A stretch of DNA of 64,000 bases, from assembly GCA_022822525.1 (NCBI GenBank), contig JAJEBN010000024.1, positions 1 to 64,000 of the forward strand, written 5' to 3'. The stretch comes from Acidimicrobiia bacterium. GTDB lineage: Bacteria; Actinomycetota; Acidimicrobiia; Acidimicrobiales; Poriferisodalaceae. Each line of letters opens with the position of its first letter. Positions within the stretch are counted from its first letter, which is position 1. The position numbers and the translations under genes are program-made. Below, one piece after another: positions 1 through 64,000 of the stretch. The notes under the pieces are model-generated. The model saw nothing but the letters and a program-made list of their open reading frames with translations, had not been told where the DNA came from and did no database searches.

Positions 1-588
1 TTGTGAAGCTGATGCGTCGAGTTGCAGGTGACGGGGCCAGCCGCCTCGGCAGATGAGCTCGGCGACGTCCGTTGAACTCAGCACCGGGGCGACCGCAGAC
101 ACATGCTCGCCGGCCATCAGCGCAGCCAGTGACACCTCGCCGGAGGCAACGCCAGTCTCCGCCAGCGACATCGGCCTCAGCCGAACACGGATCATGCGAC
201 CGGCCCCCGAGTGGCGAGTAATCGCATCGCCGCGGAGGTAGGAGCCGGTGAAGATGAACTTCCCTGTCGCGCCGTCTTCGTCGGACAGCCCACGGGCCGT
301 GTCCCACACCGCGGGAGCGCGCTGCCACTCGTCGATCAGCCTCGGATGCGACCCTGCTGACAAGAGTTCACGCGGCAACAGGCGCGCCGTCTCGAGCGCG
401 TTCGGATCCTCCGCGAGCATCGATGAGCTGCGGGCACGGCTCAGACCGAGCCATGTCTTGCCGCAACCCTTCGCGCCTTCGATGAGCACCATTGGCGCTG
501 CGGCGAGCGCCGTGTCCAACGTGCCACCCGCGAGACGCGCACGGTGACCACGGCGGGTGAGCGTCGAGGAATCGGCTGCCTCCGCCAT
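1..588 (-). CDS. AAA-family ATPase of the AAA_14/DUF4143 type, N-terminal part
   Basis: The frame is open from an ATG at 588 to the left edge, giving 196 residues; the C-terminal DUF4143 region lies outside the window. Near residue 38 is a Walker A motif, GAKGCGKT, followed by a Walker-B-like LIDEWQ and a sensor-like FIFTGS, the order seen in AAA_14/DUF4143 proteins. These are common in bacterial and archaeal genomes, often in accessory DNA, and their cellular role is mostly unproven. The gene is read away from the repeat array at 596-687, which sits directly upstream of its start and probably controls it. Family assignment is strong; function is unknown. I infer this is accessory cargo because the adjacent gene on the other strand lacks its 5' end. 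Confidence 0.85.
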   Translation of the reverse strand, partial: MAEAADSSTLTRRGHRARLAGGTLDTALAAAPMVLIEGAKGCGKTWLGLSRARSSSMLAEDPNALETARLLPRELLSAGSHPRLIDEWQRAPAVWDTARGLSDEDGATGKFIFTGSYLRGDAITRHSGAGRMIRVRLRPMSLAETGVASGEVSLAALMAGEHVSAVAPVLSSTDVAELICRGGWPRHLQLDASASQ

Positions 589-595
589 GCCTGGA

Positions 596-687
596 GTGTA
601 GCATTTGAACAGTTCCATATGTAGTATTCCTGGACACACAAATGTAGTATTTGTTGCACAACAAATGTAGTGTTCGGGGACCAGCAC
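596..687. repeat. Array of four 23-bp direct repeats upstream of the ATPase
   Basis: The core ATGTAGTATT recurs with an exact 23-bp period at 619, 642 and 665 (the last copy reads ATGTAGTGTT). A decayed copy, GTGTAGCATT, is in phase at 596. The sequence is much richer in A+T than its surroundings. The array ends within 8 bp of the ATPase start codon, so the copies lie on the ATPase promoter and leader. A period of about two helical turns puts each copy on the same face of the DNA, as expected for cooperative repressor binding or iteron-like sites. Confidence 0.75.
651..664. promoter_or_regulatory. Palindrome inside the repeat array
   Basis: TTGTTG-CA-CAACAA is an inverted repeat with perfect 6-bp arms. 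It lies between the third and fourth repeat cores, 63-76 bp upstream of the ATPase start, and looks like a dimeric regulator's operator. Confidence 0.45.
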
Positions 688-1144
688 GGTAGAGCACGTC
701 GGCGTCGGCCACGCCAGCGACCCGGGTGTTCAGTACCGGCACTCATTCAGGCTCTCCACGGACTACGGCGACGCGTGGAAGGCGGCTCGTCCGCAGGTTC
801 GCGAGGTGCGTGGCTTCGTGGCGTGGCCGCCCGCAGGTTTCGTGGCAGACGATCTTGTCCCCCGCAAGTGGTCGTTCTCGCTGGCGAACGCCGACTACTC
901 ACGCGCCATAGTGACCGTTGCCGATCACGTCGGACAACTGTCGGTCAGCGTGATTGGCGAAGACGACTGGTACCGGGAGCACTCGCTCGTGTGGGACGTG
1001 GATATCGCCGCGGCGGAGGTCCAGGCGCGCAGGCCCACCGGTGCCGACCACTGCTTCACCGTGCGCATCGACGGCGTGCGGGTCGGCAATGTTGCACAGC
1101 CGCCCTACGAGTACGCGGTGTGCACCATCGAGACCGCCGACTAG
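671..1144 (+). pseudogene. Remnant of a secreted CAP-associated protein, 5' part missing
   Basis: From just after the TAG at 668 the frame is open to 1144. It encodes a segment with HVGVGHASDPGVQYRH, then GFVAWPPAGFVADDLVPRKW, WSFSLANADYS and a C-terminal DGVRVGN. This is the pattern of the C-terminal domain found in secreted actinobacterial CAP-superfamily proteins. No start codon, signal peptide or CAP domain precedes it; the frame begins inside the last 23-bp repeat. The 5' part was therefore probably lost when the repeat/ATPase segment arrived. A GTG at 806 could start a 112-residue product, but that would cut into the domain. Family recognition is from memory of the motif style and is moderately sure. 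Confidence 0.55.
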
Positions 1145-1174
1145 GCGGCAGAACGGACGGCCGAGACAGGAGCC

Positions 1175-3418
1175 TCAGTCGGTCGCCGCCGGCTGCGCGC
1201 GAGTGCCCGGCGATGCGGCGAGCTCGGCGGCGATCTCTGCTCGGTGCTCGTCGAGGTACGGGGCTCGGCGCATTGCCACGTCAATTCCGCCGATGAGCGA
1301 GCCGAGCTGGATCATCGGGCCCCACTCGGTCTCGGGCAGGTCGACGACGTGACCGTTCTGGACGGCGACTTCGGATCCGACGAAGCCGCGCCGTTCGACC
1401 GGCAGGTCGCTGGTGCCCTCCGGCGTCGTCTCGTGCCACACCCACTCGGGGCCGTCCGCATCGGGCACTTCGAGGTAGGTGCGGTCGGGGCCGGCGCCCC
1501 GATAGTCCATGCCGCCCTGCTCGGCGGCTGGGCGCCCCTCGTAGTCCACGAACTCGGCCGCCTGTGCCGCCATGACCGTCTGGGTGAGCGACGTCCGCAC
1601 TGTCCGTCCCTCGCCGTCGTCGAGGCGCCGGTACAGCGAGCACAGCACTCCGAAGGCGGCAATCATCGGCGTGGCGGCGTCGTGCACCGGCACCGTCAGG
1701 AACACCGGCTCGTCGTCGCCGCCCTGCGCGGCCATGATCCCGCCGAGGGCTTGCAGGAGCGGATCGAACGCCGGCACTTCCGCCATCGAGGAGTCACGGC
1801 CGTAGCCGGGGCTCTTCACCAGTACCGCTTCGGGGCGGATGCGCCGCAGATCCTCATCGGCCACGCCGAGGCGTGCTGCGACGCCGGGGCGGAAGTTCTC
1901 CACGATCACGTCAGCCTCCGATACGAGCTCGGCCATGACTGCGTGGTCGTCAGCGTCCTTGAGATTCAGGCAGATCGAGCGTTTCGATTGGTTCCAGCCG
2001 TTGAAATAGGGACCGAGCACGCGGAACGGATCACCGCCGGGCTGCTCGATCTTGATGACCTCGGCGCCGAGCATCGCCAGGTGGCGGGTGATGACCGGGC
2101 CAGCGATGAACGAGCTGAGGTCGACAGCGTTGACGCCCTGCAGCGGCGCGGTGCCCGGCACCCATGGCTCCGATGCCGCCTGCGCCGGCCATGCGCCTGC
2201 GTGCAGCTCGGCGTCGACCTCGGCGGTGTGCTCGCCGAGGAGCGGGGCCGGCCGCAGCGCGACCTCGTCGCTGCCGTCGATCCACATCGGCTGGGGCGGG
2301 GTGCGCACCGTGCCCAGTTCGGGGTGCTCGACGGCGGTGAGGAGCCCGTTGGCCTGCGCCAGCGACGAGCCCATGAACTCCTCGCGGGTCTGGGTCGGCT
2401 GGCAGGGCACGTCATGAGCGCCGAAGATCTCGAGCCAGTCGTCGAGCGGGCGGGCTGCGAAGGCATCTTCCAGAATCGGCGTGATCTCCGCCAGCGGCTC
2501 GAGGTCGAGCAGGCCCCATGGCGGGTCCGGAAACCGCTCGTCGCCGAGCAGATCTTCGCGGCCGATAGCGCTCAGCATCGCGACGTAGAAGGGAGAGGTG
2601 CCGCAAGCCACGAACATCCAGCGGTCGTCGGCGGCCCGAAACAGCCGGTAGACGGGCAGCCGGCCGGCCGAGCCGAGCGGGCAGGAGCCGTCGCGGTCGA
2701 GATCGGCCATCTCGGGCAGCTCGAAGTCACCGATCTGCATGGCACCTGAGCCCGACACCTCCGAGACGGTGAACGTCGGCGCCGACCCCCGGGCTCGCCG
2801 TGCGTACAAGCCTGCCGCTGCTGCATTCGCTGCGAGCATCCCGGCCCCGTAGGAAGCCAGCGGCACCACCAGCTCAACGGGGCCCTCGGAGTAGCTGATC
2901 TGGTTCCAGCCGATGCCGGTCACGGCGGCCACCTGCGACGGGGTGCCTGCGCGGGTTGCGAACGGTCCCTCGTCGCCCCATGTCGGGCACGAGATGACGA
3001 CGGCGCTGGGGGCATGTTGCCGCACGGCTGCAGCGGTCGGGCCGTCGGGCACGAATGCGACGTCGGCACCGGCAAGCAGCTCGGCCAGCAGCGGCGCGGT
3101 CATCGACGCCGCCGTCGGCCGCAGGATGCCGGGCAGCGACGCTGGCGGCCCGTCGACATCCGCAGGCAGTGGGGCCCGTTCCCATTCGACGCCCTCGGAT
3201 ACCACCGAGCGCTTGTTGCGGCTCACGGCCTGGAAGCCCGGGTCGGCGCGGTACGGGTCACCGCCAGGCGGCTCCACCTTCACCACATCGGCGCCCTGGT
3301 CGGCCAGGAAGCGCGCCGCATACGGCCCGGCGATGCCCGTGGTCAGTTCGACGACCCGCACGCCGGCGAGGCACCGAACATGCGCGCCGCTCGCTGCAAC
3401 AGCGTCGTCCCTGCTCAC
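1175..3418 (-). CDS. Tandem family III CoA-transferase (CaiB/BaiF type), 747 aa
   Basis: Family III CoA-transferases move CoA between carboxylic acids through an aspartyl-CoA anhydride. Two copies of the fold are fused. The first begins near residue 13 (LAGVRVVELTTGIAGPYAAR) and the second near 426 (LQGVNAVDLSSFIAGPVITR), each with its own PGGDP-type nucleotide-binding stretch. The C-terminal copy keeps the catalytic aspartate in FDPLLQ (Asp552). The matching place in the N-terminal copy reads GTPSQV, so that half probably no longer catalyses. I chose the GTG at 3418 because the longer frame would run through the promoter and 5' end of the divergent aldolase gene; no strong ribosome site is visible. 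The substrate is unknown. CaiB relatives act on carnitine, and a carnitine operon lies 12 kb away, but no direct link is visible. Confidence 0.88.
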   Translation of the reverse strand: MSRDDAVAASGAHVRCLAGVRVVELTTGIAGPYAARFLADQGADVVKVEPPGGDPYRADPGFQAVSRNKRSVVSEGVEWERAPLPADVDGPPASLPGILRPTAASMTAPLLAELLAGADVAFVPDGPTAAAVRQHAPSAVVISCPTWGDEGPFATRAGTPSQVAAVTGIGWNQISYSEGPVELVVPLASYGAGMLAANAAAAGLYARRARGSAPTFTVSEVSGSGAMQIGDFELPEMADLDRDGSCPLGSAGRLPVYRLFRAADDRWMFVACGTSPFYVAMLSAIGREDLLGDERFPDPPWGLLDLEPLAEITPILEDAFAARPLDDWLEIFGAHDVPCQPTQTREEFMGSSLAQANGLLTAVEHPELGTVRTPPQPMWIDGSDEVALRPAPLLGEHTAEVDAELHAGAWPAQAASEPWVPGTAPLQGVNAVDLSSFIAGPVITRHLAMLGAEVIKIEQPGGDPFRVLGPYFNGWNQSKRSICLNLKDADDHAVMAELVSEADVIVENFRPGVAARLGVADEDLRRIRPEAVLVKSPGYGRDSSMAEVPAFDPLLQALGGIMAAQGGDDEPVFLTVPVHDAATPMIAAFGVLCSLYRRLDDGEGRTVRTSLTQTVMAAQAAEFVDYEGRPAAEQGGMDYRGAGPDRTYLEVPDADGPEWVWHETTPEGTSDLPVERRGFVGSEVAVQNGHVVDLPETEWGPMIQLGSLIGGIDVAMRRAPYLDEHRAEIAAELAASPGTRAQPAATD

Positions 3419-3590
3419 GGGGTGGACACTACGCGGGCCCGGTCGCAGAAACCGGGTCAGCGGACGAGGACACGACGGCGATGCACAGCGCGCCTTGCGC
3501 GGGCAGGACACAGCGGGTGACGGGTGTGTCGGTGCACATCGACGCGCTGTTTCTCGGACTCGCAAGGGCTGCGCGTCGTACGATGGCCCC

Positions 3591-4385
3591 GTGACGACGA
3601 CCACCGACTCCACCGCCGATCCCTTCACCGAGATCCCGATACCGCAGGCGCCGACGTTCGACACGATCGAGGCCGAGCGCCAGCACCGCAAGGAACGCCT
3701 CGCGTCGGTGTATCGGGCGTTCTCGCTGTTCGGCTTCGAGGAGGGGGTGGCCGGCCACGTTACCGCCCGCGACCCCGAGTTGACGGACCATTTCTGGGTC
3801 AACCCGTTCGGCGTGGGTTTCGGCCAGATCAAGGTGTCCGACCTGCTGCTGGTTGATCATGACGGCAACATCGTGGAGGGGCGCTACCCGCTGAACCAGG
3901 CAGCATTCGCCATTCACAGCGAGGTGCACAAGGCCCGGCCTGACGTGATTGCCGCGGCGCACACCCACTCGCTGTACGGGAAGACGTGGTCGAGCCTGGG
4001 CCGCCTGCTCGACCCGCTCACCCAGGACGCCTGCGCCTTCTACGAAGACCACGCCCTGTTCGACGACTTCACCGGTGTGGTGCTCGACACGTCCGAAGGC
4101 AAGCGCATCGGCCAGGCGCTCGGCAGCTGCAAGGCGGTGATCCTGCAGAACCACGGGCTGCTCACCGTCGGCCAGACCGTCGACGAGGCCGCGTGGTGGT
4201 TCATCACCATGGAGCGCACCTGCCAGAGCCAGCTGCTGGCTGAGGCCGCCGGCACGCCGATCCCGATCCGCCACGAATCGGCCAAGCTCACGGCATCGCA
4301 GACGGGCAGCCCGCTGGCCGGCTGGTTCAGCTACCAGCCGATCTACGACAAGGTGCTCGAGCGCGACCCCAGCTTCCTCGACTGA
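3591..4385 (+). CDS. Class II aldolase/adducin-family protein, 264 aa
   Basis: The protein has the class II aldolase fold used by fuculose-phosphate aldolase and ribulose-phosphate epimerases. Its zinc-ligand motifs are AAAHTHSLYG (the H-x-H pair) and LQNHGLLTVG (third histidine), preceded by GVAGHVTARDP near the N-terminus. This subgroup is often annotated 'class II aldolase/adducin domain protein' and the substrate is not predictable. The start is a GTG at 3591, just before VTTTTDSTADPF; upstream in-frame sequence is antisense to the CoA-transferase. The gene diverges from the CoA-transferase across a 172-bp shared promoter region and ends 33 bp from the convergent antiporter gene. Confidence 0.88.
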   Translation: MTTTTDSTADPFTEIPIPQAPTFDTIEAERQHRKERLASVYRAFSLFGFEEGVAGHVTARDPELTDHFWVNPFGVGFGQIKVSDLLLVDHDGNIVEGRYPLNQAAFAIHSEVHKARPDVIAAAHTHSLYGKTWSSLGRLLDPLTQDACAFYEDHALFDDFTGVVLDTSEGKRIGQALGSCKAVILQNHGLLTVGQTVDEAAWWFITMERTCQSQLLAEAAGTPIPIRHESAKLTASQTGSPLAGWFSYQPIYDKVLERDPSFLD

Positions 4386-4418
4386 GCTGCCCGACTCGCT
4401 GGCTGGCGTGCGCGTTGG

Positions 4419-6155
4419 CTAGAGGTCGTCCTCGTCGGGAGGCTTGAGCTCGGAGTGCAGCACCGCGTGGGTGACTGCTTCGGTCTCCGGCTCAGGCAGC
4501 TCGAAATGGCCGAGTGCATGGGCGATGAGTGCATCGTGGGCGGCCTGCCGTTCGGCGACGACGTGGTCGACGAGGCCCTCGCGTTCGAGATCGGCGGCGT
4601 CGGCAGGGTCTGCCGCCCAGGCGAGCACGACCACATCGGGGTTGTGCTCGCGGGCGATACGGGCGAACTGTTCCACGGCTGAGGGCGGGCTGTCCACCGA
4701 GAGCACGATCCGTGCGTCGCGCAGACCCGCCCGGTCGGCAATCAGGTGCCGCGAGACGTCGCCGATGAGCACCCGTCTGCCCGTCGAAGCCGCCCAGCGC
4801 TGCGCCTCGGGATCGAGCGACACGATGGTGTAGGGAATGTTTGCCAGCTCGAGAGCGCTGACGATGCGGCGCGCCCGGGGACCGAAGCCGTTCACGACCG
4901 CGTGATCAGCCAGCGGCTCGTAGTCCGCGGGATCCGGCATGTCGTCGGCATCGATGCGAGGTCGGTCGCCGGCGCCGGCCTCGAGCCGCGCAGCGAGCGA
5001 GTCGCCCCAGCGCACGCCGAATGGGCTGAACGCCATCAACAGGACGGTGACTGCGATGAAGGCATCGGTGCCGTTGGCGAGGCCCGCGGGAACCAGCCCG
5101 ACCTCTTCGCCCGCCCGTTCGAGAACGAAGGAGAACTCGCCGACCTGTGCGAGCACCACCGCTCCCGAAATGGCCACTGCCCGAGGCTGTCGCAGCAGCA
5201 GCGCAGCCGATGCGGTCGTGAACAGCTTGATGACGACGACGCTGGCGGCGAGGCCGACCACCAGCGGCAGGTTGCGAGCGAGGTAGCCGACGTCGAGCAG
5301 CATGCCGATCGACACGAAGAACGTCGCCGAGAACAGGATCTGCAGCGGCATCACCTCGCCGAGCGCACGAGCTGCGACGCGGCTCTCGCTCACCATCAGC
5401 CCGGCGAGGAATGCGCCGAGCGAGATCGACACGTCGAGCAGGCTCGTCACATACGCGGTGCCGAAGCAGATGGCCAGGATGGCCAGCAAGAACACCTCTG
5501 AGGACTGGAAACGCGAGACGTGCCGGAGCAGCGCGGGCATCAGCGTCCGTGCCGCGACGACCACTGCCACGACAATGCCCGCCGCCTTGCCGAGCGCGAA
5601 CAGGATGTCGACGGGACCGCCGGTCTCGCCGCCGAGCAACGGCACCGCCAGCACCATGGCGACGATTGCCAGATCCTGGAAGATGAGGAGGGCAATCGAG
5701 ACGTTGCCGGTCTGCGATGTCGTCGCCCGGCGGCCCGCAAGCACTTTGAGCACGATCGCGGTGCTGCTGAGTGACACGAGCAGGCCGGTGAACACCGCGG
5801 TCTGCCATTCGACACCGAACGCCACCACGACCGCAGCGACGATGCCCGTCGTCAGCGCGACCTGGCTGGCGCCCCCGATCACGACCAGCGTGGCGAGCTG
5901 GCGCACCCGTTCGAGGCTGAACTCGATGCCGAGGGTGAACAGCAGCAGCATCACCCCGATGTCAGCCGATTGGTTGACCACATCGATGTCGCTGATGAAG
6001 CCGATCCCGCTGGGACCGATGACGGCGCCCGCGACGAGGAAGCCGACGATCGGCACGACGCCGAAACGCGACGACACGAATGCGATCAGTGTCCCTGCAA
6101 CCAGCAGGATCGCCAGTTGGGTCAGCAGCGGCGGTGCCGAAGCAGCTAGCAGCAC
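4419..6155 (-). CDS. Kef-type K+/H+ antiporter with TrkA-N domain (CPA2 family), 578 aa
   Basis: About the first 390 residues are membrane-spanning (12-13 hydrophobic segments) with CPA2 hallmarks such as LLLFTLGIEFSL, ALLIFQDLAIVAM and SLGAFLAGLMVSES. A soluble domain begins near residue 436 with HAVVNGFGPRARRIV, a degenerate Rossmann GxGxxG of the RCK/TrkA-N type that normally senses NAD(H) or glutathione. E. coli KefB/KefC use glutathione adducts; a mycothiol-using organism would need another ligand, so the sensing chemistry is open. The protein sits in the cytoplasmic membrane and exchanges K+ (or Na+) for protons. It is a single-gene unit with an ATG start. Confidence 0.9.
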   Translation of the reverse strand: MLLAASAPPLLTQLAILLVAGTLIAFVSSRFGVVPIVGFLVAGAVIGPSGIGFISDIDVVNQSADIGVMLLLFTLGIEFSLERVRQLATLVVIGGASQVALTTGIVAAVVVAFGVEWQTAVFTGLLVSLSSTAIVLKVLAGRRATTSQTGNVSIALLIFQDLAIVAMVLAVPLLGGETGGPVDILFALGKAAGIVVAVVVAARTLMPALLRHVSRFQSSEVFLLAILAICFGTAYVTSLLDVSISLGAFLAGLMVSESRVAARALGEVMPLQILFSATFFVSIGMLLDVGYLARNLPLVVGLAASVVVIKLFTTASAALLLRQPRAVAISGAVVLAQVGEFSFVLERAGEEVGLVPAGLANGTDAFIAVTVLLMAFSPFGVRWGDSLAARLEAGAGDRPRIDADDMPDPADYEPLADHAVVNGFGPRARRIVSALELANIPYTIVSLDPEAQRWAASTGRRVLIGDVSRHLIADRAGLRDARIVLSVDSPPSAVEQFARIAREHNPDVVVLAWAADPADAADLEREGLVDHVVAERQAAHDALIAHALGHFELPEPETEAVTHAVLHSELKPPDEDDL

Positions 6156-6220
6156 GTGCCGCCAAGACTAAGGGCGCTGGCCTCCTGCGAGGTTGAGCCG
6201 AGCTGTGCGGATGTGCCGGG

Positions 6221-7648
6221 CTACCACTCCGCCGCGATGTACTGGGTCTCGCAGAACTCGTAGATGCCTTCGCTGGCGCCTTCGCGGCCCAGGCCGGACT
6301 GCTTCATGCCGCCGAAGGGCGCTGCGGGGTCCGACACGGCGCCGCGGTTCAGGCCGATCATGCCGGCCTCGATGCGTTCGCTGACTGCCAGTCCCTTGGC
6401 CAGGTCCTGGGTGTACACGTAGCCGATGAGGCCCATCTCGGTGTCGTTGGCGGCGGCGATCATGGCATCGGTGTCGGTGAAGCTGGAGACGGGTGCGACG
6501 GGGCCGAAGATCTCCTCACGGGTGATCGGCGCGCCGGGCGCCACGCCGCCGAGCACCGTCGGCTCGTAGAAGAAGCCCGGGCCGTCGATGGCGCTGCCGC
6601 CGGTGACGGCCGTCGCTCCCCCGTCGACCGCCGAGCGCACCAGCCGGTCGATGTTGTCCACCGAGGCGGCGTTGATCATCGGGCCGCAGGTGACGTCGGG
6701 GTCGCTGCCGTTGCCGACCTTCACTGCGCCCATCTCGGTTGCCAGCCGTTCGACGAACTCGTCGTGAACCGGCGCCTCCACGAAGAAGCGGTTGGCGGCC
6801 GTGCACGTCTCGGCCGAGTGGCGCATCTTGGCGACCATGGCGCCGGCCGTGGCGGCTTCGAGGTCGGCGTCGGCGAACACGACGAACGGTGCGTTGCCGC
6901 CCAGCTCCATCACCACCTTGAGCACCCGGTCGGCGCAGCGCTTCAGCAGCACCCGGCCGATTTCGGTGGAGCCAGTGAACGACAGCATCCGCACGGCACG
7001 ATGGTCCACGACGGCGTCGAGCCAGGCGCCGGAGTTGGCCGTGGGCACGAGGTTGACGACGCCGGGCGGCACGCCGGCTTCGCCCAGCAGCTCAGCGACC
7101 CGCAGCGAGGTGAGCGGGGCTTCCCGGGGAGGCTTGATGACCACCGTGTTGCCGGCGGCCAGGGCCGGGGCGAGCTTGCGGGTGATCATCGCGGCCGGGA
7201 AGTTCCACGGCGTGATCATGGCCACGACGCCGACGGGCGGGTGACGGGTGATGATGCGGTTGGCGCCTGAGGGGGCCACGCTGATCGAGCCGTGGATGCG
7301 CACGGCTTCCTCGGCGTTCCAGCGGAAGAACTCTGCGGCGTAGGCCACTTCGGCGATGGCGTCGGCGCGGGGCTTGCCGTTCTCGAGGGTGATGAGGTCG
7401 GCCAGCTCGTCGGCGTTCTCGATCAGGATGCGATGGGAGTCACGCAGGATCTCCGAGCGGACACGCGGCGCCGTGGCTGCCCACCCGGGCTGCGCCGCGG
7501 CAGCCGCATCGCACGCGGCCACCGCATCGGCCGGGGTTCCTGCTGCGACACCGGCGGCAACGTCGCCGGTCGCCGGGTCGAGCACGTCGATCAGCCCGCC
7601 GCCAGCGGCGCCTCGCCAATCGCCTCCAATGAGCATCTGCGTTTGCAT
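6221..7648 (-). CDS. NAD(P)+-dependent aldehyde dehydrogenase, succinate-semialdehyde type, 475 aa
   Basis: This is a full-length ALDH-superfamily enzyme oxidising an aldehyde to its acid. Visible motifs are MITPWNFPAAMITRK (cofactor binding), SFTGSTEIGR, the general-base glutamate in MELGGNAPF, and the catalytic cysteine Cys282 in SAETCTAANRFF, followed by EEIFGPVAPV. The composition around GGMKQSGLGREG is typical of the GabD/succinate-semialdehyde group, but ALDH substrates cannot be settled by sight. I chose the ATG at 7648 (MQTQMLIGGDW) because family N-termini begin just before the IGGxW motif. The 169 bp upstream, before the next gene on the same strand, has no recognisable element. Confidence 0.9.
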   Translation of the reverse strand: MQTQMLIGGDWRGAAGGGLIDVLDPATGDVAAGVAAGTPADAVAACDAAAAAQPGWAATAPRVRSEILRDSHRILIENADELADLITLENGKPRADAIAEVAYAAEFFRWNAEEAVRIHGSISVAPSGANRIITRHPPVGVVAMITPWNFPAAMITRKLAPALAAGNTVVIKPPREAPLTSLRVAELLGEAGVPPGVVNLVPTANSGAWLDAVVDHRAVRMLSFTGSTEIGRVLLKRCADRVLKVVMELGGNAPFVVFADADLEAATAGAMVAKMRHSAETCTAANRFFVEAPVHDEFVERLATEMGAVKVGNGSDPDVTCGPMINAASVDNIDRLVRSAVDGGATAVTGGSAIDGPGFFYEPTVLGGVAPGAPITREEIFGPVAPVSSFTDTDAMIAAANDTEMGLIGYVYTQDLAKGLAVSERIEAGMIGLNRGAVSDPAAPFGGMKQSGLGREGASEGIYEFCETQYIAAEW

Positions 7649-7817
7649 CGCGCCAGCATCGCAAATCGACAGGCCGCTGCGCGCCATCGCAACCGGGTCT
7701 CGACGCTGCGACCATTCACGCACCGGAATTTCCGCGGGGTTGCCGCTGGGTCGCTCGCGGTGCAGCAACAGCCCACGCTGCTGGAGTGAATTCGGTTGCT
7801 GCCGCGAATCCGGCCGC

Positions 7818-8813
7818 TCAGTCGCCGTAATGCAGCAGGCCCTGCTCGCCGGCGCGCATCTCGGCGATCGCACGCTGCGCATCGTCGATCGCGCTTTCGA
7901 GCTGGGTGATGACGGCGTGGCGGTCGGAGGTGAACTCCAGCTCGTCGATCAGGTGCGCCAGGCGATCCTTGCTGCGCCATGCCGCGAACTTGGCCCACTC
8001 GGTCCACAGCACCTCAGGGTCGTCGATGCCGATCAGGTCAGACGTGCGGCTCTGCTCGTCGACCGCAGCGCCGGTCGCCACATAGCCGTTCACCATCGAG
8101 ATGCGCTCGCACATCTCGTCGAGCGGGCCGGCGCGGTGCACCACCATGTCGCCGTGCAGCGCGACGGCATAACCGGGTCCGGGGAACTCGGGAGCGACCG
8201 TCCGCTCAGCCGGGACCTGCTCGCCGGCATCGGCCAGCGCGGCGGCCTCTTGCTTGGTGCCCCCGAACCACTCGAAACGCCCGCCGGCAACGTGGGCGGG
8301 GTCGGTCACCGCCAGCACGTAGTCGAGCGGCAGCGTGTCGTGGTGCCACTTGTCGATGCCCACATCGATCTGCGACGGCTCGTAGTTGATGTGGCCCAAG
8401 TGCACTGGCATCGGGTGCGGGGCGATCTCGATGCCGTAGATCGCTTCGAGGTGCGCTGTCACTTCTGGGCTGAGGCAGAGGTCACGCAGCCAGCGTGAGC
8501 GGTAGCAGCCGCCGCGCACGGTTCGCTCGATGCGCTCCCCCGCCGGGCGGGTGAAGCAGCGCAGCCGTCGGGCGGTCTCCAGCATGATCGCCGAGCCCTC
8601 GTCGCTCAGCATCCGGAACGGCGACGACAGCGCCACCGGCGTGGCCTTCGTGGCGATCTCGGCAGCGTCGTAGCCGAGGTCGGCCAGCATCAGCACCTCG
8701 GCCGGTACCTCGAGCCGCAGATGCCGCTCGGCATCGAACGCCGGCTCGCCCTCCAGCCACTCGTACCCCCGCGGCTGGGTGGTCGGAAACGGAACTGCTT
8801 CACCCATCGGCAA
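7818..8813 (-). CDS. Putative Fe(II)/2-oxoglutarate-type dioxygenase, 331 aa
   Basis: The protein contains a possible metal triad: WHHDTLPLDY near residues 154-163 (H-x-D) and a distal VVHRAGP near residue 224, followed by an arginine-containing ERISMVNGYV strand. That is the double-stranded beta-helix arrangement of phytanoyl-CoA/2OG oxygenases. The spacing is plausible, but the overall sequence is not one I recognise, so the substrate is unknown. It is transcribed in the same direction as the aldehyde dehydrogenase, 169 bp upstream of it, and the two may form one transcription unit. Starts at 8813 or 8807 (MGEAVPF) are both possible. Confidence 0.6.
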   Translation of the reverse strand: MPMGEAVPFPTTQPRGYEWLEGEPAFDAERHLRLEVPAEVLMLADLGYDAAEIATKATPVALSSPFRMLSDEGSAIMLETARRLRCFTRPAGERIERTVRGGCYRSRWLRDLCLSPEVTAHLEAIYGIEIAPHPMPVHLGHINYEPSQIDVGIDKWHHDTLPLDYVLAVTDPAHVAGGRFEWFGGTKQEAAALADAGEQVPAERTVAPEFPGPGYAVALHGDMVVHRAGPLDEMCERISMVNGYVATGAAVDEQSRTSDLIGIDDPEVLWTEWAKFAAWRSKDRLAHLIDELEFTSDRHAVITQLESAIDDAQRAIAEMRAGEQGLLHYGD

Positions 8814-8892
8814 CGACTCTAGAAGCGAGCATCTTCACGAGCGCGCTCGGTCAACCGGAGTGCTGACCCGCTGCGAGTCAGGGCTGTGTTCG

Positions 8893-9153
8893 TCAGCTGC
8901 GGCGGTACGCGTCCCGCCGGTGCGCGACGCGTACGACGAGGATGACGAGAACGTCGCGCTGCACCTCGTACAGCACCCGGTAGTCGCCTACTCGAATTCT
9001 GCGCAGGCCTCGCATGCCGCCCTTCAGTGGCACTCCCACCAGCGGATGTTCACGGAGCTGATCGATTGCGTCGATGATGCGCTCACGGTCGGCGCGTTCG
9101 ACGCGCGACAGCTCCTTCGACGCGCTCGCCTTAATCCGCAGCGAGTAGTTCAC
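8893..9153 (-). CDS. RelE/ParE-family toxin, 86 aa
   Basis: This is a small basic protein of the RelE/ParE fold (mRNA interferase or gyrase poison). It has the family pattern MNYSLRIKASASKELSRV, then HPLVGVPLKGGMRGLRRIRV and the beta-hairpin GDYRVLYEV with arginines near the C-terminus. RelE-type proteins with the GLRRIRVGDYRVLYEV style usually cleave mRNA on the ribosome. The gene overlaps the upstream antitoxin gene by 23 bp, the usual translational coupling of type II toxin-antitoxin pairs. Confidence 0.88.
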   Translation of the reverse strand: MNYSLRIKASASKELSRVERADRERIIDAIDQLREHPLVGVPLKGGMRGLRRIRVGDYRVLYEVQRDVLVILVVRVAHRRDAYRRS

Positions 9154-9352
9154 GCTTGACGTCGTCCCAATCGAGCACAGGGTCGGTCGGGTCGCGCAGG
9201 CGTTCTAGCGCGATGCCGACGTCGAGATAGTCCTCCACGTAGCGCTCAAGCGCCTGCCGGATGACATCGGCACGGCTGCGCTTGAGCTCGGCCGCCGCCG
9301 CATCCAGCGTCTCGATGACGCTGTCGGGCACTCTGGCGGTGACTTGCATCAT
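9131..9352 (-). CDS. Ribbon-helix-helix antitoxin, 73 aa
   Basis: The N-terminal stretch MQVTARVPDSVIETLDAAA is a ribbon-helix-helix DNA-binding domain of the CopG/ParD type, with the second helix in RSRADVIRQALERYV. The acidic C-terminal tail (DPTDPVLDWDDVKREL) would wrap the toxin. A strong ribosome site, AGGAG, lies 7 bp before ATGATG, so either of two adjacent methionines may start the protein. It should repress its own promoter through the palindrome at 9378-9388. Confidence 0.88.
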   Translation of the reverse strand: MMQVTARVPDSVIETLDAAAAELKRSRADVIRQALERYVEDYLDVGIALERLRDPTDPVLDWDDVKRELLAAD

Positions 9353-9377
9353 AACGAACTCCTGTACTGCAACTTAC

Positions 9378-9388
9378 ATTACTCTAAT
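9378..9388. promoter_or_regulatory. Palindromic operator candidate of the toxin-antitoxin pair
   Basis: ATTA-CTC-TAAT lies about 26 bp upstream of the antitoxin start, in a local A+T-rich dip. RHH antitoxins bind such short inverted repeats. Confidence 0.45.
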
Positions 9389-9493
9389 GCACATCGACTT
9401 CATCGCTCAGCCGAGCAGTCTCCTGGAGAATGATCGAGACCATTGCTCCGCTCCGACAGCCTCTGAGCGTGCTCGAAGGTAGCGTGCGGCTTC

Positions 9494-10093
9494 ATGGCGA
9501 GCAGTACGGGTGAGGACGGGGGGACGCTGGCGGTCACGGGCGATCCGGAGGCCGATCAGCTTGTGCGGGACGATCCGTTTGCGCTGCTGCTGGGGATGAT
9601 GCTGGACCAGCAGATCCCGATGGAATGGGCCTTCAAGGGACCGGTCCGGCTGGCCGAACGGCTGGGTGACCGCTTCTCGCCAACCGCCATCGCCGAGATG
9701 GATCCCGACGAGCTCGAGACTGCCTTCAAGACCAAGCCGGCGCTGCATCGCTTCCCCGGATCGATGGCGAAGCGCTGCGGCGAGCTGTCGCGCCACATCG
9801 TCGAGCACTACGACGGCGATGCCGGCGCCATCTGGGCCGACGTGCGCAGCGGCAAGGCGCTGTATGACCGGCTGCGTGCCCTGCCCGGCTATGGCGACGA
9901 GAAGGCCAAGATCTTCGTGGCGATCCTGGCCAAACGCTTCGGCGTGGCGCCCCGGGGCTGGAAAGCCGTTGCCGGCCCCTTCGCCGACCGCCAGCCGCGA
10001 TCGGTGGCCGACATCGACGGCCCTGACGCGCTCGCCGAAGTCCGACTCTGGAAGAAGAACCAGAAAGCCGCCGGCAAGTCCAAGCAGGACTGA
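9494..10093 (+). CDS. HhH-GPD superfamily base-excision-repair-like protein, 199 aa
   Basis: It matches the actinobacterial family usually called 'uncharacterised HhH-GPD protein': an N-terminal GDPEADQLVRDDPFALLLG, LLDQQIP-type helices and a helix-hairpin-helix around residues 127-142 (LRALPGYGDEKAKIF). Relatives of this fold are DNA glycosylases. The usual catalytic aspartate after the hairpin is not evident (the region reads RFGVAPRGWKAVAGPFA), so glycosylase activity is unproven. The C-terminus is lysine-rich (KKNQKAAGKSKQD). The start is the ATG at 9494. Confidence 0.82.
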   Translation: MASSTGEDGGTLAVTGDPEADQLVRDDPFALLLGMMLDQQIPMEWAFKGPVRLAERLGDRFSPTAIAEMDPDELETAFKTKPALHRFPGSMAKRCGELSRHIVEHYDGDAGAIWADVRSGKALYDRLRALPGYGDEKAKIFVAILAKRFGVAPRGWKAVAGPFADRQPRSVADIDGPDALAEVRLWKKNQKAAGKSKQD

Positions 10094-10664
10094 GGCCCCA
10101 GACGCGGTTCGCTCGCCGGCGAGGTTGTCGAGAGCCGAGCAGTCCTGCGATCGCTGCCTGCCAGTCCGCGCGCGACGGCCTGCACGGGGCTTGGTGCGAT
10201 CATTCCGTTTCGATGACAGGCGCCCAGGCACCACTCCCGCGTCACCGACGGACGCTGACCGAATGCTGAAGCGAGGCGGGCCTGCGGCCTGACTCGCCTG
10301 CGATGACAGACGTGTTGCGGTCGCGTCACCGACCCGGGAGCGAGCGCGCGAACGCCTGACAGCCGGGGGGTCTCATGCAGACGCCTGCACCCCCGCCGCG
10401 CCGCCCGATGACACTGCGATGACAGTCGCCGCAACATCCTCCCGAGGGACCCGACCCCCGATTGCGCCATGGCACGGGGTGACGCCGAGCGTGCCCCAGG
10501 GCTGCCCGGGAATCCTCGATTGCGCCCACATGACAGGTCGATGTCACTGCCGAAATCGGCGGAACGCAGTTCTACGTTCCGGCGTCGAGGGGCCAAGTCG
10601 AGAGGTGATGCAGCCGTGCTTCATCGCACTCGCGGCCGAACGCAACAAACACAAGGGGACCGAG
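10094..10664. repeat. 570-bp gene-poor stretch with degenerate GATGACAG repeats
   Basis: No convincing gene is visible. The motif CGATGACAG occurs at 10211, 10301 and 10417, a near copy (CGATGACAC) at 10406, and ACATGACAG at 10528. The first two are each followed 21-27 bp later by GTCACCGAC (10241 and 10325), so the larger unit is partly duplicated. CGATTGCGCC also occurs twice, near 10460 and 10518. This is the leader of the vWA lipoprotein gene and may hold operators or decayed duplicated DNA. Confidence 0.5.
10531..10546. promoter_or_regulatory. TGACA-N6-TGTCA inverted repeat before the vWA gene
   Basis: Perfect 5-bp arms (TGACA / TGTCA) are separated by 6 bp, 119 bp upstream of the lipoprotein start. 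The left arm is part of the last member of the GATGACAG repeat family, which suggests a regulator binding site. Confidence 0.4.
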
Positions 10665-12524
10665 ATGTTGCACCGACGCAGACCACATCGAATGGGACGA
10701 AACGGGGGAAGCCTCTGGCGGATCGCAGTCGCGCTGCTGGCGCTGTGCTTCGCGGCGGCGGCCTGCACGTCGACTGGCGCCGATGCCGACGCCAGCGCGC
10801 CAACCCCGGATGGCGAAGCGGAAACCGCCACGACCGCTGCGGCGTCGGGGAGCCGGGAGCGGCCGACTGCCGATGACTACACCGACGACATGGCTGACGA
10901 CGACTCCGACGAGGGCTCGACGGGGGCGCTCGGAGGCGCCGCAGCCGAAGAAGACATCGTGGCGGCCGTCTCCGGCGAATCCGAGGAGATGGCCGACGAG
11001 GAGATGTCCGACAGCGGCGGCGGCGTCCGTCTCGAGTCCGTGGGCGGCAGCTCACAGAGCGGCGCGCTCTCGCACCCGGCTGAACCAGAACCCGAGCCCT
11101 ACGAGCCATCGCAACGGCGCCGTCTCGCCGAGCCCGACAACTTCGTCGACTACGGCGTGAACCCGTTCGTCGACACCGCCGACGATCCCTTCTCGACGTT
11201 CGCGCTCGACGTGGACACCGCGTCGTACACAGTCGCCCGCAACTTCGTCGAAGGCGGCCAGCTCCCGCCGTTCGAAGCCGTGCGAGTCGAGGAGTTCGTC
11301 AACTACTTCGACGGCGGCTATCCCGACGAGATCGACGAGTTCACGATCAGCGTGGACGCCGCTCCGTCGCCGTTCGCAGAAGACGGCGACCTGTTGCTGC
11401 GAGTGGGCGTGCAGGCGCCGCACATCGTGTCCGACGCCATACAGCCCGACAGCATCATCCTGGTGCTCGACAGCTCAGGCTCGATGAACGAGCAGATCGG
11501 CACTCCCGACGACCGGTCCCGACGCATCGAGCTGGTCTACGACGCCGTCGACCTGCTGCTCGAAGGTCTCGAACCCGAGACCCGGGTAGGCGTCGTGGCC
11601 TACGCGAACCGAGCCCGGACCGTTGCCAGGCCGGCCGCAGTCGGCCGCGACCATGACGACCTGGTCCGTCGCATCCGCCGAGACGTGCGACCCGACGGCA
11701 GCACCAACGTCGCCGACGGTCTCGTGACGGGCTACCGCATGGCCGAGAGCGAGGCCTCCCGTGGTCGCCATGTGCTCGTGCTGCTCTTCTCCGACGGCGT
11801 CGCCAACGTGGGCGCGACCCAGACCGATCGGATCCTGCGCCAGCTCGGCGAGCGGGACGACATCGGGCTGTCCACGATCGGCGTCGGGCTGGGCCCGTTC
11901 AACGACGAGCTGATGGAACAGCTCGCCAACCGGGCCGACGGCTCCTACCACTACATCGACAACCACGACGAGGCGTGGCGCCTGCTCGGCGGCGACATCA
12001 CCTCGTTCGTCTCGGTGGCCGCCCGCGACGCCAAAGTGCAGGTGATCTTCAACCCCGACACCGTGGCCGCGTACCGCCTGATCGGCTTCGAGAATCGCGA
12101 CGTGGCCGACCGGGACTTCCGCAATGACGCTGTCGACGCCGGCGAAGTCGCCATCGGCCAGAGCGCAACAGCTCTGTACGAGCTGATGCTGGTGGACCCC
12201 GACAGCCGCAGCCGTCGCAGCAACGAGACGCTGGCCAAGGTGACGCTGCGCTACGAGCGTCCCGCCAGCGAGCGCATCACCGAGCTGTCGGCCACGATCA
12301 GGCCTAGCGACACCCACCGCAGCTTCGACGACGCCGACCGGCACTTCCGCTTGGCAGCGGTGGCGGCGGAGTTCGCGGAGGTGCTGCGCGAGAGCTGGTT
12401 CGTCGACGACCCGTCGATGCGCCGGCTCCGCACCGAAGCCGAAGCCGTGGCTCGGGACTTCCGAGGCGACTCCGACGTCGCCGAGCTCGCACGGCTGATC
12501 GCGTCGGCTCAGCGGCTGCAGTAG
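10665..12524 (+). CDS. vWA-domain lipoprotein (YfbK-like), 619 aa
   Basis: A basic N-terminus and hydrophobic helix end in FAAAAC, a lipobox with Cys34 as the lipidated residue, so the protein is probably anchored outside the membrane. Residues about 35-160 are a low-complexity acidic linker. A conserved YfbK-type N-terminal region follows (NPFVDTADDPFSTFALDVD, near 165-185). The von Willebrand A domain begins about residue 262 with a complete MIDAS start, DSSGSMNEQ, and runs to about 440; a DUF3520-like C-terminal region ends the protein. The start is the ATG at 10665, preceded by AAGGGGA at 5 bp. YfbK relatives are secreted or periplasmic and of unknown function. The gene stands alone and ends before a strong terminator hairpin. 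Confidence 0.87.
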   Translation: MLHRRRPHRMGRNGGSLWRIAVALLALCFAAAACTSTGADADASAPTPDGEAETATTAAASGSRERPTADDYTDDMADDDSDEGSTGALGGAAAEEDIVAAVSGESEEMADEEMSDSGGGVRLESVGGSSQSGALSHPAEPEPEPYEPSQRRRLAEPDNFVDYGVNPFVDTADDPFSTFALDVDTASYTVARNFVEGGQLPPFEAVRVEEFVNYFDGGYPDEIDEFTISVDAAPSPFAEDGDLLLRVGVQAPHIVSDAIQPDSIILVLDSSGSMNEQIGTPDDRSRRIELVYDAVDLLLEGLEPETRVGVVAYANRARTVARPAAVGRDHDDLVRRIRRDVRPDGSTNVADGLVTGYRMAESEASRGRHVLVLLFSDGVANVGATQTDRILRQLGERDDIGLSTIGVGLGPFNDELMEQLANRADGSYHYIDNHDEAWRLLGGDITSFVSVAARDAKVQVIFNPDTVAAYRLIGFENRDVADRDFRNDAVDAGEVAIGQSATALYELMLVDPDSRSRRSNETLAKVTLRYERPASERITELSATIRPSDTHRSFDDADRHFRLAAVAAEFAEVLRESWFVDDPSMRRLRTEAEAVARDFRGDSDVAELARLIASAQRLQ

Positions 12525-12576
12525 GCCGAGCGGGGCCGCGCGGGCACACCAGCTCGGGCGGTCCGGTCCGGGCGAC

Positions 12577-12617
12577 GCCCCGGCAGCGCTCTTCGGCTCA
12601 GGAGCGCTCGCCGGGGC
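12577..12617. terminator. Long GC-rich hairpin, probably bidirectional terminator
   Basis: The stem pairs GCCCCGGC (12577) plus AGCGCTC with GAGCGCT and GCCGGGGC (ending 12617), with one unpaired base and a 10-11-nt loop. It sits between two convergent genes. A second, outer inverted repeat (CCGAGCGGGG near 12527 and CCCCGCTCGG near 12628) encloses it. No T-run is visible. Confidence 0.6.
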
Positions 12618-12649
12618 GCCGTCGCGCCCCCGCTCGGGGACGGCGGCGG

Positions 12650-14248
12650 CTAGCCGTCGATCCGCTCGGCGGCCAGCTCGCGCAGCTCGGTCTTGAGCAC
12701 CTTGTTCGACGGGTTCAGCGGCAGCGCCTCGACGTTCCAGAAGTAGCGGGGCACCTTGTAGTTGGCCATCTGCTCCCGGCACCATGCCCGCAGCTCGTCG
12801 GGATCTGGAGCGCCGGCCGGCGACGGCACCACGAACGCGGCGCCCGCCTCGCCGAGCCGCGCATCGGACACACCGATCACCGCCACCTGTCCGATCAGCG
12901 GATGCTCGGACATGACGTTCTCCACCTCGGCGGGATACACGTTGAAGCCGCCGTTGATGTACATGTCCTTCTTGCGGTCGGTGATGTCGATGTAGCCGAG
13001 CTCGTTCATCACGCAGATGTCGCCGGTGTGCAGCCAGCCGTCGGCATCGATGGTCTTGGCGGTCTGCTCGGGATCGTCGAGGTAGCCCGTCGTGACGCAG
13101 TAGCCGCGCACCAGCAGCTCCCCCGGCTCGCCGGCCGGCACGTCCCGGCCGTCGTCATCGGTCACGCGCAGCTCGATGCCAGCCAGCGCCTTGCCGCTCG
13201 TGGAGGCCACCAGCTCGGGTGGGTCGCCTGCGGAGCAGATCGTGGCCAGCCCGTGCGTCTCGGTCATGCCGAATGCAGTGATGACCGTCTCGAAGCCGAG
13301 CCGTTCGCGCATCGCCACGACAGTCTCCACGGGGATCGCTGCGGCACCGGTGATCGCTGAGCGCAAGCTGGACGTGTCGTAGCGGTCGAGTCCTGCGAAG
13401 TTGATCATCGACTGGAAGATCGCCGGCGGGCCCGGCAGCACGGTGACCCGTTCGGACTGGATCCGTTCGAGGACGGCCTCCACCTCGAATACGGGGTGAG
13501 GCAGGATCGTGGCCCCCTTGGTGATGCACGGCGTGATCGAGCCGCAGAATCCGAACGCATGAAAGAACGGGTTGATCACCAGCATCCGATCACCCGAGCG
13601 CATGCCCAGCTCGTCGGCGTACTGGCTGAAGCTGCGGATGATCGACGCCGGCCGGATCATGACCCCCTTGGGCAGCCCCGTCGTGCCCGAGGTGAACATG
13701 ACCAGCCCCAGATCGTCGCCGGTGGCTGCTGCTGCACGCTCGGCGGCCTCCGCGAAGCCGTCGGGCGTTGCTGTGGCCACAAACTCATCGAACGAGGTCG
13801 TCCCCGGTGGTGTGTCGCCCCGCAGGATCACCGTGCGTTCGAGCGAATCGACGCTGTGACCGTCTGATGCAGCGGCCTCAAGATCAGCGACGTAGTCGTA
13901 ACCGAGGAACCCGACCACGGTGAAGAGCAGCTTGACCCTCGCCCGCGACAGCACGTACGCGGCCTCGCGGCCCCGGAATCGGGTGTTGACCGGCACGATG
14001 ACACCGCCGGCTCGCAGCGTGCCCATGGCCGCGACCACCCACTCCCAGGCGTTGGGCGCCCACAACCCGACGGCATCGCCGGATCGGAGGCCATTCGCCA
14101 CCAGCGCTGCCGCGCACGTCTCGGTGCGCGCCGCCAGCTCTGCGAACGTCATCGACATGTCGCCGTCGCGAATCGCCTCGGCATCGCCGAATTCCGCTGC
14201 CGCGCGCTCCACGAGCGCGGGATAGTTGTCAGGTATTGCGCTGGTCAC
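12650..14248 (-). CDS. Acyl-CoA synthetase (AMP-binding, FadD3-like), 532 aa
   Basis: The enzyme activates a carboxylic acid to its CoA thioester through an acyl-adenylate. The ANL-superfamily motifs are in order: the phosphate loop FTSGTTGLPKG, A5-like GMTETHG, A7/A8 GWLHTGD and IDITDRKKDMYINGG, and the A10 lysine region PSNKVLKTEL. The overall style (DAVGLWAPNAWEWVVAAMG, then LPGPPAIFQSMINF) resembles FadD3, which activates a steroid-ring remnant in mycobacteria, but the substrate cannot be settled here. I chose the GTG at 14248 (VTSAIPDNYPALVERAA), since family proteins start just before the PALVERAA-like helix. The gene is in the same orientation as the methyltransferase 111 bp upstream. 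Confidence 0.88.
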   Translation of the reverse strand: MTSAIPDNYPALVERAAAEFGDAEAIRDGDMSMTFAELAARTETCAAALVANGLRSGDAVGLWAPNAWEWVVAAMGTLRAGGVIVPVNTRFRGREAAYVLSRARVKLLFTVVGFLGYDYVADLEAAASDGHSVDSLERTVILRGDTPPGTTSFDEFVATATPDGFAEAAERAAAATGDDLGLVMFTSGTTGLPKGVMIRPASIIRSFSQYADELGMRSGDRMLVINPFFHAFGFCGSITPCITKGATILPHPVFEVEAVLERIQSERVTVLPGPPAIFQSMINFAGLDRYDTSSLRSAITGAAAIPVETVVAMRERLGFETVITAFGMTETHGLATICSAGDPPELVASTSGKALAGIELRVTDDDGRDVPAGEPGELLVRGYCVTTGYLDDPEQTAKTIDADGWLHTGDICVMNELGYIDITDRKKDMYINGGFNVYPAEVENVMSEHPLIGQVAVIGVSDARLGEAGAAFVVPSPAGAPDPDELRAWCREQMANYKVPRYFWNVEALPLNPSNKVLKTELRELAAERIDG

Positions 14249-14359
14249 GGCGGACAGTCTTGCCGCTCGGCATCGCACCCTCACGGTGGGCCAGCCAGAC
14301 TGCGGCATCGATGTCGCGCCCGGCACACCGCAGAACTGCAGTGAGCGTGGAGATCTGGC

Positions 14360-15169
14360 TTAGGCGACCTGCGCCAGCGCTTCGGTGTGAATGAAGTGGA
14401 AGTAGCCGTCTTCGGTGTCGGCCCACGCCCGCCATGCCGCCGCGATGTCGTCCATCTCGGCGGAGGTGGCGTAGCCGTACTCCACGGCTTGCAGGGCGAA
14501 GCTGCTCTTGAGACTGCGCTCAGCCCACGAGTAGCCCCAGTTGCGCCGTGATGTTGGCGTGAAGAACTGCCACACCGAGGCCGACATCTGCACCTGGGCC
14601 AGCCCGGCGCGACGGAACCACGAGAAGAGATGCCGGCCGGCATCGGGCTCGGCGCCGTTGTGCCGGCAGACCTGGCGGTACACCTCGCGCCAGCGCGTGA
14701 TGCCCTCGCTGGCGGGAAAGCCGCGCATGGTCGAGTAGTCGGAGTCGCGCACCGCCACCCAGCCGCCGGCTCCCACGACACGCGCCATCTCGCGTATCGC
14801 CGCAACGGGATCCGACAGGTGCTGCAGCACCTGGTGGGCGTAGGCCACATCGAAGCTGCCGTCGTCGTAGGGCAGCTCGTACACCGACTCCTTAGCGAGC
14901 GTCACGTTGCCGACCTCGGCCTCGGCGACGGTGGCCTCCGCGGTAGCCAGGATGTCGTCGCCCACCTCGATGCCGGTGACGTGGCCGCGTGACGCCCAGC
15001 GTGCCAGCCCGACGGTGATCGAGGCCGGGCCGCAGCCGACGTCGAGGATGCGGGCATCGGGCTCGATGACATGGCGCGCAAACGCGGCACAGTCCTCGGC
15101 GGTGCGCTGCGCATGCTGATTGACCACCGTTGCGTGGTGTCCATGGGTGTACACGTCGGCGCCAGTCAC
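14360..15169 (-). CDS. Class I SAM-dependent methyltransferase, 269 aa
   Basis: A Rossmann methyltransferase domain of the UbiE/Methyltransf_11 type begins with motif I ILDVGCGPASITVGLA near residue 42, then an acidic GIEVGD strand (motif II) and DVAYAHQVLQHLSDP (motif IV/post-motif). The C-terminal half (RHLFSWFRRAGLAQVQ) is typical of small-molecule methyltransferases. The substrate is unknown. I chose the GTG at 15169 (VTGADVYTHGHH); an ATG at 15307 would add 46 residues without family character and intrude on the divergent promoter. Confidence 0.8.
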   Translation of the reverse strand: MTGADVYTHGHHATVVNQHAQRTAEDCAAFARHVIEPDARILDVGCGPASITVGLARWASRGHVTGIEVGDDILATAEATVAEAEVGNVTLAKESVYELPYDDGSFDVAYAHQVLQHLSDPVAAIREMARVVGAGGWVAVRDSDYSTMRGFPASEGITRWREVYRQVCRHNGAEPDAGRHLFSWFRRAGLAQVQMSASVWQFFTPTSRRNWGYSWAERSLKSSFALQAVEYGYATSAEMDDIAAAWRAWADTEDGYFHFIHTEALAQVA

Positions 15170-15363
15170 GGCGGCAGCGTAATGATCCCGTGTCGCCAGT
15201 CGCAGGCGGAAGCAGCGCGACTCAGCCTCACTGCTCACGGCGCCCGCGCCGCAGGCACATTCCCCGGGTCCCGCGGGCCGTTCGGCGAAGCACAGCCGTA
15301 CATGCATGTGTGGTGCGCCCGCGATGGACCAGCGTCAGCGCAGGCTGTGAGACAATTTGGCCG

Positions 15364-16599
15364 GTGACCGAGGGGTCAGTGACCGAGCAGGGCCGAGCCG
15401 ACCCGCTCGCTCGCGAGTTCCCGACACCCGACTACTACAGCTACCCGTGGTCGGCGCTCGCTTCGGCGTCGCTCACCGCGCACGGCAGTGCCCAGCTCAA
15501 CTGGCCCGACGGGACGACGCTCGAATGCCACCCCGTGTGGCTGCGAGAGAACGCGCCCGGTCCCGGAGGCATCGACCCGGTCACCCGTGAATGCGAGCTC
15601 GACCCGGCTCACCTGGTCGGGAACCTGTCGATCAGCCGATTGGATGTGGTCGGCGGTGCGCTCGAGGTGACGTTCGAGCCCGAGCAGCGCGAAGCCTCCT
15701 ATCACCCCGGTTGGCTGCGCCACGTCGCCGAGCAGCGCCATGCGCCATTCGCGGACATTCCCGAACCGGTGGCGTGGACGGCCGCAGACCGCAGCGAACC
15801 GGCAACGCACGACGGTCCCGCCGCCCTGGACGACGACAATGCGCTGGCCGGCGTGCTCTGCGATCTCGCCCGTCACGGCCTCGTGCGCCTCGCCGGCTGC
15901 GGCACCGACCCCGGCACCGTTGCGAAGGCGGCATGCCGCATCGGTGCGATACGCGACTCCAACTTCGGTTTGACGTGGCACGTCGACGTCGACGTCACAC
16001 CGACCTCGCTCGCGAACACCGGGCAGCGGCTCGCACCACACACCGATCTGCCGACCCGGGAAGTCCCCCCGGGCTTGCAGCTGCTGCACTGCGTGGAGAA
16101 CAGCGTGGAGGGCGGATGGTCGACCATGGCCGACGGCCTGGCCATCGCCGAGCACCTGCGAGCGCACGAGCCCGACGCCTTCGAGGCGCTCACCACGCTG
16201 GAGTGGGTGTTCTTCAACCGATCGCCCGACCACGACCACCGCTGGCAGGGCCCCGTCATCGACACCGGCGACGGCCGGATTCCGTACACCTACCGGGCGT
16301 TCCACCCGGTGCGGGCGTTCGGGGCCATGGCCATCGACGACATGGACCGGGCCTATGCGGCGATGCGCATCCTCAGCGCCACCGCTGGGTCCGATCAGTT
16401 TCAGATGCGCTACCCGTTCCGCCCCGGCGACATCGTCGTATTCGACAACCGGCGGGTTCTCCACGGGCGGGACGGCTTCGAACCCCATGCAGGCACGCGC
16501 CGACGGCTCATCGGCGCCTACATGGACACTGACGAGTTCTATTCGCGGCTGCGCGTGCTGCTGCGCCGCGCTGCAAGGGAGGTTCCTGCTGATGCCTGA
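15364..16599 (+). CDS. Gamma-butyrobetaine dioxygenase-like Fe(II)/2OG enzyme, 411 aa
   Basis: The protein has the two-part layout of gamma-butyrobetaine hydroxylases: an N-terminal domain with HPVWLRENAPGP (the family's WLRDN motif) and a TauD-type catalytic domain. Iron ligands are His225 and Asp227 in PHTDLPTREV, with the distal histidine in VLHGRDGF (near 366) and a 2OG-binding arginine in GTRRRLIGAYMD. The known reaction is gamma-butyrobetaine + 2-oxoglutarate + O2 -> carnitine. The zinc-binding cysteines of animal BBOX are absent, as in many bacterial forms. The start is a GTG at 15364; another GTG at 15379 is possible. The gene overlaps the next by 8 bp. The following two genes use the expected product, which strengthens the assignment. 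Confidence 0.8.
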   Translation: MTEGSVTEQGRADPLAREFPTPDYYSYPWSALASASLTAHGSAQLNWPDGTTLECHPVWLRENAPGPGGIDPVTRECELDPAHLVGNLSISRLDVVGGALEVTFEPEQREASYHPGWLRHVAEQRHAPFADIPEPVAWTAADRSEPATHDGPAALDDDNALAGVLCDLARHGLVRLAGCGTDPGTVAKAACRIGAIRDSNFGLTWHVDVDVTPTSLANTGQRLAPHTDLPTREVPPGLQLLHCVENSVEGGWSTMADGLAIAEHLRAHEPDAFEALTTLEWVFFNRSPDHDHRWQGPVIDTGDGRIPYTYRAFHPVRAFGAMAIDDMDRAYAAMRILSATAGSDQFQMRYPFRPGDIVVFDNRRVLHGRDGFEPHAGTRRRLIGAYMDTDEFYSRLRVLLRRAAREVPADA

Positions 16600-17479
16600 G
16601 GTCTTCATCACTTGTGCTGTCACCGGTGCGGGCGACACCGTCGACAAGTCCGACAAGGTGCCCTACACGCCCGCAGACATCGCCCAGAACGTGATCGACG
16701 CCGCCGAGGCGGGAGCTGCGATCTGTCACGTACACGTACGCGACCCGATCACAGGCGACGCAGGCCGGGACGTCGACTGTTACCGCGAAGTCGTGGAGCG
16801 GGTGCGGGCCTCGAGCACAGACGTGGTGCTCAACCTCACCGCCGGCATGGGCGGCGACTTCGTGATCGGCTCGGTGGAGCAGCCGCTGCCTCCCGACCCT
16901 GTGCGATCCGACATGGCCGGCGCGACCGAGCGGCTGGCGCACGTGCGCGAGCTGCGGCCCGAGATCTGCACGCTCGACTGCGGCACGATGAACTTCGGCG
17001 AGGGCAACTACGTCGCCACCAACACGCACGACACGCTCATGGAGATGGCCCGCCAGATCCAGGCGCTGGGCGTGCGGCCCGAGATCGAAGCTTTCGACAC
17101 CGGCCAGCTGTGGGAAGCCAGGTCGTTGGTGGAGGCTGGGGTCATCGAAGCGCCGGTGATGGTGCAGCTCTGCATGGGCATCCGCTGGGGTGCCCCGCCG
17201 GACCTGAACACCTTCATGGCGATGGTCAACAACGTGCCCGATGACTGGACGTTCTCGGCGTTCGCACTGGGTCGCGACCAGCTGCCGTACGTGGCCCTCG
17301 CGGCGGTCGCCGGCGGCAACGCCCGAGTCGGGCTCGAGGACAACCTGTATCTCGAGCGCGGCCGGCTGGCCACCAACGCCGACCTGACCGCACGTGCCAA
17401 ACAGATCCTCGAAGCCATGAACTACAGCGTGATCGGCCCCGAAGAAGTCCGCGACAAGCTCGAGCTGAAGCGGCATTGA
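16592..17479 (+). CDS. BKACE-family beta-keto acid cleavage enzyme, probably 3-dehydrocarnitine cleavage, 295 aa
   Basis: DUF849/BKACE enzymes condense a beta-keto acid with acetyl-CoA, giving acetoacetate and a new acyl-CoA. The zinc ligands His46 and His48 are visible in CHVHVRDP at exactly the positions used in Kce. Other family signatures are LNLTAGMGG, TLDCGTMNFG and GGNARVGLEDNLYL. With a carnitine dehydrogenase gene directly downstream, the likely substrate is 3-dehydrocarnitine, yielding betainyl-CoA + acetoacetate. The start codon at 16592 has a clear GGGAGG ribosome site inside the preceding gene. The stop codon overlaps or lies next to the start of the downstream dehydrogenase, so the three are co-translated. 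Confidence 0.87.
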   Translation: MPEVFITCAVTGAGDTVDKSDKVPYTPADIAQNVIDAAEAGAAICHVHVRDPITGDAGRDVDCYREVVERVRASSTDVVLNLTAGMGGDFVIGSVEQPLPPDPVRSDMAGATERLAHVRELRPEICTLDCGTMNFGEGNYVATNTHDTLMEMARQIQALGVRPEIEAFDTGQLWEARSLVEAGVIEAPVMVQLCMGIRWGAPPDLNTFMAMVNNVPDDWTFSAFALGRDQLPYVALAAVAGGNARVGLEDNLYLERGRLATNADLTARAKQILEAMNYSVIGPEEVRDKLELKRH

Positions 17480-17493
17480 CTGATCCACCCTTC

Positions 17494-18597
17494 ATGAGCC
17501 AGTCGGGCGCGGCCGGCAGCGGACTGCCGGCCCGCGTGTGCGTGGTCGGTGCTGGGGTGATCGGCGCGGCATGGGCAGCGCGCTGGGCGCTGTGCGGGGT
17601 CGATGTCAACGTCGCCGACCCGTCGCCGAGCACCCGCGCCGGCATCGAGCGAACCGTCGAAGCTGCGTGCGCCGCGTGGCGACGGCTGAGGCTGCTCAGT
17701 GACGGACAGCCCGCCGTATGCCGCGACGACGGCATTGCTGTCGCCGCGAGTGAGCCGGGCGCCGAGGGGTCCGACGGCAGGAGCGGCGACCCGTGGGGCA
17801 CGGTCGTGATTGCCGACCCGGATACGAGGTGTTCGCGCGCAGTGGCCGGAGCCGAACTGATCCACGAGTGCGTACCTGAGCGTCCAGAGATCAAGCAGGC
17901 GGTCTTGGCCGAGATCGAGGAGGCTGCCGCGCCCGATGCAGTGATCGCATCGTCCACGTCGGGCATCCGCCCCAGCGAGCTGCAAGCGGGGATGGCTCAC
18001 CCCGAGCGTCTCGTGGTGGCGCACCCGTTCAATCCCGTCTACCTGCTGCCGCTGGTCGAGGTCGTGGCCGGCAGCGACACCTCCGAGCATGCAGTCCAGC
18101 GGTCCATGGGCTGGCTCGCGGCGGCGGGCATGTCGCCGATGCGGGTACGCAGCGAGATCGACGGGTTCGTGGCTGACCGTCTCATGGAGGCCCTGTGGCG
18201 GGAGGCACTGTGGCTGGTGCACGACGGCGTCGCCACGGTCGCAGAGATCGACGACGCCATGCGCCTCGGCTTCGGGCTGCGCTGGGCGCAGATGGGCGTC
18301 TTCCAGACCTACGCCACAGCCGGCGGCGAGGGCGGTTTCCGGCACTTCGTCGAGCACTTCGCCCCGACACTCGACCTGCCCTGGACCAAGCTCACCGACG
18401 TGCCGGAACTGACCCCAGAGTTCATCGCCACGCTGATCGCCCAGTCCGACGAACAGTCAGGCGGCCAGTCAGTGGCGGAACTCTGCGCAGCGCGGGACCG
18501 GAACCTTGTCGACATGCTGCTGGCGCTGGAGGCCAACGACTGGGGTGCTGGCCGCGGCCTGGCCGAGCTGCGTGAACGGCTCGCCGACCGGGGCTGA
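17494..18597 (+). CDS. lcdH: L-carnitine 3-dehydrogenase, 367 aa
   Basis: A 3-hydroxyacyl-CoA-dehydrogenase-fold enzyme that oxidises L-carnitine to 3-dehydrocarnitine with NAD+. The N-terminal nucleotide site is VCVVGAGVIGAAWAARW, followed by IHECVPERPEIKQAVLAEIE and VVAHPFNPVYLLPLVEVV. The C-terminal part carries the carnitine-dehydrogenase-specific stretch GLRWAQMGVFQTY, then GGEGGFRHFVEHF and LPWTKLTDVPELT. The start is uncertain: an ATG at 17494, or a TTG at 17476 overlapping the previous stop. Around residues 60-90 there is an extra loop (EGSDGRSGDPWG) not usual in the family. It lacks the C-terminal thioesterase domain that some carnitine dehydrogenases have; a stand-alone thioesterase is encoded at 25183-25731. 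Confidence 0.88.
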   Translation: MSQSGAAGSGLPARVCVVGAGVIGAAWAARWALCGVDVNVADPSPSTRAGIERTVEAACAAWRRLRLLSDGQPAVCRDDGIAVAASEPGAEGSDGRSGDPWGTVVIADPDTRCSRAVAGAELIHECVPERPEIKQAVLAEIEEAAAPDAVIASSTSGIRPSELQAGMAHPERLVVAHPFNPVYLLPLVEVVAGSDTSEHAVQRSMGWLAAAGMSPMRVRSEIDGFVADRLMEALWREALWLVHDGVATVAEIDDAMRLGFGLRWAQMGVFQTYATAGGEGGFRHFVEHFAPTLDLPWTKLTDVPELTPEFIATLIAQSDEQSGGQSVAELCAARDRNLVDMLLALEANDWGAGRGLAELRERLADRG

Positions 18598-18617
18598 AGC
18601 ACGCGCCGATGTGCTTC
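18596..18617. terminator. Short hairpin between convergent genes
   Basis: GAAGCAC (18596-18602) pairs with GTGCTTC (18611-18617) around an 8-nt loop, at the end of the carnitine operon and before the convergent ferredoxin gene. No T-run is present. Confidence 0.4.
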
Positions 18618-18633
18618 TGATGCGGTCGAGGGG

Positions 18634-18834
18634 CTATTCCTCGATCAGCACCGCGTACTCGGGGCAGTTCGCCGCGGCCAGGCGTGCCTTGTCTTCCATG
18701 CCTGCGGGCACCTCGCCGTCGCCGGCCGCAGTGGCGTAGCCGTAGTCGTCCACATCGAAGAGTTCCGGCGCCAGCGAGTAGCAGCGGTTGTGGCCCTGGC
18801 ACTTGTCAGCATCGACACTGATCCGCACGTGCAT
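18634..18834 (-). CDS. [3Fe-4S]-type ferredoxin, 66 aa
   Basis: This is a small acidic ferredoxin with cysteine ligands Cys12, Cys18 and Cys57. His15 replaces the second cysteine (CQGHNRC), which is the pattern of [3Fe-4S] ferredoxins that feed cytochromes P450 in actinomycetes. The body reads LAPELFDVDDYGYA and ends AANCPEYAVLIEE, as in that family. No P450 gene is in the window, so the partner is unknown. The start is the ATG at 18834. Confidence 0.93.
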   Translation of the reverse strand: MHVRISVDADKCQGHNRCYSLAPELFDVDDYGYATAAGDGEVPAGMEDKARLAAANCPEYAVLIEE

Positions 18835-18923
18835 TCCTTCCTGCAGGCCGCTGGGGCCTTCGGTCGCCGGGGCTCGGCGTCGTCCCCGGATGGCCCGAAG
18901 CTAGCGCAGATGTGCGCCGCGCC

Positions 18924-19064
18924 GGCCGCTCGGGCCACGGCTCCGCCCCTCGCCTCCCGCTCTTGTGCGCTCCGCTCACGGGCCGCTCGGGCCACGGCTC
19001 CGCCCCTCGCCTCCCGCTCTTGTGCGCTCCGCTCACGGGCCGCTCGGGCCACGGCTCCGCCTCT
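18924..19064. repeat. 57-bp tandem repeat, about 2.5 copies
   Basis: Two identical 57-bp units (18924-18980 and 18981-19037) and the first 24 bp of a third (19038-19061) are arranged head to tail. The 12 bp before the first unit resemble the unit's end. The length is a multiple of three. It fills the space between the ferredoxin promoter and the molybdopterin oxidoreductase leader. There are no spacers, so it is not a CRISPR array. Confidence 0.9.
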
Positions 19065-19135
19065 GGTTCCGGTAGCGCGCCTGGCTGGGCCATAGCCTTG
19101 CGGTGTCTGCGCCCGCACACCGCTCAGGGGATGCC

Positions 19136-21481
19136 ATGTCCGACGCCAAAGCCCGACTCGAAACACTCCGCGCCAAGCGCGCCGGCAGCAGCGCCCCGGA
19201 CGCAAAGTCCAACGGCACCGAGGAAGACCCCACCAAGGTCTGGCACAAGACCGCCTGCGTGCTGTGCTCGAACAACTGCGGCATCGAGGTGCGGCTCGAC
19301 GGCCGCAAGATCACCCGCGTGCGCGGCGACAAGGCGCATCCCGCGTCGAAGGGCTACACGTGTGAGAAGGCCCTGCGGATCGACTACTACCAGAACGGTC
19401 GCGACCGCCTCACCACGCCCCTGCGCCGCAGGGACGACGGCACCTTCGAAGAGGTCTCGTGGGACGTTGCAATCGCCGAGGTCGCCGAGCGCCTGGGGGG
19501 CATCCGAGATTCAGTCGGAGGCGACAAGATCCTGTACTACGGCGGCGGAGGTCAGGGCAATCATTTTCCTGGCGCGTACGCGCGTGGCGTGCTGCAGACG
19601 CTGGGCGTCAAGTACCGCTCGAATGCGCTGGCCCAAGAGAAGACCGGCATGTTCTGGGCGCAGGGCAAGATGTTCGGCAGGCAAAACCTCGGCGCCATCG
19701 GCGACTTCGAGCACACCGACTGCGCTGTGTTCATCGGCAAGAACCCCTGGCAGAGCCACGGCTTCCCCGAGTCGCGCAACGAGCTCAACAAGATCCGCAA
19801 CGACGACGGGCGCAAGCTCGTGGTGATGGATCCGCGGGTGTCCGAGACCGCAGCGATGGCCGACCATCACCTGAGGGTGCGGCCCGGCACCGATGCGTGG
19901 GCCCTGGCGGCGCTGCTGGCGATCATGGTCGAGGAGGGACTGACCGACGAGCACTTCCTCGCGGAGCAGTGCACCGGCTGGGATGAGCTGCGCGACCTGA
20001 TCGCGGGCGCCGATATCGCCGACTGCGCTCGCAAGTGCGGCATCGACGAGGCTGAGCTGCGCGCCGCGGCGCGCACGATGGGCACGGCGAAGTCGCTGTC
20101 CACCGAGGAGGACCTCGGCATCGAGATGGCGCCCCACTCCACGCTGAACAGCTGGTTGCAACGGCTGCTGTACCTGGTGACCGGCAACTTCGCCAAGCCG
20201 GGCGGCATGAATCTGCCGCTGCGCCTCGCTCCGATCTGCGGCCACTCGGGCGAGGGCGAGACCGACCCCGTGACCGGCAACGCCATGCTGTCGGGCCTCG
20301 TTGCCTGCGCTGCCATCCCCGACTGCATCGACACCGATCACCCGAACCGCTTCCGGGGGATGATCGTGGAGTCGGCCAATCCCCTGCACACGTTGCCTGA
20401 CTCGAAGCGGTTCCGCGAGGCGTTCGCCAAGCTGGAGTGCCTGGTGGTGATCGACGTCGCCATGACCGAGACGGCTCGCGCTGCCGACTACGTGCTGCCG
20501 GCATGCTCGCAGTACGAGAAGCCCGAGGCGACCTTCTTTGCCGGCGAGATGCCCGCGAACTACTTCCAGGTGCGCCACCCGATCCTCGAGCCGCTGGGCG
20601 AGTCGCTGCCCGAGGCCGAGATCCACAGCCGGCTGGTGGCTGCCATGGGCGGGCGTCCCAGCGGCACCGATGGGCTGGCCGATGCGGCGCAGCAGGGCCG
20701 TGGGGCCTTCATCGAGGCGCTGGGCCAGGCGTCGAGTTCCGACCCCGATGTGGGGGCCAAGCTGCCGGTCGTCTTGTACGACGCGCTGGGACCGACGCTG
20801 GGCAACATGGCGCCCGCAGCGATCATGTTCGGTGCTTCAATGCAGGCCTCCATGCGGTACCCCGACGAGGTGCGGGCCGCGGGCCTCGAAGGCGAGGGGC
20901 TGGAGCTGGCCAGCAACCTGTTCGACAAGCTCGTCGACTCGCCGTCGGGGATGATCTACAGCGTCAGCGAGTACTCCCAGACATGGGACCGGATCGCGCA
21001 CCCCGACGGCAAGATCCACCTGTACATCGAGGAGCTCACCGACGAATTCCGGTCGCTGGCGGATGAGGAACCGGCCATCGGGCAGGATCGCTTCCCGTTC
21101 GTGCTCTCCGCGGGCGAGCGCCGGTCGTCCAACGCCAACGACGTGATCCGTGATCCCGAATGGCGCAAGAAGGACAAGGCCGGCTCGCTGCGCATCAATC
21201 CTGACGACGCCACCACGCTCGGCGTCGTGGACGGCGACCGCGTACGGATCGTGTCCAAGCGCGGTGAGGCAGAAGCACCGGCGGAGGTCACCGATACGGT
21301 CATGGCCGGCCACGTGACACTCCCCCACGGGTTCGGCACCGAGTATCCCGACGAAGACGGCGAGCACAAGATCCACGGCGTGGCCGTCAACGAGCTCACC
21401 GACATCGAAGACCGCGACTGGCTCTCACTCACCCCGCACCACAAGCACGTCCGGGTAGCCCTAGAACCCGTCGCCGGCTGA
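19136..21481 (+). CDS. Molybdopterin-dependent oxidoreductase (formate-dehydrogenase/BisC class), 781 aa
   Basis: The N-terminal [4Fe-4S] motif is Cys41, Cys44, Cys48 and Cys76 (CVLCSNNC ... GYTCEKALR), as in the FdhF/NarB/BisC class of bis-MGD enzymes. Cofactor-binding blocks follow: KILYYGGGGQGNHFPG, VFIGKNPWQSHG, LVVMDPRVSETA and RVRPGTDAWALAAL. A C-terminal MGD-binding domain contains INPDDATTLGVVDGDRVRI. I see no in-frame TGA and no clear Sec/Cys ligand in the formate-dehydrogenase style, so the substrate is unknown. The ATG at 19136 has AGGGG 5 bp upstream. No partner subunits flank it, so the nearby ferredoxin is only a possible electron partner. Confidence 0.87.
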   Translation: MSDAKARLETLRAKRAGSSAPDAKSNGTEEDPTKVWHKTACVLCSNNCGIEVRLDGRKITRVRGDKAHPASKGYTCEKALRIDYYQNGRDRLTTPLRRRDDGTFEEVSWDVAIAEVAERLGGIRDSVGGDKILYYGGGGQGNHFPGAYARGVLQTLGVKYRSNALAQEKTGMFWAQGKMFGRQNLGAIGDFEHTDCAVFIGKNPWQSHGFPESRNELNKIRNDDGRKLVVMDPRVSETAAMADHHLRVRPGTDAWALAALLAIMVEEGLTDEHFLAEQCTGWDELRDLIAGADIADCARKCGIDEAELRAAARTMGTAKSLSTEEDLGIEMAPHSTLNSWLQRLLYLVTGNFAKPGGMNLPLRLAPICGHSGEGETDPVTGNAMLSGLVACAAIPDCIDTDHPNRFRGMIVESANPLHTLPDSKRFREAFAKLECLVVIDVAMTETARAADYVLPACSQYEKPEATFFAGEMPANYFQVRHPILEPLGESLPEAEIHSRLVAAMGGRPSGTDGLADAAQQGRGAFIEALGQASSSDPDVGAKLPVVLYDALGPTLGNMAPAAIMFGASMQASMRYPDEVRAAGLEGEGLELASNLFDKLVDSPSGMIYSVSEYSQTWDRIAHPDGKIHLYIEELTDEFRSLADEEPAIGQDRFPFVLSAGERRSSNANDVIRDPEWRKKDKAGSLRINPDDATTLGVVDGDRVRIVSKRGEAEAPAEVTDTVMAGHVTLPHGFGTEYPDEDGEHKIHGVAVNELTDIEDRDWLSLTPHHKHVRVALEPVAG

Positions 21482-21784
21482 CCCACCGCCGCTTCTTTGC
21501 GAGGGCCATCACAGCCACTCGACGAACTCGACCGACGAGTTGGGCCCTACATGCGTGTCACTGTTCGGGGTGTGGCAGCGCCGGCGGGGATGACTCACCA
21601 TTACATGCCCAGCCGCGGTCTGGGTGACCGTGGCGGTGGCTTTCCAGTTGAGTGTCTCCCCGCCGATTCGCTGCGGTGGCGTTGTCGCTTGACAGGAGCG
21701 TGAACACCCCCGGAGTGGTGGCCCGACGCATGTGTGCGCACCGCCGAGGCCAGCTTGTCACAGCCCGAGCCAAGGAGGAATCTG
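21482..21784 (+). other. Leader region of an IS110 remnant, possible bridge-RNA relic
   Basis: No gene is recognised in these about 300 bp. The last 190 bp precede an IS110-family start codon with a strong AAGGAGG site. IS110 elements keep their non-coding bridge RNA in this position. No structure could be folded by hand with confidence, so the RNA is inferred only from location. Confidence 0.3.
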
Positions 21785-21830
21785 ATGACTGTGGTGGGGA
21801 TCGACACCCACAAAGACACCCTCGCCGCCC
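21785..21830 (+). pseudogene. IS110-family transposase, first about 15 codons only
   Basis: The start MTVVGIDTHKDTLAA is the IS110 DEDD-transposase N-terminus, including the first catalytic aspartate (GID). It has a near-perfect ribosome site, AAGGAGG, 6 bp before the ATG. After codon 15 the sequence becomes antisense to a second, oppositely oriented IS110 fragment, so the gene was cut by a rearrangement. Confidence 0.75.
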
Positions 21831-22200
21831 TTGGGCACTGCGGTCCCATCAGCGCCCAAAGCCGCACGCGCCGCGGCCTCCGCATCGACGGTGTCGGACT
21901 TGCCGCGGCGGCGGCGCATCTGACGGTTCGGCCGCACCACCTCGGCCACCTCGACCCCGACACTGCCCAGATGCCGGCACAACCCCGCCCCATAAGAGCC
22001 AGTGCCCTCGACCCCGACTCGCACCAGCGGCCCCAAGCCGCTCAGCCACTCCCCCAGCGCCCGATAGCCCGCCGGGTCCGCCCCGAACGACGCCGTGCCC
22101 AACAGCCGCCCCGCCTGGTCCACCGCCGCAGCGACATGAACATCTTTGTGAGTGTCGACACCGCCATAGACGCCAACCGGCCATTAGCCGTGATGAACAC
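21831..22200 (-). pseudogene. IS110-family transposase N-terminal fragment, opposite orientation
   Basis: Reading leftwards from about 22165, the frame gives VYGGVDTHKDVHVAAAVDQ, then GLGPLVRVGVEGTGSYGAGL and RGKSDTVDAEAAARAALGAD, about 110 residues of a typical IS110 transposase N-terminal domain. It stops near 21831, where it meets the other fragment head-on. A start-like GTG at 22200 with an AGGAG site just upstream lies in a different frame from the conserved part, so there is also a frameshift between the start and YGGVD. Only the N-terminal third remains; the C-terminal transposase_20 domain is gone. Confidence 0.82.
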
Positions 22201-22448
22201 CTGCCTTTCTCCTCGATGACGAGCTAGGCACCGCCGGCCGGGACGGCGGACACGACAGTCAAGATGTTCATCCAAGGCTCCTATGTGGTCACGTCCGCCC
22301 GGCCTGTCGGTGCGCGCGAGCAGCCCGGGTCACCAAGCCGACAGATCACGAACAAGGCACACCGGCCCGTCACACCCCGAGTCAGACCCAGGCCCGGACC
22401 ACCAGCCCCAAGATCATGGCTGTCACACCCCCTTCGTACGGTTGTTCC

Positions 22449-23960
22449 ATGTTGAAGGACGGCTCCGGAACCAGCCTGCATAAGAGCATCGCTCTCGTCG
22501 GGGCGGCTGTGCGAACTGCCGATCTGGCAGGCAGCGTCGGGGCCGACCCGGAGCGCGGGAGCGCACCGGTCGGAGCCACACCCCCCGCCGACGCCGTGAC
22601 CGACAGCGCCGAGTCCGGCCCTGGGCGCAAGAGCGAACCGGTCGGAGCCACACCCCCCGCCGGTGCCGCTTCTGGTGAGGCCGGAGCGGGTACCGGGGCT
22701 GAAGGTGCGTCAGGTGGGGTGCGTGTGGATGCGGTGGATGTGGCCGGGTTGTGCGGGTCGGGTTTGCGTGCGCGGTTGGGTGAGATCGCCCGGGCCGAGT
22801 CACGACTGGCGGCGATGAAAGCCGACACCCTCGGCGAGATCGCCCGCCGCAGCGGCGACGGCGCCGCCACGCACGCCGCGGTGAACGAGATGGCAGTGTC
22901 GGGCCGCAAGGCGCGCGGCGAAGTCCGCGACGCGGTGCGGCTGGGCGAGCTGGACGCGACACGGGCCGGGCTCGCTGCGGGAACGGTGCCGGTGGGTCAC
23001 GCGCAGCTGATCGCCCGCGCGGCGGGCGACGCTCCGGTCGATGAAGTGTTCTTGGCCGCGCGGGCGCAGCGGGAGGGCTATGACGAGTTCCGCCGCACCG
23101 TTGCCCGCCACGTCGCCGATGTCAGCGCCGATGACGGCGCGTCGGTGCTCGAGCGTCAGCGCCAAGCACGCACCGGCACGATCCGGACTCGTCACTGCGA
23201 CGGCATGACGGTCGTGCACCTCGAAGTCGACCCCCTCACCGGCGCACGCCTCGGCACCGCCATCGCCGCTGCGGAGCGTCGGCTGTTCCGCAACGAGGAC
23301 CGCGCCGAGCGGCGCACTCCCCCACAGCGCACCGCAGACGCCATCACCGAGCTCATATTGAACCCCGATGCGAAGCGTCCTGGGGGTGCGTCGCTGATCG
23401 TGGTCGCCGACTACGACATGGTGAACCGCGAGCTCGTCAACGGACGGCTGGCTGACGGCACCCCGATCCCTATCGGGGAGATCGCCAAGATCGCCGTCGA
23501 CGCCCAGCTGCTGCCCACCATCTTCGAGGCCGCCACCGGAGACCTGCGCATGGGACGCGCCACCCGCACCGCCACCGACATGCAACGCGCTGCGTTGGCG
23601 CTGCGCGACAAGGGCTGCGTTGGGTGCGGCATACCACCTGAGCGCTGCCAGCACCACCACATCGAGTTCTGGCAGCACGAAGGACCTACCGACTACTGGA
23701 ACCTCGTCACCGTCTGCGCCGACTGCCACCACCACAAAATCCACCAACAAGGCTTCACTGTCGCCTGGAACCCCAACGACGTCCGCTTCGGCCTCCAACC
23801 ACCCACCACACCACCGAACGGCCAACCATCTGACCAGCCCACCGGCAAAGCCGAATACCGAGCGGCCAACCCGACCCGAAGGCAGCCGACAGGCGAGCCC
23901 ACAGGGAGGCGCACCGCACGCCCGAACGGGGAGCGCGCACCTCGAGCACCCCCACGCTGA
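22449..23960 (+). CDS. DUF222/13E12-type HNH endonuclease, 503 aa
   Basis: This is a member of the large actinobacterial 13E12 family: a helical DUF222 core (residues about 95-330) and a C-terminal HNH nuclease. The HNH motif is visible as CVGCGIPPERCQHHHIEFW, then NLVTVCADCHHHKIHQ. The cysteine pairs bind structural zinc and the histidines the catalytic metal. Residues about 30-85 are low-complexity and contain a duplicated PVGATPPA segment (see the repeat at 22565-22662). The C-terminal 70 residues are proline/arginine-rich and probably disordered. The family is multicopy, often near mobile DNA, and unexplained in function; here it lies beside IS110 relics. I chose the ATG at 22449. Confidence 0.9.
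   Translation: MLKDGSGTSLHKSIALVGAAVRTADLAGSVGADPERGSAPVGATPPADAVTDSAESGPGRKSEPVGATPPAGAASGEAGAGTGAEGASGGVRVDAVDVAGLCGSGLRARLGEIARAESRLAAMKADTLGEIARRSGDGAATHAAVNEMAVSGRKARGEVRDAVRLGELDATRAGLAAGTVPVGHAQLIARAAGDAPVDEVFLAARAQREGYDEFRRTVARHVADVSADDGASVLERQRQARTGTIRTRHCDGMTVVHLEVDPLTGARLGTAIAAAERRLFRNEDRAERRTPPQRTADAITELILNPDAKRPGGASLIVVADYDMVNRELVNGRLADGTPIPIGEIAKIAVDAQLLPTIFEAATGDLRMGRATRTATDMQRAALALRDKGCVGCGIPPERCQHHHIEFWQHEGPTDYWNLVTVCADCHHHKIHQQGFTVAWNPNDVRFGLQPPTTPPNGQPSDQPTGKAEYRAANPTRRQPTGEPTGRRTARPNGERAPRAPPR
22565..22662 (+). repeat. 26-bp direct repeat inside the HNH gene
   Basis: The same 26 bp, encoding about PVGATPPA, occur at 22565-22590 and 22637-22662, 72 bp apart and in frame. 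This indicates an internal duplication in the low-complexity linker. Confidence 0.85.
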
Positions 23961-24311
23961 GTGCCGCGGGGCAGTGTGCTGCCAGCACGACACTCGGCAC
24001 GCGTCCAGCACACAGGTCATCCGACTCGCTGATCGACAACCCGGTCGGCGGACAGACTGACAGGCCATACCGACAGTCGCAGCGGGCCCAGAGCGCCCTC
24101 GCGAATGAACTCATGGGGAAGGCTCTCAACTCGCCGTCAAGCGCAGCGCTGCGGTGATCGACCCGGCCCGAGCACCGAAAGTAAGCACACCGCCAACCAC
24201 AGAGCTCCGGCAATTGGCCAGATCCGAACCTGGAAAGAACGCAAACCGACGAGCACAGCGCTGCGGTGTTCGACCCGGCCTCGACTCGGGAAGGACACCT
24301 TGGGGCGCGGC
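23961..24311. other. 350-bp stretch without a recognised gene, with a direct repeat
   Basis: This lies between the convergent HNH and DHPS-like genes. I see no supported gene. About 25 bp containing CAGCGCTGCGGTG are repeated with few mismatches at 24143-24168 and 24254-24280, 111 bp apart. A GAAAG-rich segment between them is unremarkable. It may be decayed 13E12-type DNA. Confidence 0.5.
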
Positions 24312-25064
24312 TTAGCTGCCTGCGGTGAGCGCTGCGTGGCGCTCGCGGACTTGAGCGGGGCGGTGGGCTCGTACGTAGTCGGGTTGCTGGGAGAGCGCCA
24401 GGTCGAGCAGTTCGAGACGGTCGGGCGTCTGCAGCCAGGGCACCGGCACGTACAGGGGCAGGTCGAAGCGGCGCAGCTCGCCCAGTCCGCAGTAGATGGC
24501 TCGCTGGTAGGCAGCCCGTTCGGGCCAGTCCATGTCGTGCGGACCGAAGCCCACGCCGCAGTCCAGCAGCAGGTGCTGGGTGACGCCGGCGTGGCGCAGC
24601 CGTTCGATCCGTGAGGCGAACCACTCGACCATGACCGTCACGGGGTCGCCTCGCACGTCGCGGACGCTGCGGAAGTCCCGCCCCAGCATGAACGGCAGCA
24701 CGACAGTGACCTCACGCTCGGCGGCGAGCTCGATCATCTCGGGTGACTGCAATGCGTCGCCTGCATTCAGCACCGTTGCGCCGGCGTCGAGGGCTCGGCG
24801 CGCTACTTCGGGCTTGCGGGTGTCGATCGCCACCTCCGCGCCCAGCGACAGCAACCCGCGCAGCGGCCCTTCGACCCGCTGCCACTCGCCGTCGGCGCTC
24901 ACCTCGTCGCTGCCGGGCGTGGAACCTTCGCCGCCGAGGTCGAAGTGGTCGGCGCCTTCGGCCAGCAGCTCGGCCCCCCGGGCGGCAGCTTCAGCGCAGC
25001 CCTGCACGACAGAAAAGTCGGCCTTCGAGTCAGGAGAGGCGTTGACCACGCCGAAGATCTCCAC
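24312..25064 (-). CDS. Dihydropteroate-synthase-like (pterin-binding fold) protein, 250 aa
   Basis: The DHPS fold is visible in order: GVVNASPDSKADFS (family NVTPDSF), DLGGEGSTPGS (D-GGESTRPG), AIDTRKPEVARRALDAGAT (D-T-K-VA), VLNAGD (IND), LLDCGVGFG (DPGIGFG) and a final RAHRPAQVRER. Folate-pathway DHPS joins para-aminobenzoate to a pterin pyrophosphate. The loop that normally reads GxSRKSF, which binds substrate phosphate and pABA, is replaced by LYVPVPWLQ. At 250 residues it is slightly short. It may be a second, non-folate DHPS-fold protein. No other folate genes are adjacent. The start is the ATG at 25064. Confidence 0.75.
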   Translation of the reverse strand: MEIFGVVNASPDSKADFSVVQGCAEAAARGAELLAEGADHFDLGGEGSTPGSDEVSADGEWQRVEGPLRGLLSLGAEVAIDTRKPEVARRALDAGATVLNAGDALQSPEMIELAAEREVTVVLPFMLGRDFRSVRDVRGDPVTVMVEWFASRIERLRHAGVTQHLLLDCGVGFGPHDMDWPERAAYQRAIYCGLGELRRFDLPLYVPVPWLQTPDRLELLDLALSQQPDYVRAHRPAQVRERHAALTAGS

Positions 25065-25182
25065 GGCCGCAAGTTAGTCAGCAGGCCGAAGCTTCGACCG
25101 GGCTGCCGGATGGCTGGGCGACGCTTCTGCACATACGCCCGCAGACGATTCGCGACAGCGACGGCCGGGCTATGCCCGAACC

Positions 25183-25731
25183 TTAGGCAAGGTCGGGATG
25201 CAGCGAGGCCTCCTCGGAGGGCCGGATGCTGATCACATGGCCGACCTGCGGCGGCAACGGCAGGTGCTGATGTGCCTCCCAGATCTCGCCGAGACGCCGG
25301 TAGGGCTCGTCGGCCATCAGACCCACGCGGCGGGTCGGGCCGTCGATGTGCAATGACATGACCTCGCAGGTGGCGACGAGGTAGTTGTCCCGGGTCTGAG
25401 TCATCACCTGGAATGCGTGAATTCGCTTGCGGTCGAAGCCCAACATCTGGATCGAGATCACGTACGGCTCGTCCGGCCCGATCTCGCGCACATAGGTGAT
25501 GTGGTTCTCCGCGGAGAACGTCGTGATGTCACGCACCTCACGGTGGGCGGTGCCGAGTCCGATGAAGTCCATCCACGGCGCGATGGCGTCATCGAAGGCC
25601 ACCAGGTAGTAGCCGGCGTTGAGGTGACCGTTGTAATCGATCCACCCCTGCTGCACCGTCCCGCTCAGCACGTCGACCGGCGAACGCAGCACTGCGTCAG
25701 TCGGCTGTGGGCTCAGAGATTCAACGCTCAT
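25183..25731 (-). CDS. Hot-dog thioesterase, possibly betainyl-CoA thioesterase, 182 aa
   Basis: The protein carries WIDYNGHLNAGYYLVAFDDA, the 4-hydroxybenzoyl-CoA-thioesterase-type hot-dog motif (the D-Y-N-G-H-x-N pattern). This version is the one found in carnitine-catabolic operons, where a thioesterase (sometimes fused to carnitine dehydrogenase) releases glycine betaine from betainyl-CoA. Its start overlaps the stop of the upstream MFS gene by 4 bp (ATGA), so the two are co-translated. Function as betainyl-CoA thioesterase is inferred from motif style and from the carnitine operon 7 kb away. Confidence 0.75.
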   Translation of the reverse strand: MSVESLSPQPTDAVLRSPVDVLSGTVQQGWIDYNGHLNAGYYLVAFDDAIAPWMDFIGLGTAHREVRDITTFSAENHITYVREIGPDEPYVISIQMLGFDRKRIHAFQVMTQTRDNYLVATCEVMSLHIDGPTRRVGLMADEPYRRLGEIWEAHQHLPLPPQVGHVISIRPSEEASLHPDLA

Positions 25732-27326
25732 GGCTGTCCGTTCGCAGAGACAGCCGCATCGGGAAGCGGCCAGAACACCGATGGCGGCGCATCTTGCAAG
25801 GCAGCAGAACGAGGCTGTGACATGGCAGCCACGAGCTCGTCGTGCAGCGGCTGCACTCTCGGGACTGTCGGAACTGTCGGGATCGGCGGAACTGTCGGGA
25901 TCGGTGGGGTCGGCGAGATCGGCGAGATCGGCGAGGGAGCCTGCGATGGTGCTGTCGGGCTCGCCGTCGCCGGCAGTCGCTGCGCGGTCATGGCCGCAAC
26001 CGGGGCGGGTGCCGTGCCCGGCAACCTCACCGGCGCGAGCGGCTGCGGCGCAGCAGCCGGGGCGGCCGGTGGGGACGGCAGTCCGCCGGGCCCGACATAG
26101 GTCGGCAGCGCCAGCGGGTGGCGCGTCAGCGGCATCATCACGATCGCGCCAGCCAGAGCGATGACGGCCACCACGATGATCGGAATGGCAACCCCGCCGC
26201 TCGCGTCATAGGTGAAACCCAGCAGCGGTGGTCCCGTGAGGGCACCCAAGCCCGAGAAGAAAAAGAAGATCCCGACGACGGCGCCGATGGCTGCAAGGCC
26301 GAACAAGTGAGCGGTCACGTCGCCGATCAAGGCCACAAAGCCGCCGTAGGAAACACCGAGGATGGAGGCGAACACCACCAGCAAGACGTACTTGGCGTCC
26401 GGCGAGCCCACCCGAGTCGTGATGAACCACACAGTGAAGGCGACCGGCAGTCCGGTGAACGCGATCTTCAGCAGACGGATCGACCCCAACGGTCTCGCCA
26501 GACTCGTCAAAGCGAGCCGGCCCACGATGCTCGAGAGACCGACTGCGAACACCAACCAGCCAGCAGCCAGCTCGGACACCCCGTCGTCTTGGGCGAAGGG
26601 GATGATGAGCCCGATGGTGCCAATGACGGTGATCGTGAACAAGATCATCGACACACCCATCTGCCAGAACGTCGACGTCCGCACGAGCAGCGAGATGTGG
26701 CGCCGGGAATCCCCCATCGGCGGCCTCGGAGGCTGGCGGATCACCAGGAGCCCGAACACGAGGATCACGATCGCGATCAGTGCCAGCCAGCGCATGCCGA
26801 CACGCCAGCCGAACTCGGCCAGGAGTCGCTGGGCGAACGGGACATAGATCATCGTGCCGAGTCCCGAACCGGTCGCCACGATGCCCTGTGCCATCGCTCG
26901 GTGCTTGACGAACCACAGCGCGACCAGTGCAAACAGCGGAGCATTGAACAAGCCGCCGCCGAACCCGAGCCCGACGCCGTACAGGACGTAGCCGTGCCAC
27001 AACACCGACACATAGGACGTCGCCACCAGCCCGCCGACGAACAGCGCGCCGCCGATGACGAGCAACGGCACGATGCCGAAGCGGTCGTAGAGACGGCCCG
27101 ACAGCAGCGCGCTGCCGAAGTACAGGAACACCGTGATCCCGAACACGATCGAGATCGGGCCGAGGCCGGTGTCGAACTCTTCGGCCATGTCGCCGGCAAA
27201 GGCCGTGAAGCTGTAGATCGTGCCGAAACCGGCCATGACCACGATCGCGGCACCGCACGCGGTCACCCAGCCGCGTGCCGAGTCGAAGTGGACTGGGGAA
27301 TCCTCGGCTGCGTCCACGGTGGTCAC
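25728..27326 (-). CDS. MFS transporter (OFA/monocarboxylate-like) with a proline-rich tail, 532 aa
   Basis: About 12 hydrophobic segments in the first 400 residues have MFS family shapes, for instance YGVGLGFGGGLFNAPLFAL and the loop GRLYDRFGIVPLL. The style is that of the oxalate:formate antiporter/monocarboxylate group. The last 120 residues are cytoplasmic, rich in Pro, Ala and Ser, and contain short repeats (SPISPISPTPPIPTVPPIP) that match a GGGACTGTCGG/GATCGGCGA-type DNA repeat at 25860-25935. It is co-translated with the thioesterase, so the pair may handle the same acid, possibly a trimethylammonium compound (inference only). Confidence 0.85.
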   Translation of the reverse strand: MTTVDAAEDSPVHFDSARGWVTACGAAIVVMAGFGTIYSFTAFAGDMAEEFDTGLGPISIVFGITVFLYFGSALLSGRLYDRFGIVPLLVIGGALFVGGLVATSYVSVLWHGYVLYGVGLGFGGGLFNAPLFALVALWFVKHRAMAQGIVATGSGLGTMIYVPFAQRLLAEFGWRVGMRWLALIAIVILVFGLLVIRQPPRPPMGDSRRHISLLVRTSTFWQMGVSMILFTITVIGTIGLIIPFAQDDGVSELAAGWLVFAVGLSSIVGRLALTSLARPLGSIRLLKIAFTGLPVAFTVWFITTRVGSPDAKYVLLVVFASILGVSYGGFVALIGDVTAHLFGLAAIGAVVGIFFFFSGLGALTGPPLLGFTYDASGGVAIPIIVVAVIALAGAIVMMPLTRHPLALPTYVGPGGLPSPPAAPAAAPQPLAPVRLPGTAPAPVAAMTAQRLPATASPTAPSQAPSPISPISPTPPIPTVPPIPTVPTVPRVQPLHDELVAAMSQPRSAALQDAPPSVFWPLPDAAVSANGQP

Positions 27327-27389
27327 CGGCGCGAGACTACGGCGCAGCCGTGGATCGGGGCTCGTGAAGCGGCTCTCAGCGTCAGCCGC

Positions 27390-29225
27390 TCAGCCCAGCA
27401 TCGACAGGTCGCGCACCGCACCCCGGTCTGCGCTGGTGGCCATTGCCGCGTAGGCCCGCAACGCGGTGCTGACCTGGCGTGGGCGCGGCTCGGCTGGCTG
27501 CCAGCCCGCCGCGTCCTGGAAGGCGCGGCGACGCTCCAGCTCGGCGTCGTCGACGGCGAGGTTGATCGTGCGGTTCGGGATGTCGATCTCGATGATGTCG
27601 CCGTTGCGCACGAGTCCGATGAGCCCGCCTGAGGCAGCCTCCGGCGAGACATGGCCGATCGACAGGCCCGAGGTGCCGCCCGAGAAGCGGCCGTCAGTGA
27701 CGAGCGCGCACGCCTTGCCGAGGCCCTTGGACTTCAGGTACGAGGTCGGGTACAGCATCTCTTGCATGCCGGGGCCGCCCCGCGGTCCCTCATAGCGGAC
27801 GACCACCACGTCCCCTGCCACGACCTCGCCTTCGAGGATGTGCTCGACCGCTTCGTCCTGGCTCTCGACCACATGGGCCGGACCGGAGAACACCCAGTTG
27901 GACTCGTCCACCCCGGCGGTCTTGACCACGCACCCGTCGGGCGCGAGGTTGCCGTACAGGACCGCCAGCCCGCCATCGGCGGAGTACGCACAGTCGACCG
28001 AGCGGATGCAGCCCCGCTCGCGGTCGAGGTCCAGCGTGCGGTAGCGCTCGGACTGGCTGAACGCCACCTGCGTCGGGATGCCGGCCGGCCCGGCCCGGTA
28101 GAACTCGGCCAGCGACGCATCGTCATTGGTGGCCACGTCCCAGCGAGAGATGGCCTCGAACATGGTCGGCGAGTGCACCGTCGGCACCTGGTTGGCGATG
28201 AGGCCCGCCCGGTTCAGCTCGGCCAGGATCCCCATGACGCCCCCGGCACGGTGAACGTCCTCGACGTGGAAGAACTCCGACGCCGGCGCCACTTTGCAGA
28301 TGTTCGGCACCTTGCGCGACAGCCGGTCGATGTCGGCCATCGTGAAGTCGAGCTCTGCCTCTTGGGCCGCGGCCAGCAGGTGCAGGATCGTGTTGGTGGA
28401 CCCGCCCATGGCGATATCGAGCGTCATGGCGTTCTCGAACGCCTCGAAGCTGCCGATCGAGCGCGGCAGCACCGACGCGTCGTCTTCCTGGTAGTAGCGG
28501 CGGCACAGGTCGACCACCAGGCGGCCGGCCTCCAAGAACAGCTCGCGGCGGTCCGCGTGGGTGGCCACCACCGTTCCGTTTCCGGGCAGCGACAGGCCCA
28601 GCGCCTCGGTCAGGCAGTTCATGGAGTTGGCCGTGAACATGCCCGAGCACGAACCGCAGGTGGGACAGCCCGACCGCTCCATCTCGGCCACGTCCTCGTC
28701 GCTGACCGAGTCGTCGGCAGCCACCACCATCACGTTGATGAGGTCGACCTTCTGGCTAGCCAGCTTCGTCTTGCCGGCTTCCATGGGGCCGCCCGAGACG
28801 AACACCGTCGGGATGTTCAGGCGCATCGTCGCATTGAGCATGCCGGGGGTGATCTTGTCGCAATTGGAGATGCACACCAGCGCATCGGCACAGTGAGCAT
28901 TGACCATGTACTCAACCGAGTCTGCGATGAGGTCACGCGACGGGAGGCTGTAGAGCATCCCGTCATGCCCCATGGCGATGCCGTCGTCCACGGCGATGGT
29001 GTTGAACTCCTTGGCTACGCCGCCGGCGGCCTCGATCTCGCGGGCGACGAGCTGGCCGAGATCCTTGAGATGCACGTGGCCGGGCACGAACTGGGTGAAC
29101 GAGTTGGAGATAGCGATGATCGGCTTGCCGAAGTCCTCATCGGTCATGCCGGTCGCTCGCCACAAGGCTCGAGCCCCGGCCTGATTTCGGCCTGCTGTGG
29201 AGGTGACGGATCGGTAGCTCGGCAT
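27390..29225 (-). CDS. ilvD: Dihydroxy-acid dehydratase
   Basis: This iron-sulfur enzyme dehydrates 2,3-dihydroxy-isovalerate and -methylvalerate in valine and isoleucine synthesis. The 611 residues match the usual length. Cluster ligands are in [10 protein letters not shown] and [18 protein letters not shown], Mg2+-binding residues are in [13 protein letters not shown], and the C-terminal signature [19 protein letters not shown] is intact. The ATG at 29225 begins [20 protein letters not shown], the normal N-terminus. It diverges from serB across 135 bp. Confidence 0.97.
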
Positions 29226-29360
29226 GGGTCCAGCCTACGGCCCGAACGCCCCGTCTCTTGGCTCGAACCTGCCTCTCCAACTCGGCTACGATTTCCATGA
29301 TCTGCCCTCATGACAGGATTTTGAGCCCCATTCCCGTGGCGCAGTAACCTCGCCGACCTG

Positions 29361-30596
29361 ATGAACCTCGACGCCTCTGCCGTCGGGACTGACACGATCC
29401 TCATACGGGTAACCGGCCCCGACGGACCGGGCATCACGACTGATCTGCTGGCCCTGCTCTCGAGTGCCGGCGCGGACGTGCAGGACATGGAGCAGGTTGT
29501 CGTCCGCCGCCAGCTCACGCTCGGGCTCGCAATCACGGTTCCGGCAGGCCGAGATCTTGTCAAGGAAGTGCTGCTGTTCGGCTATGAGCGGGGCCTGGAG
29601 ATGAACTTCGAGGTCGTGGACGCCACGCCGACCCGGCACGCGGAGCGTCTCGTGGTCACTGCCTTGGCGCCCGAGCTGAAGCCTGCGGACTTGTCGGTGG
29701 TGACGGGAGCGATCGCCACCAGTGGGGGGAACATCGACCGCATTCACCGGCTGTCGCGCTTTCCGGTGTGGAGCTACGAGTTTCTTGTCGAGGGCGCCGA
29801 GAGCGACAAGCTGCGCACCGACCTCATCGAGGTGGCCGCTGATCGCCGCATCGACATCGCCGTGCAGCCCCACGGCTTGTCACGGCGCTCGACCCGCATG
29901 ATCGTGATGGATGTCGACTCCACCCTCATCCGCAACGAGGTCATCGATCTGCTGGCCGCCGAGGCCGGGCACGAGGCCCGTTCGGCTGAGCTGACCGCTG
30001 CGGCCATGGCCGGCGAAATCGACTTTGAGACTTCCTTGCGCAAGCGGGTGAGGCTGCTGACGGGTCAGCCCGCCTCGATCATCGACTCGGCGATCGTGCA
30101 CATGTCGCTCACCCGGGGAGCCCGCACCTTCGCGCGCACCCTGAAGCGGCTGGGGTACAAGATCGCGATCATCTCCGGCGGCTTCACGCACTTCACCGAT
30201 CATCTGGCGGAGCGCTTCAAGTTTGATCACGCGTACGCGAACGAACTCGAGATCCGCGACGGCAGGCTGACCGGCGAGCTGGTCGGCGAGGTGATCGATG
30301 CCGAGGCCAAGGCGCGGCTGCTGCGGCAGCTCGCGTACATCGAGGGCGTGCCGCTGGAGCAGATCGTCGCGGTGGGTGACGGCGCCAACGACCTGCCCAT
30401 GCTGACCGCGGCCGGGCTCGGCATCGCGTTCAACGCCAAACCGGTGCTCGTCGATGCGGCGGACGCCACCGTGAACGTGCCGTATCTGGACGCGATCCTG
30501 TTCATGCTGGGCGTCACGCGCGAAGAGGTCGAAGCCGCCGATGCCTCGACGACGCCGCTGAATGCCGAGCGGCCCCTCTCGACGCTGCTGCCCTGA
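29361..30596 (+). CDS. serB: Phosphoserine phosphatase with two ACT domains
   Basis: The enzyme removes phosphate from L-phosphoserine, the last step of serine synthesis. Two ACT-like domains occupy residues about 10-80 and 95-170 (TGPDGPGITTDLL; VTGAIATSGGNIDRIHRL), as in the mycobacterial SerB2 type. The HAD catalytic motif DVDSTL follows (Asp183 nucleophile, Asp185), then motif II IISGGFTHF and motif III/IV VAVGDGANDLPML. At 411 residues it has the SerB2 length. Serine feeds the glycine cleavage genes that follow, although they are separated by the ArsC gene. Confidence 0.95.
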   Translation: MNLDASAVGTDTILIRVTGPDGPGITTDLLALLSSAGADVQDMEQVVVRRQLTLGLAITVPAGRDLVKEVLLFGYERGLEMNFEVVDATPTRHAERLVVTALAPELKPADLSVVTGAIATSGGNIDRIHRLSRFPVWSYEFLVEGAESDKLRTDLIEVAADRRIDIAVQPHGLSRRSTRMIVMDVDSTLIRNEVIDLLAAEAGHEARSAELTAAAMAGEIDFETSLRKRVRLLTGQPASIIDSAIVHMSLTRGARTFARTLKRLGYKIAIISGGFTHFTDHLAERFKFDHAYANELEIRDGRLTGELVGEVIDAEAKARLLRQLAYIEGVPLEQIVAVGDGANDLPMLTAAGLGIAFNAKPVLVDAADATVNVPYLDAILFMLGVTREEVEAADASTTPLNAERPLSTLLP

Positions 30597-30762
30597 CGAA
30601 CCGGCGCGCCTGTCCAGACTCGGGCGCCTCGCGCAGGTAACTTCGGGTCTGGTGCAGGGCCCGGCCGAGCCCGACTGCTGCGGGCGCAATCTCGCCGATC
30701 CGCAGCAGCACGGCGCAGAACGCCACACCCTGCCCGCCACACACGACGACAGGAGCGCGCTC

Positions 30763-31122
30763 ATGGCAGAGGTGACGATCTACCACAACCCCCACTGAAA
30801 TTCCTCCCGGAATGCCTTGGCGGTCGCCGAGGAAGCAGGTGTGGAGGCCGACGTCGTCCTGTACATGAAGACGCCGCCCGACCGCGAGACGCTCGAGCAT
30901 CTCGTGTCGATTCTCGAGGACCCCGTCGAGGACTTGGTCCGCAAGGATTCGCAGTTCAAGAAGCTGGACCTGAACGCCGACGACTACGTCGACAATCCCG
31001 ACGCAGTGGTGGAGCTGCTGAGCCGGCGCAAGGCGCTCATGCAGCGCCCGGTCGTGGTGCGCGGAGACCGGGCCATCATCGGACGTCCGAAGGGTCGCAT
31101 CGCCGAGCTGCTGGCGGGCTGA
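30763..31122 (+). CDS. arsC: ArsC-family reductase with in-frame TGA (selenocysteine) at the catalytic cysteine, 119 aa
   Basis: The ATG at 30763 has AGGAG 7 bp upstream and reads MAEVTIYHNPH, then TGA at 30796-30798, then NSSRNALAVAEEAG and on to the normal end at 31122. ArsC proteins read YHNPxC at this point with catalytic Cys12; here codon 12 is TGA, so Sec12 is the natural reading. The rest is intact: the anion-binding arginine segments LVRKDSQFKKL and LMQRPVVVRGDRAIIGRP are present. A hairpin 16 nt after the TGA fits a bacterial SECIS. The family reduces arsenate or related thiol/selenol substrates with glutaredoxin- or mycoredoxin-like partners. selD, also with a TGA codon, is 6 kb away. 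Without recoding the ORF would start at 30817 and lack the active site. It could instead be a decayed gene, but no other lesion is visible. Confidence 0.9.
30815..30832 (+). promoter_or_regulatory. Bacterial SECIS-like hairpin in the ArsC gene
   Basis: CCTTGGC (30815-30821) pairs with GCCGAGG (30826-30832), seven pairs including one G-U, around the loop GGTC. The stem begins 16 nt after the TGA, and the loop starts with G, as bacterial SECIS elements bound by SelB do. An alternative small hairpin, ATTCC/GGAAT, lies between them (30800-30813). Confidence 0.7.
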
Positions 31123-31135
31123 GACGCACCGGTTG

Positions 31136-32314
31136 ATGCGAGACACGAGCGAACCTCACGCTGCAGGCGCTGGGGCAGACCCGCAGACCGGCGGTATTCG
31201 CACACCCCTTCATCAGCTGCACGCCGAGCTCGGTGGTCGAATGGTCAACTTCGGCGGTCACGCGCTGCCCATGCGCTACGACGACGGCACCGTGGCGGAG
31301 CACCGCGCCACCCGCACGGCGGCCGGACTCTTCGACGTGAGCCACATGGGCATCGTCGAGCTCCACCCGGCATCCGGAGACGAAGTCGACGATGTGGCGA
31401 CGTGGCTGGAGGGCCGCGTGCCGGGCGCCGTTGCCAGCCTCGTACCGGGACGCATGAGATACACCCTGTTCACGACGGCTGCGGGCGGCGTTCTGGACGA
31501 CCTGATCGTGTCGTGTCAACCGGATCGGCTGCGCATGGTGGTCAACGCCGTGCGCACCGAGGCCGACCTGTCGATGCTTCGGGATGTCAACGGCGGTGAC
31601 GACGGCGACGTGCGCATCGAGGTGCGAACCGATCTGGCGCTGGTTGCCCTGCAGGGGCCCGCCGCATCCGGCGCACTGGCTCGCTGGGCGCCGGAGGCCG
31701 CAGAGCTGGCGTTCATGACGACGGCCCCGATGCCGATCGACGGCGTCGAGTGCGAGGTCTCACGTTGCGGGTACACGGGCGAGGACGGGTTCGAGATCGC
31801 GGTACCCGCGGAGCACGCCGTACACGTCGCGCGGCTGCTGTTGGAAAGCGACGAGGTGTCTCCGGCGGGCCTCGGCGCCCGCGACACGCTGCGTCTCGAG
31901 GCAGGCCTGCCGCTCGTCGGCCACGAACTCACCGAGGCGACGACCCCGGCCGAGGCCGGCCTGGGCTGGTCGATACCGAGGCGACGACGCGCGGAGGGCG
32001 GGTTCCCTGGCGCGGACGTCATCACGGCCCAGCTCTCCGGTGGACCCCCACGCCGGCGGGTGGGCATCGCCGCAGATGGCCGGCGGCCAATTCGCGACGG
32101 TGCGGAGCTGGCCGATGCCGGCGGCACACGCCTCGGCATGGTCACCAGCGGTGGCTACGGGCCCACCGTGGATGCACCGATCGCCATGGCCTACGTCGAG
32201 GCCGAGTTCGCATCCGACGGCACCGAGCTGTTCGCCCACGGACGCAAGGGCGCAGAGCCCTGCCGGGTCGTGCCGCTGCCCTTCGTCGAGCACCGCTACT
32301 GGCGGCCGTCATGA
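31136..32314 (+). CDS. gcvT: Aminomethyltransferase (glycine cleavage T protein), 392 aa
   Basis: The T protein transfers the aminomethyl carbon from lipoyl-H protein to tetrahydrofolate. Signatures are GGHALPMRYDDG, AGLFDVSHMG, LVALQGPAA, SRCGYTGEDGFEI and GLGARDTLRLEAGLPL, the last typical for GcvT. The tail GPTVDAPIAMAYVEAEFA is also normal. The start is taken as the ATG at 31136 (TTG at 31133 is adjacent), 14 bp after the ArsC stop, so the two genes are probably co-transcribed. gcvP follows after 85 bp; gcvH is 20 kb away at 54983-55384. Confidence 0.95.
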   Translation: MRDTSEPHAAGAGADPQTGGIRTPLHQLHAELGGRMVNFGGHALPMRYDDGTVAEHRATRTAAGLFDVSHMGIVELHPASGDEVDDVATWLEGRVPGAVASLVPGRMRYTLFTTAAGGVLDDLIVSCQPDRLRMVVNAVRTEADLSMLRDVNGGDDGDVRIEVRTDLALVALQGPAASGALARWAPEAAELAFMTTAPMPIDGVECEVSRCGYTGEDGFEIAVPAEHAVHVARLLLESDEVSPAGLGARDTLRLEAGLPLVGHELTEATTPAEAGLGWSIPRRRRAEGGFPGADVITAQLSGGPPRRRVGIAADGRRPIRDGAELADAGGTRLGMVTSGGYGPTVDAPIAMAYVEAEFASDGTELFAHGRKGAEPCRVVPLPFVEHRYWRPS

Positions 32315-32399
32315 CTGATTTCCATGACAGAGCGCAGCCCGCAGTTGCCATGACGATGAACGAGACCGCACGAAAGCCTCTTGCACGGAGACATGGCGC

Positions 32400-35309
32400 A
32401 TGAGTGAAACGCCCCCCGAAACAAGCGCACAAGGGACATTCGCAGCACGCCACATCGGTCTGCGGCCCGACGACGTTGCCGTCATGCTCAAGCGCCTCGG
32501 GTTCAGCTCGCTCGGAGACCTCGTCGACGCCGCCGTGCCCGCCGAAATCCGCATCGACGAGCCGATCGTGCTCGACGGCGTCGACCGGCCCCTGACCGAG
32601 ACGGAAGCGACTGCAGCGATGCGCTGGCTGGCCGATGCCAACACGGCGGTGCACTCGTTGATCGGGCTGGGCTACTACGGCACGCTCACACCTGCAGTCA
32701 TCCGGCGCGGTGTGCTGGAAGACCCGTCGTGGTACACGGCATATACGCCGTACCAGCCCGAGATCTCCCAAGGGCGCCTCGAAGCGCTGCTCAACTACCA
32801 GACGATGGTGTGCGATCTGGTAGGCATGGAGATCGCCAACTCATCGCTGCTGTGCGAAGGCACCGCCGCTGCTGAGGCGATGGCCATGGCGCGTCGCATC
32901 ACGCGCAGCGGGCCGGACTGCTTCTTCGTCGACGCCGACTGCCATCCACAGGTCATCGATGTGGTGGCTACGCGCGCCAGGCCACTCGGCATCGACATCG
33001 CGGTCGGCGACCCGGCGACCGACCTGGCACCGGCGGAGGTGTACGGCGCGTTGCTGGCATATCCCGGCAGCAGCGGCGCTGTCCGCGACCTTCGTCCGGT
33101 GATCGAGGCGCTGCACGGCACCGGCGCGATCGCATCGGTCACCGCAGACCTGCTGGCGTGCTGCGTGCTGCAGCCGCCCGGCGAGCAGGGCGCCGACATC
33201 GTGGTGGGCAGCTCGCAGCGCTTCGGTGTGCCGCTCGGCTTCGGCGGTCCGCACGCGGCATTCCTGGCAACCAGCGAGAAGCACCGGCGATCGATGCCCG
33301 GACGGCTCGTGGGTGTCTCGGTCGACGCCGCCGGCAGGCCCGCGTACCGGTTGGCACTGCAGACCCGTGAGCAGCACATCCGGCGCGAGAGGGCCACCAG
33401 CAACATCTGCACCGCGCAGGTGCTGCTCGCCGTCGTGGCCTCGATGTATGCGGTCTGGCACGGCCCCGACGGCTTGGCCGGCATCGCTGAGCGCGTGCAC
33501 GGGCTGACGGCCGGACTCGCTGCGGGCGTCGCCAGCCTCGGCCTGCGTGTCCGCAACGAGACGTTCTTCGACACAGTGAGCGTGGAGATTCCCGGCCGCG
33601 CCGACGAGGTGCTGGCCGCCGCGCAGAGCGCGGGGATCAACCTGCGCCGGATCGACGGCGACAGCGTGGGCGTCTCGCTCGACGAGACCTGCGATGAGGC
33701 GACGGTCGCCTCGGTCCTGAATGCGTTCGGGACGCCGGGGGGCAGCGAAGCCCACGACGCCATCTCGGTTGGAGCGCTGGCAGCCGCAGCACCGTCAGGC
33801 ATCGCAGGCGAGCTGCGGCGCACCAGCGAGTACCTCACGCACCCCACGTTCGGTTCCTACCGCTCCGAGACCGAGATGATGCGCTACCTGCGCCGCCTGG
33901 CCTCAGCCGACGTGGCGCTGGACCGCTCGATGATCCCGCTGGGCAGCTGCACGATGAAGCTCAACGCTGCGGCAGAGATGACGCCGGTGACCTGGCCGCA
34001 GTTCGCCGACATCCACCCGTTCGCGCCGCCCGGGCAGTGGGAGGGCTACCGGCAGATCATCGCCGACCTCGAACGGTGGCTGGCGGCGGTGACCGGCTAC
34101 GACGCCGTGTCGCTGCAGCCCAATGCCGGTTCCCAGGGCGAGCTGGCCGGACTGCTCGCCATCCGCCGCTACCACGACGACCGTGGTGACGCCCACCGCA
34201 CGGTGTGCCTCATCCCCTCCTCTGCGCACGGCACCAACGCGGCGTCCGCTGTGATGGCCGGCATGCGGGTCGTGGTGGTGGGCTGCACCGACGACGGCGA
34301 CGTCGACCTCGACGACCTCGACGCCAAGATCGCCGAGCACGGCGATCAGCTCGCGGCGTTCATGGCCACCTATCCCTCGACACATGGTGTCTATGAGGAC
34401 GGCATCCGGCAGGTCTGTCTCAAGGTGCACGAAGCGGGCGGGCAGGTCTACGTGGACGGCGCCAATCTCAACGCCCTCGTCGGCCTCGCCGCGCCGGGCA
34501 CGTTCGGTGCCGACATCAGCCACCTCAACCTGCACAAGACGTTCTGCATCCCCCACGGCGGCGGCGGACCGGGCATCGGGCCGGTGGCGTGCCGCCTGCA
34601 CCTGGCCAAGTACCTGCCCAACCACCCGCTGGCGCCCAGTGCCGGCCCCGAGACCGGTCCGGGGGCGATCTCATCGGCGCCCTGGGGCTCTGCGGGCATC
34701 CTGCCGATCCCGTGGATGTACATCGCCATGATGGGTGTGGAGGGGCTCACCCAAGCAACCCAGACGGCGATCCTGTCGGCCAACTACCTGGCCTCGCGGC
34801 TCGGCGAGCACTTCCCGATCCTGTACCAGGGCCGCTACGGGCTGGTTGCGCACGAGTGCATCGTGGACCTGCGGCCGTTCTCGGAGTGGGCCAGCGTGGA
34901 CGACGTGGCCAAGCGCCTCATCGACTTCGGCTTCCATGCTCCGACGATGTCGTTCCCGGTCGCGGGGACGCTGATGATCGAGCCCACCGAGAGCGAGTCG
35001 CTGGCGGAGATCGACCGGTTCTGCGATGCGATGGCGACGATCCGATCCGAGATCGACAAGGTTGCCGGCGGCGAGTGGCCGGTCGGCGACAACCCGCTCG
35101 CCAACGCACCCCACACCGCGATCGACGTGCTGGCCGACGAATGGGATCACCCCTACTCGCGCACCGAGGCCGCCTACCCGGCGGGCACCAGCGTGGCGAC
35201 GCTGGTGGCCGACAAGTACTGGCCACCGGTCAGCCGCATCGACGGTGCCTACGGCGACCGCAACCTCATGTGCGCCTGCCCCGACCCACGCGCCTTCGAG
35301 ACTGACTGA
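32400..35309 (+). CDS. gcvP: Glycine dehydrogenase (decarboxylating), P protein, 969 aa
   Basis: This PLP enzyme decarboxylates glycine and loads the aminomethyl group onto lipoyl-H protein. Both halves are fused in one chain, as in E. coli and actinomycetes. The PLP lysine is Lys713 in [12 protein letters not shown]. Other marks are [12 protein letters not shown] near the N-terminus, [32 protein letters not shown] and [22 protein letters not shown] lies 9 bp before the ATG at 32400. The gene is in an operon with gcvT; no glycine riboswitch hairpins were recognised upstream. Confidence 0.96.
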
Positions 35310-35333
35310 CCTCGGCGCGCCTAGCGTTCGGGC

Positions 35334-36050
35334 ATGGCGCGAGTCGATCCTTCAGTGCTGGAGATGCCGGACGATGCCGCGGCCGGCACGATGCCGTACT
35401 TCTCCCACATCGAGGGGTGGCTGCGCGCCGAGATCGACGGGCTGAGCGACGAGCAGCTCGACCTCGACGACCAATCTCCCGAGCGGGAGCTGATGTGGTG
35501 GTCGATCCGTCGGCAGGTCAGCCACATCGCCTGGGTGTCGCTCATTTTCGCGAAGCGCCGCTGCGGCACACTGCTGTGGCCCGACGGCAACGTTCCCGAA
35601 CCCATCGTGTGGTCCGAGCATCACCAGGGACCCAACAACAAGCACGAGCTGCGGCTGGATCCTGAGCTGTTCTGGCACGTGCCCGACCTGCTCGACAAGC
35701 TCGATCTGGGCCTGAGCTGGATGCGCTACGTGGTCGCCTCTCATCCGGTCGAGACGTTCCGCGAGATGGTCGAGTCTCGTCACAGCACGCATTTCTGGGA
35801 TGACGCCATCACCGTGCTGCCCCGGGGTGCTTGGCATGATCCCGACGACGAGCGGCTGATCGTGAACACGCTCGAGTGCGCGATCTGGATGCTGTTCTAC
35901 GAAATGGCTTCCCACATCCGCTCCATCCAGCGGATCAAGGAGATCCAGGGGCTGCCGTCGGCCGTGGAGCTGACGCGCTTCGGCTACCTGCGCCTCCCCC
36001 ACTACTGGGGCGAGACCGACGCGCCCGCGCCCAGCATCACGAAGCTGTAG
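35334..36050 (+). CDS. DinB-like helical-bundle protein, 238 aa
   Basis: The protein is helix-rich with three spaced histidines that could bind metal as in DinB/MST-family proteins: RRQVSHIAWVSL near residue 60, SRHSTHFW near 145, and FYEMASHIRSIQRIKE near 190. DinB-fold proteins in actinomycetes include mycothiol-dependent S-transferases, and a mycothione reductase is encoded 4 kb away. The match to the fold is moderate and function is unknown. It begins 25 bp after gcvP. Confidence 0.6.
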   Translation: MARVDPSVLEMPDDAAAGTMPYFSHIEGWLRAEIDGLSDEQLDLDDQSPERELMWWSIRRQVSHIAWVSLIFAKRRCGTLLWPDGNVPEPIVWSEHHQGPNNKHELRLDPELFWHVPDLLDKLDLGLSWMRYVVASHPVETFREMVESRHSTHFWDDAITVLPRGAWHDPDDERLIVNTLECAIWMLFYEMASHIRSIQRIKEIQGLPSAVELTRFGYLRLPHYWGETDAPAPSITKL

Positions 36051-36076
36051 ACCGCGCAGACCCCAGGTCACTCGAC

Positions 36077-37003
36077 ATGGCGAAACCGAAGATCATTCTC
36101 GACTGCGACCCAGGCCACGACGACGCGGTGGCGATCCTGCTGGCCGCCCGCCAGTGCGAGGTGCTGGCGATCACGACGGTCTCGGGGAACGCCCCGCTCG
36201 CGATGACCACGGCGAACGCGCTGCTGATGTGCCAGCTCGCCGGGCTGGACATTCCGGTGCATGCGGGCGCGGACCGACCGCTGCTCGTACCCGCTGCGCA
36301 CGCCCCTCGTGCCCACGGGGCGACCGGGCTCGACGGACCGCCGCGACCCGATGTGCACCTCGAACCGGCGAGCAACGACGCTGTCGGCTGCATCATCGAG
36401 ACAGCGCGAGCCCACGACGACGTGTGGCTGGTGCCGGTCGGGCCGCTTACCAACATCGCGCTGGCCATCCGCCAAGCGCCCGACATAGTCGAGCGGGTGG
36501 CCGGCATCTCGCTCATGGGCGGCTCTGTCGGGCCGGGCAATGTCACGCCGACCGCCGAGTTCAACATCTGGGCAGATCCTCATGCGGCCCAGATCGTGTT
36601 CGGCGCCGGCGCGCCGCTGGTGCGCATGGCCGGGCTCAACCTCACCCACCAGCTCTGCGTCGGGCCCAACGAGAGCGCAACCCTGCGCGCCAGCGGAGGG
36701 AACGTCGCCGGCTTCGTGGCGGACCTGTTCGACTTCTACCTCGCCGGTTACCGAGAGCGCGCCGGGCTGGATGCCGCGCCCATGCACGACCCCTGCGCAG
36801 TGCTTGCCGTAACCCACCCCGAGCTGTTCACCTTCGGCGCCCGACAGGTCGCCGTGGAGACAATCGGCGAACTCACCCGCGGCATGACCGTCGCCGACGA
36901 GCGGCCCGGCGCCGGCACCATGCCCAACTGCGAAGTCGCCTACAGCCTCAACGCCGCGGCGGCGCTCGAACTCATTATCGACGCCGTTTGCAGTCGCGAC
37001 TGA
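36077..37003 (+). CDS. Inosine-uridine-type nucleoside hydrolase, 308 aa
   Basis: The enzyme hydrolyses the N-glycosidic bond of nucleosides to ribose and base. The Ca2+-binding N-terminal signature DCDPGHDDAVAIL (residues 9-21) is perfect, followed by TTVSGNAPLAMTTANAL, VPVGPLTNIALAIR, SLMGGSVGPGNVTP and EFNIWADPHAAQIVF. The final metal aspartate is in MHDPCAVLAV. The start is the ATG at 36077, 27 bp after the DinB-like gene. Nucleobase specificity cannot be told. Confidence 0.93.
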   Translation: MAKPKIILDCDPGHDDAVAILLAARQCEVLAITTVSGNAPLAMTTANALLMCQLAGLDIPVHAGADRPLLVPAAHAPRAHGATGLDGPPRPDVHLEPASNDAVGCIIETARAHDDVWLVPVGPLTNIALAIRQAPDIVERVAGISLMGGSVGPGNVTPTAEFNIWADPHAAQIVFGAGAPLVRMAGLNLTHQLCVGPNESATLRASGGNVAGFVADLFDFYLAGYRERAGLDAAPMHDPCAVLAVTHPELFTFGARQVAVETIGELTRGMTVADERPGAGTMPNCEVAYSLNAAAALELIIDAVCSRD

Positions 37004-37071
37004 GGCCGCCCGGTTGCCGAACCCGCACCTGTCGCCAACGAGTACCCAATCGGAAGGCACATCTCGGGCGG

Positions 37072-37095
37072 CGGCGAGGCGGCACCTCCTCGCCG
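37072..37095. terminator. GC-rich hairpin between nucleoside hydrolase and selD
   Basis: CGGCGAGG (37072-37079) pairs with CCTCGCCG (37088-37095), loop 8 nt, 46 bp before the selD start. It may end the upstream transcript or attenuate selD. There is no T-run. Confidence 0.35.
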
Positions 37096-37140
37096 ATCGA
37101 CTCAGGCGCTCGGGGCGGCCACGTCGATACCGTTGCCGCT

Positions 37141-38265
37141 GTGCCGACCGACAGCACCGCGAACAGCCCGGCGTTCCGGCTGAGCCAGTACAGCCACGGT
37201 GCGGGCTGAGCGTGCAAGCTCGGACCTTCCGAGCTGGCGCAGGTTCTGCGCCATCTGACTCCCCCGTCGCATCCGGATCTGCTGGTGGGCACCGACACCA
37301 GCGACGATGCTGCCGTGTGGCGCCTCGACGGCGACCGGCTGCTGGTGGCGTCGACTGATTTCTTCGCGCCGATCGTGGACGATGCCCGCACGTGGGGGCG
37401 CATTGCGGCCGCCAACGCCGCGAGCGACATCTACGCCATGGGCGCCAGCCCGCTGTTCGCCCTCAACCTGGCGGCCTGGCCCCGCGATGTGCTCCCGCTG
37501 GACTTGCTGGGCGAGGTGCTCGCCGGCGGCGCTGATGCCGCGGCCGACGGCGGCTGGGTGGTAGCCGGCGGTCACACCATTGACGCACCCGAGCCGCTCT
37601 ACGGAATGTCGGTGACCGGCACCATCGCAGCTGCTGCCGGAGGATTGGGCCTGCTGACCAATGCCGGGGGGCAGCCGGGCCAGGCCCTCGTGCTCACCAA
37701 GCCGCTCGGCACCGGCCTGCTCGCGACTGCGCTGAAGCGTTCCGAACCCGATGCCACTGGGCCCGACGGCAAACTGCATGCGGCCTACGAGGCCGGCGTA
37801 GCCGAGATGTGCCGGCTCAACGACGCGGCCGCCGCCGCTGCCGTCGAGGCAGGTGCCACAGCGGCCACCGATGTGACCGGCTTCGGCCTGCTGGGCCACC
37901 TCGCAGAACTCGCTGCGGCCAGCGGGGCGAGTGCCGAGGTGGATGCAGGCGCTGTGCCACTGCTGCCCGACGTCACCGGGCTCGCAACTGGCGGCTTCGT
38001 GCCCGGAGGCACCGGGCGCAACCTGGATCATCTCGCCGAGCGCATCGACGGCGGCGACGAACTCACTCGCACCGTACTCGGAGACCCGCAGACCTCGGGC
38101 GGTCTGCTGTTCAGCTGCGATCCCGCACGCGCCGATGACGCTGTCCGTGAGCTGCGCGACAACGGCCATTGCGCCGCAGTGATCGGCGAGCTCGCCGACG
38201 GACATTCCGGCACAATCACCATCGCCGGTGCCGTCGCCGGAGACGCCGGACCCTCGTCAGACTGA
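37141..38265 (+). CDS. selD: Selenide, water dikinase with in-frame TGA (selenocysteine) at its active-site cysteine
   Basis: SelD makes selenophosphate from selenide and ATP, the selenium donor for selenocysteyl-tRNA and selenouridine. From the GTG at 37141 the frame reads VPTDSTANSPAFRLSQYSHGAG, then TGA at 37207-37209, then ACKLGPSEL. E. coli SelD has QYSHGAGCGCK here with catalytic Cys17, so codon 23 is selenocysteine, as in many SelD enzymes; the catalytic lysine (ACK) follows. The remainder is intact, with DDAAVW, AANAASDIYAMGASPLFAL, GGHTIDAPEPLYG and ATDVTGFGLLGHLAEL, ending in DPQTSGGLL. The 374-residue length is normal. An internal start at 37285 would lack the entire ATP/selenide site. 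An 8-bp hairpin follows the TGA. Confidence 0.93.
37217..37235 (+). promoter_or_regulatory. SECIS-candidate hairpin in selD
   Basis: AGCTCGGA (37217-37224) and TCCGAGCT (37228-37235) are perfectly complementary around CCT, starting 7 nt after the TGA. The position suits a bacterial SECIS, but the loop has no G at its start and the spacing to the TGA is short, so this element is less canonical than that in the ArsC gene. Confidence 0.5.
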
Positions 38266-38273
38266 GGTTCGCC

Positions 38274-38930
38274 GTGGTCGCGTCAGCCAGCACGACCTGC
38301 GATCTTCGAGCCGCTGTGACCGCCGCAGCGGAATCACCTTCCTCACCAGCACGAGCGCTGCGGCGGGGGGTGTTTCCCGGCTCGTTCAATCCGCCGACGA
38401 CGGCCCATCTCGCCATCAGCGAAGCCGTGTTGGCCCAGCGCAGCCTCGACCTGCTCGTGTGGTCGGTCAGCCGGGTAGCGCTCGCCAAGGAGGACGTGCA
38501 GCGCCCGCGGCTCAACGACCGGATCGCCGTGCTCGAGGAGGTTGCTGCGCCGATCGAGTGGCTCGAGATCGACGTCACCGACGCGCAGTTGCTGTCGGAC
38601 ATCGCTGCCGGTTTCGATGTCATCGTCATGGGCGCGGACAAGTGGCAGCAGATCCACGATCCCATCTTCTACGGCAACGACCCGGCACGCCGCGACGCTT
38701 CCATCGCCGCACTGCCGACCGTCGCCATCGCGGCCCGCCCGCCGCACGACTGCCCCGCCGAGATGGTGCTCGACCTGCCCGACTGGGTGGGCACGGTGTC
38801 GAGCACCCAGGCTCGCACCACCGACCCGGCACTGATGGCACCCGAGGCGGCCCGCTTCGACGCGCAGACCGGCGCGTGGACCGATCCGGCGCGCTATGAG
38901 GCGTGGCTGGCGCGCCAGCGGGAAGACTGA
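38274..38930 (+). CDS. Nicotinate-nucleotide adenylyltransferase-like protein, 218 aa
   Basis: A nucleotidyltransferase-fold protein whose GVFPGSFNPPTTAHLAISEA is the (T/H)xGH-type ATP-binding motif (here TTAH), with the closing VSSTQAR in place of the family ISST-R signature. NadD joins AMP to nicotinate mononucleotide in NAD synthesis. The middle (DVIVMGADKWQQIHDP) resembles NadD's G-D-W region but is divergent, so a related adenylyl- or cytidylyltransferase is possible. The start is uncertain: GTG at 38274 is used, GTG at 38316 is an alternative that removes about 14 weakly conserved residues. It lies 8 bp after selD and is probably co-transcribed. Confidence 0.7.
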   Translation: MVASASTTCDLRAAVTAAAESPSSPARALRRGVFPGSFNPPTTAHLAISEAVLAQRSLDLLVWSVSRVALAKEDVQRPRLNDRIAVLEEVAAPIEWLEIDVTDAQLLSDIAAGFDVIVMGADKWQQIHDPIFYGNDPARRDASIAALPTVAIAARPPHDCPAEMVLDLPDWVGTVSSTQARTTDPALMAPEAARFDAQTGAWTDPARYEAWLARQRED

Positions 38931-38938
38931 AGAGCACT

Positions 38939-39916
38939 ATGGACGAAATCCTCGACGTCGACCTGATGGCTTTCGAAAGCGGTTCGCCGACCCAGCGCAG
39001 GGCAGTCACCGATGGGGTCATGTCCAGCCTGCGAACGGGCTTCGTCTATACCGCTCACGACCTGCCGGGTGGCCTGCTGGATGACGCATACGAGGTGCTG
39101 GGCCGCTTCTTTGCGCTCGAACCCGACGCCAAGATGCGCTGCGTCGACGTGGAGTCGTTCGGCGCCCGGGGCTACACCGGTGCCCTCACCGAAACGGCCG
39201 CCATCTCGGACCTGCCCGACTGGAAGGAGATGTTCAACTGGAGCGATCTCCCCCCAGCAGGCCACCCGCTCACAGTCAAGCACAGCCGCTGGTACCGGCC
39301 CTCGATCTTTCCCGATGGCGACATCGACGGCGCCGGTTCAATCCTCACCGAATTCCACCGGCGGCTCGTTGAGCTGCAGCGACGTTTTCTGCGCGTCATC
39401 GCCGAGGGCATCGGCGCTCACGAGACCTACTTCGACAGGATGACCACCTACGGCACGCACCTCAGCCGGGCCATCCACTACCCGCCGATGTCGCATGCCC
39501 CCAGCGGCGGCAGCGAAGGCCACGTCTGGGCCGACGAGCACGCCGACATCAACCTCATCACCGCCCTGCCCCGGGCCACCGACCGCGGGCTGCAGGTGCG
39601 CATCGACGGCGAATGGACCGATGCCGCCCCGCCCGAGGATCACGTCATCATCAACTCGGGCATCATGCTGGAGCACGTCACCAATGGCCTGATCGGTGCC
39701 GGCTGGCACCGCGTCAAGGCCGACCCGGACCAGCACACCAGCCGGCTCAGCGTGGTCCAGTTCTGCCACCCTCGCCCGTCCACCATCCTGGTACCGGCGC
39801 CCTCCACCGTCAGCGCCGAACGGCCCTGCCGTTACGAGGCCGTCTCGGCCGAGGACCGGCTCGAAGAGGTGATCTGGGAGATCAATCTCATCCCTGACGC
39901 CCGCCGCGTCGACTGA
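38939..39916 (+). CDS. Isopenicillin-N-synthase-like Fe(II)/2OG oxygenase, 325 aa
   Basis: An N-terminal DIOX_N-like region (LRTGFVYTAHDLP) precedes the jelly-roll domain. Iron ligands fit His201 and Asp203 (DEHADINLI) and His257 (GWHRV), with the co-substrate arginine in SRLSVVQFCHP. This is the IPNS/2OG-oxygenase superfamily used for many hydroxylations; the substrate is unknown. The ATG at 38939 is 8 bp after the previous gene, so it is the last gene of the selD-nadD-like string before a convergent gene. Confidence 0.85.
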   Translation: MDEILDVDLMAFESGSPTQRRAVTDGVMSSLRTGFVYTAHDLPGGLLDDAYEVLGRFFALEPDAKMRCVDVESFGARGYTGALTETAAISDLPDWKEMFNWSDLPPAGHPLTVKHSRWYRPSIFPDGDIDGAGSILTEFHRRLVELQRRFLRVIAEGIGAHETYFDRMTTYGTHLSRAIHYPPMSHAPSGGSEGHVWADEHADINLITALPRATDRGLQVRIDGEWTDAAPPEDHVIINSGIMLEHVTNGLIGAGWHRVKADPDQHTSRLSVVQFCHPRPSTILVPAPSTVSAERPCRYEAVSAEDRLEEVIWEINLIPDARRVD

Positions 39917-39935
39917 ACACGGCCGAACGCGACTG

Positions 39936-39954
39936 AGCCGACCGCAGATCGGCT
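39936..39954. terminator. Hairpin between convergent genes
   Basis: AGCCGA (39936-39941) pairs with TCGGCT (39949-39954), loop 7 nt, in the 40-bp gap between the oxygenase and the mycothione reductase genes. Confidence 0.4.
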
Positions 39955-39956
39955 GG

Positions 39957-41393
39957 CTAGAGCTCGAGCAGGGCGTTCTCGACGACCTCGGTCAGCGCCG
40001 GGTGGATGTAGAACTGCTCGTGGGCCATCTGGTCGACCGTCTGGCCGAACGCCATGCCTTGGATCAGCTGCTGGATCAGGGTGGATGCCTGCGGCCCGAT
40101 GATGTGTGCGCCGAGCAACTGGCGGGTCTCTGCATGCGCGATGAGCTTCGCGAAGCTGGCGGTGTCCTCCATCGCCCAGCCGTATGCCGTGTGGCCGAAG
40201 GGCTTGTTCGCCACCGAGATCGGCAGGCCCTGCGCCCTGGCGTCTCGCTCGGTGAGGCCGACCGACGCGACCTGAGGGTGCGAGAACACGGCATGGGGAA
40301 CCAGGTCCTCCCGGACGGTGCGCATAGGACCGTCGACCTCGCCCTCGGCCACCAGCAGGTTGTGACGCAAGGCACGCACCTGCGCATTGGCGAGGTGCTT
40401 GAGCTGGATCTCGCTCGACAGGTCGCCGAAGGCCCACACGCCGGGTGCCGAGGTACGGAAGAATTCGTCGGTCAGCACACGGCCGTCGGCGTCATCCACT
40501 CCTGCAAGGTCGAGGGCGAGCTGGTCGCCGTTGGGCACTCGCCCAGTGGCGACCAGCAGCACATCGGCACTCACCGACTCGGCTCGGCCCCCGCGGGTGA
40601 ACTCGACCGTGTAGCTGTTGCCGCGGCCGCTCGGCGAGCCATCGTTGGCGTACACAAAATCCGCGGCTGCGCCGCGCACTGAGGTCACCGTTGCGTCGAG
40701 GCGCAGGTCGAAGTGGCGCTGGGCCGCCGTGGTGAACGCCGCAGACACATCGTCATCCTCGGCCCGCAGCAGTCGCCCGCTGCGGTTGACCACCGTGACC
40801 TCGGTTCCCAGCGCCGAGAACACATAGCCCAGCTCGCAGGCGATGTACCCGCCGCCGAGCACGATCATCGAGGACGGCAGTGAGTCCAGCCGCATCACGG
40901 TGTCGGAGGTGTGGAACGGCACCGTGCCGAGGCCGCGGTACGGCGGCAGAAAGGCCCGGGCGCCAGCGCCGAGCACCACATGCCGCCCCGACACCGACTC
41001 GGTGCTGCCGTCGCCCATCCGTACGGCCAGGCGCCGGTCGCTCACAAAGCGAGCGTCGCCCTCGAACACGGTGACATTGGGGCACTCGGCACCGGAGCGG
41101 TAATCGCGCCCGCCTCTGGCGATGGGGTCAATGCGGCCGAAGACGCGATCCCGGATGGCAGGCCAGTCGGCGCTGTCGAAACTGGCGGCGATGCCGTAGT
41201 CGTCCGCCGTCGCAATGGTGTCGGCAACATCGGCTGCGTACACGAACATCTTGGAAGGGATGCAGCCCACATTCAGGCAGGTACCGCCGAACGTGCCGCG
41301 TTCGACGATCGCAATCGACCAGTCGTCGAACTCGGGACCGGGAATGGAATTGGCCGAGCCGGTGCCGACGATGACCAAGTCGAAATCTGCCAT
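39957..41393 (-). CDS. mtr: Mycothione reductase, 478 aa
   Basis: This flavoprotein disulfide reductase returns mycothione (MSSM) to mycothiol with NADPH and is a hallmark of actinomycetes. The FAD site is DLVIVGTGSANSIP (the GTGS-NS variant typical of this enzyme rather than of lipoamide dehydrogenase). The redox disulfide is Cys39/Cys44 in GGTCLNVGCIPSK. The NAD(P)H site is VLGGGYIACELGYVF, and the C-terminal HPALTEVVENALLEL supplies the catalytic His-Glu pair. I chose the ATG at 41393. A mycothiol system may serve as reductant for the ArsC selenoprotein (inference). Confidence 0.9.
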   Translation of the reverse strand: MADFDLVIVGTGSANSIPGPEFDDWSIAIVERGTFGGTCLNVGCIPSKMFVYAADVADTIATADDYGIAASFDSADWPAIRDRVFGRIDPIARGGRDYRSGAECPNVTVFEGDARFVSDRRLAVRMGDGSTESVSGRHVVLGAGARAFLPPYRGLGTVPFHTSDTVMRLDSLPSSMIVLGGGYIACELGYVFSALGTEVTVVNRSGRLLRAEDDDVSAAFTTAAQRHFDLRLDATVTSVRGAAADFVYANDGSPSGRGNSYTVEFTRGGRAESVSADVLLVATGRVPNGDQLALDLAGVDDADGRVLTDEFFRTSAPGVWAFGDLSSEIQLKHLANAQVRALRHNLLVAEGEVDGPMRTVREDLVPHAVFSHPQVASVGLTERDARAQGLPISVANKPFGHTAYGWAMEDTASFAKLIAHAETRQLLGAHIIGPQASTLIQQLIQGMAFGQTVDQMAHEQFYIHPALTEVVENALLEL

Positions 41394-41437
41394 GTGCGCA
41401 GTCAATCAGCGCTTCTCGCCAAGAGCAGCGACCGGCC

Positions 41438-42742
41438 TCACACCAGCGCTTGGTACACGAGCGCCTTCAGCTCAGGGCGGATCGGGTGGACGCTCGAGGG
41501 CAGCAGCTGCGTCAGGAAGACGACGGTGATGTCCTCGACGGGATCCACCCAGAACGCCGTCGACGCAGCCCCTCCCCAGGCGAACTCGCCCTTGCTGGAG
41601 ACCACCTTTGCCTTGGCGGGATCGAGCACCACCGAGAAGCCCAAGCCGAAGCCGACACCGTCGAAAGCTGCCTCAGAGAACAGTGCCCGGCCGCACTCGG
41701 TGAGATCGGTCCCGCCCGGCAGGTGATTGCTGGCCATGAACTCGAGGGTTCGCCGTCCGATGACGCGAGCACCGTCCAGCTCGCCGCCGTTGCGCAGCAT
41801 CTGCGTGAAGCGGTGGTAGTCCCCCATGGTCGAGACAAGACCGCCGCCGCCGGAGAGGATCTTGGGCGGTCCCAGGTAGGCCGACTTGTGTGGGTCATCC
41901 ATCAGCGTGCGCGCCAAGCCCGGGTCGTCGGGCCGGTACGCCGGCATCGTCGGCCCGGTGTTGCCAGCCGCCTCGCGTGCCGCCAGCGCTGCCGTGGTGT
42001 AGTTGGCCGCAAAGCGCTCGATGTCGGCTTCTGGCACTTGGAAGCCTGTGTCGGTCATGCCGAGCGGCCCGGTCACGTGCTCGATGAGGTACTCGTCGAG
42101 CGGCTGGCCCGAGACCAGCTCGACGACGCGGCCCAGGACATCGGTGGAGTAGCTGTAGTTCCACTCGGTGCCCGGATCGAACAGCAGCGGCAGCGAGGCG
42201 AGCGCCTCGCAGGTCTCCTCGAGGTTGCCGGGCGCGCCCCAGTTGAAGCCGTTCGCCCGGTAGAGGGCATCCACCTCGTTCGCGAAGTGGAAGTCGTAGG
42301 TCAGGCCCGAGGTGTGGGTCAGCAGGCTGTGGACGGTCACCTCGCTGGCCGGCTCGCGGGTCTGATACTGCATCACATTGCCCCCCGCAAAGACCCGGGC
42401 ACGCGCGAAGTCCGGAATCCAGCGCGAGATCGGGTCCTTGAGCTGGAAGCAGCCCTGCTCGTACAGCTGCATGGCGGCGATCGACACGATGGGCTTGGTC
42501 ATCGAGTAGATGCGGAAAATGGTGTCGGAGGTGACCGGCAGCGATCGCTCGCAATCACGCTCGCCGTAGCGGTGGGTGTACGCGATGCGGCCGCCGCGGC
42601 TCACCAGCACCGAAACGCCCGGCAGGCGCCCGTCGTCGACGTAGCGATCGAGATGGGCTGCAATGCGCTCCAGCCGCTGGACGTCGAAGCCCACCTCAGC
42701 CGGCTCGACGTCTGGCTCGATGTCTGGCTTGATCGATCCCAT
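41438..42742 (-). CDS. Class C beta-lactamase-like serine hydrolase, 434 aa
   Basis: The serine-hydrolase motif S-x-x-K is SMTK (Ser80, Lys83), followed by the Tyr motif in WNYSYSTDVLGR and a glycine-rich GGGGLVSTMGDY. These mark the beta-lactamase/transpeptidase-like family (EstB/penicillin-binding-protein 4*). Members are mostly esterases or peptidases rather than resistance enzymes. No signal peptide is apparent from the chosen ATG at 42742, so it is probably cytoplasmic. The longer in-frame sequence upstream (to 43006) is not family-like and runs through the promoter region. Confidence 0.88.
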   Translation of the reverse strand: MGSIKPDIEPDVEPAEVGFDVQRLERIAAHLDRYVDDGRLPGVSVLVSRGGRIAYTHRYGERDCERSLPVTSDTIFRIYSMTKPIVSIAAMQLYEQGCFQLKDPISRWIPDFARARVFAGGNVMQYQTREPASEVTVHSLLTHTSGLTYDFHFANEVDALYRANGFNWGAPGNLEETCEALASLPLLFDPGTEWNYSYSTDVLGRVVELVSGQPLDEYLIEHVTGPLGMTDTGFQVPEADIERFAANYTTAALAAREAAGNTGPTMPAYRPDDPGLARTLMDDPHKSAYLGPPKILSGGGGLVSTMGDYHRFTQMLRNGGELDGARVIGRRTLEFMASNHLPGGTDLTECGRALFSEAAFDGVGFGLGFSVVLDPAKAKVVSSKGEFAWGGAASTAFWVDPVEDITVVFLTQLLPSSVHPIRPELKALVYQALV

Positions 42743-43057
42743 CACGGTCTCCAATCCGGCGTGCTGCGCGCCGTCGCAGGCTACGCCGCACGCACCTGCC
42801 AGATGCATCGGCGCGCCGCGCCAGACTGGCCCGCAGTGGAACACATGCCCGCCGCAGCATTCAGTCCCGCAGCGGCACACGAACTCACAGCCAGAGGCAG
42901 ATTTCCAAACTACACAAAACCGATGTAAATAGATTGAGAATAAAGCTCTTGACAGCAGGTAAGCAACCGCAACTAGAGTGCCGCAGACCCTCCGGACGCT
43001 CGGCAATGCGACCCAGGGCTTCCGGGATCAAGCGATGCAGCGAAAGGTGAAGCGCCT
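42743..43057. other. Divergent 315-bp promoter region, A+T-rich in its right half
   Basis: This lies between the divergent serine hydrolase and the hypothetical gene at 43058. Positions 42900-42960 drop sharply in G+C and contain AAATAGATTGAGAATAAAG. A promoter for the rightward gene is annotated separately. No protein-coding gene is supported. Confidence 0.6.
42949..42979 (+). promoter_or_regulatory. Sigma-70-like promoter candidate
   Basis: TTGACA (42949-42954) is a perfect -35 hexamer, followed after 19 bp by TAGAGT (42974-42979) as a -10. The spacing is slightly long. It lies about 80 bp before the gene at 43058. Confidence 0.4.
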
Positions 43058-43444
43058 GTGAAGACCACGCATGAATTCTGTTTATTTGTCGACGGCGCCG
43101 AACTCTCCGTGTCCTCCGTCGCGGAGCAGCTCGATCGCGCTGGGTACACGCACCCCGCTGCTGCGGTCAGCGGCGGCATCCAAGCCCTCGTGTTCGTCAG
43201 GGCAGCGGATCGGCTCGCCGATGCCGTCGAGGCGGTCGCGTCAGATGCCGAACAGATCGAGGGTGTCAGCATCGCTCGTGAATTCCGCACCGGTGCGGCG
43301 GCGGCTTTCGACCCCCGAACGCTGGACTCCTTGAGCCTGTGCGACGAGACCGCAGGGGCTGAGACAACCAGCACGGCACCAACGCGGCCCGCTCGGCGAG
43401 CCAGGCGTGCACGGCATCACAGCGCGGCGATCTCGCTCACCTAG
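43058..43444 (+). CDS. Hypothetical protein, 128 aa
   Basis: I do not recognise this protein. It reads from a GTG at 43058 (an AAAGGTG-like ribosome site upstream) and has a compact N-terminal part (about 1-80: FCLFVDGAELSVSSVAEQLD, VRAADRLADAVEAVASD) that could form a small alpha/beta fold. A low-complexity, arginine-rich tail follows (PTRPARRARRARHH). The clear promoter, start site and codon use like its neighbours suggest it is real. It lies 65 bp before a histidine phosphatase gene. Confidence 0.55.
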   Translation: MKTTHEFCLFVDGAELSVSSVAEQLDRAGYTHPAAAVSGGIQALVFVRAADRLADAVEAVASDAEQIEGVSIAREFRTGAAAAFDPRTLDSLSLCDETAGAETTSTAPTRPARRARRARHHSAAISLT

Positions 43445-43508
43445 AGGCCCAGCGACCTCGGGGCAACAACGTGCCGTGCGAGGTCGCACCTAGAGTTCTG
43501 CGGTGTGG

Positions 43509-44207
43509 ATGTCAGCGGCAGGCGAGATGGCTGAACAGGAACTGCTCTCGCGCTTGGTGATCGTCCGCCATGGCGAGTCGGTGGCGATGGCCGAAGGCAT
43601 CGTCGGCGGACCCAACGGATGCCGCGGTCTCACCGAGCGAGGCCGCGCGCAGGCCGCCGCGTTGCGGGACAGGTTCGCCGCGGGCCGTGAGCCGGCCGTG
43701 GAGGTCGTGTACTCCTCTCCGCTGCCGAGGGCACGCGAGACCACCGAGATCGTTCTGCCGGCGCTGGGCAGCGGCGCCGAGCGCGGCAAGCTCGACGTGC
43801 ATATCCACGACGACCTCGAGGAAATGCGCCTCACCCCCGCCGACGGCATGACCTGGGACGCCGCACGAGAGCACTTCGGGTTCGTGCAGCCGATGAACGA
43901 GCCGTACGCCGAGGTGATCCCGGGCGGCGAGAGCCGTGCGGGCTTCCGCCACCGCGTCGCAAAAGCACTGAACGACATCGCTGCGGCGCACCCGGCCAAG
44001 ACCGTGTTCCTGGGATGCCACGGAGGCATCACCTCCGCCGCAATGGCGATGGCCTTCGGTATCGCGCCCAGCCACCGGGGTGTCGGCGTAGTCACGGCAG
44101 TGACGTCGATCACCGAACTGGAGCTGCTTGCTTTCGAGGGGCGGCGCCTGTGGCAGGTTCGGCGATTCAACGACGCCGCGCATCTCGCTGCGGTCGAGGC
44201 AGCCTGA
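43509..44207 (+). CDS. Histidine-phosphatase-family protein, 232 aa
   Basis: This is a phosphoglycerate-mutase-like histidine phosphatase with the catalytic LVIVRHGESVAM (H in RHG), the second arginine/acid site in VYSSPLPRARETTEIV, and the second catalytic histidine in FLGCHGGITSAAMAM. Members dephosphorylate sugar phosphates, glucosyl-phosphoglycerate, alpha-ribazole phosphate or proteins; the substrate here is unknown. Several starts are close together (GTG 43503, ATG 43509, ATG 43527); the shortest begins MAEQELLSRLVIV. Confidence 0.88.
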   Translation: MSAAGEMAEQELLSRLVIVRHGESVAMAEGIVGGPNGCRGLTERGRAQAAALRDRFAAGREPAVEVVYSSPLPRARETTEIVLPALGSGAERGKLDVHIHDDLEEMRLTPADGMTWDAAREHFGFVQPMNEPYAEVIPGGESRAGFRHRVAKALNDIAAAHPAKTVFLGCHGGITSAAMAMAFGIAPSHRGVGVVTAVTSITELELLAFEGRRLWQVRRFNDAAHLAAVEAA

Positions 44208-44287
44208 GCTGCTGCGTGCGACGGGGCAGCATCGCCAACCGCCGCAACGCTCTAAGTTGGCATTGCCTGTGTTGTCCGGCGCTGGGC

Positions 44288-44331
44288 TGTCGGACACTGG
44301 GGTGTCGGACATTGGGGTGTCGGACACTGGG
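44288..44331. promoter_or_regulatory. Three 15-bp tandem operator-like repeats TGTCNGACA
   Basis: TGTCGGACACTGGGG (44288-44302), TGTCGGACATTGGGG (44303-44317) and a third partial copy (44318-44331) lie head to tail, ending 25 bp before the start codon of the NicX-like gene. Each contains the palindrome TGTC-G-GACA. The 15-bp period and position suggest cooperative binding of a regulator across the promoter or leader. Confidence 0.65.
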
Positions 44332-44356
44332 CCCATGAACATGTGGGGAGGACCGG

Positions 44357-45403
44357 ATGCTGGTTGAGCGAATCGAAGCGAAGTGGATCGACGCGTTCGC
44401 GTCGGTCTTCGAGCTGTGCGGCGTCGATGACAGCCAGACCGCCGCCATCCTGTCGGAGAGCCAGAGCCGAGCCGTCAACGTGAACCTGGCCGAACTGGCG
44501 CTGGATCGCCTCGGCCTCCCGCCGATCCATGTTGTCGTGCCGACGCCACGACAGTCCGCACCCGTGCCAGTGCGTTCTACCGGCGCGTCCGATGCCATCG
44601 CCGGCTCGACCGCGGTGATGGCCGCCCTGGGTGCGGTGGACTTCGTGGTGGACTGCACGGTGGAAGGGCTGCTGCACGCGTCCGAGCTGCCGTCGATCCT
44701 GGGAGAGGGCACCCGAATCCTCATGGTCTCCAACGAGCATCCCGAGGCCCTGGAGCGGCTGCTGCCCGAGCCCGACCTCGAGCCGAAAGTCAAGACCGGC
44801 ATCCGCAAGCTCATCGGAGCATCGGAGATGACCGTCCGCTCGACCGCAGGCACCGATCTTGTCGTCGACGTCAGCGAGGCGCCGTGCGGCGGCGGCTGGG
44901 GCTACACCTCACGGCCGGGCACGATCAGCCACTGGCCTGGCGGGCTGTGCCTCGCATTCCCGAAGGCCGGGACGGTCAACGGCACCATCGTGATGGACCG
45001 AGGCGATATGAACCTCACGTTCAAGCGGTACATCGAGTCGCCGGTCACGCTGCACATCGACAACGACTACGTCGTCAACGTCGAGGGTGCCGGCACCGAC
45101 GCCGCACTGTTCCGCAGCTACACCGATGCCTGGGGCGACCGCGAGGCCTATGCCACCAGCCATGTGGGCTGGGGCATGAACCCGGGCGCTCGCTGGGACA
45201 CCCTGTCGATGTACGACCGCAGCCAGACAAATGGCACCGAGCAGCGGGCGTTTGCCGGGAACTTCCTGTACTCCACCGGCGCGAATGAGCACGCCGGTCG
45301 GCACACGCTGGGTCACTTCGACCTGCCGATGCGCAATCACAGCGTGTTTCTCGACGGCGAGGCGGTCGTGATCGACGGCCAGCTGCAAGGCGACCTGGTC
45401 TGA
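44357..45403 (+). CDS. NicX-like 2,5-dihydroxypyridine 5,6-dioxygenase-family protein, 348 aa
   Basis: The protein resembles NicX and, more distantly, M29 aminopeptidases throughout, including SHVGWGMNPGARWD, RAFAGNFLYSTGANEHAG and the metal pair in GHFDLPMRN (His and Asp). NicX opens the 2,5-dihydroxypyridine ring in aerobic nicotinate degradation. A GGGAGG ribosome site lies 6 bp before the ATG at 44357. The downstream acyl-CoA ligase and hydroxyisobutyrate-dehydrogenase-like genes could process a ring-cleavage product, but no other nic genes are present, so the natural substrate may be a different heterocycle. Upstream operator repeats suggest the operon is induced. Confidence 0.8.
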   Translation: MLVERIEAKWIDAFASVFELCGVDDSQTAAILSESQSRAVNVNLAELALDRLGLPPIHVVVPTPRQSAPVPVRSTGASDAIAGSTAVMAALGAVDFVVDCTVEGLLHASELPSILGEGTRILMVSNEHPEALERLLPEPDLEPKVKTGIRKLIGASEMTVRSTAGTDLVVDVSEAPCGGGWGYTSRPGTISHWPGGLCLAFPKAGTVNGTIVMDRGDMNLTFKRYIESPVTLHIDNDYVVNVEGAGTDAALFRSYTDAWGDREAYATSHVGWGMNPGARWDTLSMYDRSQTNGTEQRAFAGNFLYSTGANEHAGRHTLGHFDLPMRNHSVFLDGEAVVIDGQLQGDLV

Positions 45404-45461
45404 GCCCACCCGGTGACTCCTTGACTGCAGATCCGCATCCGACCGGCTGCAGGCACGCATC

Positions 45462-47033
45462 GTGAGTGATCCTGGGCCGCTGTCAGCCGGTGCCGACCTT
45501 GCGGCGCGCATCGAGCGCTGGGCCGACCATCGCCCGGACGCGGTCGCTGTGGCATTCGAAGACGTCGAGCACAGCTACCGAGCGTTTGCCGGCCAGGTTG
45601 CAGCAACGGCGGGCTGGCTGGCGGCGGCCGGCGTCGGCGAGGGCGACCGCGTGGCGTGGCTCGGACCGAACCGGCCGGCGGCATTGCGGCTGTTGCTCGG
45701 ATGCTCGTGGCTGGGCGCCATCTACCTGCCGCTGAACTCGCGCCTCGCACCGCCCGAACACCGCTGGATCCTCGACCACGCCGAGCCGAGCCTGCTGGCG
45801 GTCGACTCGGCGTTTGCCGAGCACGCCGCATCGGTCGGCGCGAAGTGCGAGCGCCACATCGTTCCGGACGAGCCCGGCTGGCTCATGGCACCGGACCCGC
45901 CCCCGCCGCGCCGGGGCACGCCGGCCCACCCGGTGCTGCTCGCCTATACGTCGGGCACCACCGGCCATCCCAAGGGCGCGCTGCTGGATCAGGCGGCGAT
46001 GTCGGCGAACGCCGTCAATTCGACGCATGCCCACGACCTCACCAGCAAGGATCGGGTGCTGACGACGATCCCGCTGTTCCACGTGGGCGGGCTCAACATT
46101 CAGACCCTCCCCGCGGTGCTGGGAGGGGCCGCGGTGCGGCTGCAGCGGGCCTTTGACGCGGGTCGATTCCTGGAAGACGTAGAGGAATGGCGGCCGACGT
46201 GGACGGTGCTGGTGCCGGCCGCGCTCGCGGCCGTGTCGTCCCACCCGCGATTCTCCAGTGCAGACCTCAGCTCGCTGCGCGGCATCATGACGGGTTCCTC
46301 ACCGGTGCCGGCGGCCGTGACGCGCCCGTACTTCGAACGAGGTCTTCCGGTGGGACAGATCTACGGCTCCACCGAGACCGCCCCGATAGCGGTGCATCTG
46401 CGCTGTGACGAAGCAGCCGATCATCCCGGTTCGTGCGGCAAGCCCTCGACCATGTGCGAGGTGCGCATTGTCAGCGACGAGGGGCGAGATGTCGCTGCGG
46501 GCGAGCGCGGTGAACTCTGGGTGCGCGGCCCCAGCGTGCTTCGGGAGTACTGGAACGACCCGCAAGCCACAGCCGATGCCATCACCGACGGATGGTTCCG
46601 CACCGGGGACATCGGGCACGCCGATGCCGACGGCTGGGTCTTCATCGACGATCGAAGCACCGACATGATCATCTCCGGGGGAGAGAACATCTATCCCGCG
46701 GAGCTCGAGGAGGTGCTCTCGGGTACCGACCTCGTCGCAGAAGCGACCGTGGTGGGGGTGCCCGACGAGCGGTGGGGCGAGGTGCCCGTGATCGTGGCCG
46801 TGCGCGGGTCAGCAAGCGCCCGCAGTGCTGAACCCCGAGCCGACGAGGGCACCGCCGCCGACCTGCTCCGGCTGTTCGACGGGCGCGTCGCACGCTTCAA
46901 GCACCCCAAGGCTGTCGTCTGGCTCGACGGCTTGCCGCGCACCGCCTTGGGGAAGGTGCGCAAGCACGAAGTGAAGGCAATGCTGACGCAGCGGCGCTCG
47001 GCTGCACCCGACGATCGGAGGACCGAACGATGA
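45462..47033 (+). CDS. Acyl-CoA synthetase (AMP-binding), 523 aa
   Basis: An ANL-family ligase with phosphate loop LLAYTSGTTGHPKG, IYGSTETAP, GWFRTGDIGHADADG, DMIISGGENIYPAELEEVL and the terminal catalytic lysine region PRTALGKVRKHEVKAML. It makes an acyl-CoA from a free acid, ATP and CoA. It starts with GTG at 45462, 58 bp after the NicX-like gene, and overlaps the next gene by 4 bp (ATGA), so the three form an operon. The substrate is unknown, perhaps the acid released by ring cleavage. Confidence 0.9.
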   Translation: MSDPGPLSAGADLAARIERWADHRPDAVAVAFEDVEHSYRAFAGQVAATAGWLAAAGVGEGDRVAWLGPNRPAALRLLLGCSWLGAIYLPLNSRLAPPEHRWILDHAEPSLLAVDSAFAEHAASVGAKCERHIVPDEPGWLMAPDPPPPRRGTPAHPVLLAYTSGTTGHPKGALLDQAAMSANAVNSTHAHDLTSKDRVLTTIPLFHVGGLNIQTLPAVLGGAAVRLQRAFDAGRFLEDVEEWRPTWTVLVPAALAAVSSHPRFSSADLSSLRGIMTGSSPVPAAVTRPYFERGLPVGQIYGSTETAPIAVHLRCDEAADHPGSCGKPSTMCEVRIVSDEGRDVAAGERGELWVRGPSVLREYWNDPQATADAITDGWFRTGDIGHADADGWVFIDDRSTDMIISGGENIYPAELEEVLSGTDLVAEATVVGVPDERWGEVPVIVAVRGSASARSAEPRADEGTAADLLRLFDGRVARFKHPKAVVWLDGLPRTALGKVRKHEVKAMLTQRRSAAPDDRRTER

Positions 47034-47968
47034 GCCACGACCCTGCGAGCCGATCCGCTGAGGCAGCCGCCGGGCCGGCCGGCGGACCGTTGAGCGTCGC
47101 CTTCATCGGGCTCGGCGTGATGGGCTTCCCGATGGCGGGCCACCTCGCCGCGGCGGGTCACCGCGTGGCTGTCTTCAATCGGACGGCAAGCGTGGCGCAG
47201 CGGTGGTGCGGTGAGCACCGGGGCCGGGTCGCCGCCACGCCGGCGGACGCCGCTGGCGGCGCCGCCATCGTGCTGATGTGCGTCGGGGCCGATGACGACG
47301 TGCGCGCGGTCGTCTACGGCGATGAAGGGGTGCTCGCCGAGATGGGTGAGGGCTCAGTCCTCGTCGATCACACCACCGCCTCGGCTGATCTCGCGAGGGA
47401 GCTGTCCGCAGCGTGCGCCGAGCGTGGGATCGGCTTTGTGGACGCACCCGTGTCCGGCGGCGAGGCAGGAGCGCAGAACGGCGTGCTGACGGTCATGTGC
47501 GGGGGTGAAGCTGACCACTTCGAGCGGGCCCGCCCGATCATGAATGCCTACGCGCGGGCAGTCACGCTCATCGGCGACGCCGGATCGGGTCAGCTCTCCA
47601 AGATGGTGAACCAGATCTGCATCGCCGGGCTGGTGCAGGCGCTGTCGGAAGGCCTCGAGTTCGGCCGCCGTGCCGGCCTGGATCTCGACGCCGTGCTCGA
47701 CACGATCTCTCAAGGTGCCGCCGGCTCGTGGCAGATGGCCAACCGCGGCTCGACGATGAACGCCGGCGAGTTCGACTTCGGCTTCGCCGTCGATTGGATG
47801 CGCAAGGATCTCGGCATCGTGCTGTCCGAAGCAGAGCGCAACGGCGCACCGCTGCCGGTCACTGCGCTCGTCGACCAGTTCTACAAGCGCGTCCAGGAAG
47901 GCGGCGGCGGCCGCTGGGACACCTCGAGCCTCATCACGCTGCTGCGCCCGGCTGGGCATCGCCCCTAG
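47030..47968 (+). CDS. 3-hydroxyisobutyrate-dehydrogenase-family NAD(P)+ oxidoreductase, 312 aa
   Basis: A beta-hydroxyacid dehydrogenase with the N-terminal Rossmann site VAFIGLGVMGFPMAGHL, the substrate-binding FVDAPVSGGEAGAQNG and the catalytic lysine in GQLSKMVNQI. Members oxidise 3-hydroxyisobutyrate, tartronate semialdehyde or related acids. It is co-translated with the acyl-CoA ligase and is followed by a terminator hairpin. The first 20 residues are a low-complexity extension before the conserved start. Confidence 0.92.
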   Translation: MSHDPASRSAEAAAGPAGGPLSVAFIGLGVMGFPMAGHLAAAGHRVAVFNRTASVAQRWCGEHRGRVAATPADAAGGAAIVLMCVGADDDVRAVVYGDEGVLAEMGEGSVLVDHTTASADLARELSAACAERGIGFVDAPVSGGEAGAQNGVLTVMCGGEADHFERARPIMNAYARAVTLIGDAGSGQLSKMVNQICIAGLVQALSEGLEFGRRAGLDLDAVLDTISQGAAGSWQMANRGSTMNAGEFDFGFAVDWMRKDLGIVLSEAERNGAPLPVTALVDQFYKRVQEGGGGRWDTSSLITLLRPAGHRP

Positions 47969-47992
47969 CGCACCCCCATTCGAGGGGTCATC

Positions 47993-48017
47993 GGCTGCCG
48001 GTGGCACAGACCGGCAG
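47993..48017. terminator. Perfect 9-bp hairpin, terminator of the NicX-like operon
   Basis: GCTGCCGGT (47993-48001) pairs with ACCGGCAGC (48009-48017) around GGCACAG. It lies between two convergent genes. Confidence 0.6.
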
Positions 48018-48039
48018 CACCGGCCCGCGTGAGATTGCG

Positions 48040-49218
48040 TCAGGGTGTCGCGTGCAGCGGCAGCAGTTCGTGGCCCAGAGCGGCCCGGTACGTGTTGTGG
48101 AAGTGATGCAGCGCCGGCTCATTGCGGCCGAACACGACGTGTTCGAGCGCCCCGCTGTTGGCTGAACGCTGCTGGCTGGCGCTCATCACGTAGTCCTCGT
48201 CACGGATGACGTTGCCGAATGCCCGCGACGCCTCGGCCATGAAGTCGAACTCGGCGTCGTCGCGCGCGATGCCCGGCCGCAGGTAGAAGGAGATCTGGCT
48301 GGTGTGACGGCCCGGCTCGGTCGGGTGGGGATACGCCCGCACCAAGAACAGCACCTCGCTCGACGGGATCAGCTGCACATTGGGGAACAGCCAGTACACG
48401 GGCAGCCCGTAGCGGGTGATGTCCCACTCCGACGGCGGTCGCTCGCGTGCGTCCTCGATGACACGACGGCACAGGATCAGCCGGTGATGCCGCCCGAACT
48501 CGTCGTAGCACTGCACGTTGCCGTAGAAGTCGTTCGACAGCGTCCCCGAGTGCAGCACCGGGAAGTGGTAGGTCTCGCCGAACGTATCCATGGCGAGCTT
48601 CCAGTTGCAATCGACCTCGTAGGCGTCGCAGCCCAGCCAATCCAGGCTGCCGAAGTCCCACCCGGCGATGTCTGCGGTGAGCTCATCGCCCAGCAGCGCA
48701 TCGGGATCGAGCGTGCCGCCGGGCTGCGGGTGAACCCACAGCAGGCCGTGACGCTCGACCGCCGGCAGCTCCACCAGCCCGAGGTCGTCGCGGTCGAGCT
48801 CGCCGAAGTGATCAGACTTGGGCAGGCCGACCAGCGCGCCGTCGGCGTCGTAGGTCCAGTTGTGGAACGGGCACGCAAACCGGCGCTTGCGCCCGCGCGG
48901 CTCGGTCTCGATGACCACACCGCGGTGACGGCAGGCATTCACGAACGCCCGGAACCGACCGCTGGGCGACCGCACCAGCAGCATCGGCGTGCCGAGGTCG
49001 TCCTGAGTCATGAACGAGCCGGCTTCGGGCAGGTCGCCTGACAACCCCACCATCTGGGGGTGGGTGTCGAAGAACTCCCGCCGCTCGATGCGGGCGAGCT
49101 CGCAGTCGGTATAGGAGGACGTGGGGTTGTAGCGCACGCCGCCGGCATCCACGTTGGCGCCGGAGTCGAGTCGCGCGAGCAGGGTCTTGATGTGGCTGAC
49201 CTGCTCGGCATGGTCCAC
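48040..49218 (-). CDS. Rieske-type oxygenase alpha subunit, 392 aa
   Basis: The Rieske [2Fe-2S] motif is CRHRG ... CPFHNWTYD (C-x-H, C-x2-H). The catalytic-iron motif is FGETYHFPVLH, where the bridging acid between the two metal sites is a glutamate rather than the usual aspartate, as in the carnitine and glycine-betaine oxygenases CntA and GbcA. These are SRPBCC-domain proteins that hydroxylate or demethylate. No reductase gene lies beside it. I chose the GTG at 49218 (VDHAEQVSHIKTLLARL). A role in trimethylammonium degradation is possible but rests only on that residue and the carnitine operon in the window. Confidence 0.88.
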   Translation of the reverse strand: MDHAEQVSHIKTLLARLDSGANVDAGGVRYNPTSSYTDCELARIERREFFDTHPQMVGLSGDLPEAGSFMTQDDLGTPMLLVRSPSGRFRAFVNACRHRGVVIETEPRGRKRRFACPFHNWTYDADGALVGLPKSDHFGELDRDDLGLVELPAVERHGLLWVHPQPGGTLDPDALLGDELTADIAGWDFGSLDWLGCDAYEVDCNWKLAMDTFGETYHFPVLHSGTLSNDFYGNVQCYDEFGRHHRLILCRRVIEDARERPPSEWDITRYGLPVYWLFPNVQLIPSSEVLFLVRAYPHPTEPGRHTSQISFYLRPGIARDDAEFDFMAEASRAFGNVIRDEDYVMSASQQRSANSGALEHVVFGRNEPALHHFHNTYRAALGHELLPLHATP

Positions 49219-49258
49219 GGTGGAAGTATGCCATCGCCGCGCGTTTGGGCGATGCGGC

Positions 49259-50137
49259 TCAGCGAAGCCAGTCGTTGAAGGCGGGCTGACGCTTGGCCAG
49301 GAACGCCGAGACGCCTTCGGCCGCGTCGGGCAGATGGTCGGTGATTGCAGTCTTGGACGCAATCTCATCGAGCGATTGCTCCCAGGTCATTTCTGCGGCA
49401 AGCAGGATCGACCGCTTGAGCATGCGCATCGATACCTGCGGGCCCTCGGCCAGCTCGGCTGCGAGCTCCGCGGCGGCTGAGGGCAGCTCGTCGTCGTCGA
49501 CCACCTCGTGCACAAGCCCTAGCTCGTGCGCAGCGTCGGCATCCACGATCCGCTTGCGCATCATGAAATCGGTTGCCTTGGCAACGCCGAGGTGCTGCAC
49601 CAGCAGCCACTGGCCGCCCTCGTCGGGCAGCAGCCCGAAGCGCAGCGTTGCAGAGCCCATCCGGGCCGAGCGTGCCGCGATGCGGAAATCGCACGCCAGA
49701 GCGAAGCTGAAGCCGGTCTGGATGGCGAATCCGTTGACAGCGGCGACCGTCAGCTTGTCGAGCCGGCGCACAGCGGTGTTGACGGCCTGGGAGATTGTCC
49801 GCAGGCTGTTGTAGGTGCCGGCGGCGTTGTGGTGCCCGCCGAAGATCTCGGGCATCGCCGAGGGATGCTCCGCCTCGTAGCCGCCCAGGTTGTCTCCGGC
49901 CCAGAACGCACGCCCCTGCCCGGTGAACACCACGACGCGCACGGCGTCGTCCATCTGCACCTGTGTGATCAGCTCGATCAGGTCCCGCTTCATCGAGTGG
50001 TTCGAAGCGTTCATCGACTCGGGCCGGTTGAAGGTCACGGTCAGCACGCCGTTCGACCCCAACGCCTGCTCGAATCCGAAGTACTCGGTGTCCAAGTAGC
50101 CGGCTTGCTCGCTCGGCCGTGCTCGCTCGCTTGACAT
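49259..50137 (-). CDS. Enoyl-CoA hydratase/isomerase family protein, 292 aa
   Basis: A crotonase-fold protein with VVFTGQGRAFWAGDNLGG (oxyanion hole 1; family reads GxGxAFxAGxD), VAAVNGFAIQTGFSFALACDF (oxyanion hole 2) and LGLVHEVVDDDEL. Crotonases hydrate, isomerise or cleave acyl-CoA esters; the exact reaction is not visible. The first acid usually at the A-G-x-D/E position is D in AGDN. It starts 41 bp from the Rieske gene on the same strand, so the two may share a transcript. GGGGGAATGAGCG precedes the ATG. Confidence 0.88.
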   Translation of the reverse strand: MSSERARPSEQAGYLDTEYFGFEQALGSNGVLTVTFNRPESMNASNHSMKRDLIELITQVQMDDAVRVVVFTGQGRAFWAGDNLGGYEAEHPSAMPEIFGGHHNAAGTYNSLRTISQAVNTAVRRLDKLTVAAVNGFAIQTGFSFALACDFRIAARSARMGSATLRFGLLPDEGGQWLLVQHLGVAKATDFMMRKRIVDADAAHELGLVHEVVDDDELPSAAAELAAELAEGPQVSMRMLKRSILLAAEMTWEQSLDEIASKTAITDHLPDAAEGVSAFLAKRQPAFNDWLR

Positions 50138-50183
50138 CGCTCATTCCCCCTGTGCAGGCGGGCCCGCCGCCGCAGCGGGTCGC

Positions 50184-50615
50184 ATGCTGAAACTAGTGAA
50201 CTCTCGGCGCTTCGGTACGCTGCCGGCCGTGGCTGCCGAGACCGAACAAGCGGGTGAGGAGCAGTTCGCGCCCTTTGGGCCGTTCGACGGGGTGCTCATG
50301 CTGCGGCTCGACACCGAGACTCCCGCCGGTGAGCAGACCTACTACGTCACGCCGTTCGTGACCGACGGCGGGCGGCTCTTCGTGTTCGACGAGCCCGGCG
50401 ACCGCAGCGACGCGCTCGAGGAACTGCTCGTGGGCAATCGCACGACGATCAGCTCCGCCTCTACCGGCGAGCTGAGCGTCGGTGCCGTCGGGCGCTCCCC
50501 GACATCGGAGGAGGAGGTGTGGGCGCGTGACGCGTGCTCTGCGCGCTTCTTCTACGACCAGGCCTTGCAAGACCTCGCCCAGCTCGGCGGGCTGGTCACC
50601 CTGCACCCAGCCTGA
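50184..50615 (+). CDS. Hypothetical protein, 143 aa
   Basis: I do not recognise a family. The protein is acidic with beta-strand-like segments (GVLMLRLDTETPAGEQTYYV, GGRLFVFDEPGDRSDALEEL) and ends in FFYDQALQDLAQLGGLVTLHP. A split-barrel flavin or deazaflavin protein is possible, because an F420-type oxidoreductase gene follows 28 bp later, but I cannot confirm it. The ATG at 50184 is taken as the start. Confidence 0.55.
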   Translation: MLKLVNSRRFGTLPAVAAETEQAGEEQFAPFGPFDGVLMLRLDTETPAGEQTYYVTPFVTDGGRLFVFDEPGDRSDALEELLVGNRTTISSASTGELSVGAVGRSPTSEEEVWARDACSARFFYDQALQDLAQLGGLVTLHPA

Positions 50616-50643
50616 GCGGCTGTTGCAATCTAGGGTTTCGGGC

Positions 50644-51714
50644 GTGCGCACGGCGATTCAGTTCGGGGGACCCGCATCAGGCAAGCGGCGTGACTGGGAT
50701 TCCCAAGTCGACTTCTTGCGGGAGGCGGAACGCCTCGGAGTGGACATCGTCTGGTCAGCAGAAGCCTGGGGAATGGACGGCGTCAGCACGCTGGCCTATG
50801 TCGCTGCTGTTACCGAGCGCGTCCAGCTCGGCACGGGAATCCTGCAGATTTCCGCACGCGCACCGGTGATGACCGCAATGACTGCGCTCTCGATGGCCGC
50901 CATGACCGGCGACCGGTTCATCCTGGGGCTCGGCGTGAGCGGCCCTCAAGTAGTCGAGGGGCTGCACGGCGTGCGCTTCGGCGATCCGCTGGGGCGGCTG
51001 CGCGAGACCGTCGACATCTGCCGCCAAGCCTTCGCCGGCGAGAAGATCAGCTACGAGGGGCGTCACCATGTGCTCCCCCTGCCCGATGGGCAAGGCAAGT
51101 CGCTGCGGTTGGCTCAGCCCGCGAACGATGCCATCGAGATCTGGCTCGCGACCCTCGGCCCCCGCTCGCTGCGCTACACCGGCGAGGCTGCTGACGGCTG
51201 GGTGGGCACCTGCTTCGTGCCGAGCCGCCCTGACGTCACCTGGGGCCAGGTGCTTGAAGGCGCCGATGCCGCCGGACGTCCCGCTGGAGCGGTGGCTTGC
51301 CAGGCCGGCGGTGCCGTCGAGTTCGGGGATGATCTCGACGCTCTGATCGAGCCGCGGCGATCGGGCTTGGCGTTCACGCTGGGCGCCATGGGATCGGCCA
51401 CCACCAACTTCTACAACGACGCCTACCGCCGGGCGGGCTTCACCGAAGAATGCCGCCACGTTCAGCGCCTGTGGCTCGACGGCGACCGCGCCGGCGCAGC
51501 GGCCGCGGTGCCGGACCGTCTCGTCACCGAGACCAACTTCTTGGGCACCCACGAACAGGTCACGAACCAGGTGCGGGCCTACCGAGATGCCGGCGTGGAC
51601 GTCCTGCGCCTGCAGCCCGAAGGGCCCACCGCCGCAGCCCGGTTGGACACACTGGCAGCGATGATCGACATCGTCCGCTCTGTCAACGCCGAAACCGTCG
51701 ACGAGCCGTCCTAG
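50644..51714 (+). CDS. LLM-class F420-dependent oxidoreductase, 356 aa
   Basis: A luciferase-like TIM-barrel protein typical of F420 enzymes in actinomycetes: [19 protein letters not shown] near the N-terminus, [40 protein letters not shown], and [21 protein letters not shown]. These patterns match the F420-dependent group more than FMN luciferases. The GTG at 50644 begins VRTAIQFGG, the usual family start. Substrates are unknown. Confidence 0.9.
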
Positions 51715-51779
51715 CTGCTCGGTCCACCCCAGCAGCAAGCGACGTGTTCGGGGTCGGTCATGTCACTACCGTGGTGCCC

Positions 51780-52202
51780 ATGACTGGGCAACCTGACACT
51801 GGACGCGTTGTCACGTTCTCCGAATCGGAACTGCGGGAGCGACTCACGCCGATGCAGTACCACGTCACTCAAGAGGCAGGGACCGAGCGCCCGTTCACCG
51901 GCGAAACCTGGGACAACCACGACGACGGCGCGTACCACTGCGTCGTGTGCGGCGCCGAGCTGTTCGACTCAGAGACGAAGTTCGAGAGCGGCTCCGGCTG
52001 GCCCAGCTTTACCCAGCCGGTCTCCGACGAGGCAGTGGACACCGAGGTCGACCGCTCCTACGGCATGATCCGCACCGAGGTGATGTGCAAGGCCTGCGGA
52101 GCTCACCTTGGCCACGTCTTCCCGGACGGTCCCCGCCCGACCGGCGACCGGTTCTGCATGAATTCGGCGTCGCTGCAATTCGCGCCCGCTGAGGACGACT
52201 GA
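51780..52202 (+). CDS. msrB: Peptide-methionine (R)-S-oxide reductase, 140 aa
   Basis: MsrB repairs R-methionine sulfoxide in proteins. The catalytic cysteine is in [11 protein letters not shown]; it is a TGC codon, not TGA. Two zinc-binding CxxC pairs, CVVCG and CKACG, and the substrate residues [10 protein letters not shown] and [10 protein letters not shown] are intact. The start is the ATG at 51780. Confidence 0.95.
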
Positions 52203-52214
52203 GGACGTGTCGGT

Positions 52215-52251
52215 CTGAGGCCGGCCCAGCGCCGGCTCGCTCGGCCGTCAG
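52215..52251. terminator. Hairpin between msrB and the convergent regulator gene
   Basis: CTGAGGCCG (52215) pairs with CGGCC-TCAG (ending 52251) with one bulged G; inside are further GCCGG/CCGGC pairs. It is located in the 55-bp convergent gap. Confidence 0.35.
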
Positions 52252-52257
52252 CCCGAG

Positions 52258-52833
52258 TCAGTCCAAGTCGAGGCTGAGCTGGGTGGCGATCGGCTCGTCA
52301 GGGAACAGCTTCACGACGTCCGCATCGAGCTCGCGTCGCACGCCCGCCACTGCCACCACGGTCATCATCGCCGCCTGCCCCTCACGCATCAGGCTCAGGA
52401 CCTCGTCGTCGTCGACGTGGAGCACGTCGCTGCCGCTGATGACGATGTTGGCCGAGCCCACCTCGCCGCCGAGCTGCTCTCTCACGTAACCGAAAGCCCG
52501 GGCGATGGACTTCAGGTCATTGCCGGCATCGCGCATCTTCTTGGCGATTTTCAGCTCGACGAGATCGTTGTAGGAATAGCGACGTCGTGTGCCGCTCCCA
52601 GCAGCGTCCGCCAACGACGACTGCACTACGCCTTTCGTCGTCCAATGGTCAAGCTGGCGATACGTGATACCGACGAGTTCCGCCGTCTGCGGACCGGAGA
52701 ATCCGTCTGTCGGCGAAGCGGAGCCATCGGGATCCGGCAGCGTGCGAGCAGACGCCGAAGCGGGAGTCGGTTCGGGCTCGCCGGTCACAGGGGCGTCGGG
52801 AACGGGCGAGTACGCAAGCTGCTCGTTGGCCAT
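52258..52833 (-). CDS. MerR-family regulator, Rv1830-like, 191 aa
   Basis: A winged-helix MerR DNA-binding region lies near residues 50-115 (AELVGITYRQLDHWTTKGVV, then RRRYSYNDLVELKIAKKM). A strong AGGAG site precedes the ATG at 52833. In mycobacteria Rv1830 (ResR/McdR) controls growth and cell division, and it sits after DUF151 in the same order as here. The N-terminal 45 residues (TGEPEPTPASAS-type) are low complexity. Function is by synteny and family. Confidence 0.8.
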   Translation of the reverse strand: MANEQLAYSPVPDAPVTGEPEPTPASASARTLPDPDGSASPTDGFSGPQTAELVGITYRQLDHWTTKGVVQSSLADAAGSGTRRRYSYNDLVELKIAKKMRDAGNDLKSIARAFGYVREQLGGEVGSANIVISGSDVLHVDDDEVLSLMREGQAAMMTVVAVAGVRRELDADVVKLFPDEPIATQLSLDLD

Positions 52834-52983
52834 CGGACGCTCCTTCGGACGGCGAATCAGGCCGCGAATCACACATCGTGAACTACTGGAGTGTGATCTG
52901 CCGTGCCACAGAGCGTACGGGGATGAATCGCCGCGGCGCAAGGGGCCAATTCGAGGGCGCGTGCGGCGGCGGGTCGCCCGGCG

Positions 52984-53508
52984 TCACTCGGGGTCGCCGG
53001 CCTCCGCCGTCGGTCCGAAGTCGTCGGGCTGCACGTCGTCGAGGAACTGCTTGAACTCGTCGAGGAGCTCGTCGGGGTCGACATCGGCAGGGTCGTCCGG
53101 CGGCAGCTCGATGATCTGTCCCGCCTCGTCCAGCACGGCCTCGCTGGCGAAGATCGGCGTGTCGGCGCGCACAGCCAGCGCAACGGCATCGCTCGGGCGG
53201 GCAGAGATGGTGTGGGTGGACGACCCGATGGTCACCTCCATCTCGGCAAAGAACGTGCGGTCACGAAGGTCGGTGACGGTGACCTTGGTGAGCGTCGCGC
53301 CGAGGGCGTCCAAGATGGCTGCCATGAGGTCGTGCGTGAGGGGCCTCGGCACGCGGATCTGCTCGATGCCGCGATAGATCGCCTGCGCCTCAGGGGTGTC
53401 GATCACGACCGGCAGCACCCTCTGGGCGCCGCTCGTCTCTCGCAGCAGCAGCAGCGGGCTCTGCGAGGGCATCTCCACCTGCACGCCAAGAAGTTCCATC
53501 TCGACCAT
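52984..53508 (-). CDS. DUF151/BFN-domain protein, 174 aa
   Basis: The bifunctional-nuclease (BFN/DUF151) fold appears as RVLPVVIDTPEAQAIYRGIE, LTHDLMAAILDALGATLTKV and ISARPSDAVALAVRADTPIF, the last being the family's most conserved block. A long acidic C-terminal tail (DPDELLDEFKQFLDDVQPDD) follows. The orthologue is Rv1829. I chose the ATG at 53508; a GTG 9 bp upstream is possible. Confidence 0.88.
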   Translation of the reverse strand: MVEMELLGVQVEMPSQSPLLLLRETSGAQRVLPVVIDTPEAQAIYRGIEQIRVPRPLTHDLMAAILDALGATLTKVTVTDLRDRTFFAEMEVTIGSSTHTISARPSDAVALAVRADTPIFASEAVLDEAGQIIELPPDDPADVDPDELLDEFKQFLDDVQPDDFGPTAEAGDPE

Positions 53509-53556
53509 GGAATGCACACTACTTCGGCCCTTGCGAGCCCTGAGCCGGCGGCGGCG

Positions 53557-54528
53557 TCAGTCCCAGTAGCGGCGGAGCGTGTCGCCCATCACCTGCGCAC
53601 GCAGCCGCTCGCACAGCGCCACCAGGCGTCCCAACGAGCGGCGCGCATCTTCGGTGGCGGCCGGGCCGGCCGCATGGATGACCGGTTGGATCCCCTGCTC
53701 GAACATGGTGGCGTCGCGCGCTGCGGCATTGCGGATGACTCGCAGATGGCGGGCCTGCAGGCCGTAGGTGGCGAACTCGCGCGAGATTCGGGCGATGAGC
53801 AGCGCACCGCTGCTGTAGCGGGGCTCGGGGGGTGCGAACTCGAGCGATGCCTGAGGGTCGCCGTCGGGCGGCGGTGCGCCGGCATCGGTGAGCGGAACCA
53901 GCAGGCCGTACTCGCTCAGCTCAGCAACCTCGGCCAGGCTGAGCCCGCTCTCGGCGCTCAGCTCCGCAGCGCTGTAAGTCTGAGCGCCTTCGGGCGCTGC
54001 CCACGGCGGCTGCGCTGGGGCCGGGAGCGGCTCGGGATCCGGAGATCTCTCGGCTTCGCGAGCCGCGGCATCGCCAGGGGCGGCATCGTCGGGGGCGGCT
54101 TCACCGCCGGTGGCGTTCTCGGGGGCGGGACGTTCGGGACCGCCGCGGTTGCCGGCCCGCTGGGGATCTGCGGCGCCCGCTCCCCCGAGCGACGGACCGC
54201 CCCCGCCCACGCCGATGCCCCAGATGTCAGCGAGGTGCTCGCCCCGCTCAATGCGCTCGCCGATGATGCTGAGCGGGAGGTACTGATCGCGCTGGCGGAT
54301 CAGAATCCAGCGCAGCACCTCGATGTCGTGGGGCCCGAAGCTGCGGTATCCCCCCGGCGTGCGCGCCGGCGAGATGAGCTTGCGATCCTCGAGAAAGCGG
54401 ATCTTGGAATCGGTCAGGTCGCTGAATTCCGGGCGCAGCAAGGCCACGACTTCCCCGATCGACAGCCGTCCGACCGAGGCACGCGGATCTGGGGGCGAGG
54501 CGGGATCAGGCTCGGAGCCGGCACTCAC
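53557..54528 (-). CDS. ftsR: MerR-family regulator, FtsR/Rv1828-like, 323 aa
   Basis: An N-terminal MerR helix-turn-helix is visible (SIGEVVALLRPEFSDLTDSK, then PARTPGGYRSFGPHDIEVLRWI). FtsR in Corynebacterium activates ftsZ. Residues about 115-185 are a Gly/Pro/Ala-rich disordered linker (GGGGPSLGGAGAADPQ), longer than in mycobacteria, before the C-terminal effector part (SAAELSAESGLSLAEVAELS). Its ATG overlaps the FHA gene's stop by 4 bp (ATGA), so they are co-translated. Confidence 0.85.
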   Translation of the reverse strand: MSAGSEPDPASPPDPRASVGRLSIGEVVALLRPEFSDLTDSKIRFLEDRKLISPARTPGGYRSFGPHDIEVLRWILIRQRDQYLPLSIIGERIERGEHLADIWGIGVGGGGPSLGGAGAADPQRAGNRGGPERPAPENATGGEAAPDDAAPGDAAAREAERSPDPEPLPAPAQPPWAAPEGAQTYSAAELSAESGLSLAEVAELSEYGLLVPLTDAGAPPPDGDPQASLEFAPPEPRYSSGALLIARISREFATYGLQARHLRVIRNAAARDATMFEQGIQPVIHAAGPAATEDARRSLGRLVALCERLRAQVMGDTLRRYWD

Positions 54529-54977
54529 AGCCCGACCGACGACACCAGGTACAGCAGCTTGAACTTGCCGACCTGCAGCTCGTCGCCGCCCCGGAGCGAG
54601 ATCTCGCCGTCAGTGCGGATGCCATTGACATAGGTGCCGTTGAGCGAGCCCACATCGCGCAGGGTGTGCCCGCCAGGGCCGAGCTCGAGCACGACATGGC
54701 GGCGCGAGACGGTGATGTCATCGAGGAAGACGTCGCTGTCGGGATGGCGTCCGACCGTGGCCCGATCGCCCGCCAACTCGAAGCGTGTGCCCGACCGGTG
54801 CCCCGAGGTCACGACCAGCTCGGCCACACCGCTGTAGGGCGGCGCTTCGGTCGCGCCAACCGGTGAGAGAACCTCAGTCGGCGCGTCAGCAGCAGGATCC
54901 AGGCGCGCTCCGCAGCCGGAACAGAAACGTGCATCGTCGGCGTTCGAGTAACCGCACCTTCCGCAGACGACGGCCAC
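54525..54977 (-). CDS. FHA-domain protein with N-terminal zinc ribbon (GarA position), 150 aa
   Basis: An FHA domain occupies residues about 65-140 (ATVGRHPDSDVFLDDITVSR, then RDVGSLNGTYVNGIR), which binds phosphothreonine. The N-terminus is a zinc ribbon (CGRCGYSN ... FCSGCGARL). GarA (Rv1827), the orthologue by position after gcvH, regulates TCA-cycle enzymes when its N-terminal ETTS threonine is phosphorylated. Here that motif is replaced by PTEVLSP after the ribbon, so regulation may differ. Confidence 0.85.
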   Translation of the reverse strand: MAVVCGRCGYSNADDARFCSGCGARLDPAADAPTEVLSPVGATEAPPYSGVAELVVTSGHRSGTRFELAGDRATVGRHPDSDVFLDDITVSRRHVVLELGPGGHTLRDVGSLNGTYVNGIRTDGEISLRGGDELQVGKFKLLYLVSSVGL

Positions 54978-54982
54978 GGCGA

Positions 54983-55384
54983 TCAGACGTCCTCGGCGAT
55001 CAGCGCGGCGTAGCCGTCGGCATCGAGCAGGGCAGCCATCTCGGCATCAGCCAGCGCGGTGTCCTCAGTCGGCGTGATGACGCAGATCCATCCGTCGCCG
55101 TACGGCGATTCGTTGACGAGCTGGGGTTCGTCCTCGAGCGCCACGTTGACCTCTGCAATCACACCCGACAGCGGGGCGAAGATGTCCGAGACGGATTTTG
55201 TGGACTCGATCTCGCACATGGCCTCATCGGCGGTGACGTGTGCCCCGACTTCTGGCAGCTCCACGTACACGACATCGCCGAGTGCATCTTGGGCAAAATC
55301 GGTGATGCCGATCTGCATGCCGGCATTGCTCGGGCGCACCCATTCGTGGTCGGCCGAGTAGCGCAGCTCAGCAGGAATCTCCAT
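54983..55384 (-). CDS. gcvH: Glycine cleavage H protein
   Basis: The lipoyl-bearing carrier of glycine cleavage. The lipoylated lysine is in CEIESTKSVSDIFAP, followed by GVIAEVN. The start at 55384 is MEIPAELRYSADHEWV, the standard H-protein N-terminus. It lies 5 bp before the FHA gene and is far from gcvT/gcvP (20 kb), as in mycobacteria. Confidence 0.96.
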   Translation of the reverse strand: MEIPAELRYSADHEWVRPSNAGMQIGITDFAQDALGDVVYVELPEVGAHVTADEAMCEIESTKSVSDIFAPLSGVIAEVNVALEDEPQLVNESPYGDGWICVITPTEDTALADAEMAALLDADGYAALIAEDV

Positions 55385-55408
55385 GGTCGCGAAGCTACCG
55401 GATGGGTG

Positions 55409-56029
55409 TCACGAAGCCCGGCGGGAGCGTCCCTCGCGAACAGCGAGAATCGCCTGCGGCACGTAGCCGAACGCCGACCAGTAGTGAATCGGCAATCCCG
55501 TGACCACGAATATCCAAGCGAGCACGCCGAACACACCGGCTGCGGCGATGTCGCTGGCGCCCGCCAGGAAGCTCGGAACGGCAAACATCATCAGGAACGT
55601 CCCGGTCTTGCCCCACCACGTGACCTCGATCTTGCGGGCTCCTGCCGCCGCCAGCACCAGCGCGGCCACCGCCACGCCGCCTTCTCGCACCAGGGCCAGC
55701 ACGGCGATCCACAGTGGCAGCGAACCGTCGACGATCAGCGTCACGAGCGCCACGAGCAGCAGCAGTCGATCCGCTGTCGGATCGAGAATCTTGCCGAGCT
55801 CGGACACCTGGTCGAAGCGGCGAGCGATGAAGCCGTCCACCCAGTCCGTGGCGCCGAGCACACCGAGCAGCAGCGCCGCACCCCACCGGTCCTGCGCACC
55901 GAACACCAGCCAGACGAACCACGGCAGGCAGCACAGCCGGCCCAAGCTGATCAGATTCGGCACCGTGAACGGCCGCCACCCGACCTCGGGAGGCTCCGAT
56001 GCGTCGGGGTGTTCACTCACCAGGGTCAC
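55409..56029 (-). CDS. pgsA: CDP-alcohol phosphatidyltransferase (PgsA type), 206 aa
   Basis: An integral membrane enzyme with the CDP-alcohol motif in DWVDGFIARRFDQ ... ILDPTADR (D-x2-D-G-x2-A-R-x8-G-x3-D-x3-D) and four to six hydrophobic helices. It probably makes phosphatidylglycerophosphate or cardiolipin/PI phosphate. It sits at the position of Rv1822 relative to gcvH. A GTG at 56029 or 56020 may be the start. Confidence 0.87.
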   Translation of the reverse strand: MTLVSEHPDASEPPEVGWRPFTVPNLISLGRLCCLPWFVWLVFGAQDRWGAALLLGVLGATDWVDGFIARRFDQVSELGKILDPTADRLLLLVALVTLIVDGSLPLWIAVLALVREGGVAVAALVLAAAGARKIEVTWWGKTGTFLMMFAVPSFLAGASDIAAAGVFGVLAWIFVVTGLPIHYWSAFGYVPQAILAVREGRSRRAS

Positions 56030-56079
56030 AGTACCGACGCCGGCCCACACCTCCCCGCTCTCGCTCTTAGGATTCGCCC

Positions 56080-56484
56080 GTGGCCACAGTCTTCACCAGG
56101 ATCATCGAGGGCGAACTGCCCGGCACGTTCGTGTGGCGCGACGACCGTTGCGTTGCGTTTCTGTCCATCAACCCGCTGTCACCGGGCCACACACTCGTGG
56201 TGCCGATCGCCGAGATCGACCACTGGCTGGACGTGCCGGCCGATCTGCAGGCGCACCTGTTCGATGTGTCCAGACGCATCGGCGAGGCACAGATGCGCGC
56301 GCTGAAGCCCGAACGCATCGGGCTCGTGGTCGCCGGCTTCGAGGTGCCCCACTGCCACGTTCATGTGTGCCCGGTGAACTCGATGGCCGACATGAACTTC
56401 GCCCGGCCGCTGCCGATGGCCTCCGCCGACGACTTGGCCGGGCCGGCCGCAGCGATTCTCGCCGAGCTGACCGAGACGAGCTGA
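56080..56484 (+). CDS. HIT-family hydrolase, 134 aa
   Basis: The histidine-triad motif is HCHVHV, preceded by HTLVVPIAEIDHW. HIT enzymes hydrolyse nucleotide phosphoramidates, ADP or diadenosine compounds. It starts with GTG at 56080, divergent from pgsA across 50 bp. Confidence 0.9.
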   Translation: MATVFTRIIEGELPGTFVWRDDRCVAFLSINPLSPGHTLVVPIAEIDHWLDVPADLQAHLFDVSRRIGEAQMRALKPERIGLVVAGFEVPHCHVHVCPVNSMADMNFARPLPMASADDLAGPAAAILAELTETS

Positions 56485-56499
56485 CCGGCCGGACCTCGC

Positions 56500-57222
56500 C
56501 TAGAAGAGCTGGTCCGACGCGACCGGATCGATGAGGCTCGCGTCGCGGTTTCGCACGTTGCCCACCTCGCGGCCCACTCGGTGCGAACGCAGGATCCCGT
56601 CCGCAGCGGGCCGGCACACGGCGGCGAGCTCATCGGCATCGTCATTGGACGGGTCGAGCCAGGCATCCCACGACGAGCGCTCCAGCAGCACGGGCATGCG
56701 GTCGTGGATCGGCGCCATGAACCCGTTGGCAGCCGTCGTCAGCACCGCAGCGGAGTGCAGCGCGTTCCTCGGAGCGTCATCGGCAGGATCGTCCGGCGGC
56801 GACCAACGTTCCCACACGCCGGCCATCGCCAGCATGGCGCCATCGGCCCGGGTGATGTAGTGCGGCAGGGGCCGGTCTCCCCGGGGCGTGCCTTTCGGCG
56901 CCCGGGGCCATTCGTAGAACCCGTCGGCAGGAACGATGCAGCGGCGCCGCTTGAACGCGCCACGGAATGAGTTCTTCGTGGCAGCTGTCTCGGACCGTGC
57001 GTTGAACAGCGTCGGACCCTTGGCGGGATCCTTCGACCACGGCGGCACCAGGCCCCACCGGAAGGTCTCGATCCGGCGGGCATCGTCGCTGCCCACTACC
57101 GCCACGATGTCGGTCGTGGGGGCCACGTTGTAGCTGCGGGGAGCGTCGAACCCAGGCAATGGCGTGTCGAAATACGCAGCCACCGCGTCGAGATCGGCCG
57201 CCGAAACGAACCGCCCGCACAT
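56500..57222 (-). CDS. SOS-response-associated peptidase (YedK/HMCES), 240 aa
   Basis: It begins MCGRF; Cys2 is the residue that forms the DNA-protein crosslink at abasic sites. The motifs NARSETAATKNSF, CIVPADGFYEWPR (the glutamate) and MPVLLERSSWDAWLD are intact. These proteins shield single-stranded abasic sites. It shares a 15-bp convergent gap with the HIT gene. Confidence 0.95.
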   Translation of the reverse strand: MCGRFVSAADLDAVAAYFDTPLPGFDAPRSYNVAPTTDIVAVVGSDDARRIETFRWGLVPPWSKDPAKGPTLFNARSETAATKNSFRGAFKRRRCIVPADGFYEWPRAPKGTPRGDRPLPHYITRADGAMLAMAGVWERWSPPDDPADDAPRNALHSAAVLTTAANGFMAPIHDRMPVLLERSSWDAWLDPSNDDADELAAVCRPAADGILRSHRVGREVGNVRNRDASLIDPVASDQLF

Positions 57223-57255
57223 GTGTGAGCTGCCTCGCCGTACGCCGCCGGCCCG

Positions 57256-58938
57256 CTATACGTACGTGGAGCCCTTCATTGCCCCGCGGTCCTGGCGGAT
57301 CTCGACGTTGACCAGCGCCGGCAGGCCCGAGTCGAACGCCCGCGCCAGCGCCGGTGCGATCTGGTCGGGCTCGGTCACGTGCTCGCCGTGGCCGCCCACG
57401 GCCTCGACCACCTTGTCGTAGCGGGTGTAGTTGAGCTCGGTGGCAACCACGCGGTCCTGGCCGTAGAGACTGGCCTGGGGACGCAGCATCTGGCCCCACG
57501 CCGCATCGTTGCCCACGACGCCCACGATGGGCAGCCCGAAACGCACCGCGGTGTCGTACTCGAAGCCGTTCAGCCCGAACGAGCCGTCGCCGTAGACGAT
57601 CAGGACCCGCTTGTCCGGGTGTGCCTTCTGCGCCGCGAGGGCGAACGGCATGCCCACGCCGAGCGTCCCCAGCGGTCCTGGGTCCATCCAGGTGCCGCGC
57701 CTGGGCACCCGGATCACCTTGGATGCCTGGGCCACGATGTCGCCGCCGTCGCCGATCACGATCATGTCGTCGGTGACGGCGTCCGCGATCTCACGGCACA
57801 GCCGCAGCGGGTCGATCGGCACCTCGTCGCTGTTCAGCTCGGCGCTGCGGGCCTCGTCCAATTCGGTCTCGCGCGCCGCGAGCGCTGCGAGATGCGCCGA
57901 TGCGTCCACCGTGACACCGTTCGACTTGAACATCTCCAGCAAGCCATCGAAGTTCCTGCCCAGATTGCCCACGAGGCTCACCTCGGGTGCCCGGTTCTGG
58001 CCGATGAGCGTCTCGTCGAGGTCGAGCTGCACGATGCGGGCGTCGGCCGGGATGGCACGGCCGAATTTCATGCGGAAATCCAGCGGCGTGCCGGCCAGGA
58101 TCACCACATCGGCTGCCGCGAGCGCCTCGGCCCGGGTCAACGACAGGAAGGAGGGGTGATCCCAGTTGATCTCCCCGCGTGCCATGCCGTTCACGTAACA
58201 CGGGATGGCCGTGGCGTCGAGGAAGGCCGCCAGCGAGCCGCCGCCTTCGCTCCACTTCAGCGACGTTCCGGCCATCACCACCGGCGTGCTGGCGCCGGCG
58301 ATGATCTCTGCCGCCTTCGCGAGCACATCGGGAGCTGCAGCCGACGCGACCCGGTAGTCGCGGAACTGGGGCATCTGGACCGCGTCGAGGTCCACCTCGC
58401 CGTGCAGCACGTCCATCGGGATCTCGAGGAAGGACGGCCCGGGCACGCCGCTGAGCGCCGTGCGCACGGCCAGCTCGATGTACTCGGCAATGCGGCGGGT
58501 CTCCCCGCACGCACCCGACCATTTCGTCACCGGACGCATCAGCGACACGTGATCCATCTCCTGCAGCGAGCCGCGGCCGGCGTGCTTGAACGGCCCCTGG
58601 CCGCCGAAGACCAGGATCGGCGAGTTGGCTCGCCAGGCATTCGCGACGCCGGTGACGCCATCGGTCACGCCGGGACCGGCGGTGAGGATGGCCACACCCA
58701 CCTTGCCGGGGTGCAAGCGGGCCCATGCGTCGGCGGCGTGCGTCGCAGCTTGCTCGTGACGGACGTCGACCACCTCGATGCCCTCGTCCAGGCAGCCGTC
58801 GTAGATGCCCATGACGTGCCCGCCCGACAGGGTGAACACGCACTCGACTCCCGCGGCCTTCAGCGCCTTCGCGGCGAGCTTGCCGCCGTGGGTCTCGGTT
58901 TCTGTCACGCCCAGCGCTCGCCGTTGCTTGCCGCTCAT
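57256..58938 (-). CDS. Thiamine-diphosphate-dependent enzyme (acetolactate-synthase-like), 560 aa
   Basis: The three domains of the POX/AHAS family are complete: VRHEQAATHAADAWAR holds the catalytic glutamate, ILTAGPGVTDGVTGVANAW and PVVMAGTSL lie in the middle domain, and GDGSFGLNGFEYDTAVRF is the ThDP/Mg motif. Acetolactate synthase, oxalyl-CoA decarboxylase and 2-hydroxyacyl-CoA lyase share this architecture. No regulatory subunit gene is adjacent, so a lyase or decarboxylase role is as likely as branched-chain synthesis. GGGGAGAACG precedes the ATG. It follows leuS on the same strand. Confidence 0.87.
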   Translation of the reverse strand: MSGKQRRALGVTETETHGGKLAAKALKAAGVECVFTLSGGHVMGIYDGCLDEGIEVVDVRHEQAATHAADAWARLHPGKVGVAILTAGPGVTDGVTGVANAWRANSPILVFGGQGPFKHAGRGSLQEMDHVSLMRPVTKWSGACGETRRIAEYIELAVRTALSGVPGPSFLEIPMDVLHGEVDLDAVQMPQFRDYRVASAAAPDVLAKAAEIIAGASTPVVMAGTSLKWSEGGGSLAAFLDATAIPCYVNGMARGEINWDHPSFLSLTRAEALAAADVVILAGTPLDFRMKFGRAIPADARIVQLDLDETLIGQNRAPEVSLVGNLGRNFDGLLEMFKSNGVTVDASAHLAALAARETELDEARSAELNSDEVPIDPLRLCREIADAVTDDMIVIGDGGDIVAQASKVIRVPRRGTWMDPGPLGTLGVGMPFALAAQKAHPDKRVLIVYGDGSFGLNGFEYDTAVRFGLPIVGVVGNDAAWGQMLRPQASLYGQDRVVATELNYTRYDKVVEAVGGHGEHVTEPDQIAPALARAFDSGLPALVNVEIRQDRGAMKGSTYV

Positions 58939-58950
58939 GTCGTTCTCCCC

Positions 58951-59023
58951 TTACGCCAGCACGTGTTCGATGCTGCTGGCCTACGCCAGCACGTGTTCGA
59001 TGCTGCTGGCTTACGCCAGCACG
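58951..59023. repeat. 30-bp tandem repeat at the leuS 3' end with stop-bearing hairpins
   Basis: Two 30-bp units (58951-58980 and 58981-59010; they differ at the first base) and the first 13 bp of a third (59011-59023) are derived from the leuS terminus. On the coding strand each unit runs from GCCAGCA to TGCTGGC and then TAA or TAG. At each junction TGCTGGC-GTAA-GCCAGCA or TGCTGGC-GTAG-GCCAGCA forms a perfect hairpin with the stop codon in its loop. The units may be a terminator or simply a slippage duplication. Confidence 0.85.
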
Positions 59024-61878
59024 ATGTTCACCAGCTTGCCCGGTACGGTCACCACGCGCTGGATGTCTGCGCCGGCGGTGAGCTGGGCGATGCGCTCGTC
59101 GGCCTTGGCGGCGGCCTCGAGATCGGCCAGCGAGATGCCGGCATCGACCGTGATTCGGCTGCGGACCTTGCCATTCACCTGCACCGGCACCTCGATCACC
59201 TCGGCCGCCAGCAGTGCCGGATCTGCCTGTGGGAACGGCGCGTAGACCACGGTGGTCGAGTTCCCCAGCTTCGACCACAACTCCTCCGCCAAGTGCGGCA
59301 CGAGCGGCGCCAGCAGGCGTACCAGCACATCAGCGACAGAACGGGGCGTCGGACCGCCCCGGCGCGTCAGCTCGTTGTTCAGCTCGGTGATGCGGGCGAT
59401 CGCCGAGTTGAACCGCAAATCGGACATGGCGTCGGCGACTGCCGCGATCGTCCGGTGCACCATCCGCTCGAGGTCGGTATCGGGCTCGACGTCAACGACC
59501 GTGAGCTCGCCGGTCTGCTCGTCGACCAGGCTCCGCCACACCCGCTGCAGCAGCCGGTGCGAGCCGATCACCGAGTGGGTCTCCCATGGGCGACCCTGGT
59601 CGAGCGGCCCCATGAACATCTCATAGGTCCGCAGCGTGTCGGCCCCGTACGCGCTGTAGATGTCGTCGGGTGTGACCGCGTTGCGCAGCGACTTGCCCAT
59701 CTTGCCGAAGTGACGGGAGACCTCGTCGTCGCCCCAGAAGAACCTGCCGTCGCGCTCGACCACCTCGGATGCCTCGACGTACACGCCTCGGCTGTCCTGG
59801 TACGCGGCCGCCTGGATGTAGCCCTGGTTGTACAGCCGGCCGAACGGCTCGGGCCCGCTGACGTGACCGAGGTCGTACAGCACCTTGTGCCAGAAGCGCG
59901 CATACAGCAGGTGCAGCACGGCATGCTCCACGCCGCCGACGTACAGGTCGACGCCCCCGACCCCGCCGTCGGGGTCAGCCATCCAGAACCGTTCCACCTC
60001 GGGATCCACCAGGGCGTCGTCGTTGGTCGGGTCGAGGTAGCGCAGGTAGTACCAGCACGATCCGGCCCACTGGGGCATCGTGCTCAGCTCGCGGCGGTAG
60101 GCGCGCTCGCCGTCGCCCAGGTCGTAGGTGGCAGTGGCCCACTCGGTGGCGCGGCCGAGCGGCGGCTCAGGCTCCGACGACTCGTCCAGCGCACGGGGCG
60201 CCCAGTCGATCAGCTCGGGCAGCTCCACGGGCAATTCGGCCTCGGGCACGGCCAGGGGCAATCCCGTCTCGTCGAACACGATCGGGAACGGCTCGCCCCA
60301 GTAGCGCTGCCGGCTGAACAGCCAGTCCCGCAGCTTGTAGGTGACCGTGCGGCGACCGCAGCCCCGCTCCTCCAGCCAGCCGCAGATGGCGTCGATGGCC
60401 TCGGCCTTTTCCAAGCCGTTCAGGAAATCGCTGTTGATGGCCGGCCCGGGACCGTCGTAGGCCTCGCCGTCGAAGTCTGGCGGCGGCTGCACCGTGCGCA
60501 TGATCGGCAGCCCGAACCGGACGGAGAAGTCCCAGTCACGCTGGTCCTCCCCCGGCACCGACATGACCGCTCCCGTGCCATAGTCGATCAGCACGTAGTC
60601 GGCGACGAACACGGGCACCGGCTCGCCGGTGGTGGGCACACGGCAGTTCACGCCGAGCCACACGCCGGTCTTGTCACGCTCGGTCTGGCGCTGCAAGTCG
60701 GTCATCGCTGCAGCCTGCGCCCGGTACTCGTCGAGAGCCTCGCGAGGCGTGGCGGCGCCCCCGGTCCAGCGCGGATCGGTACCGGCCGGCCACTCGTCGG
60801 CGACCAGCCCGTCGACGAGCGGGTGCTCGGGTGCCAGCAGCATGGCCGTGGTGCCGTAGATCGTGTCGGGACGGGTGGTGAACACCTCGATGGCTGGGCC
60901 GGACTCGCCGGGCTCGCCGGATTCGCCCGGCTCGGCCCCGGTCGCGAAGCTGATGTAGGCGCCCTCGCTTCGGCCGATCCAGTTGCGCTGCATGATCTTG
61001 ACGCTCTCGAACCAGTCCACCCGGTCGAGATCGGCCAGCAGCCGGTCCGCGTAGGACGTGATGCGCATCATCCACTGCTTCATCGGGCGGCGGAAGACCG
61101 GATGGTTGCCCCGGTCAGACCGCCCCTCGTTGGTGACCTCCTCGTTGGCCAGCACCGTTCCCAGCGCCGGGCACCAGTTGACCGGCGCCTCGCCCAAGTA
61201 GGCCAAGCGGTGCTCGTCCAGCTCGATACGCCGCTCCACGTCGGTCATCTCGGCCCAGGCGGCGCCGCTGGAGGTCGACTTCTGCCCGGTCTCGAACAGC
61301 TCGATCAACTCTGCGATGGGACGGGCCCGCTGCGCGTCGGCGTCGTACCAGGAATTGAAGATCTGCAGGAAGATCCACTGCGTCCAGCGGTAGTACTCGA
61401 CGTCGGTGGTCGCCAGCGATCGCTGGTCGTCGTGCCCGAGCCCGAGCCGGGCCAGCTGGCGCGACATGTTGGCGATGTTCCGCTCGGTGTTGACGCGGGG
61501 GTGCTCACCGGTCTGGCGGGCATGCTCCTCGGCAGGCAGGCCGAATGCGTCATAGCCCATCGGGTGCAGCACCACGTAGCCGCACATGCGCTTGAAACGT
61601 GCATACACGTCGGTGCCGATGTAGCCCAGAGGGTGCCCCACGTGCAGCCCCGAACCCGACGGGTACGGGAACATGTCCATGATGAAGAGCTTTTTCTGCT
61701 GAACCGGCGACCCGCTGAGCTGCGGCCCTCGTGGGGCCGAAGCCAGTGGATTCAGCGGCGTGCGGTACGTGCCGTCGGCCCGCCACCGCTCCTGCCAGCG
61801 CAGCTCGATTTCGTTCGCCATCTCGGCGTTGTAGCGGTAGAGCGGGATACCGGCTTGGTCAGAGGTTCCAGTTGCCAT
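59011..61878 (-). CDS. leuS: Leucyl-tRNA synthetase, 955 aa
   Basis: The class Ia synthetase is complete: the HIGH motif is PYPSGSGLHVGHPLGY, the editing domain contains VFTTRPDTIYGTTAMLLAPE, and KMSKS appears as GKMGKSLRNAVTPDD. The catalytic core continues through TYKLRDWLFSRQRYWGEPFP. I chose the ATG at 61878 because the longer frame runs into the A+T-rich patch and has no LeuRS character. A Glu/Pro/Gly-rich insert (GEPGESGEPGESG) sits just before the editing domain. Its last codons are duplicated in the 30-bp repeat. Confidence 0.96.
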   Translation of the reverse strand: MATGTSDQAGIPLYRYNAEMANEIELRWQERWRADGTYRTPLNPLASAPRGPQLSGSPVQQKKLFIMDMFPYPSGSGLHVGHPLGYIGTDVYARFKRMCGYVVLHPMGYDAFGLPAEEHARQTGEHPRVNTERNIANMSRQLARLGLGHDDQRSLATTDVEYYRWTQWIFLQIFNSWYDADAQRARPIAELIELFETGQKSTSSGAAWAEMTDVERRIELDEHRLAYLGEAPVNWCPALGTVLANEEVTNEGRSDRGNHPVFRRPMKQWMMRITSYADRLLADLDRVDWFESVKIMQRNWIGRSEGAYISFATGAEPGESGEPGESGPAIEVFTTRPDTIYGTTAMLLAPEHPLVDGLVADEWPAGTDPRWTGGAATPREALDEYRAQAAAMTDLQRQTERDKTGVWLGVNCRVPTTGEPVPVFVADYVLIDYGTGAVMSVPGEDQRDWDFSVRFGLPIMRTVQPPPDFDGEAYDGPGPAINSDFLNGLEKAEAIDAICGWLEERGCGRRTVTYKLRDWLFSRQRYWGEPFPIVFDETGLPLAVPEAELPVELPELIDWAPRALDESSEPEPPLGRATEWATATYDLGDGERAYRRELSTMPQWAGSCWYYLRYLDPTNDDALVDPEVERFWMADPDGGVGGVDLYVGGVEHAVLHLLYARFWHKVLYDLGHVSGPEPFGRLYNQGYIQAAAYQDSRGVYVEASEVVERDGRFFWGDDEVSRHFGKMGKSLRNAVTPDDIYSAYGADTLRTYEMFMGPLDQGRPWETHSVIGSHRLLQRVWRSLVDEQTGELTVVDVEPDTDLERMVHRTIAAVADAMSDLRFNSAIARITELNNELTRRGGPTPRSVADVLVRLLAPLVPHLAEELWSKLGNSTTVVYAPFPQADPALLAAEVIEVPVQVNGKVRSRITVDAGISLADLEAAAKADERIAQLTAGADIQRVVTVPGKLVNIVLA

Positions 61879-62074
61879 CACGCCAGCATGTGGGATTGCA
61901 ACATGCTCCGAAGAGCAAGACCGTATTTCTGGCGCATTCATCAGCAAGCAGGCATCGGACTGAGCCAAATGCCCCTATCACGCGCATCAAGTTGCAACAT
62001 TAGATTCAGCATGCAAACAGGTCTGAACATGACTATGCCCATGGCGCAAAAAACTGTGAGATATCTCGCCAAGG

Positions 62075-62476
62075 CTATGGACTTCCATCTTGAAATCTTT
62101 GCCTGCCACGCCTCGCGCATGACACACTCTTAATCGGAAACAGAATTCCTGATATGGTCGGGCGAAGAGAAATTCCTGCCGAATCAAATCGACATAGATG
62201 TTCTGCGAACGCTCCCGCCAGTAGGCTTCCGAGAACCATTCCGACCACGGGCACAACCGACTCAGCGGTCCCTGCATTCTCCGCTACGATTGTAGCTGCA
62301 CTAGCAACCGCGTAAAGAAGTGCGACTGCGCGGCCTACCTTTGCAGCAGGATCTGTCGGGTCAAGGACTAGCACACTCAAGGTCTCCCAAATCTGCTGCC
62401 GCGACGCCCAAACTGGCCAATGCCCGCTATTGACAGGTGACCCCCGCCTCCCGGGTGTAATGGCCAGGGTCAACAC
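62075..62476 (-). CDS. Putative small membrane protein, 133 aa
   Basis: I do not recognise a family. Two hydrophobic helices lie in the middle (VGRAVALLYAVASAATIV and VVPVVGMVLGSLLAGAF), and the C-terminus is basic. It is in the lower-G+C patch and overlaps the 3' end of the secreted-protein gene by about 50 bp, so the two are likely co-translated. It may be the cognate membrane partner (for example an immunity or anchor protein) of that secreted protein; this is a guess from adjacency. The start (GTG 62476 or TTG 62485) is uncertain. Confidence 0.45.
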   Translation of the reverse strand: MLTLAITPGRRGSPVNSGHWPVWASRQQIWETLSVLVLDPTDPAAKVGRAVALLYAVASAATIVAENAGTAESVVPVVGMVLGSLLAGAFAEHLCRFDSAGISLRPTISGILFPIKSVSCARRGRQRFQDGSP

Positions 62477-63620
62477 CGGGGACAATACCTCTGAAAGTCC
62501 AAGTAAAGCCGACCTTAATCTTCAGGCACTGGCCGTATGATTCGGCAGATGCAGCCCAAATTCCAAGGTAGCCAGAATACGCAGCAATCAGCTGGCTTAT
62601 CCCCGTAGGAATGCTGGCAAGGACTATGGATGTAGAAATGGTCCCAGCAGCGATGGCGCTGGTTTCGTGACTAGAGAAATAGACCGTACCGGTGATGCGC
62701 CCCCACTTAAACCGAGGATCAGCGACCACGGGGTACTCAAAGTGAGACCCGTGGGCTATTTCAAGTAGCAGCGTATTGCCGTCTACCGAGTACTTCACAG
62801 GCACTTCGGAACCTTGTGCGTCATAGGCCCACGGAGGATCAATCTGCGCAAAAACTATGCCACTGTCATCGCGAATATCGATTCCACCGTCCGTGCGCTC
62901 AACTAGAGAGAACCTTACGTTCGCTTCAAGGCTATAACGCAACTGCTTGGCACCATTTGAGTTTTCGATCACGGCGAGCACACGTGCTGTCGCATCGTTG
63001 AGAATATCAACTGCAACATGAGTCGCGGGCCGCACAGCGGAATACACTGCACGACCTGACGGAGACAAGGTGGCGGCACGTTCAGTCCCCGGCAGGCCGA
63101 CTCGAACATTCAGGCCGCCGGGTGCAGTCATGGAAACCTGTTGAGAGCTATGTGACGGCGCTTCGATCATCGCTCCAGATGCTGAAGTGAAACCGGCTAG
63201 GCTGCTACCATTCTCGAATTGTGTCACCAGATCTGTGTGGTCAACCAGTGACGAGACCACAAGTGGCTTCAAGTTAGGTTGTGCTCGAATGAGTTGATCG
63301 ATGGCGTCGTCAACATAGTCCGATGCCGTCGTTTGAGTTACATCCTGTTCCTGCGCCGCATTTCCCGCGAGCGCACCGCGACCTTCCTCAGTCTCAGGAA
63401 GACCATCGGTACCGGGAACGCCATCTTGGTCTGGCTTACTAATGTCAATTTCCGAGTCCTCAGGCTCCAACGAACCTTCTGTGCCATCAGAAGAAGGCGC
63501 ATTCGAACCTATTTCGTCCTTCGCCAGCGCAGGCTCAGCACCCGCCGGATCGTGCCATAGAAGCACCGCCATAAGTGCCCACACGAGCAGTGCAACCCCA
63601 CGTCGTTCGTGAATTGACAT
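62427..63620 (-). CDS. Secreted protein of unknown function, 397 aa
   Basis: The N-terminus is a signal peptide (RRGVALLVWALMAVLLWH, cleavage near AGAEP), followed by an acidic linker (SLEPEDSEIDISKPDQDG) and a beta-rich body. The C-terminal half contains LLLEIAHGSHFEYPVVADP, a motif style I know from secreted actinobacterial proteins with 'YPVVxDP'. Codon use and G+C are lower than in the flanking chromosome, suggesting recent transfer. AAGG precedes the ATG at 63620. A longer frame from 63689 has no support. Function is unknown. Confidence 0.65.
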   Translation of the reverse strand: MSIHERRGVALLVWALMAVLLWHDPAGAEPALAKDEIGSNAPSSDGTEGSLEPEDSEIDISKPDQDGVPGTDGLPETEEGRGALAGNAAQEQDVTQTTASDYVDDAIDQLIRAQPNLKPLVVSSLVDHTDLVTQFENGSSLAGFTSASGAMIEAPSHSSQQVSMTAPGGLNVRVGLPGTERAATLSPSGRAVYSAVRPATHVAVDILNDATARVLAVIENSNGAKQLRYSLEANVRFSLVERTDGGIDIRDDSGIVFAQIDPPWAYDAQGSEVPVKYSVDGNTLLLEIAHGSHFEYPVVADPRFKWGRITGTVYFSSHETSAIAAGTISTSIVLASIPTGISQLIAAYSGYLGIWAASAESYGQCLKIKVGFTWTFRGIVPGVDPGHYTREAGVTCQ

Positions 63621-63670
63621 TCCAACCTTCCCGAATCGATGAAGAATCCTCGCTGCTAACATTCCATTTG

Positions 63671-64000
63671 ATGGCAATTTGCTCCTCAAATGGCGTCAGG
63701 CAGTGTAGTGCTAGAATAGCGCTAGACAAGTGCACCTTCGAGACTGTCAGCGGCGAGGACTGGGAGGCCGCGGCCGAGGGCGCGCTGCGGGGCGAGCCGC
63801 TGTCGTCGCTCCACACGACGCTGCTCGACGGCGTCGAGATCGCCCCACTATACACCGCGCATCGCCACGGCACCGAGGCTAACCCGTCGGGTTTGCCCGG
63901 CAGTGCACCATTCACCCGCGGCGCCACCGCCGCGAGCGGCGCACAGGGCTGGCAAGTGCGCCAGATCCACGACGCGCGACTTGTGAGCACCCCAGACGCC
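63671..64000 (+). CDS. mutA: Methylmalonyl-CoA mutase small subunit, N-terminal part, abnormal 5' end
   Basis: From residue 23 onward the sequence is a methylmalonyl-CoA mutase beta/small subunit N-terminus: FETVSGEDWEAAAEGALRGE, then DGVEIAPLYTAHRHG and GSAPFTRGATAASG. It rearranges methylmalonyl-CoA to succinyl-CoA with B12, but the small subunit itself is non-catalytic. The only in-frame start is an ATG at 63671 giving MAICSSNGVRQCSARIALDKC, which is unlike any MutA N-terminus and has a lower-G+C composition. The real start was probably lost when the adjacent patch was inserted. The gene continues beyond the right edge. Confidence 0.75.
   Translation, partial: MAICSSNGVRQCSARIALDKCTFETVSGEDWEAAAEGALRGEPLSSLHTTLLDGVEIAPLYTAHRHGTEANPSGLPGSAPFTRGATAASGAQGWQVRQIHDARLVSTPDA

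Follow-up and report, generated by a model that had tools for sequence, protein, structure and literature searches.

Many genes of the AAA_14/DUF4143 family, a very common and unexplained group of bacterial ATPases suspected of taking part in phage defense, are preceded by short direct repeats with a period of 22 or 23 bp. These arrays are real, widespread and specific to the individual gene, and each of them is most likely the operator of the very protein encoded beside it. The proteins studied here match the models of PDC-S01 (AAA_14 plus DUF4143), a candidate phage defense system. One survey ranks PDC-S01 fourth in frequency among prokaryotic defenses (9986 cases in archaea and 29494 in bacteria) and describes validation as pending for most PDCs, the candidate class to which it belongs (PMC12988326); in rumen genomes it is described as the most frequent individual locus (PMC13356809). 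Upstream arrays go unmentioned in the consulted parts of the PDC-S01 descriptions, and the literature searched, largely papers outside subscription, holds no description of 22/23-bp arrays at AAA_14/DUF4143 genes. The arrays are thus the new part here and, as far as the searches show, new for the family; self-bound operators in general are already known. A cognate DNA site would provide the PDC-S01 family with its first biochemical handle, yielding a binding probe, an expression reporter and an assay for protein release, and the many natural protein-DNA pairs would be material for learning a recognition code.

The window array and its gene

The array that gave rise to this analysis lies in a stretch of 64,000 nucleotides, here called the window (positions 1-64000 of contig C73, genome G000), and has the following features.

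1..588, minus strand: AAA_14 ATPase gene, PADLOC PDC-S01; 196 codons present, the gene being truncated by the contig edge
596..605, minus strand: array unit 4, nearest the start codon; coding strand AATGCTACAC, with a similar unit, TGCTACACTC, in L292 and L277b
619..628, minus strand: array unit 3; coding strand AATACTACAT
642..651, minus strand: array unit 2; coding strand AATACTACAT
650..665, no strand assigned: palindrome TTTGTTG-CA-CAACAAA between units 1 and 2
665..674, minus strand: array unit 1, most distant from the gene; coding strand AACACTACAT

On the plus strand, the four 10-bp units start at 596, 619, 642 and 665, with spacings of 23, 23 and 23 bp. The original prediction had described four in-phase copies at this period; the spacing is indeed exact, whereas only the units at 619 and 642 are exact copies (ATGTAGTATT), the unit at 596 (GTGTAGCATT) having two mismatches and the one at 665 (ATGTAGTGTT) having one. 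Read on the minus (coding) strand, the order is AACACTACAT, AATACTACAT, AATACTACAT and AATGCTACAC, followed by 7 bp and then by the ATG start codon of the ATPase (588-586, minus strand). With up to one mismatch allowed, the 10-mer was found three times in the whole window against 0.07 expected, each time in the array. In the 240 bp preceding the gene, self-matching at period 23 scores 18, a value attained at any period by none of 2000 block shuffles of the region (maximum 14). The G+C content is 44% at positions 601-700 and 52-76% in the remaining 100-bp steps of window positions 1-2000.

AAA_14 is recognized in the 196 aa of the window protein (PF13173, 1.4e-11, 45 bits, cut-off 27), and the PADLOC PDC-S01 model matches this part at 1e-27 and the protein L006, from the same genome, at 2.5e-151. 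The DUF4143 part of the window gene would lie beyond the contig edge, and DUF4143 is present in a near-copy on contig C112 (L012), which shares 94% identity with the window ATPase across 163 aa; both genes are truncated by contig edges, and the two copies represent either a recent duplicate or a strain mixture in the assembly.

L277b and L292, which are closest to the window ATPase (70% identity over 169 aa), keep units of the window type beside their genes, with ATACTACACT or CACTACATTT followed by TGCTACACTC at 23 bp, and relatives near 50% identity have mostly other units at a spacing of 23 bp. The palindrome embedded in the array, which had been singled out together with the repeats, is present at 650-665; by eye, it is missing in both L292 and L277b and therefore looks incidental, so that it was rejected as an operator.

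Two further tandem repeats were observed elsewhere in the window: a perfect 57-bp repeat in 2.4 copies at 18924-19061 and a 30-bp repeat in 2.6 copies, with a match of 95%, at 58952-59029.

Distribution of the arrays

Exact copies of the window array were found neither elsewhere in its own genome nor in 396 further genomes from its order. Taken alone, this absence would resemble a refutation, because paralogs and distant relatives have other units; what is kept beside homologous genes, in many phyla, is the period. The window genome has 12 PF13635 places, of which ten have a readable start region, as does the window gene. Among the resulting 11 AAA_14/DUF4143 genes, eight have 22/23-bp arrays (scores 12-39), the period being 23 at L005, L007-L011 and the window gene, and 22 at L006. 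Since the eight arrays have, by eye, eight differing units, they are gene-specific and could hardly be read by one host regulator. Large palindromes and no array are found at L003 and L004, and neither is found at L014.

DUF4143 occurs in all 11 genomes of the genus that were searched, with at least 4 to at least 41 places per genome among the matches listed. The richest are G384, G397, G398 and G303 (at least 27 to at least 41 places), and the other seven members have at least 4 to at least 19. After removal of 24 duplicates and one ORF lacking Walker A, 104 hit ORFs left 79 non-redundant genes with a Walker A motif, for which the best of 51 periods was 23 in 40 genes, 22 in 6 and 46 in 3; shuffles of these start regions had no comparable favored period. 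A period of 13 bp, not 22/23, was seen at L043 and L037, upstream of an ALIGARQCGK-type DUF4143 gene.

An array was called when the best period was 22, 23, 44, 45 or 46 and the self-match score was at least 11. By this measure, arrays precede 158 of 270 non-redundant genes in three pooled sets, 112 genes remaining under the threshold: 47/79 in the genus set, 59/91 in other taxa and viral contigs, and 52/100 in a later set from the genus and other Actinomycetota (16/31 and 36/69), which was obtained from 110 loci and 114 hit ORFs after 11 duplicates and three ORFs without Walker A had been dropped. Real cases are missed by the threshold, since L277b (score 9) and L292 (score 5) fell under it. 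Among the controls, start regions of other ORFs at the same loci (first two sets) had arrays in 4 of 161 cases, and tiles of the same loci exceeded the threshold in 17/644 and 10/1018. Such a regular array had been thought unusual, an impression that is overturned by its frequency in the family.

The named-species set consisted of the best 80 of 546 confirmed relatives, selected with a GPRQ-type Walker A pattern; with 14 loci from viral contigs it gave 94 loci, 91 of which were usable (two were short and one was a duplicate). The best period in these 91 loci was 22 in 38, 23 in 20, 44 in 5, 46 in 4 and 45 in 1. Because the query alignment was led by an array-bearing protein, the best 80 of 546 are biased towards relatives of such proteins, and their share of arrays does not represent the family as a whole. 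With the counts taken over the 78 usable named-species loci from these best 80, arrays were found in Pseudomonadota (29/39), Acidobacteriota (6/6), Verrucomicrobiota (5/5), Actinomycetota (4/4), Bacteroidota (1/6), Nitrospirota (1/3), Spirochaetota, Thermodesulfobacteriota, Myxococcota and Gemmatimonadota (1/2 each), Uhrbacteria, Chloroflexota and Bacillota (1/1 each) and unplaced loci (2/2), with none in Chlamydiota (0/1) and Bdellovibrionota (0/1). Relatives of L108, a family member of 406 aa, are also present in 198 plasmid records. The Walker A pattern matched in five of seven plasmid stretches, and all five have a signal at 22 or 44 bp (Rhizobium etli CFN 42 p42f, Tateyamaria omphalii, Salipiger profundus, Agrobacterium pusense and Pseudomonas mendocina), as exemplified by gene RHE_RS29360 of p42f, with the unit TTTCAATCGGTCA at 22 bp; the script's pattern was unmatched in the stretches from Thermus and Mycobacterium riyadhense plasmids.

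The arrays are similar in size and position. Over the 158 arrays, the median span is 2.8 periods, about two to five units, and the array end precedes Walker A by a median of 105 bp (5-95%, 74-165); the most upstream in-frame ATG follows the 3' end by a median of 16 bp (5-95%, -37 to 80; 155 arrays). Joint phasing of 106 arrays gave a common core, about CAATTGGACG, which recurs across phyla, with phases that are uncertain for several arrays from the genus of the window, and the core consensus over the 59 arrays of L102-L195 is TAAATTTCCAATTGGACG. Within arrays, agreement between copies reaches 0.8-0.9 in some unit columns and is 0.44-0.58 in the last four to five.

The specificity of the core was assessed in 28 genomes, each picked for possessing a DUF4143 gene. 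The pattern ATTGGACG-N14/15-ATTGGACG has 12 sites there, in nine arrays and nine genomes, all 12 of them 84-162 bp upstream of the Walker A of a DUF4143 gene and on the same strand, and the reversed control pattern has no site in these genomes. Of the nine arrays, L332 and L334 are new and the other seven had been part of the array set before, and therefore this search adds only the absence of sites elsewhere. The same pattern matches 24 viral contig stretches, none with a DUF4143 gene beside it within the stretches fetched. Many of the viral matches may be due to chance, and the exclusivity to DUF4143 genes is drawn from the 28 genomes. A longer CAATTGGACG pattern was found in four of these viral contigs, a scrambled version being found in none: the IMG/VR contigs L307, L315, L317 and L319 have CAATTGGACG twice, 23 bp apart, in fetched stretches that contain no DUF4143 gene. 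These two-unit viral arrays are possible decoys or regulators.

Coupling between array and protein

The array period belongs to the protein clade. A FastTree of 168 proteins places 102 of 106 arrays in a single clade (125 proteins, support 99), 23 members of which are without an array; another clade is mostly without arrays. On a tree of 157 array-bearing proteins, the 22/23 label changes 14 times, against a mean of 42.7 and a minimum of 36 in 200 shuffles. Both periods occur in four phyla, namely Pseudomonadota (25 with period 22 and 4 with period 23, thus mainly 22), Acidobacteriota (2 and 4), Verrucomicrobiota (2 and 3) and Actinomycetota (2 and 2). The original prediction had left the array as either the operator of an undescribed regulator or a site bound by the ATPase itself; the data support this pair of options, the second being the better one, because units are specific to each gene and the period tracks the protein.

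The AlphaFold2 model of L108 (47 sequences; mean pLDDT 94.6, pTM 0.93) offers a candidate reader of the array. It combines the ATPase with a part resembling a winged helix, made up of helices 207-219, 227-232 and 238-250 and of strands 254-257 and 273-276, in which helix 238-250 would be the recognition helix and the two strands the wing. The nearest solved folds to residues 1-287 are the archaeal ATPases 2qen (Z 15.3, rmsd 4.8, 251 aligned) and 2fna (SSO1545; Z 14.1, rmsd 5.1, 251 aligned), followed by STAND/NLR ATPases, with 2qen, 2fna, CED-4 and RPP1 at Z 13-15 over approximately residues 1-287; a sequence search for solved relatives returned nothing past short Walker-A matches. In STAND-type ATPases, helical and winged-helix domains follow a nucleotide-binding domain, and C-terminal sensor repeats and an oligomer triggered by ligand belong to the type as well. 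Alignment A4 has invariant residues E335, D337 and K353 and a nearly invariant E351, a pattern which we take to fit a PD-(D/E)XK site. The C-terminal domain of AAA_14/DUF4143 proteins is called PD-(D/E)XK-like in PMC12988326, and the assignment of a nuclease-like domain draws on this description and on the conserved residues, because the fold matches barely reach beyond residue 296.

Covariation between protein and array sequence was measured in sliding windows of 30 columns, partial on full-length identity. The winged helix gave the highest-scoring window in both independent sets, with partial r of 0.156 (n=106) and 0.163 (n=51), exceeding all 200 permutations in each set. In the pooled data, the columns above all 100 permutations correspond to L108 residues 181, 224, 237, 239, 270, 271, 297 and 331, four of which lie at the start of the putative recognition helix (237 and 239) or in the wing (270 and 271). 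The signal weakens under stricter controls. The winged helix no longer leads in pairs below 50% identity with equal period; it leads in period-22 pairs alone, and ATPase windows are higher in period-23 pairs alone. When pairs share 40-95% identity, three of five subsets put the wing (255-280) at the top; in the other two, where ATPase windows (84-102) lead, the wing is fifth or lower, and the recognition helix ranks about 49th to 146th of 377, leading no subset. The covariation is therefore supporting and not decisive.

Proposed autorepression and competing readings

The array is probably the cognate site of the protein encoded by the adjacent gene, which would bind it through the winged helix, oligomerize and repress its own gene. 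In an AAA_14/DUF4143 protein, composed of an AAA+ ATPase, a winged helix and a PD-(D/E)XK-like C-terminal domain, the winged helix would contact one unit per protomer, and several protomers would line up on adjacent units at a spacing of 22 or 23 bp dictated by the oligomer geometry of the particular protein. Such an assembly would hold expression of the gene low, because the array would occupy the promoter and nearly reaches the start codon, and it may be released or rebuilt once the ATPase senses its trigger. Sigma-70-like promoters, called at a score of at least 10 on the authors' own scale, were predicted in 13/33 cases in Pseudomonadota (shuffles, 18/165), in 14/26 in other taxa including four plasmid genes (shuffles, 12/130) and in 16/103 in Actinomycetota (shuffles, 28/515), where the excess is modest. 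Of these 43 predicted promoters, 42 overlap the array, occupation of which would block them.

The geometry of the array bears on the form of the putative assembly. B-DNA has a pitch of 10.5 bp per turn, so that 22 and 23 bp correspond to 2.10 and 2.19 turns and successive sites rotate by approximately 34 and 69 degrees; protomers would thus wind round the DNA and not stack on one face, which, speculatively, would suit a helical or staircase AAA+ assembly. Toxin-antitoxin operators are comparable, in that a protein represses its own promoter via repeats or palindromes near the start codon; the putative self-repression and the location are alike, whereas the arrays described here are in-phase direct repeats with a period specific to the protein. 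A gene of this family, TT_P0211 of Thermus thermophilus HB27, is up 6.6-fold with a plasmid when Argonaute is present, according to PMC4406477, a rise that shows regulation and not its cause.

It is possible, albeit unlikely, that the array is mainly an iteron- or origin-like platform, for an active ATPase oligomer or for measuring invading DNA, with regulation being secondary. Iterons are regularly spaced repeats, which the 22/23-bp spacing over about two to five units resembles, and in iteron plasmid replicons Rep proteins with winged helices have direct repeats beside the gene of the binder. The arrays described here likewise consist of short direct repeats, spaced by roughly two turns of the helix and adjoining the gene of a putative binder; unlike in these replicons, that binder would be an ATPase with a nuclease-like domain in place of a replication initiator, and the units of paralogs differ within a genome. 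The platform reading gains from the fold of L108 residues 1-287, nearest to 2qen, 2fna (SSO1545) and STAND/NLR ATPases (CED-4, RPP1, MalT, Avs), several of which have been solved as large oligomers, these matches barely covering the C-terminal domain; also in agreement with it are the four viral contigs whose fetched stretches contain a two-unit array and lack the gene. Nevertheless, the site sits at the start of the gene itself, and none of the 116 arrays with at least 2.5 copies has a second unit-like match in the fetched locus (column-shuffled control, also 0). A related and likewise improbable idea is that AAA_14/DUF4143 proteins are STAND-like ATPase-nucleases which nucleate helically, with a period specific to each protein, on the array at their own promoter, which would be operator and loading platform at once, and that small decoy arrays of phages, written in the same code, divert or trigger the protein.

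A separate host regulator, either a repressor or an activator, could instead use the array as an operator of the ATPase gene, as the overlap with promoter-like sequences would be expected of operators and a separate repressor of a phage defense island, RptR, is known (PMC12255303). This is quite doubtful in view of the eight differing units at eight genes of one genome, of the period, which tracks the protein clade while both periods occur within four phyla, and of the 28 genomes, where the core pattern, which is also present in viral contigs, is found only at DUF4143 genes.

Still less probable is a mobile element that bears the ATPase gene and has the array as its end or as its target site. 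Copy number does vary within the genus, from at least 4 to at least 41 per genome, and plasmids do carry relatives of L108; on the other hand, the distance from array to Walker A keeps to a narrow range, and transposon-like ends look unlikely, with no further unit in the fetched loci of the 116 arrays, loci that are short and could miss far ends. A non-functional tandem duplication or low-complexity sequence is scarcely credible: slippage can create tandem repeats and the G+C content of the array is below that of its surroundings, but the uneven agreement between unit columns is unlike a fresh duplication, the same period recurs across many phyla and the controls seldom show arrays, so that low-complexity slippage was rejected by these controls and by the core/spacer pattern.

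The preferred reading, in which the protein binds its own operator, may extend to family members without an array. Inverted repeats, called at a score of at least 11 near the gene start, were found in 14 of 27 TLTGPRQ-like array-less genes (shuffles, 2/108), in 8 of 37 other array-less genes (shuffles, 2/148) and in 6 of 106 array genes (shuffles, 2/424). Half-sites were compared with the array core in 18 of the 22 listed palindromes (L188, L012, L040 and L191 were left out) and are partly like it, with 6 of the 18 at p<=0.05 and a combined p of 0.0002. The same protein-DNA contact may thus be used in tandem or palindromic form across the family. Additionally, palindromes with arms of 22-23 bp were observed at the starts of the Bacteroidota DUF4143 genes L163, L175 and L177.

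Follow-up and report, generated by a model that had tools for sequence, protein, structure and literature searches.

The window, by which we mean the whole 64-kb stretch of DNA analysed here, carries on its forward strand an ArsC-family gene whose twelfth codon is TGA and, further along the same strand, a selenide, water dikinase gene (selD) that also contains one internal TGA. The features of these two genes are as follows.

30751..30755, forward strand: AGGAG ribosome-binding site, read directly, 7 nt upstream of the ATG at 30763.
30763..31122, forward strand: selenocysteine (Sec)-containing ArsC-family gene (arsC), 119 aa, assigned from profile matches, homologues, predicted fold and Foldseek.
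30796..30798, forward strand: Sec codon UGA at position 12, the catalytic nucleophile, in the motif U12-N-S-S15 (UxxS), assigned from the homologue column.
30815..30832, forward strand: SECIS hairpin with a 7-bp stem, CCUUGGC/GCCGAGG, assigned from covariation; it folds in isolation.
30822..30825, forward strand: apical loop GGUC of the SECIS hairpin, separated from the UGA by 23 nt and invariant in the group labelled A1.
37141..38265, forward strand: selD, a selenoprotein gene with one internal TGA, matching TIGR00476 above its cut-off (E=3e-106).

An earlier note on this DNA had placed the TGA of arsC exactly where ArsC has its nucleophilic cysteine, with the ribosome site, start, downstream frame and stop all intact. 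The frame, the profile matches and the column of homologues bear this out, the one nuance being that the stop is itself a TGA (31120-31122); the frame is open between codon 12 and this terminator, and one codon therefore has two meanings within the gene. With Cys read at codon 12, the protein matched the Pfam ArsC family PF03960 at 1e-14 (55 bits vs a cut-off of 24), and it is the sole PF03960 protein of the genome. With U read as C, it matched TIGR00014 at 2e-27, the 95.8 bits falling about 10 bits short of the 106.05 cut-off. The same note had foreseen that conventional annotation would truncate the gene, and the ordinary ORF list indeed gives only a 101-aa truncated ORF with a TTG start, from 30817, so that this conserved redox enzyme can readily escape notice.

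A homologue was present in 142 of the 395 Acidimicrobiia genomes compared, with exactly one internal TGA in almost all of the closest, and a second collection yielded 80 loci, which came almost entirely from Acidimicrobiia or from unnamed actinobacterial assemblies. Among the 148 distinct sequences that were left after removal of duplicates, position 12 was encoded by TGA in 117, by TGC in 26 and by TGT in 5, and by no other codon. Some homologues had been flagged as containing two TGA codons; these proved to have one Sec-TGA and a normal TGA stop that the search had read through. Downstream of the TGA, dN/dS was 0.05-0.22 in the pairs tested, indicating purifying selection. Because 117 distinct homologues share the TGA and dN/dS past it is low, its presence in arsC is not a matter of chance, in agreement with the earlier judgement that a random nonsense mutation was unlikely. 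The genome is a draft assembly of 114 contigs and most of its relatives are metagenome-assembled, so one might suspect that the gene is decaying and that its TGA arose by nonsense mutation or through faulty assembly. This explanation is refuted by the conservation of the same TGA across many separate assemblies, and it is also opposed by the constraint on the downstream sequence, by the covariation of the SECIS element described below, and by the finding that the related genomes carry no other lesions in the gene; we regard it as practically inconceivable. On a tree built without the position-12 column, at least seven changes between Sec and Cys, counted without direction, were needed, compared to a mean of 28.6 after shuffling; at least two of them are forced by well-supported branches, and many other branches are weak.

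The host genome encodes a complement of Sec machinery. A tRNA-Sec with the anticodon UCA (TCA in the DNA) is present on contig C37, where selA and selB adjoin each other, and SelD, encoded in the window, would supply the selenium donor for Sec synthesis. We read the start of selD as the GTG at 37141, and its Sec-TGA (37207-37209) lies within the motif SHGAGUACK, at the site where Sec-SelD proteins carry Sec. A strong hairpin downstream in selD, AGCUCGGA-CCU-UCCGAGCU, is without the usual loop G. When the TGA-interrupted frames of the window were scanned by eye, arsC and selD were the only convincing Sec genes.

Two genes of one window with an internal UGA could also point to readthrough through a general change of the code or a suppressor, such as UGA read as Trp, instead of Sec. 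However, UGA terminates serB, selD and arsC, both internal UGAs are located at catalytic Cys positions of known Sec families, tRNA-Sec(UCA), SelA and SelB are at hand, and position 12 alternates with Cys codons only, all of which makes such readthrough highly improbable. Among 80 mostly high-quality genomes, selA was present in 44/44 of those with a TGA-ArsC vs 17/36 of those with a Cys-ArsC (Fisher p=7e-9, uncorrected for relatedness). The selenocysteine reading put forward in the earlier note is supported by this machinery, by the conserved TGA and by the covarying SECIS, and the internal 'stop' is almost certainly read as Sec, which would there be the catalytic residue of an enzyme resembling arsenate reductases. 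Of the two findings that the note had named as refuting this reading, a genome devoid of Sec machinery and further lesions of the gene in related strains, neither was made.

The hairpin that follows the UGA of arsC satisfies the published constraints of the bSECIS model, which are a position just 3' of the UGA, a G in the apical loop, and a spacing of 16-37 nt (PMC13188914). It was nearly invariant in the clade of the window gene. In the 84 sequences chosen for carrying GCGGTCGC, which encloses the GGUC loop, the offset of this core was identical throughout (84/84); 15 of 99 sequences of the same type were without it, 14 of these 15 falling in or beside the Ilumatobacter-type and GUGxSRG subgroups, and it was absent from all 31 Cys homologues. 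Across 78 distinct sequences, 99.8% of stem cells were paired, and 27 cells were compensatory (double-changed), compared to a mean of 3.7 after shuffling (0/500 shuffles). Double-sided changes occurred at three stem pairs (CG to UA, UA to GC or CG, and GC to AU), and pairing was destroyed when the stem partners were slid. Because the hairpin stretch is also coding, the codons beneath it are frozen: Ala20 was GCG and Val21 was GTC in 84/84 of the sequences selected for the core, and Leu19 was TTG or TTA in 71/72, TTG accounting for 12% of Leu codons elsewhere in the same genes. The 45 nt after the TGA folded at -16.1, and the folding energy of the window hairpin was by itself non-significant (z -1.1); the case for a SECIS element therefore rests on covariation and codon constraint. 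A search with RF00031 gave no match and was uninformative, since that model describes the eukaryotic SECIS and the control was equally silent. When a SECIS model was run across the genome, none of the five best matches after arsC was a credible Sec gene, and the second-best match overall (contig C1, 21 bits) lay in a P-type ATPase-like coding sequence with no in-frame UGA.

The Ilumatobacter-type group has a different conserved hairpin, CAAUGC-CGUGM-GCAUUG, at shorter spacing and with no covariation. Within the 45 nt after the TGA, this element was observed in a subclade comprising L047, L120, L124, L148, L169-L172, L175-L177 and L188. In the GUGxSRG Sec lineage no consensus hairpin was found, and one of its members, L144, has GGGC-GGUC-GCCC. 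The alternative hairpin of the one subclade possibly reflects turnover of the SECIS element inside a single family.

Arg60, Arg95, Pro96, Arg108 and Pro109, together with Sec or Cys at position 12, were invariant in 148/148 homologues. The arginine motifs that had earlier been described as intact are so across the family, and R60, R95 and R108 align with R60, R94 and R107 of R773 ArsC, which bind arsenate in that enzyme. The AlphaFold model of the protein had a mean pLDDT of 94.5, and Foldseek returned the ArsC structures 3rdw, 3f0i and 1jzw as the closest (TM 0.80-0.84), ahead of Spx, with a TM of 0.84 between the model and arsenate-soaked 1jzw. Both the fold and the catalytic arginines match those of glutaredoxin-type ArsC. 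The glutaredoxin-coupled ArsC of E. coli R773 (1i9d, 1j9b, 1jzw) has the same fold, the nucleophile at position 12 and the arginine triad Arg60/94/107, whereas the window protein has Sec in place of Cys, about 30% identity and a shorter C-terminus, with no adjoining ars genes and no glutaredoxin found in its genome. Spx and YffB have the ArsC superfamily fold in common with the window protein, but their sequence match to it is much weaker. Spx itself regulates transcription and has a CxxC switch.

The gene very probably encodes an ArsC-type reductase into which Sec would be incorporated in the cell, and the description 'selenol ArsC-type reductase' is well founded. In the mechanism that we propose, SelB with Sec-tRNA-Sec would decode UGA12 under the guidance of the hairpin, the stem and GGUC loop of which start 17 nt and 24 nt, respectively, after this codon, and translation would be ended by the terminal UGA of arsC itself. 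In the predicted ArsC (thioredoxin-like) fold, Sec12 occupies the start of the first helix, the place of the ArsC nucleophile, together with the conserved Arg60, Arg95 and Arg108. If the established mechanism of ArsC applies, its selenolate would attack an oxyanion, arsenate being the most likely one, to give a Se-As(V) adduct that would be resolved by a low-molecular-weight thiol and/or a redoxin. Because the protein has zero Cys residues, electrons must come from outside, and the likely donors are mycothiol or thioredoxin. A mycothione reductase gene located 9 kb away (39960-41405, reverse strand; NF005884 above cut-off, TIGR03452 just below) suggests that mycothiol is used in this lineage, making it a plausible thiol.

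Arsenate is a reasonable guess as the substrate, and one that we slightly favour. We hold this part of our reading with considerably less confidence than the Sec reading, since the TIGR00014 cut-off was missed, no acr3, arsB or PF00462 glutaredoxin-family protein was matched at E<=0.001 in the genome, and no ars genes were found among the neighbours here or in about a dozen relatives checked; at 98% completeness the assembly leaves a little room for partner genes that were missed. The reservation in the earlier note, that the sequence does not reveal the substrate, stands. A Sec protein on the ArsC fold could instead have a housekeeping redox role, with a peroxide, a disulfide, a mycothiol adduct or another oxyanion as its substrate and not arsenate. 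The missing arsenic partners are in keeping with such a role, as are the mycothione reductase encoded nearby and the presence of this only PF03960 protein of the genome in a serB-arsC-gcvT-gcvP block, which recurs in about 13 relatives. Against it are the invariance of all three arsenate-binding arginines and the weaker match, in sequence and in fold, of the Spx-type relatives; moreover, ArsC genes are often located outside ars operons. We hold a substrate other than arsenate to be a serious possibility, if a tentative one. The flanking genes here belong to serine and glycine metabolism and are others in relatives, and the serB/gcvT/gcvP neighbourhood was set aside as a functional clue, its association being limited to near relatives.

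It is conceivable, although more speculative still, that the ArsC-fold selenoprotein of Acidimicrobiia is now a widespread housekeeping reductase, uncoupled from arsenite efflux and from glutaredoxin, whose SECIS element has been rebuilt at least once. The suggestion of rebuilding arises because the subclades differ in their hairpins (CCUUGGC-GGUC-GCCGAGG vs CAAUGC-CGUGM-GCAUUG) and no hairpin is common to the members of a third Sec lineage. If this were true, one family would offer a natural series for studying Cys/Sec switches and SECIS turnover inside coding sequence.

The earlier note had also described Sec-containing ArsC-like proteins as rare, which needs qualifying. The Global Ocean Sampling (GOS) study already listed Sec-ArsC UxxS among its predicted selenoprotein families, with 77 sequences (PMC2398784), and the family is included in a 2022 review (PMC9312934, with MBT3519430.1 as the example) and in a 2026 review, according to which the functions of such proteins are largely uncharacterised (PMC13188914). 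ArsC-like Sec proteins have been found in Deltaproteobacteria as well (PMC1794560). The window protein is of the same Pfam family as the listed one (pfam03960/COG1393/TIGR00014) and likewise has UxxS with Sec replacing the catalytic Cys, a likeness drawn from the listing and not from the sequence of MBT3519430.1. The arsenate reductase-like UxxC selenoprotein (NF041106, PMC13188914; 'Arsenate reductase 2' of the GOS study) is another ArsC-like Sec protein, but UxxC proteins have a second redox residue, whereas the window protein is UxxS with no Cys at all, and NF041106 was not among its profile matches. Since UxxS Sec-ArsC is already listed, the window gene is an unusually well-supported addition to a known family. 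The listed entries are predictions; the present analysis adds the host with its Sec machinery, a SECIS that covaries, and the wide occurrence of the gene among Acidimicrobiia. What is new is thus the clear host group and the SECIS, the selenoprotein family itself being known from marine metagenome surveys; our literature search found no paper in which selenocysteine, selenoprotein and Acidimicrobi* all occur. Acidimicrobiia are a widespread, mostly uncultured class of actinobacteria. With many related Sec and Cys forms, and with a SECIS that is strictly conserved in the Sec forms of the main clade, the family lends itself well, as a natural system, to tests of the contribution of Sec to an ArsC-type enzyme and of how a SECIS element is retained or replaced within coding sequence.

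Several further observations were made on the homologues. The base preceding the Sec-UGA was T in 100/117 Sec genes vs 3/31 Cys genes, the window gene itself having C (30795), and the base following the UGA was never T among Sec genes. The codon for His11 was CAT in 64/69 main-clade genes vs 35/262 His codons elsewhere in Sec genes. These biases suggest a selected context around the UGA. Two assemblies labelled Akkermansiaceae (L100:5001-5354 and L101:469-822) carry a Sec-ArsC that is nested among Acidimicrobiia sequences on the tree, reflecting either mis-binning or horizontal transfer. Some small genomes of the order (L184-L187; G246, G187, G169, G336) contain two different Sec-ArsC paralogues, one of the UHAS type and one of the GUGKS type.

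Follow-up and report, generated by a model that had tools for sequence, protein, structure and literature searches.

The window, that is, the whole stretch of 64,000 nucleotides analysed here, contains an ArsC-like gene with one in-frame TGA and, downstream of it, a selD gene that also carries one internal TGA (Table 1). The TGA of the ArsC-like gene shares its frame with the ATG at 30763, and reading through it gives an ArsC-like protein that matches PF03960 with 55 bits (cut-off 24). With C written for U, the same protein scored 95.8 bits against the TIGR00014 equivalog (arsenate reductase, glutaredoxin), below the curated cut-off of 106.05. Solved ArsC structures were matched by phmmer, e.g., 3rdw and 1i9d, including R773 ArsC, and the Cys of the matched proteins aligns with the TGA codon. 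The criterion used for an ArsC selenoprotein, a UxxS motif within the domain, corresponds here to U12-N-S-S15 and the PF03960 match above cut-off. His8, Arg60, Arg95, and Arg108 are kept in 68/68 rows of the homologue group termed type A below; judging from the alignment and the known residue roles, they probably correspond to the catalytic residues of R773 ArsC. The neighbouring genes are not ars genes but presumably serB-like and gcvT-like ones, judging from their sequences. The final stop of the ArsC-like gene is also a TGA, and annotation that treats the internal TGA as a stop would cut the gene short.

Table 1. Positions of the ArsC-like gene, selD, and their associated elements in the window.
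Feature	Position	Strand	Remark
ArsC-like selenoprotein CDS (predicted)	30763..31122	+	119 residues with Sec12 (...HNPHU-NSSRN...)
Possible ribosome site of arsC-like CDS	30751-30755		AGGAG
Predicted Sec codon, in-frame TGA at catalytic Cys position	30796..30798	+	aligned with Cys of PDB ArsC
Probable SECIS, 5' arm CCUUGGC	30815..30821	+	
Probable SECIS, apical loop GGUC	30822..30825	+	23 nt after UGA
Probable SECIS, 3' arm GCCGAGG	30826..30832	+	
selD (selenophosphate synthetase), predicted selenoprotein gene	37141..38265	+	TIGR00476 355 bits, 1 internal TGA; AIRS domains; start GTG 37141 is a guess
selD in-frame TGA (GAG-U-ACK)	37207..37209	+	
selD predicted SECIS UGGCGCA-GGUUC-UGCGCCA	37235..37253	+	32 nt UGA to loop

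The first-pass annotation had described a seven-pair stem with one G-U pair and the loop GGTC, 16 nt past the TGA of the ArsC-like gene, and this description is exact: 30815-30832 reads CCTTGGC-GGTC-GCCGAGG, which forms seven pairs, one of them U30818.G30829, around a 4-nt loop with G first, and the distances from the UGA are 16 nt to the stem and 23 nt to the loop. RNAfold predicted the same stem within 30790-30850 and gave −10.7 kcal/mol for 30815-30832 folded alone. The spacing and the loop G had also been called typical of bacterial SECIS elements. The bSECIS model, in the form quoted in PMC13188914, agrees on every point: a loop of 3-9 nt, a stem of 4-16 bp, an MFE of at most −7.5, a G in the first two loop positions (GGUC), and a UGA-to-loop spacing of 16-37 nt (23 nt) all apply to the window hairpin, which differs from the model in nothing. 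The hairpin was further said to be superimposed on the coding sequence of a helix, and an AlphaFold model (mean pLDDT 89.7) indeed places residues 13-24 in a helix directly after residue 12.

By energy or frequency alone, the window hairpin is unremarkable. Its single-sequence folding z-score is −0.49, and the window has a GC content of 68%. Among the 1508 TGA trinucleotides on both strands of the window, 161 are followed at 16-37 nt by a hairpin of at least seven pairs with G in the first two loop positions, and four by such a hairpin at exactly the spacing and loop size seen here. Since comparable hairpins are common in a window of this GC content, the observation from one sequence is accurate but carries no evidential weight by itself. 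An Rfam search of 30500-31400 at E up to 10 returned four chance matches and no SECIS. That the hairpin is clearly beyond chance follows from the comparison with homologues rather than from single-sequence statistics.

Relatives were collected from several sources. Named records supplied 64 loci, mostly MAGs called Acidimicrobiia. An orthologue was found in 36 of 39 family genomes (37 matches, each with exactly one in-frame TGA), and in all 36, UGA stands in place of the catalytic Cys codon and is followed by a hairpin of the window type with the loop GGTC. The class-level search gave matches in 100 of 296 genomes, from which 100 places were retrieved, and a phylum search of 396 genomes, aimed at further relatives of the 46-nt group described below, gave a match in 35, mostly without an in-frame TGA. 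Three rows were left out, two whose match does not cover the site (L072 and L079) and one with no tblastn match (L219). Merging identical rows reduced 172 to 165 (compared over 75 nt) and then to 157 (over the 45 nt that follow the codon); these 157 distinct rows comprise 96 with TGA and 61 with Cys. The TGA rows were sorted into 68 of type A, defined by motif and carrying the window hairpin; 14 of type B, also defined by motif and including MAGs named Ilumatobacter; and the remaining 14, type D (O in our scripts), which are not defined by motif and read HNPxU-G.... All 36 family orthologues are type A. The type A motif covers the loop and the inner pairs, so the invariance of the loop in the 68 rows is partly by definition, as is, in part, the loop G in 68/68; the motif has no bearing on the outer pairs, on the hairpin position, or on the 36 orthologues from the family. 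Two MAGs named Akkermansiaceae also carry a type A Sec-ArsC (L070 3001-3354 and L071 469-822), 61-62% identical and with the identical hairpin, reflecting either gene transfer or misbinned contigs. A 19-mer search in IMG/VR found six contigs, none of them with a correctly placed TGA; the 19-mer is thus not diagnostic by itself.

In type A, all seven pairs are formed in 65 of 68 rows and six in the other three, in which the outermost pair is lost. Overall, 99.4% of the 476 cells are paired, compared with at most 70% when the partners were slid. Compensatory substitutions, which the first-pass annotation had proposed to look for, occur in 14 double-change cells, a count reached by 0/500 shuffles. 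These cells fall in two pairs, a number that is unexceptional, as 152/500 shuffles match it. The compensations comprise a change from G-C to A-U in nine type A rows and, at pair 22-35, a change from U-A to G-C in five (L058, L136, L143, L144, and L146). On the best tree, at least seven changes are needed to explain A-U at pair 24-33, but restricting the count to well supported branches leaves just three independent A-U/G-C contrasts (sign test, p 0.25). Cys homologues that keep the hairpin, which the first-pass annotation had named as a refutation, did not turn up, with 0/61 forming all seven pairs and 0/61 having the loop GGTC; the structure is thus maintained through compensatory substitution where homologues have UGA and is missing where they have Cys, a criterion added here to those of the bSECIS model. 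When 5-8 pairs were scanned at all spacings, each Sec group yielded a single hairpin with complete or near-complete conservation; in type A, 96% of rows have all seven pairs and 100% have six, whereas no hairpin exceeded 13% in the Cys rows.

Pairing of this kind could be a by-product of protein conservation: ALAVAE would be required in the helix, and the pairing of its GC-rich codons would be coincidental. Such an origin fits three observations: type A shows almost no variation at residues 18-23, five of the seven pairs involve a first or second codon position, and hairpins arise often in GC-rich sequence. It is nonetheless already contradicted, and we regard it as very improbable. Third bases are frozen in the hairpin only: their majority share averages 0.95 there (4/6 positions invariant), against a mean of 0.57 and a maximum of 0.85 at 22 conserved codons outside it. 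The hairpin Leu codon, which gives the U of the U-A pair, is UUR in all 63 type A rows with Leu at that position, whereas UUR makes up 120/802 of the Leu codons elsewhere in these type A genes and 5.9% in four window neighbour genes; in the Cys homologues the same codon is CUN in 34/34 and UUR in 0/34. The switch at pair 22-35 replaces Leu by Val and Glu by Ala or Thr, so that two residues are altered at once by changes that preserve pairing. Finally, the residues encoded by the hairpin vary in the Cys homologues (entropy 1.0-2.7 bits), as opposed to 0-0.6 bits at residues 19-23 in type A. At codon resolution, one stretch can thus be seen to serve both as RNA signal and as coding sequence for a protein helix, the two-residue compensations included. 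On unusually clear evolutionary evidence, the homologue comparison settles the hairpin as a real RNA element.

Folding energy was also tried as a discriminator and rejected: the synonymous-shuffle z was −0.85 in type A versus −0.77 in the Cys homologues, with no separation. The mean z was −1.54 in the 14 type D rows and −0.46 in the type B rows.

The expectation that TGA homologues would share the window hairpin did not, taken literally, hold for 28 of the 96 TGA rows, yet these 28 form the two groups of 14, types B and D, each with a fully conserved hairpin of its own. In type B (L074, L075, L129, L131-L135, L137, L141, L145, L147, L148, and L153), a six-pair stem with the loop CGUGC or CGUGA lies 17 nt from the UGA. 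Its core folds at about −5 kcal/mol (three rows folded), short of the bSECIS energy criterion, and because only one pair varies, conservation rather than covariation supports this putative element. In type D (L114, L151, L154, L159, L171, L174, L178, L186, L198, L200, L203, L206, L209, and L210), the sole conserved hairpin of the group has 6-7 pairs and the loop AGUU and lies 46 nt from the UGA. Six of its pairs show 100% pairing in the 14 rows, with four double-change cells (0/500 shuffles); the five inner pairs are formed by 5/61 Cys rows, none of the five with the loop AGUU.

The 46-nt relatives break the spacing rule of the bSECIS model. According to the statements quoted from PMC13188914, 16-37 nt holds for most bacterial elements and some do not fit the model; because that review allows elements outside it, 46 nt is an extension of the published range, not a contradiction. 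Type A and type D Sec-ArsC genes occur together in five genomes (G006, G284, G225, G207, and G249), each of which has one SelB. We lean toward the reading that, within one family, a SECIS element may stand at 17, 23, or 46 nt with a loop that is always N-G-U, that a single SelB would read the 23- and 46-nt types in these five genomes, the latter exceeding the accepted limit, and that the hairpin would dictate the local protein wherever it is placed. The passages of running text consulted in the Sec-ArsC literature contained no account of SECIS position shifts within one family.

The genome of the ArsC-like gene carries selA, selB (beside selA), selD, and a tRNA-Sec with anticodon UCA, the last identified by ARAGORN. 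As sole proof of tRNA-Sec, RF01852 was discarded, with 15 matches here and matches in all 14 controls. SelB has a SelB-wing_3 domain, and its C-terminal domain aligns with 1wsu (Moorella-type SelB; E 1.3e-8) and also matches 2ply and 1lva/2uwm. Exactly one SelB scored above the cut-off in each of 23 genomes checked, and a looser motif scan found the conserved RK...TRR block of SelB in 21 of them, missing L288 (short contig) and L295. The selA gene is present in 37/37 Sec-ArsC genomes versus 22/43 Cys-ArsC genomes (Fisher p 1.7e-7), a test that took in 80 of the 100 matching class genomes and left out 20, mainly those with the weakest matches.

These findings bear on whether the UGA is read through by some other route, with Cys or Trp inserted or the hairpin acting as a general readthrough element. 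The inserted residue is not identifiable from sequence, which leaves such a route some room, but it is very unlikely: TGA is the normal stop of the ArsC-like gene itself and of neighbours such as 29361-30596, the tRNA-Sec has the matching anticodon, selA accompanies every TGA-ArsC genome tested, and the catalytic Cys aligns with the TGA. Least credible of all is an ordinary stop in a split gene or pseudogene, with a shorter protein made from TTG 30817, for although the ORF list has a 101-aa ORF from this TTG and TGA is also the final stop of the gene, a single in-frame TGA recurs in all 37 family matches, His8 before it and the three Arg after it are kept throughout type A, and the Sec machinery is complete.

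By comparative criteria, the 18-nt hairpin is therefore almost certainly the SECIS of an ArsC that contains selenocysteine. From the gene, the UGA at the Cys position, the conserved and covarying hairpin, and the Sec machinery, all directly observed, we infer SelB binding, Sec insertion, the enzyme chemistry, and the substrate as follows. With a ribosome at UGA12, SelB carrying Sec-tRNA(UCA) would bind the downstream hairpin through its C-terminal winged helix, and the UGA would be decoded as Sec, not stop. Once unwound by the ribosome, the hairpin would itself be translated, giving residues 18-24 of the helix after the catalytic residue. In an oxyanion reductase of the ArsC type (thiol- or glutaredoxin-coupled), Sec12 would be the likely nucleophile, together with the three conserved arginines.

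Arsenate reduction is the assumed role of the ArsC family. The window protein shares with the glutaredoxin-dependent ArsC of plasmid R773 (1i9d) the domain, the catalytic position, His8, and three Arg, and differs from it in having Sec instead of Cys. A search of its own genome (G000, assembly 98% complete) for an Acr3/ArsB arsenite exporter gave no TIGR00832 or PF02040 match. ArsC-like oxyanion or disulfide chemistry is likely, and because the exporter was not found although ArsC is present, the substrate may be other than arsenate.

The loop GGUC is also that of the E. coli fdhF and Moorella RNAs, and the E. coli SECIS has a bulged U where the window hairpin has its U.G pair. Compared with the E. 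coli fdhF SECIS and the SelB-SECIS complex of Moorella thermoacetica, the C-terminal domain of SelB is alike and the stem sequence of the window hairpin differs.

Sec-ArsC with a SECIS-like hairpin has been known since 2005, and the window element adds a member. According to the portions of these sources consulted, Sec-ArsC (UxxS) was reported in 2005 from the Sargasso Sea with 14 sequences (PMC1088965), GOS added 77 sequences in 2008 (PMC2398784), and the 2026 review lists the family (PMC13188914). The published family (ArsC 1, pfam03960/COG1393/TIGR00014) and the window protein share UxxS, here U-N-S-S, the ArsC domain, and a SECIS-like hairpin after the UGA (PMC1088965, PMC2398784, PMC13188914), and the window protein departs from it in falling below the TIGR00014 cut-off. 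Relative to the published members, compared here through the text of the papers, the present data add covariation, codon bias, and alternative hairpin positions. The available text of the deep-Sep paper (PMC12013277) does not mention arsenate, and Acidimicrobi* was not found among the matches listed for literature on arsenate reductase and selenoprotein. According to the review, almost all selenoproteins of this sort depend on bioinformatic evidence, and what they do is for the most part uncharacterized (PMC13188914), which makes the present clade, having a single SelB, a good test bed.

The selD hairpin forms all seven pairs in 28/28 distinct family rows (30 loci), and its loops read N-G-U. 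With it, the relatives provide natural hairpins at 17, 23, 32 (selD), and 46 nt, which bear on how far from the UGA a SECIS can work. The arsC and selD genes, both containing UGA, share one contig and lie within ~12 kb of each other in 25 of the 36 family genomes that have an arsC orthologue; in the window, the genes between them are presumably gcvT- and gcvP-like, judging from their sequences.
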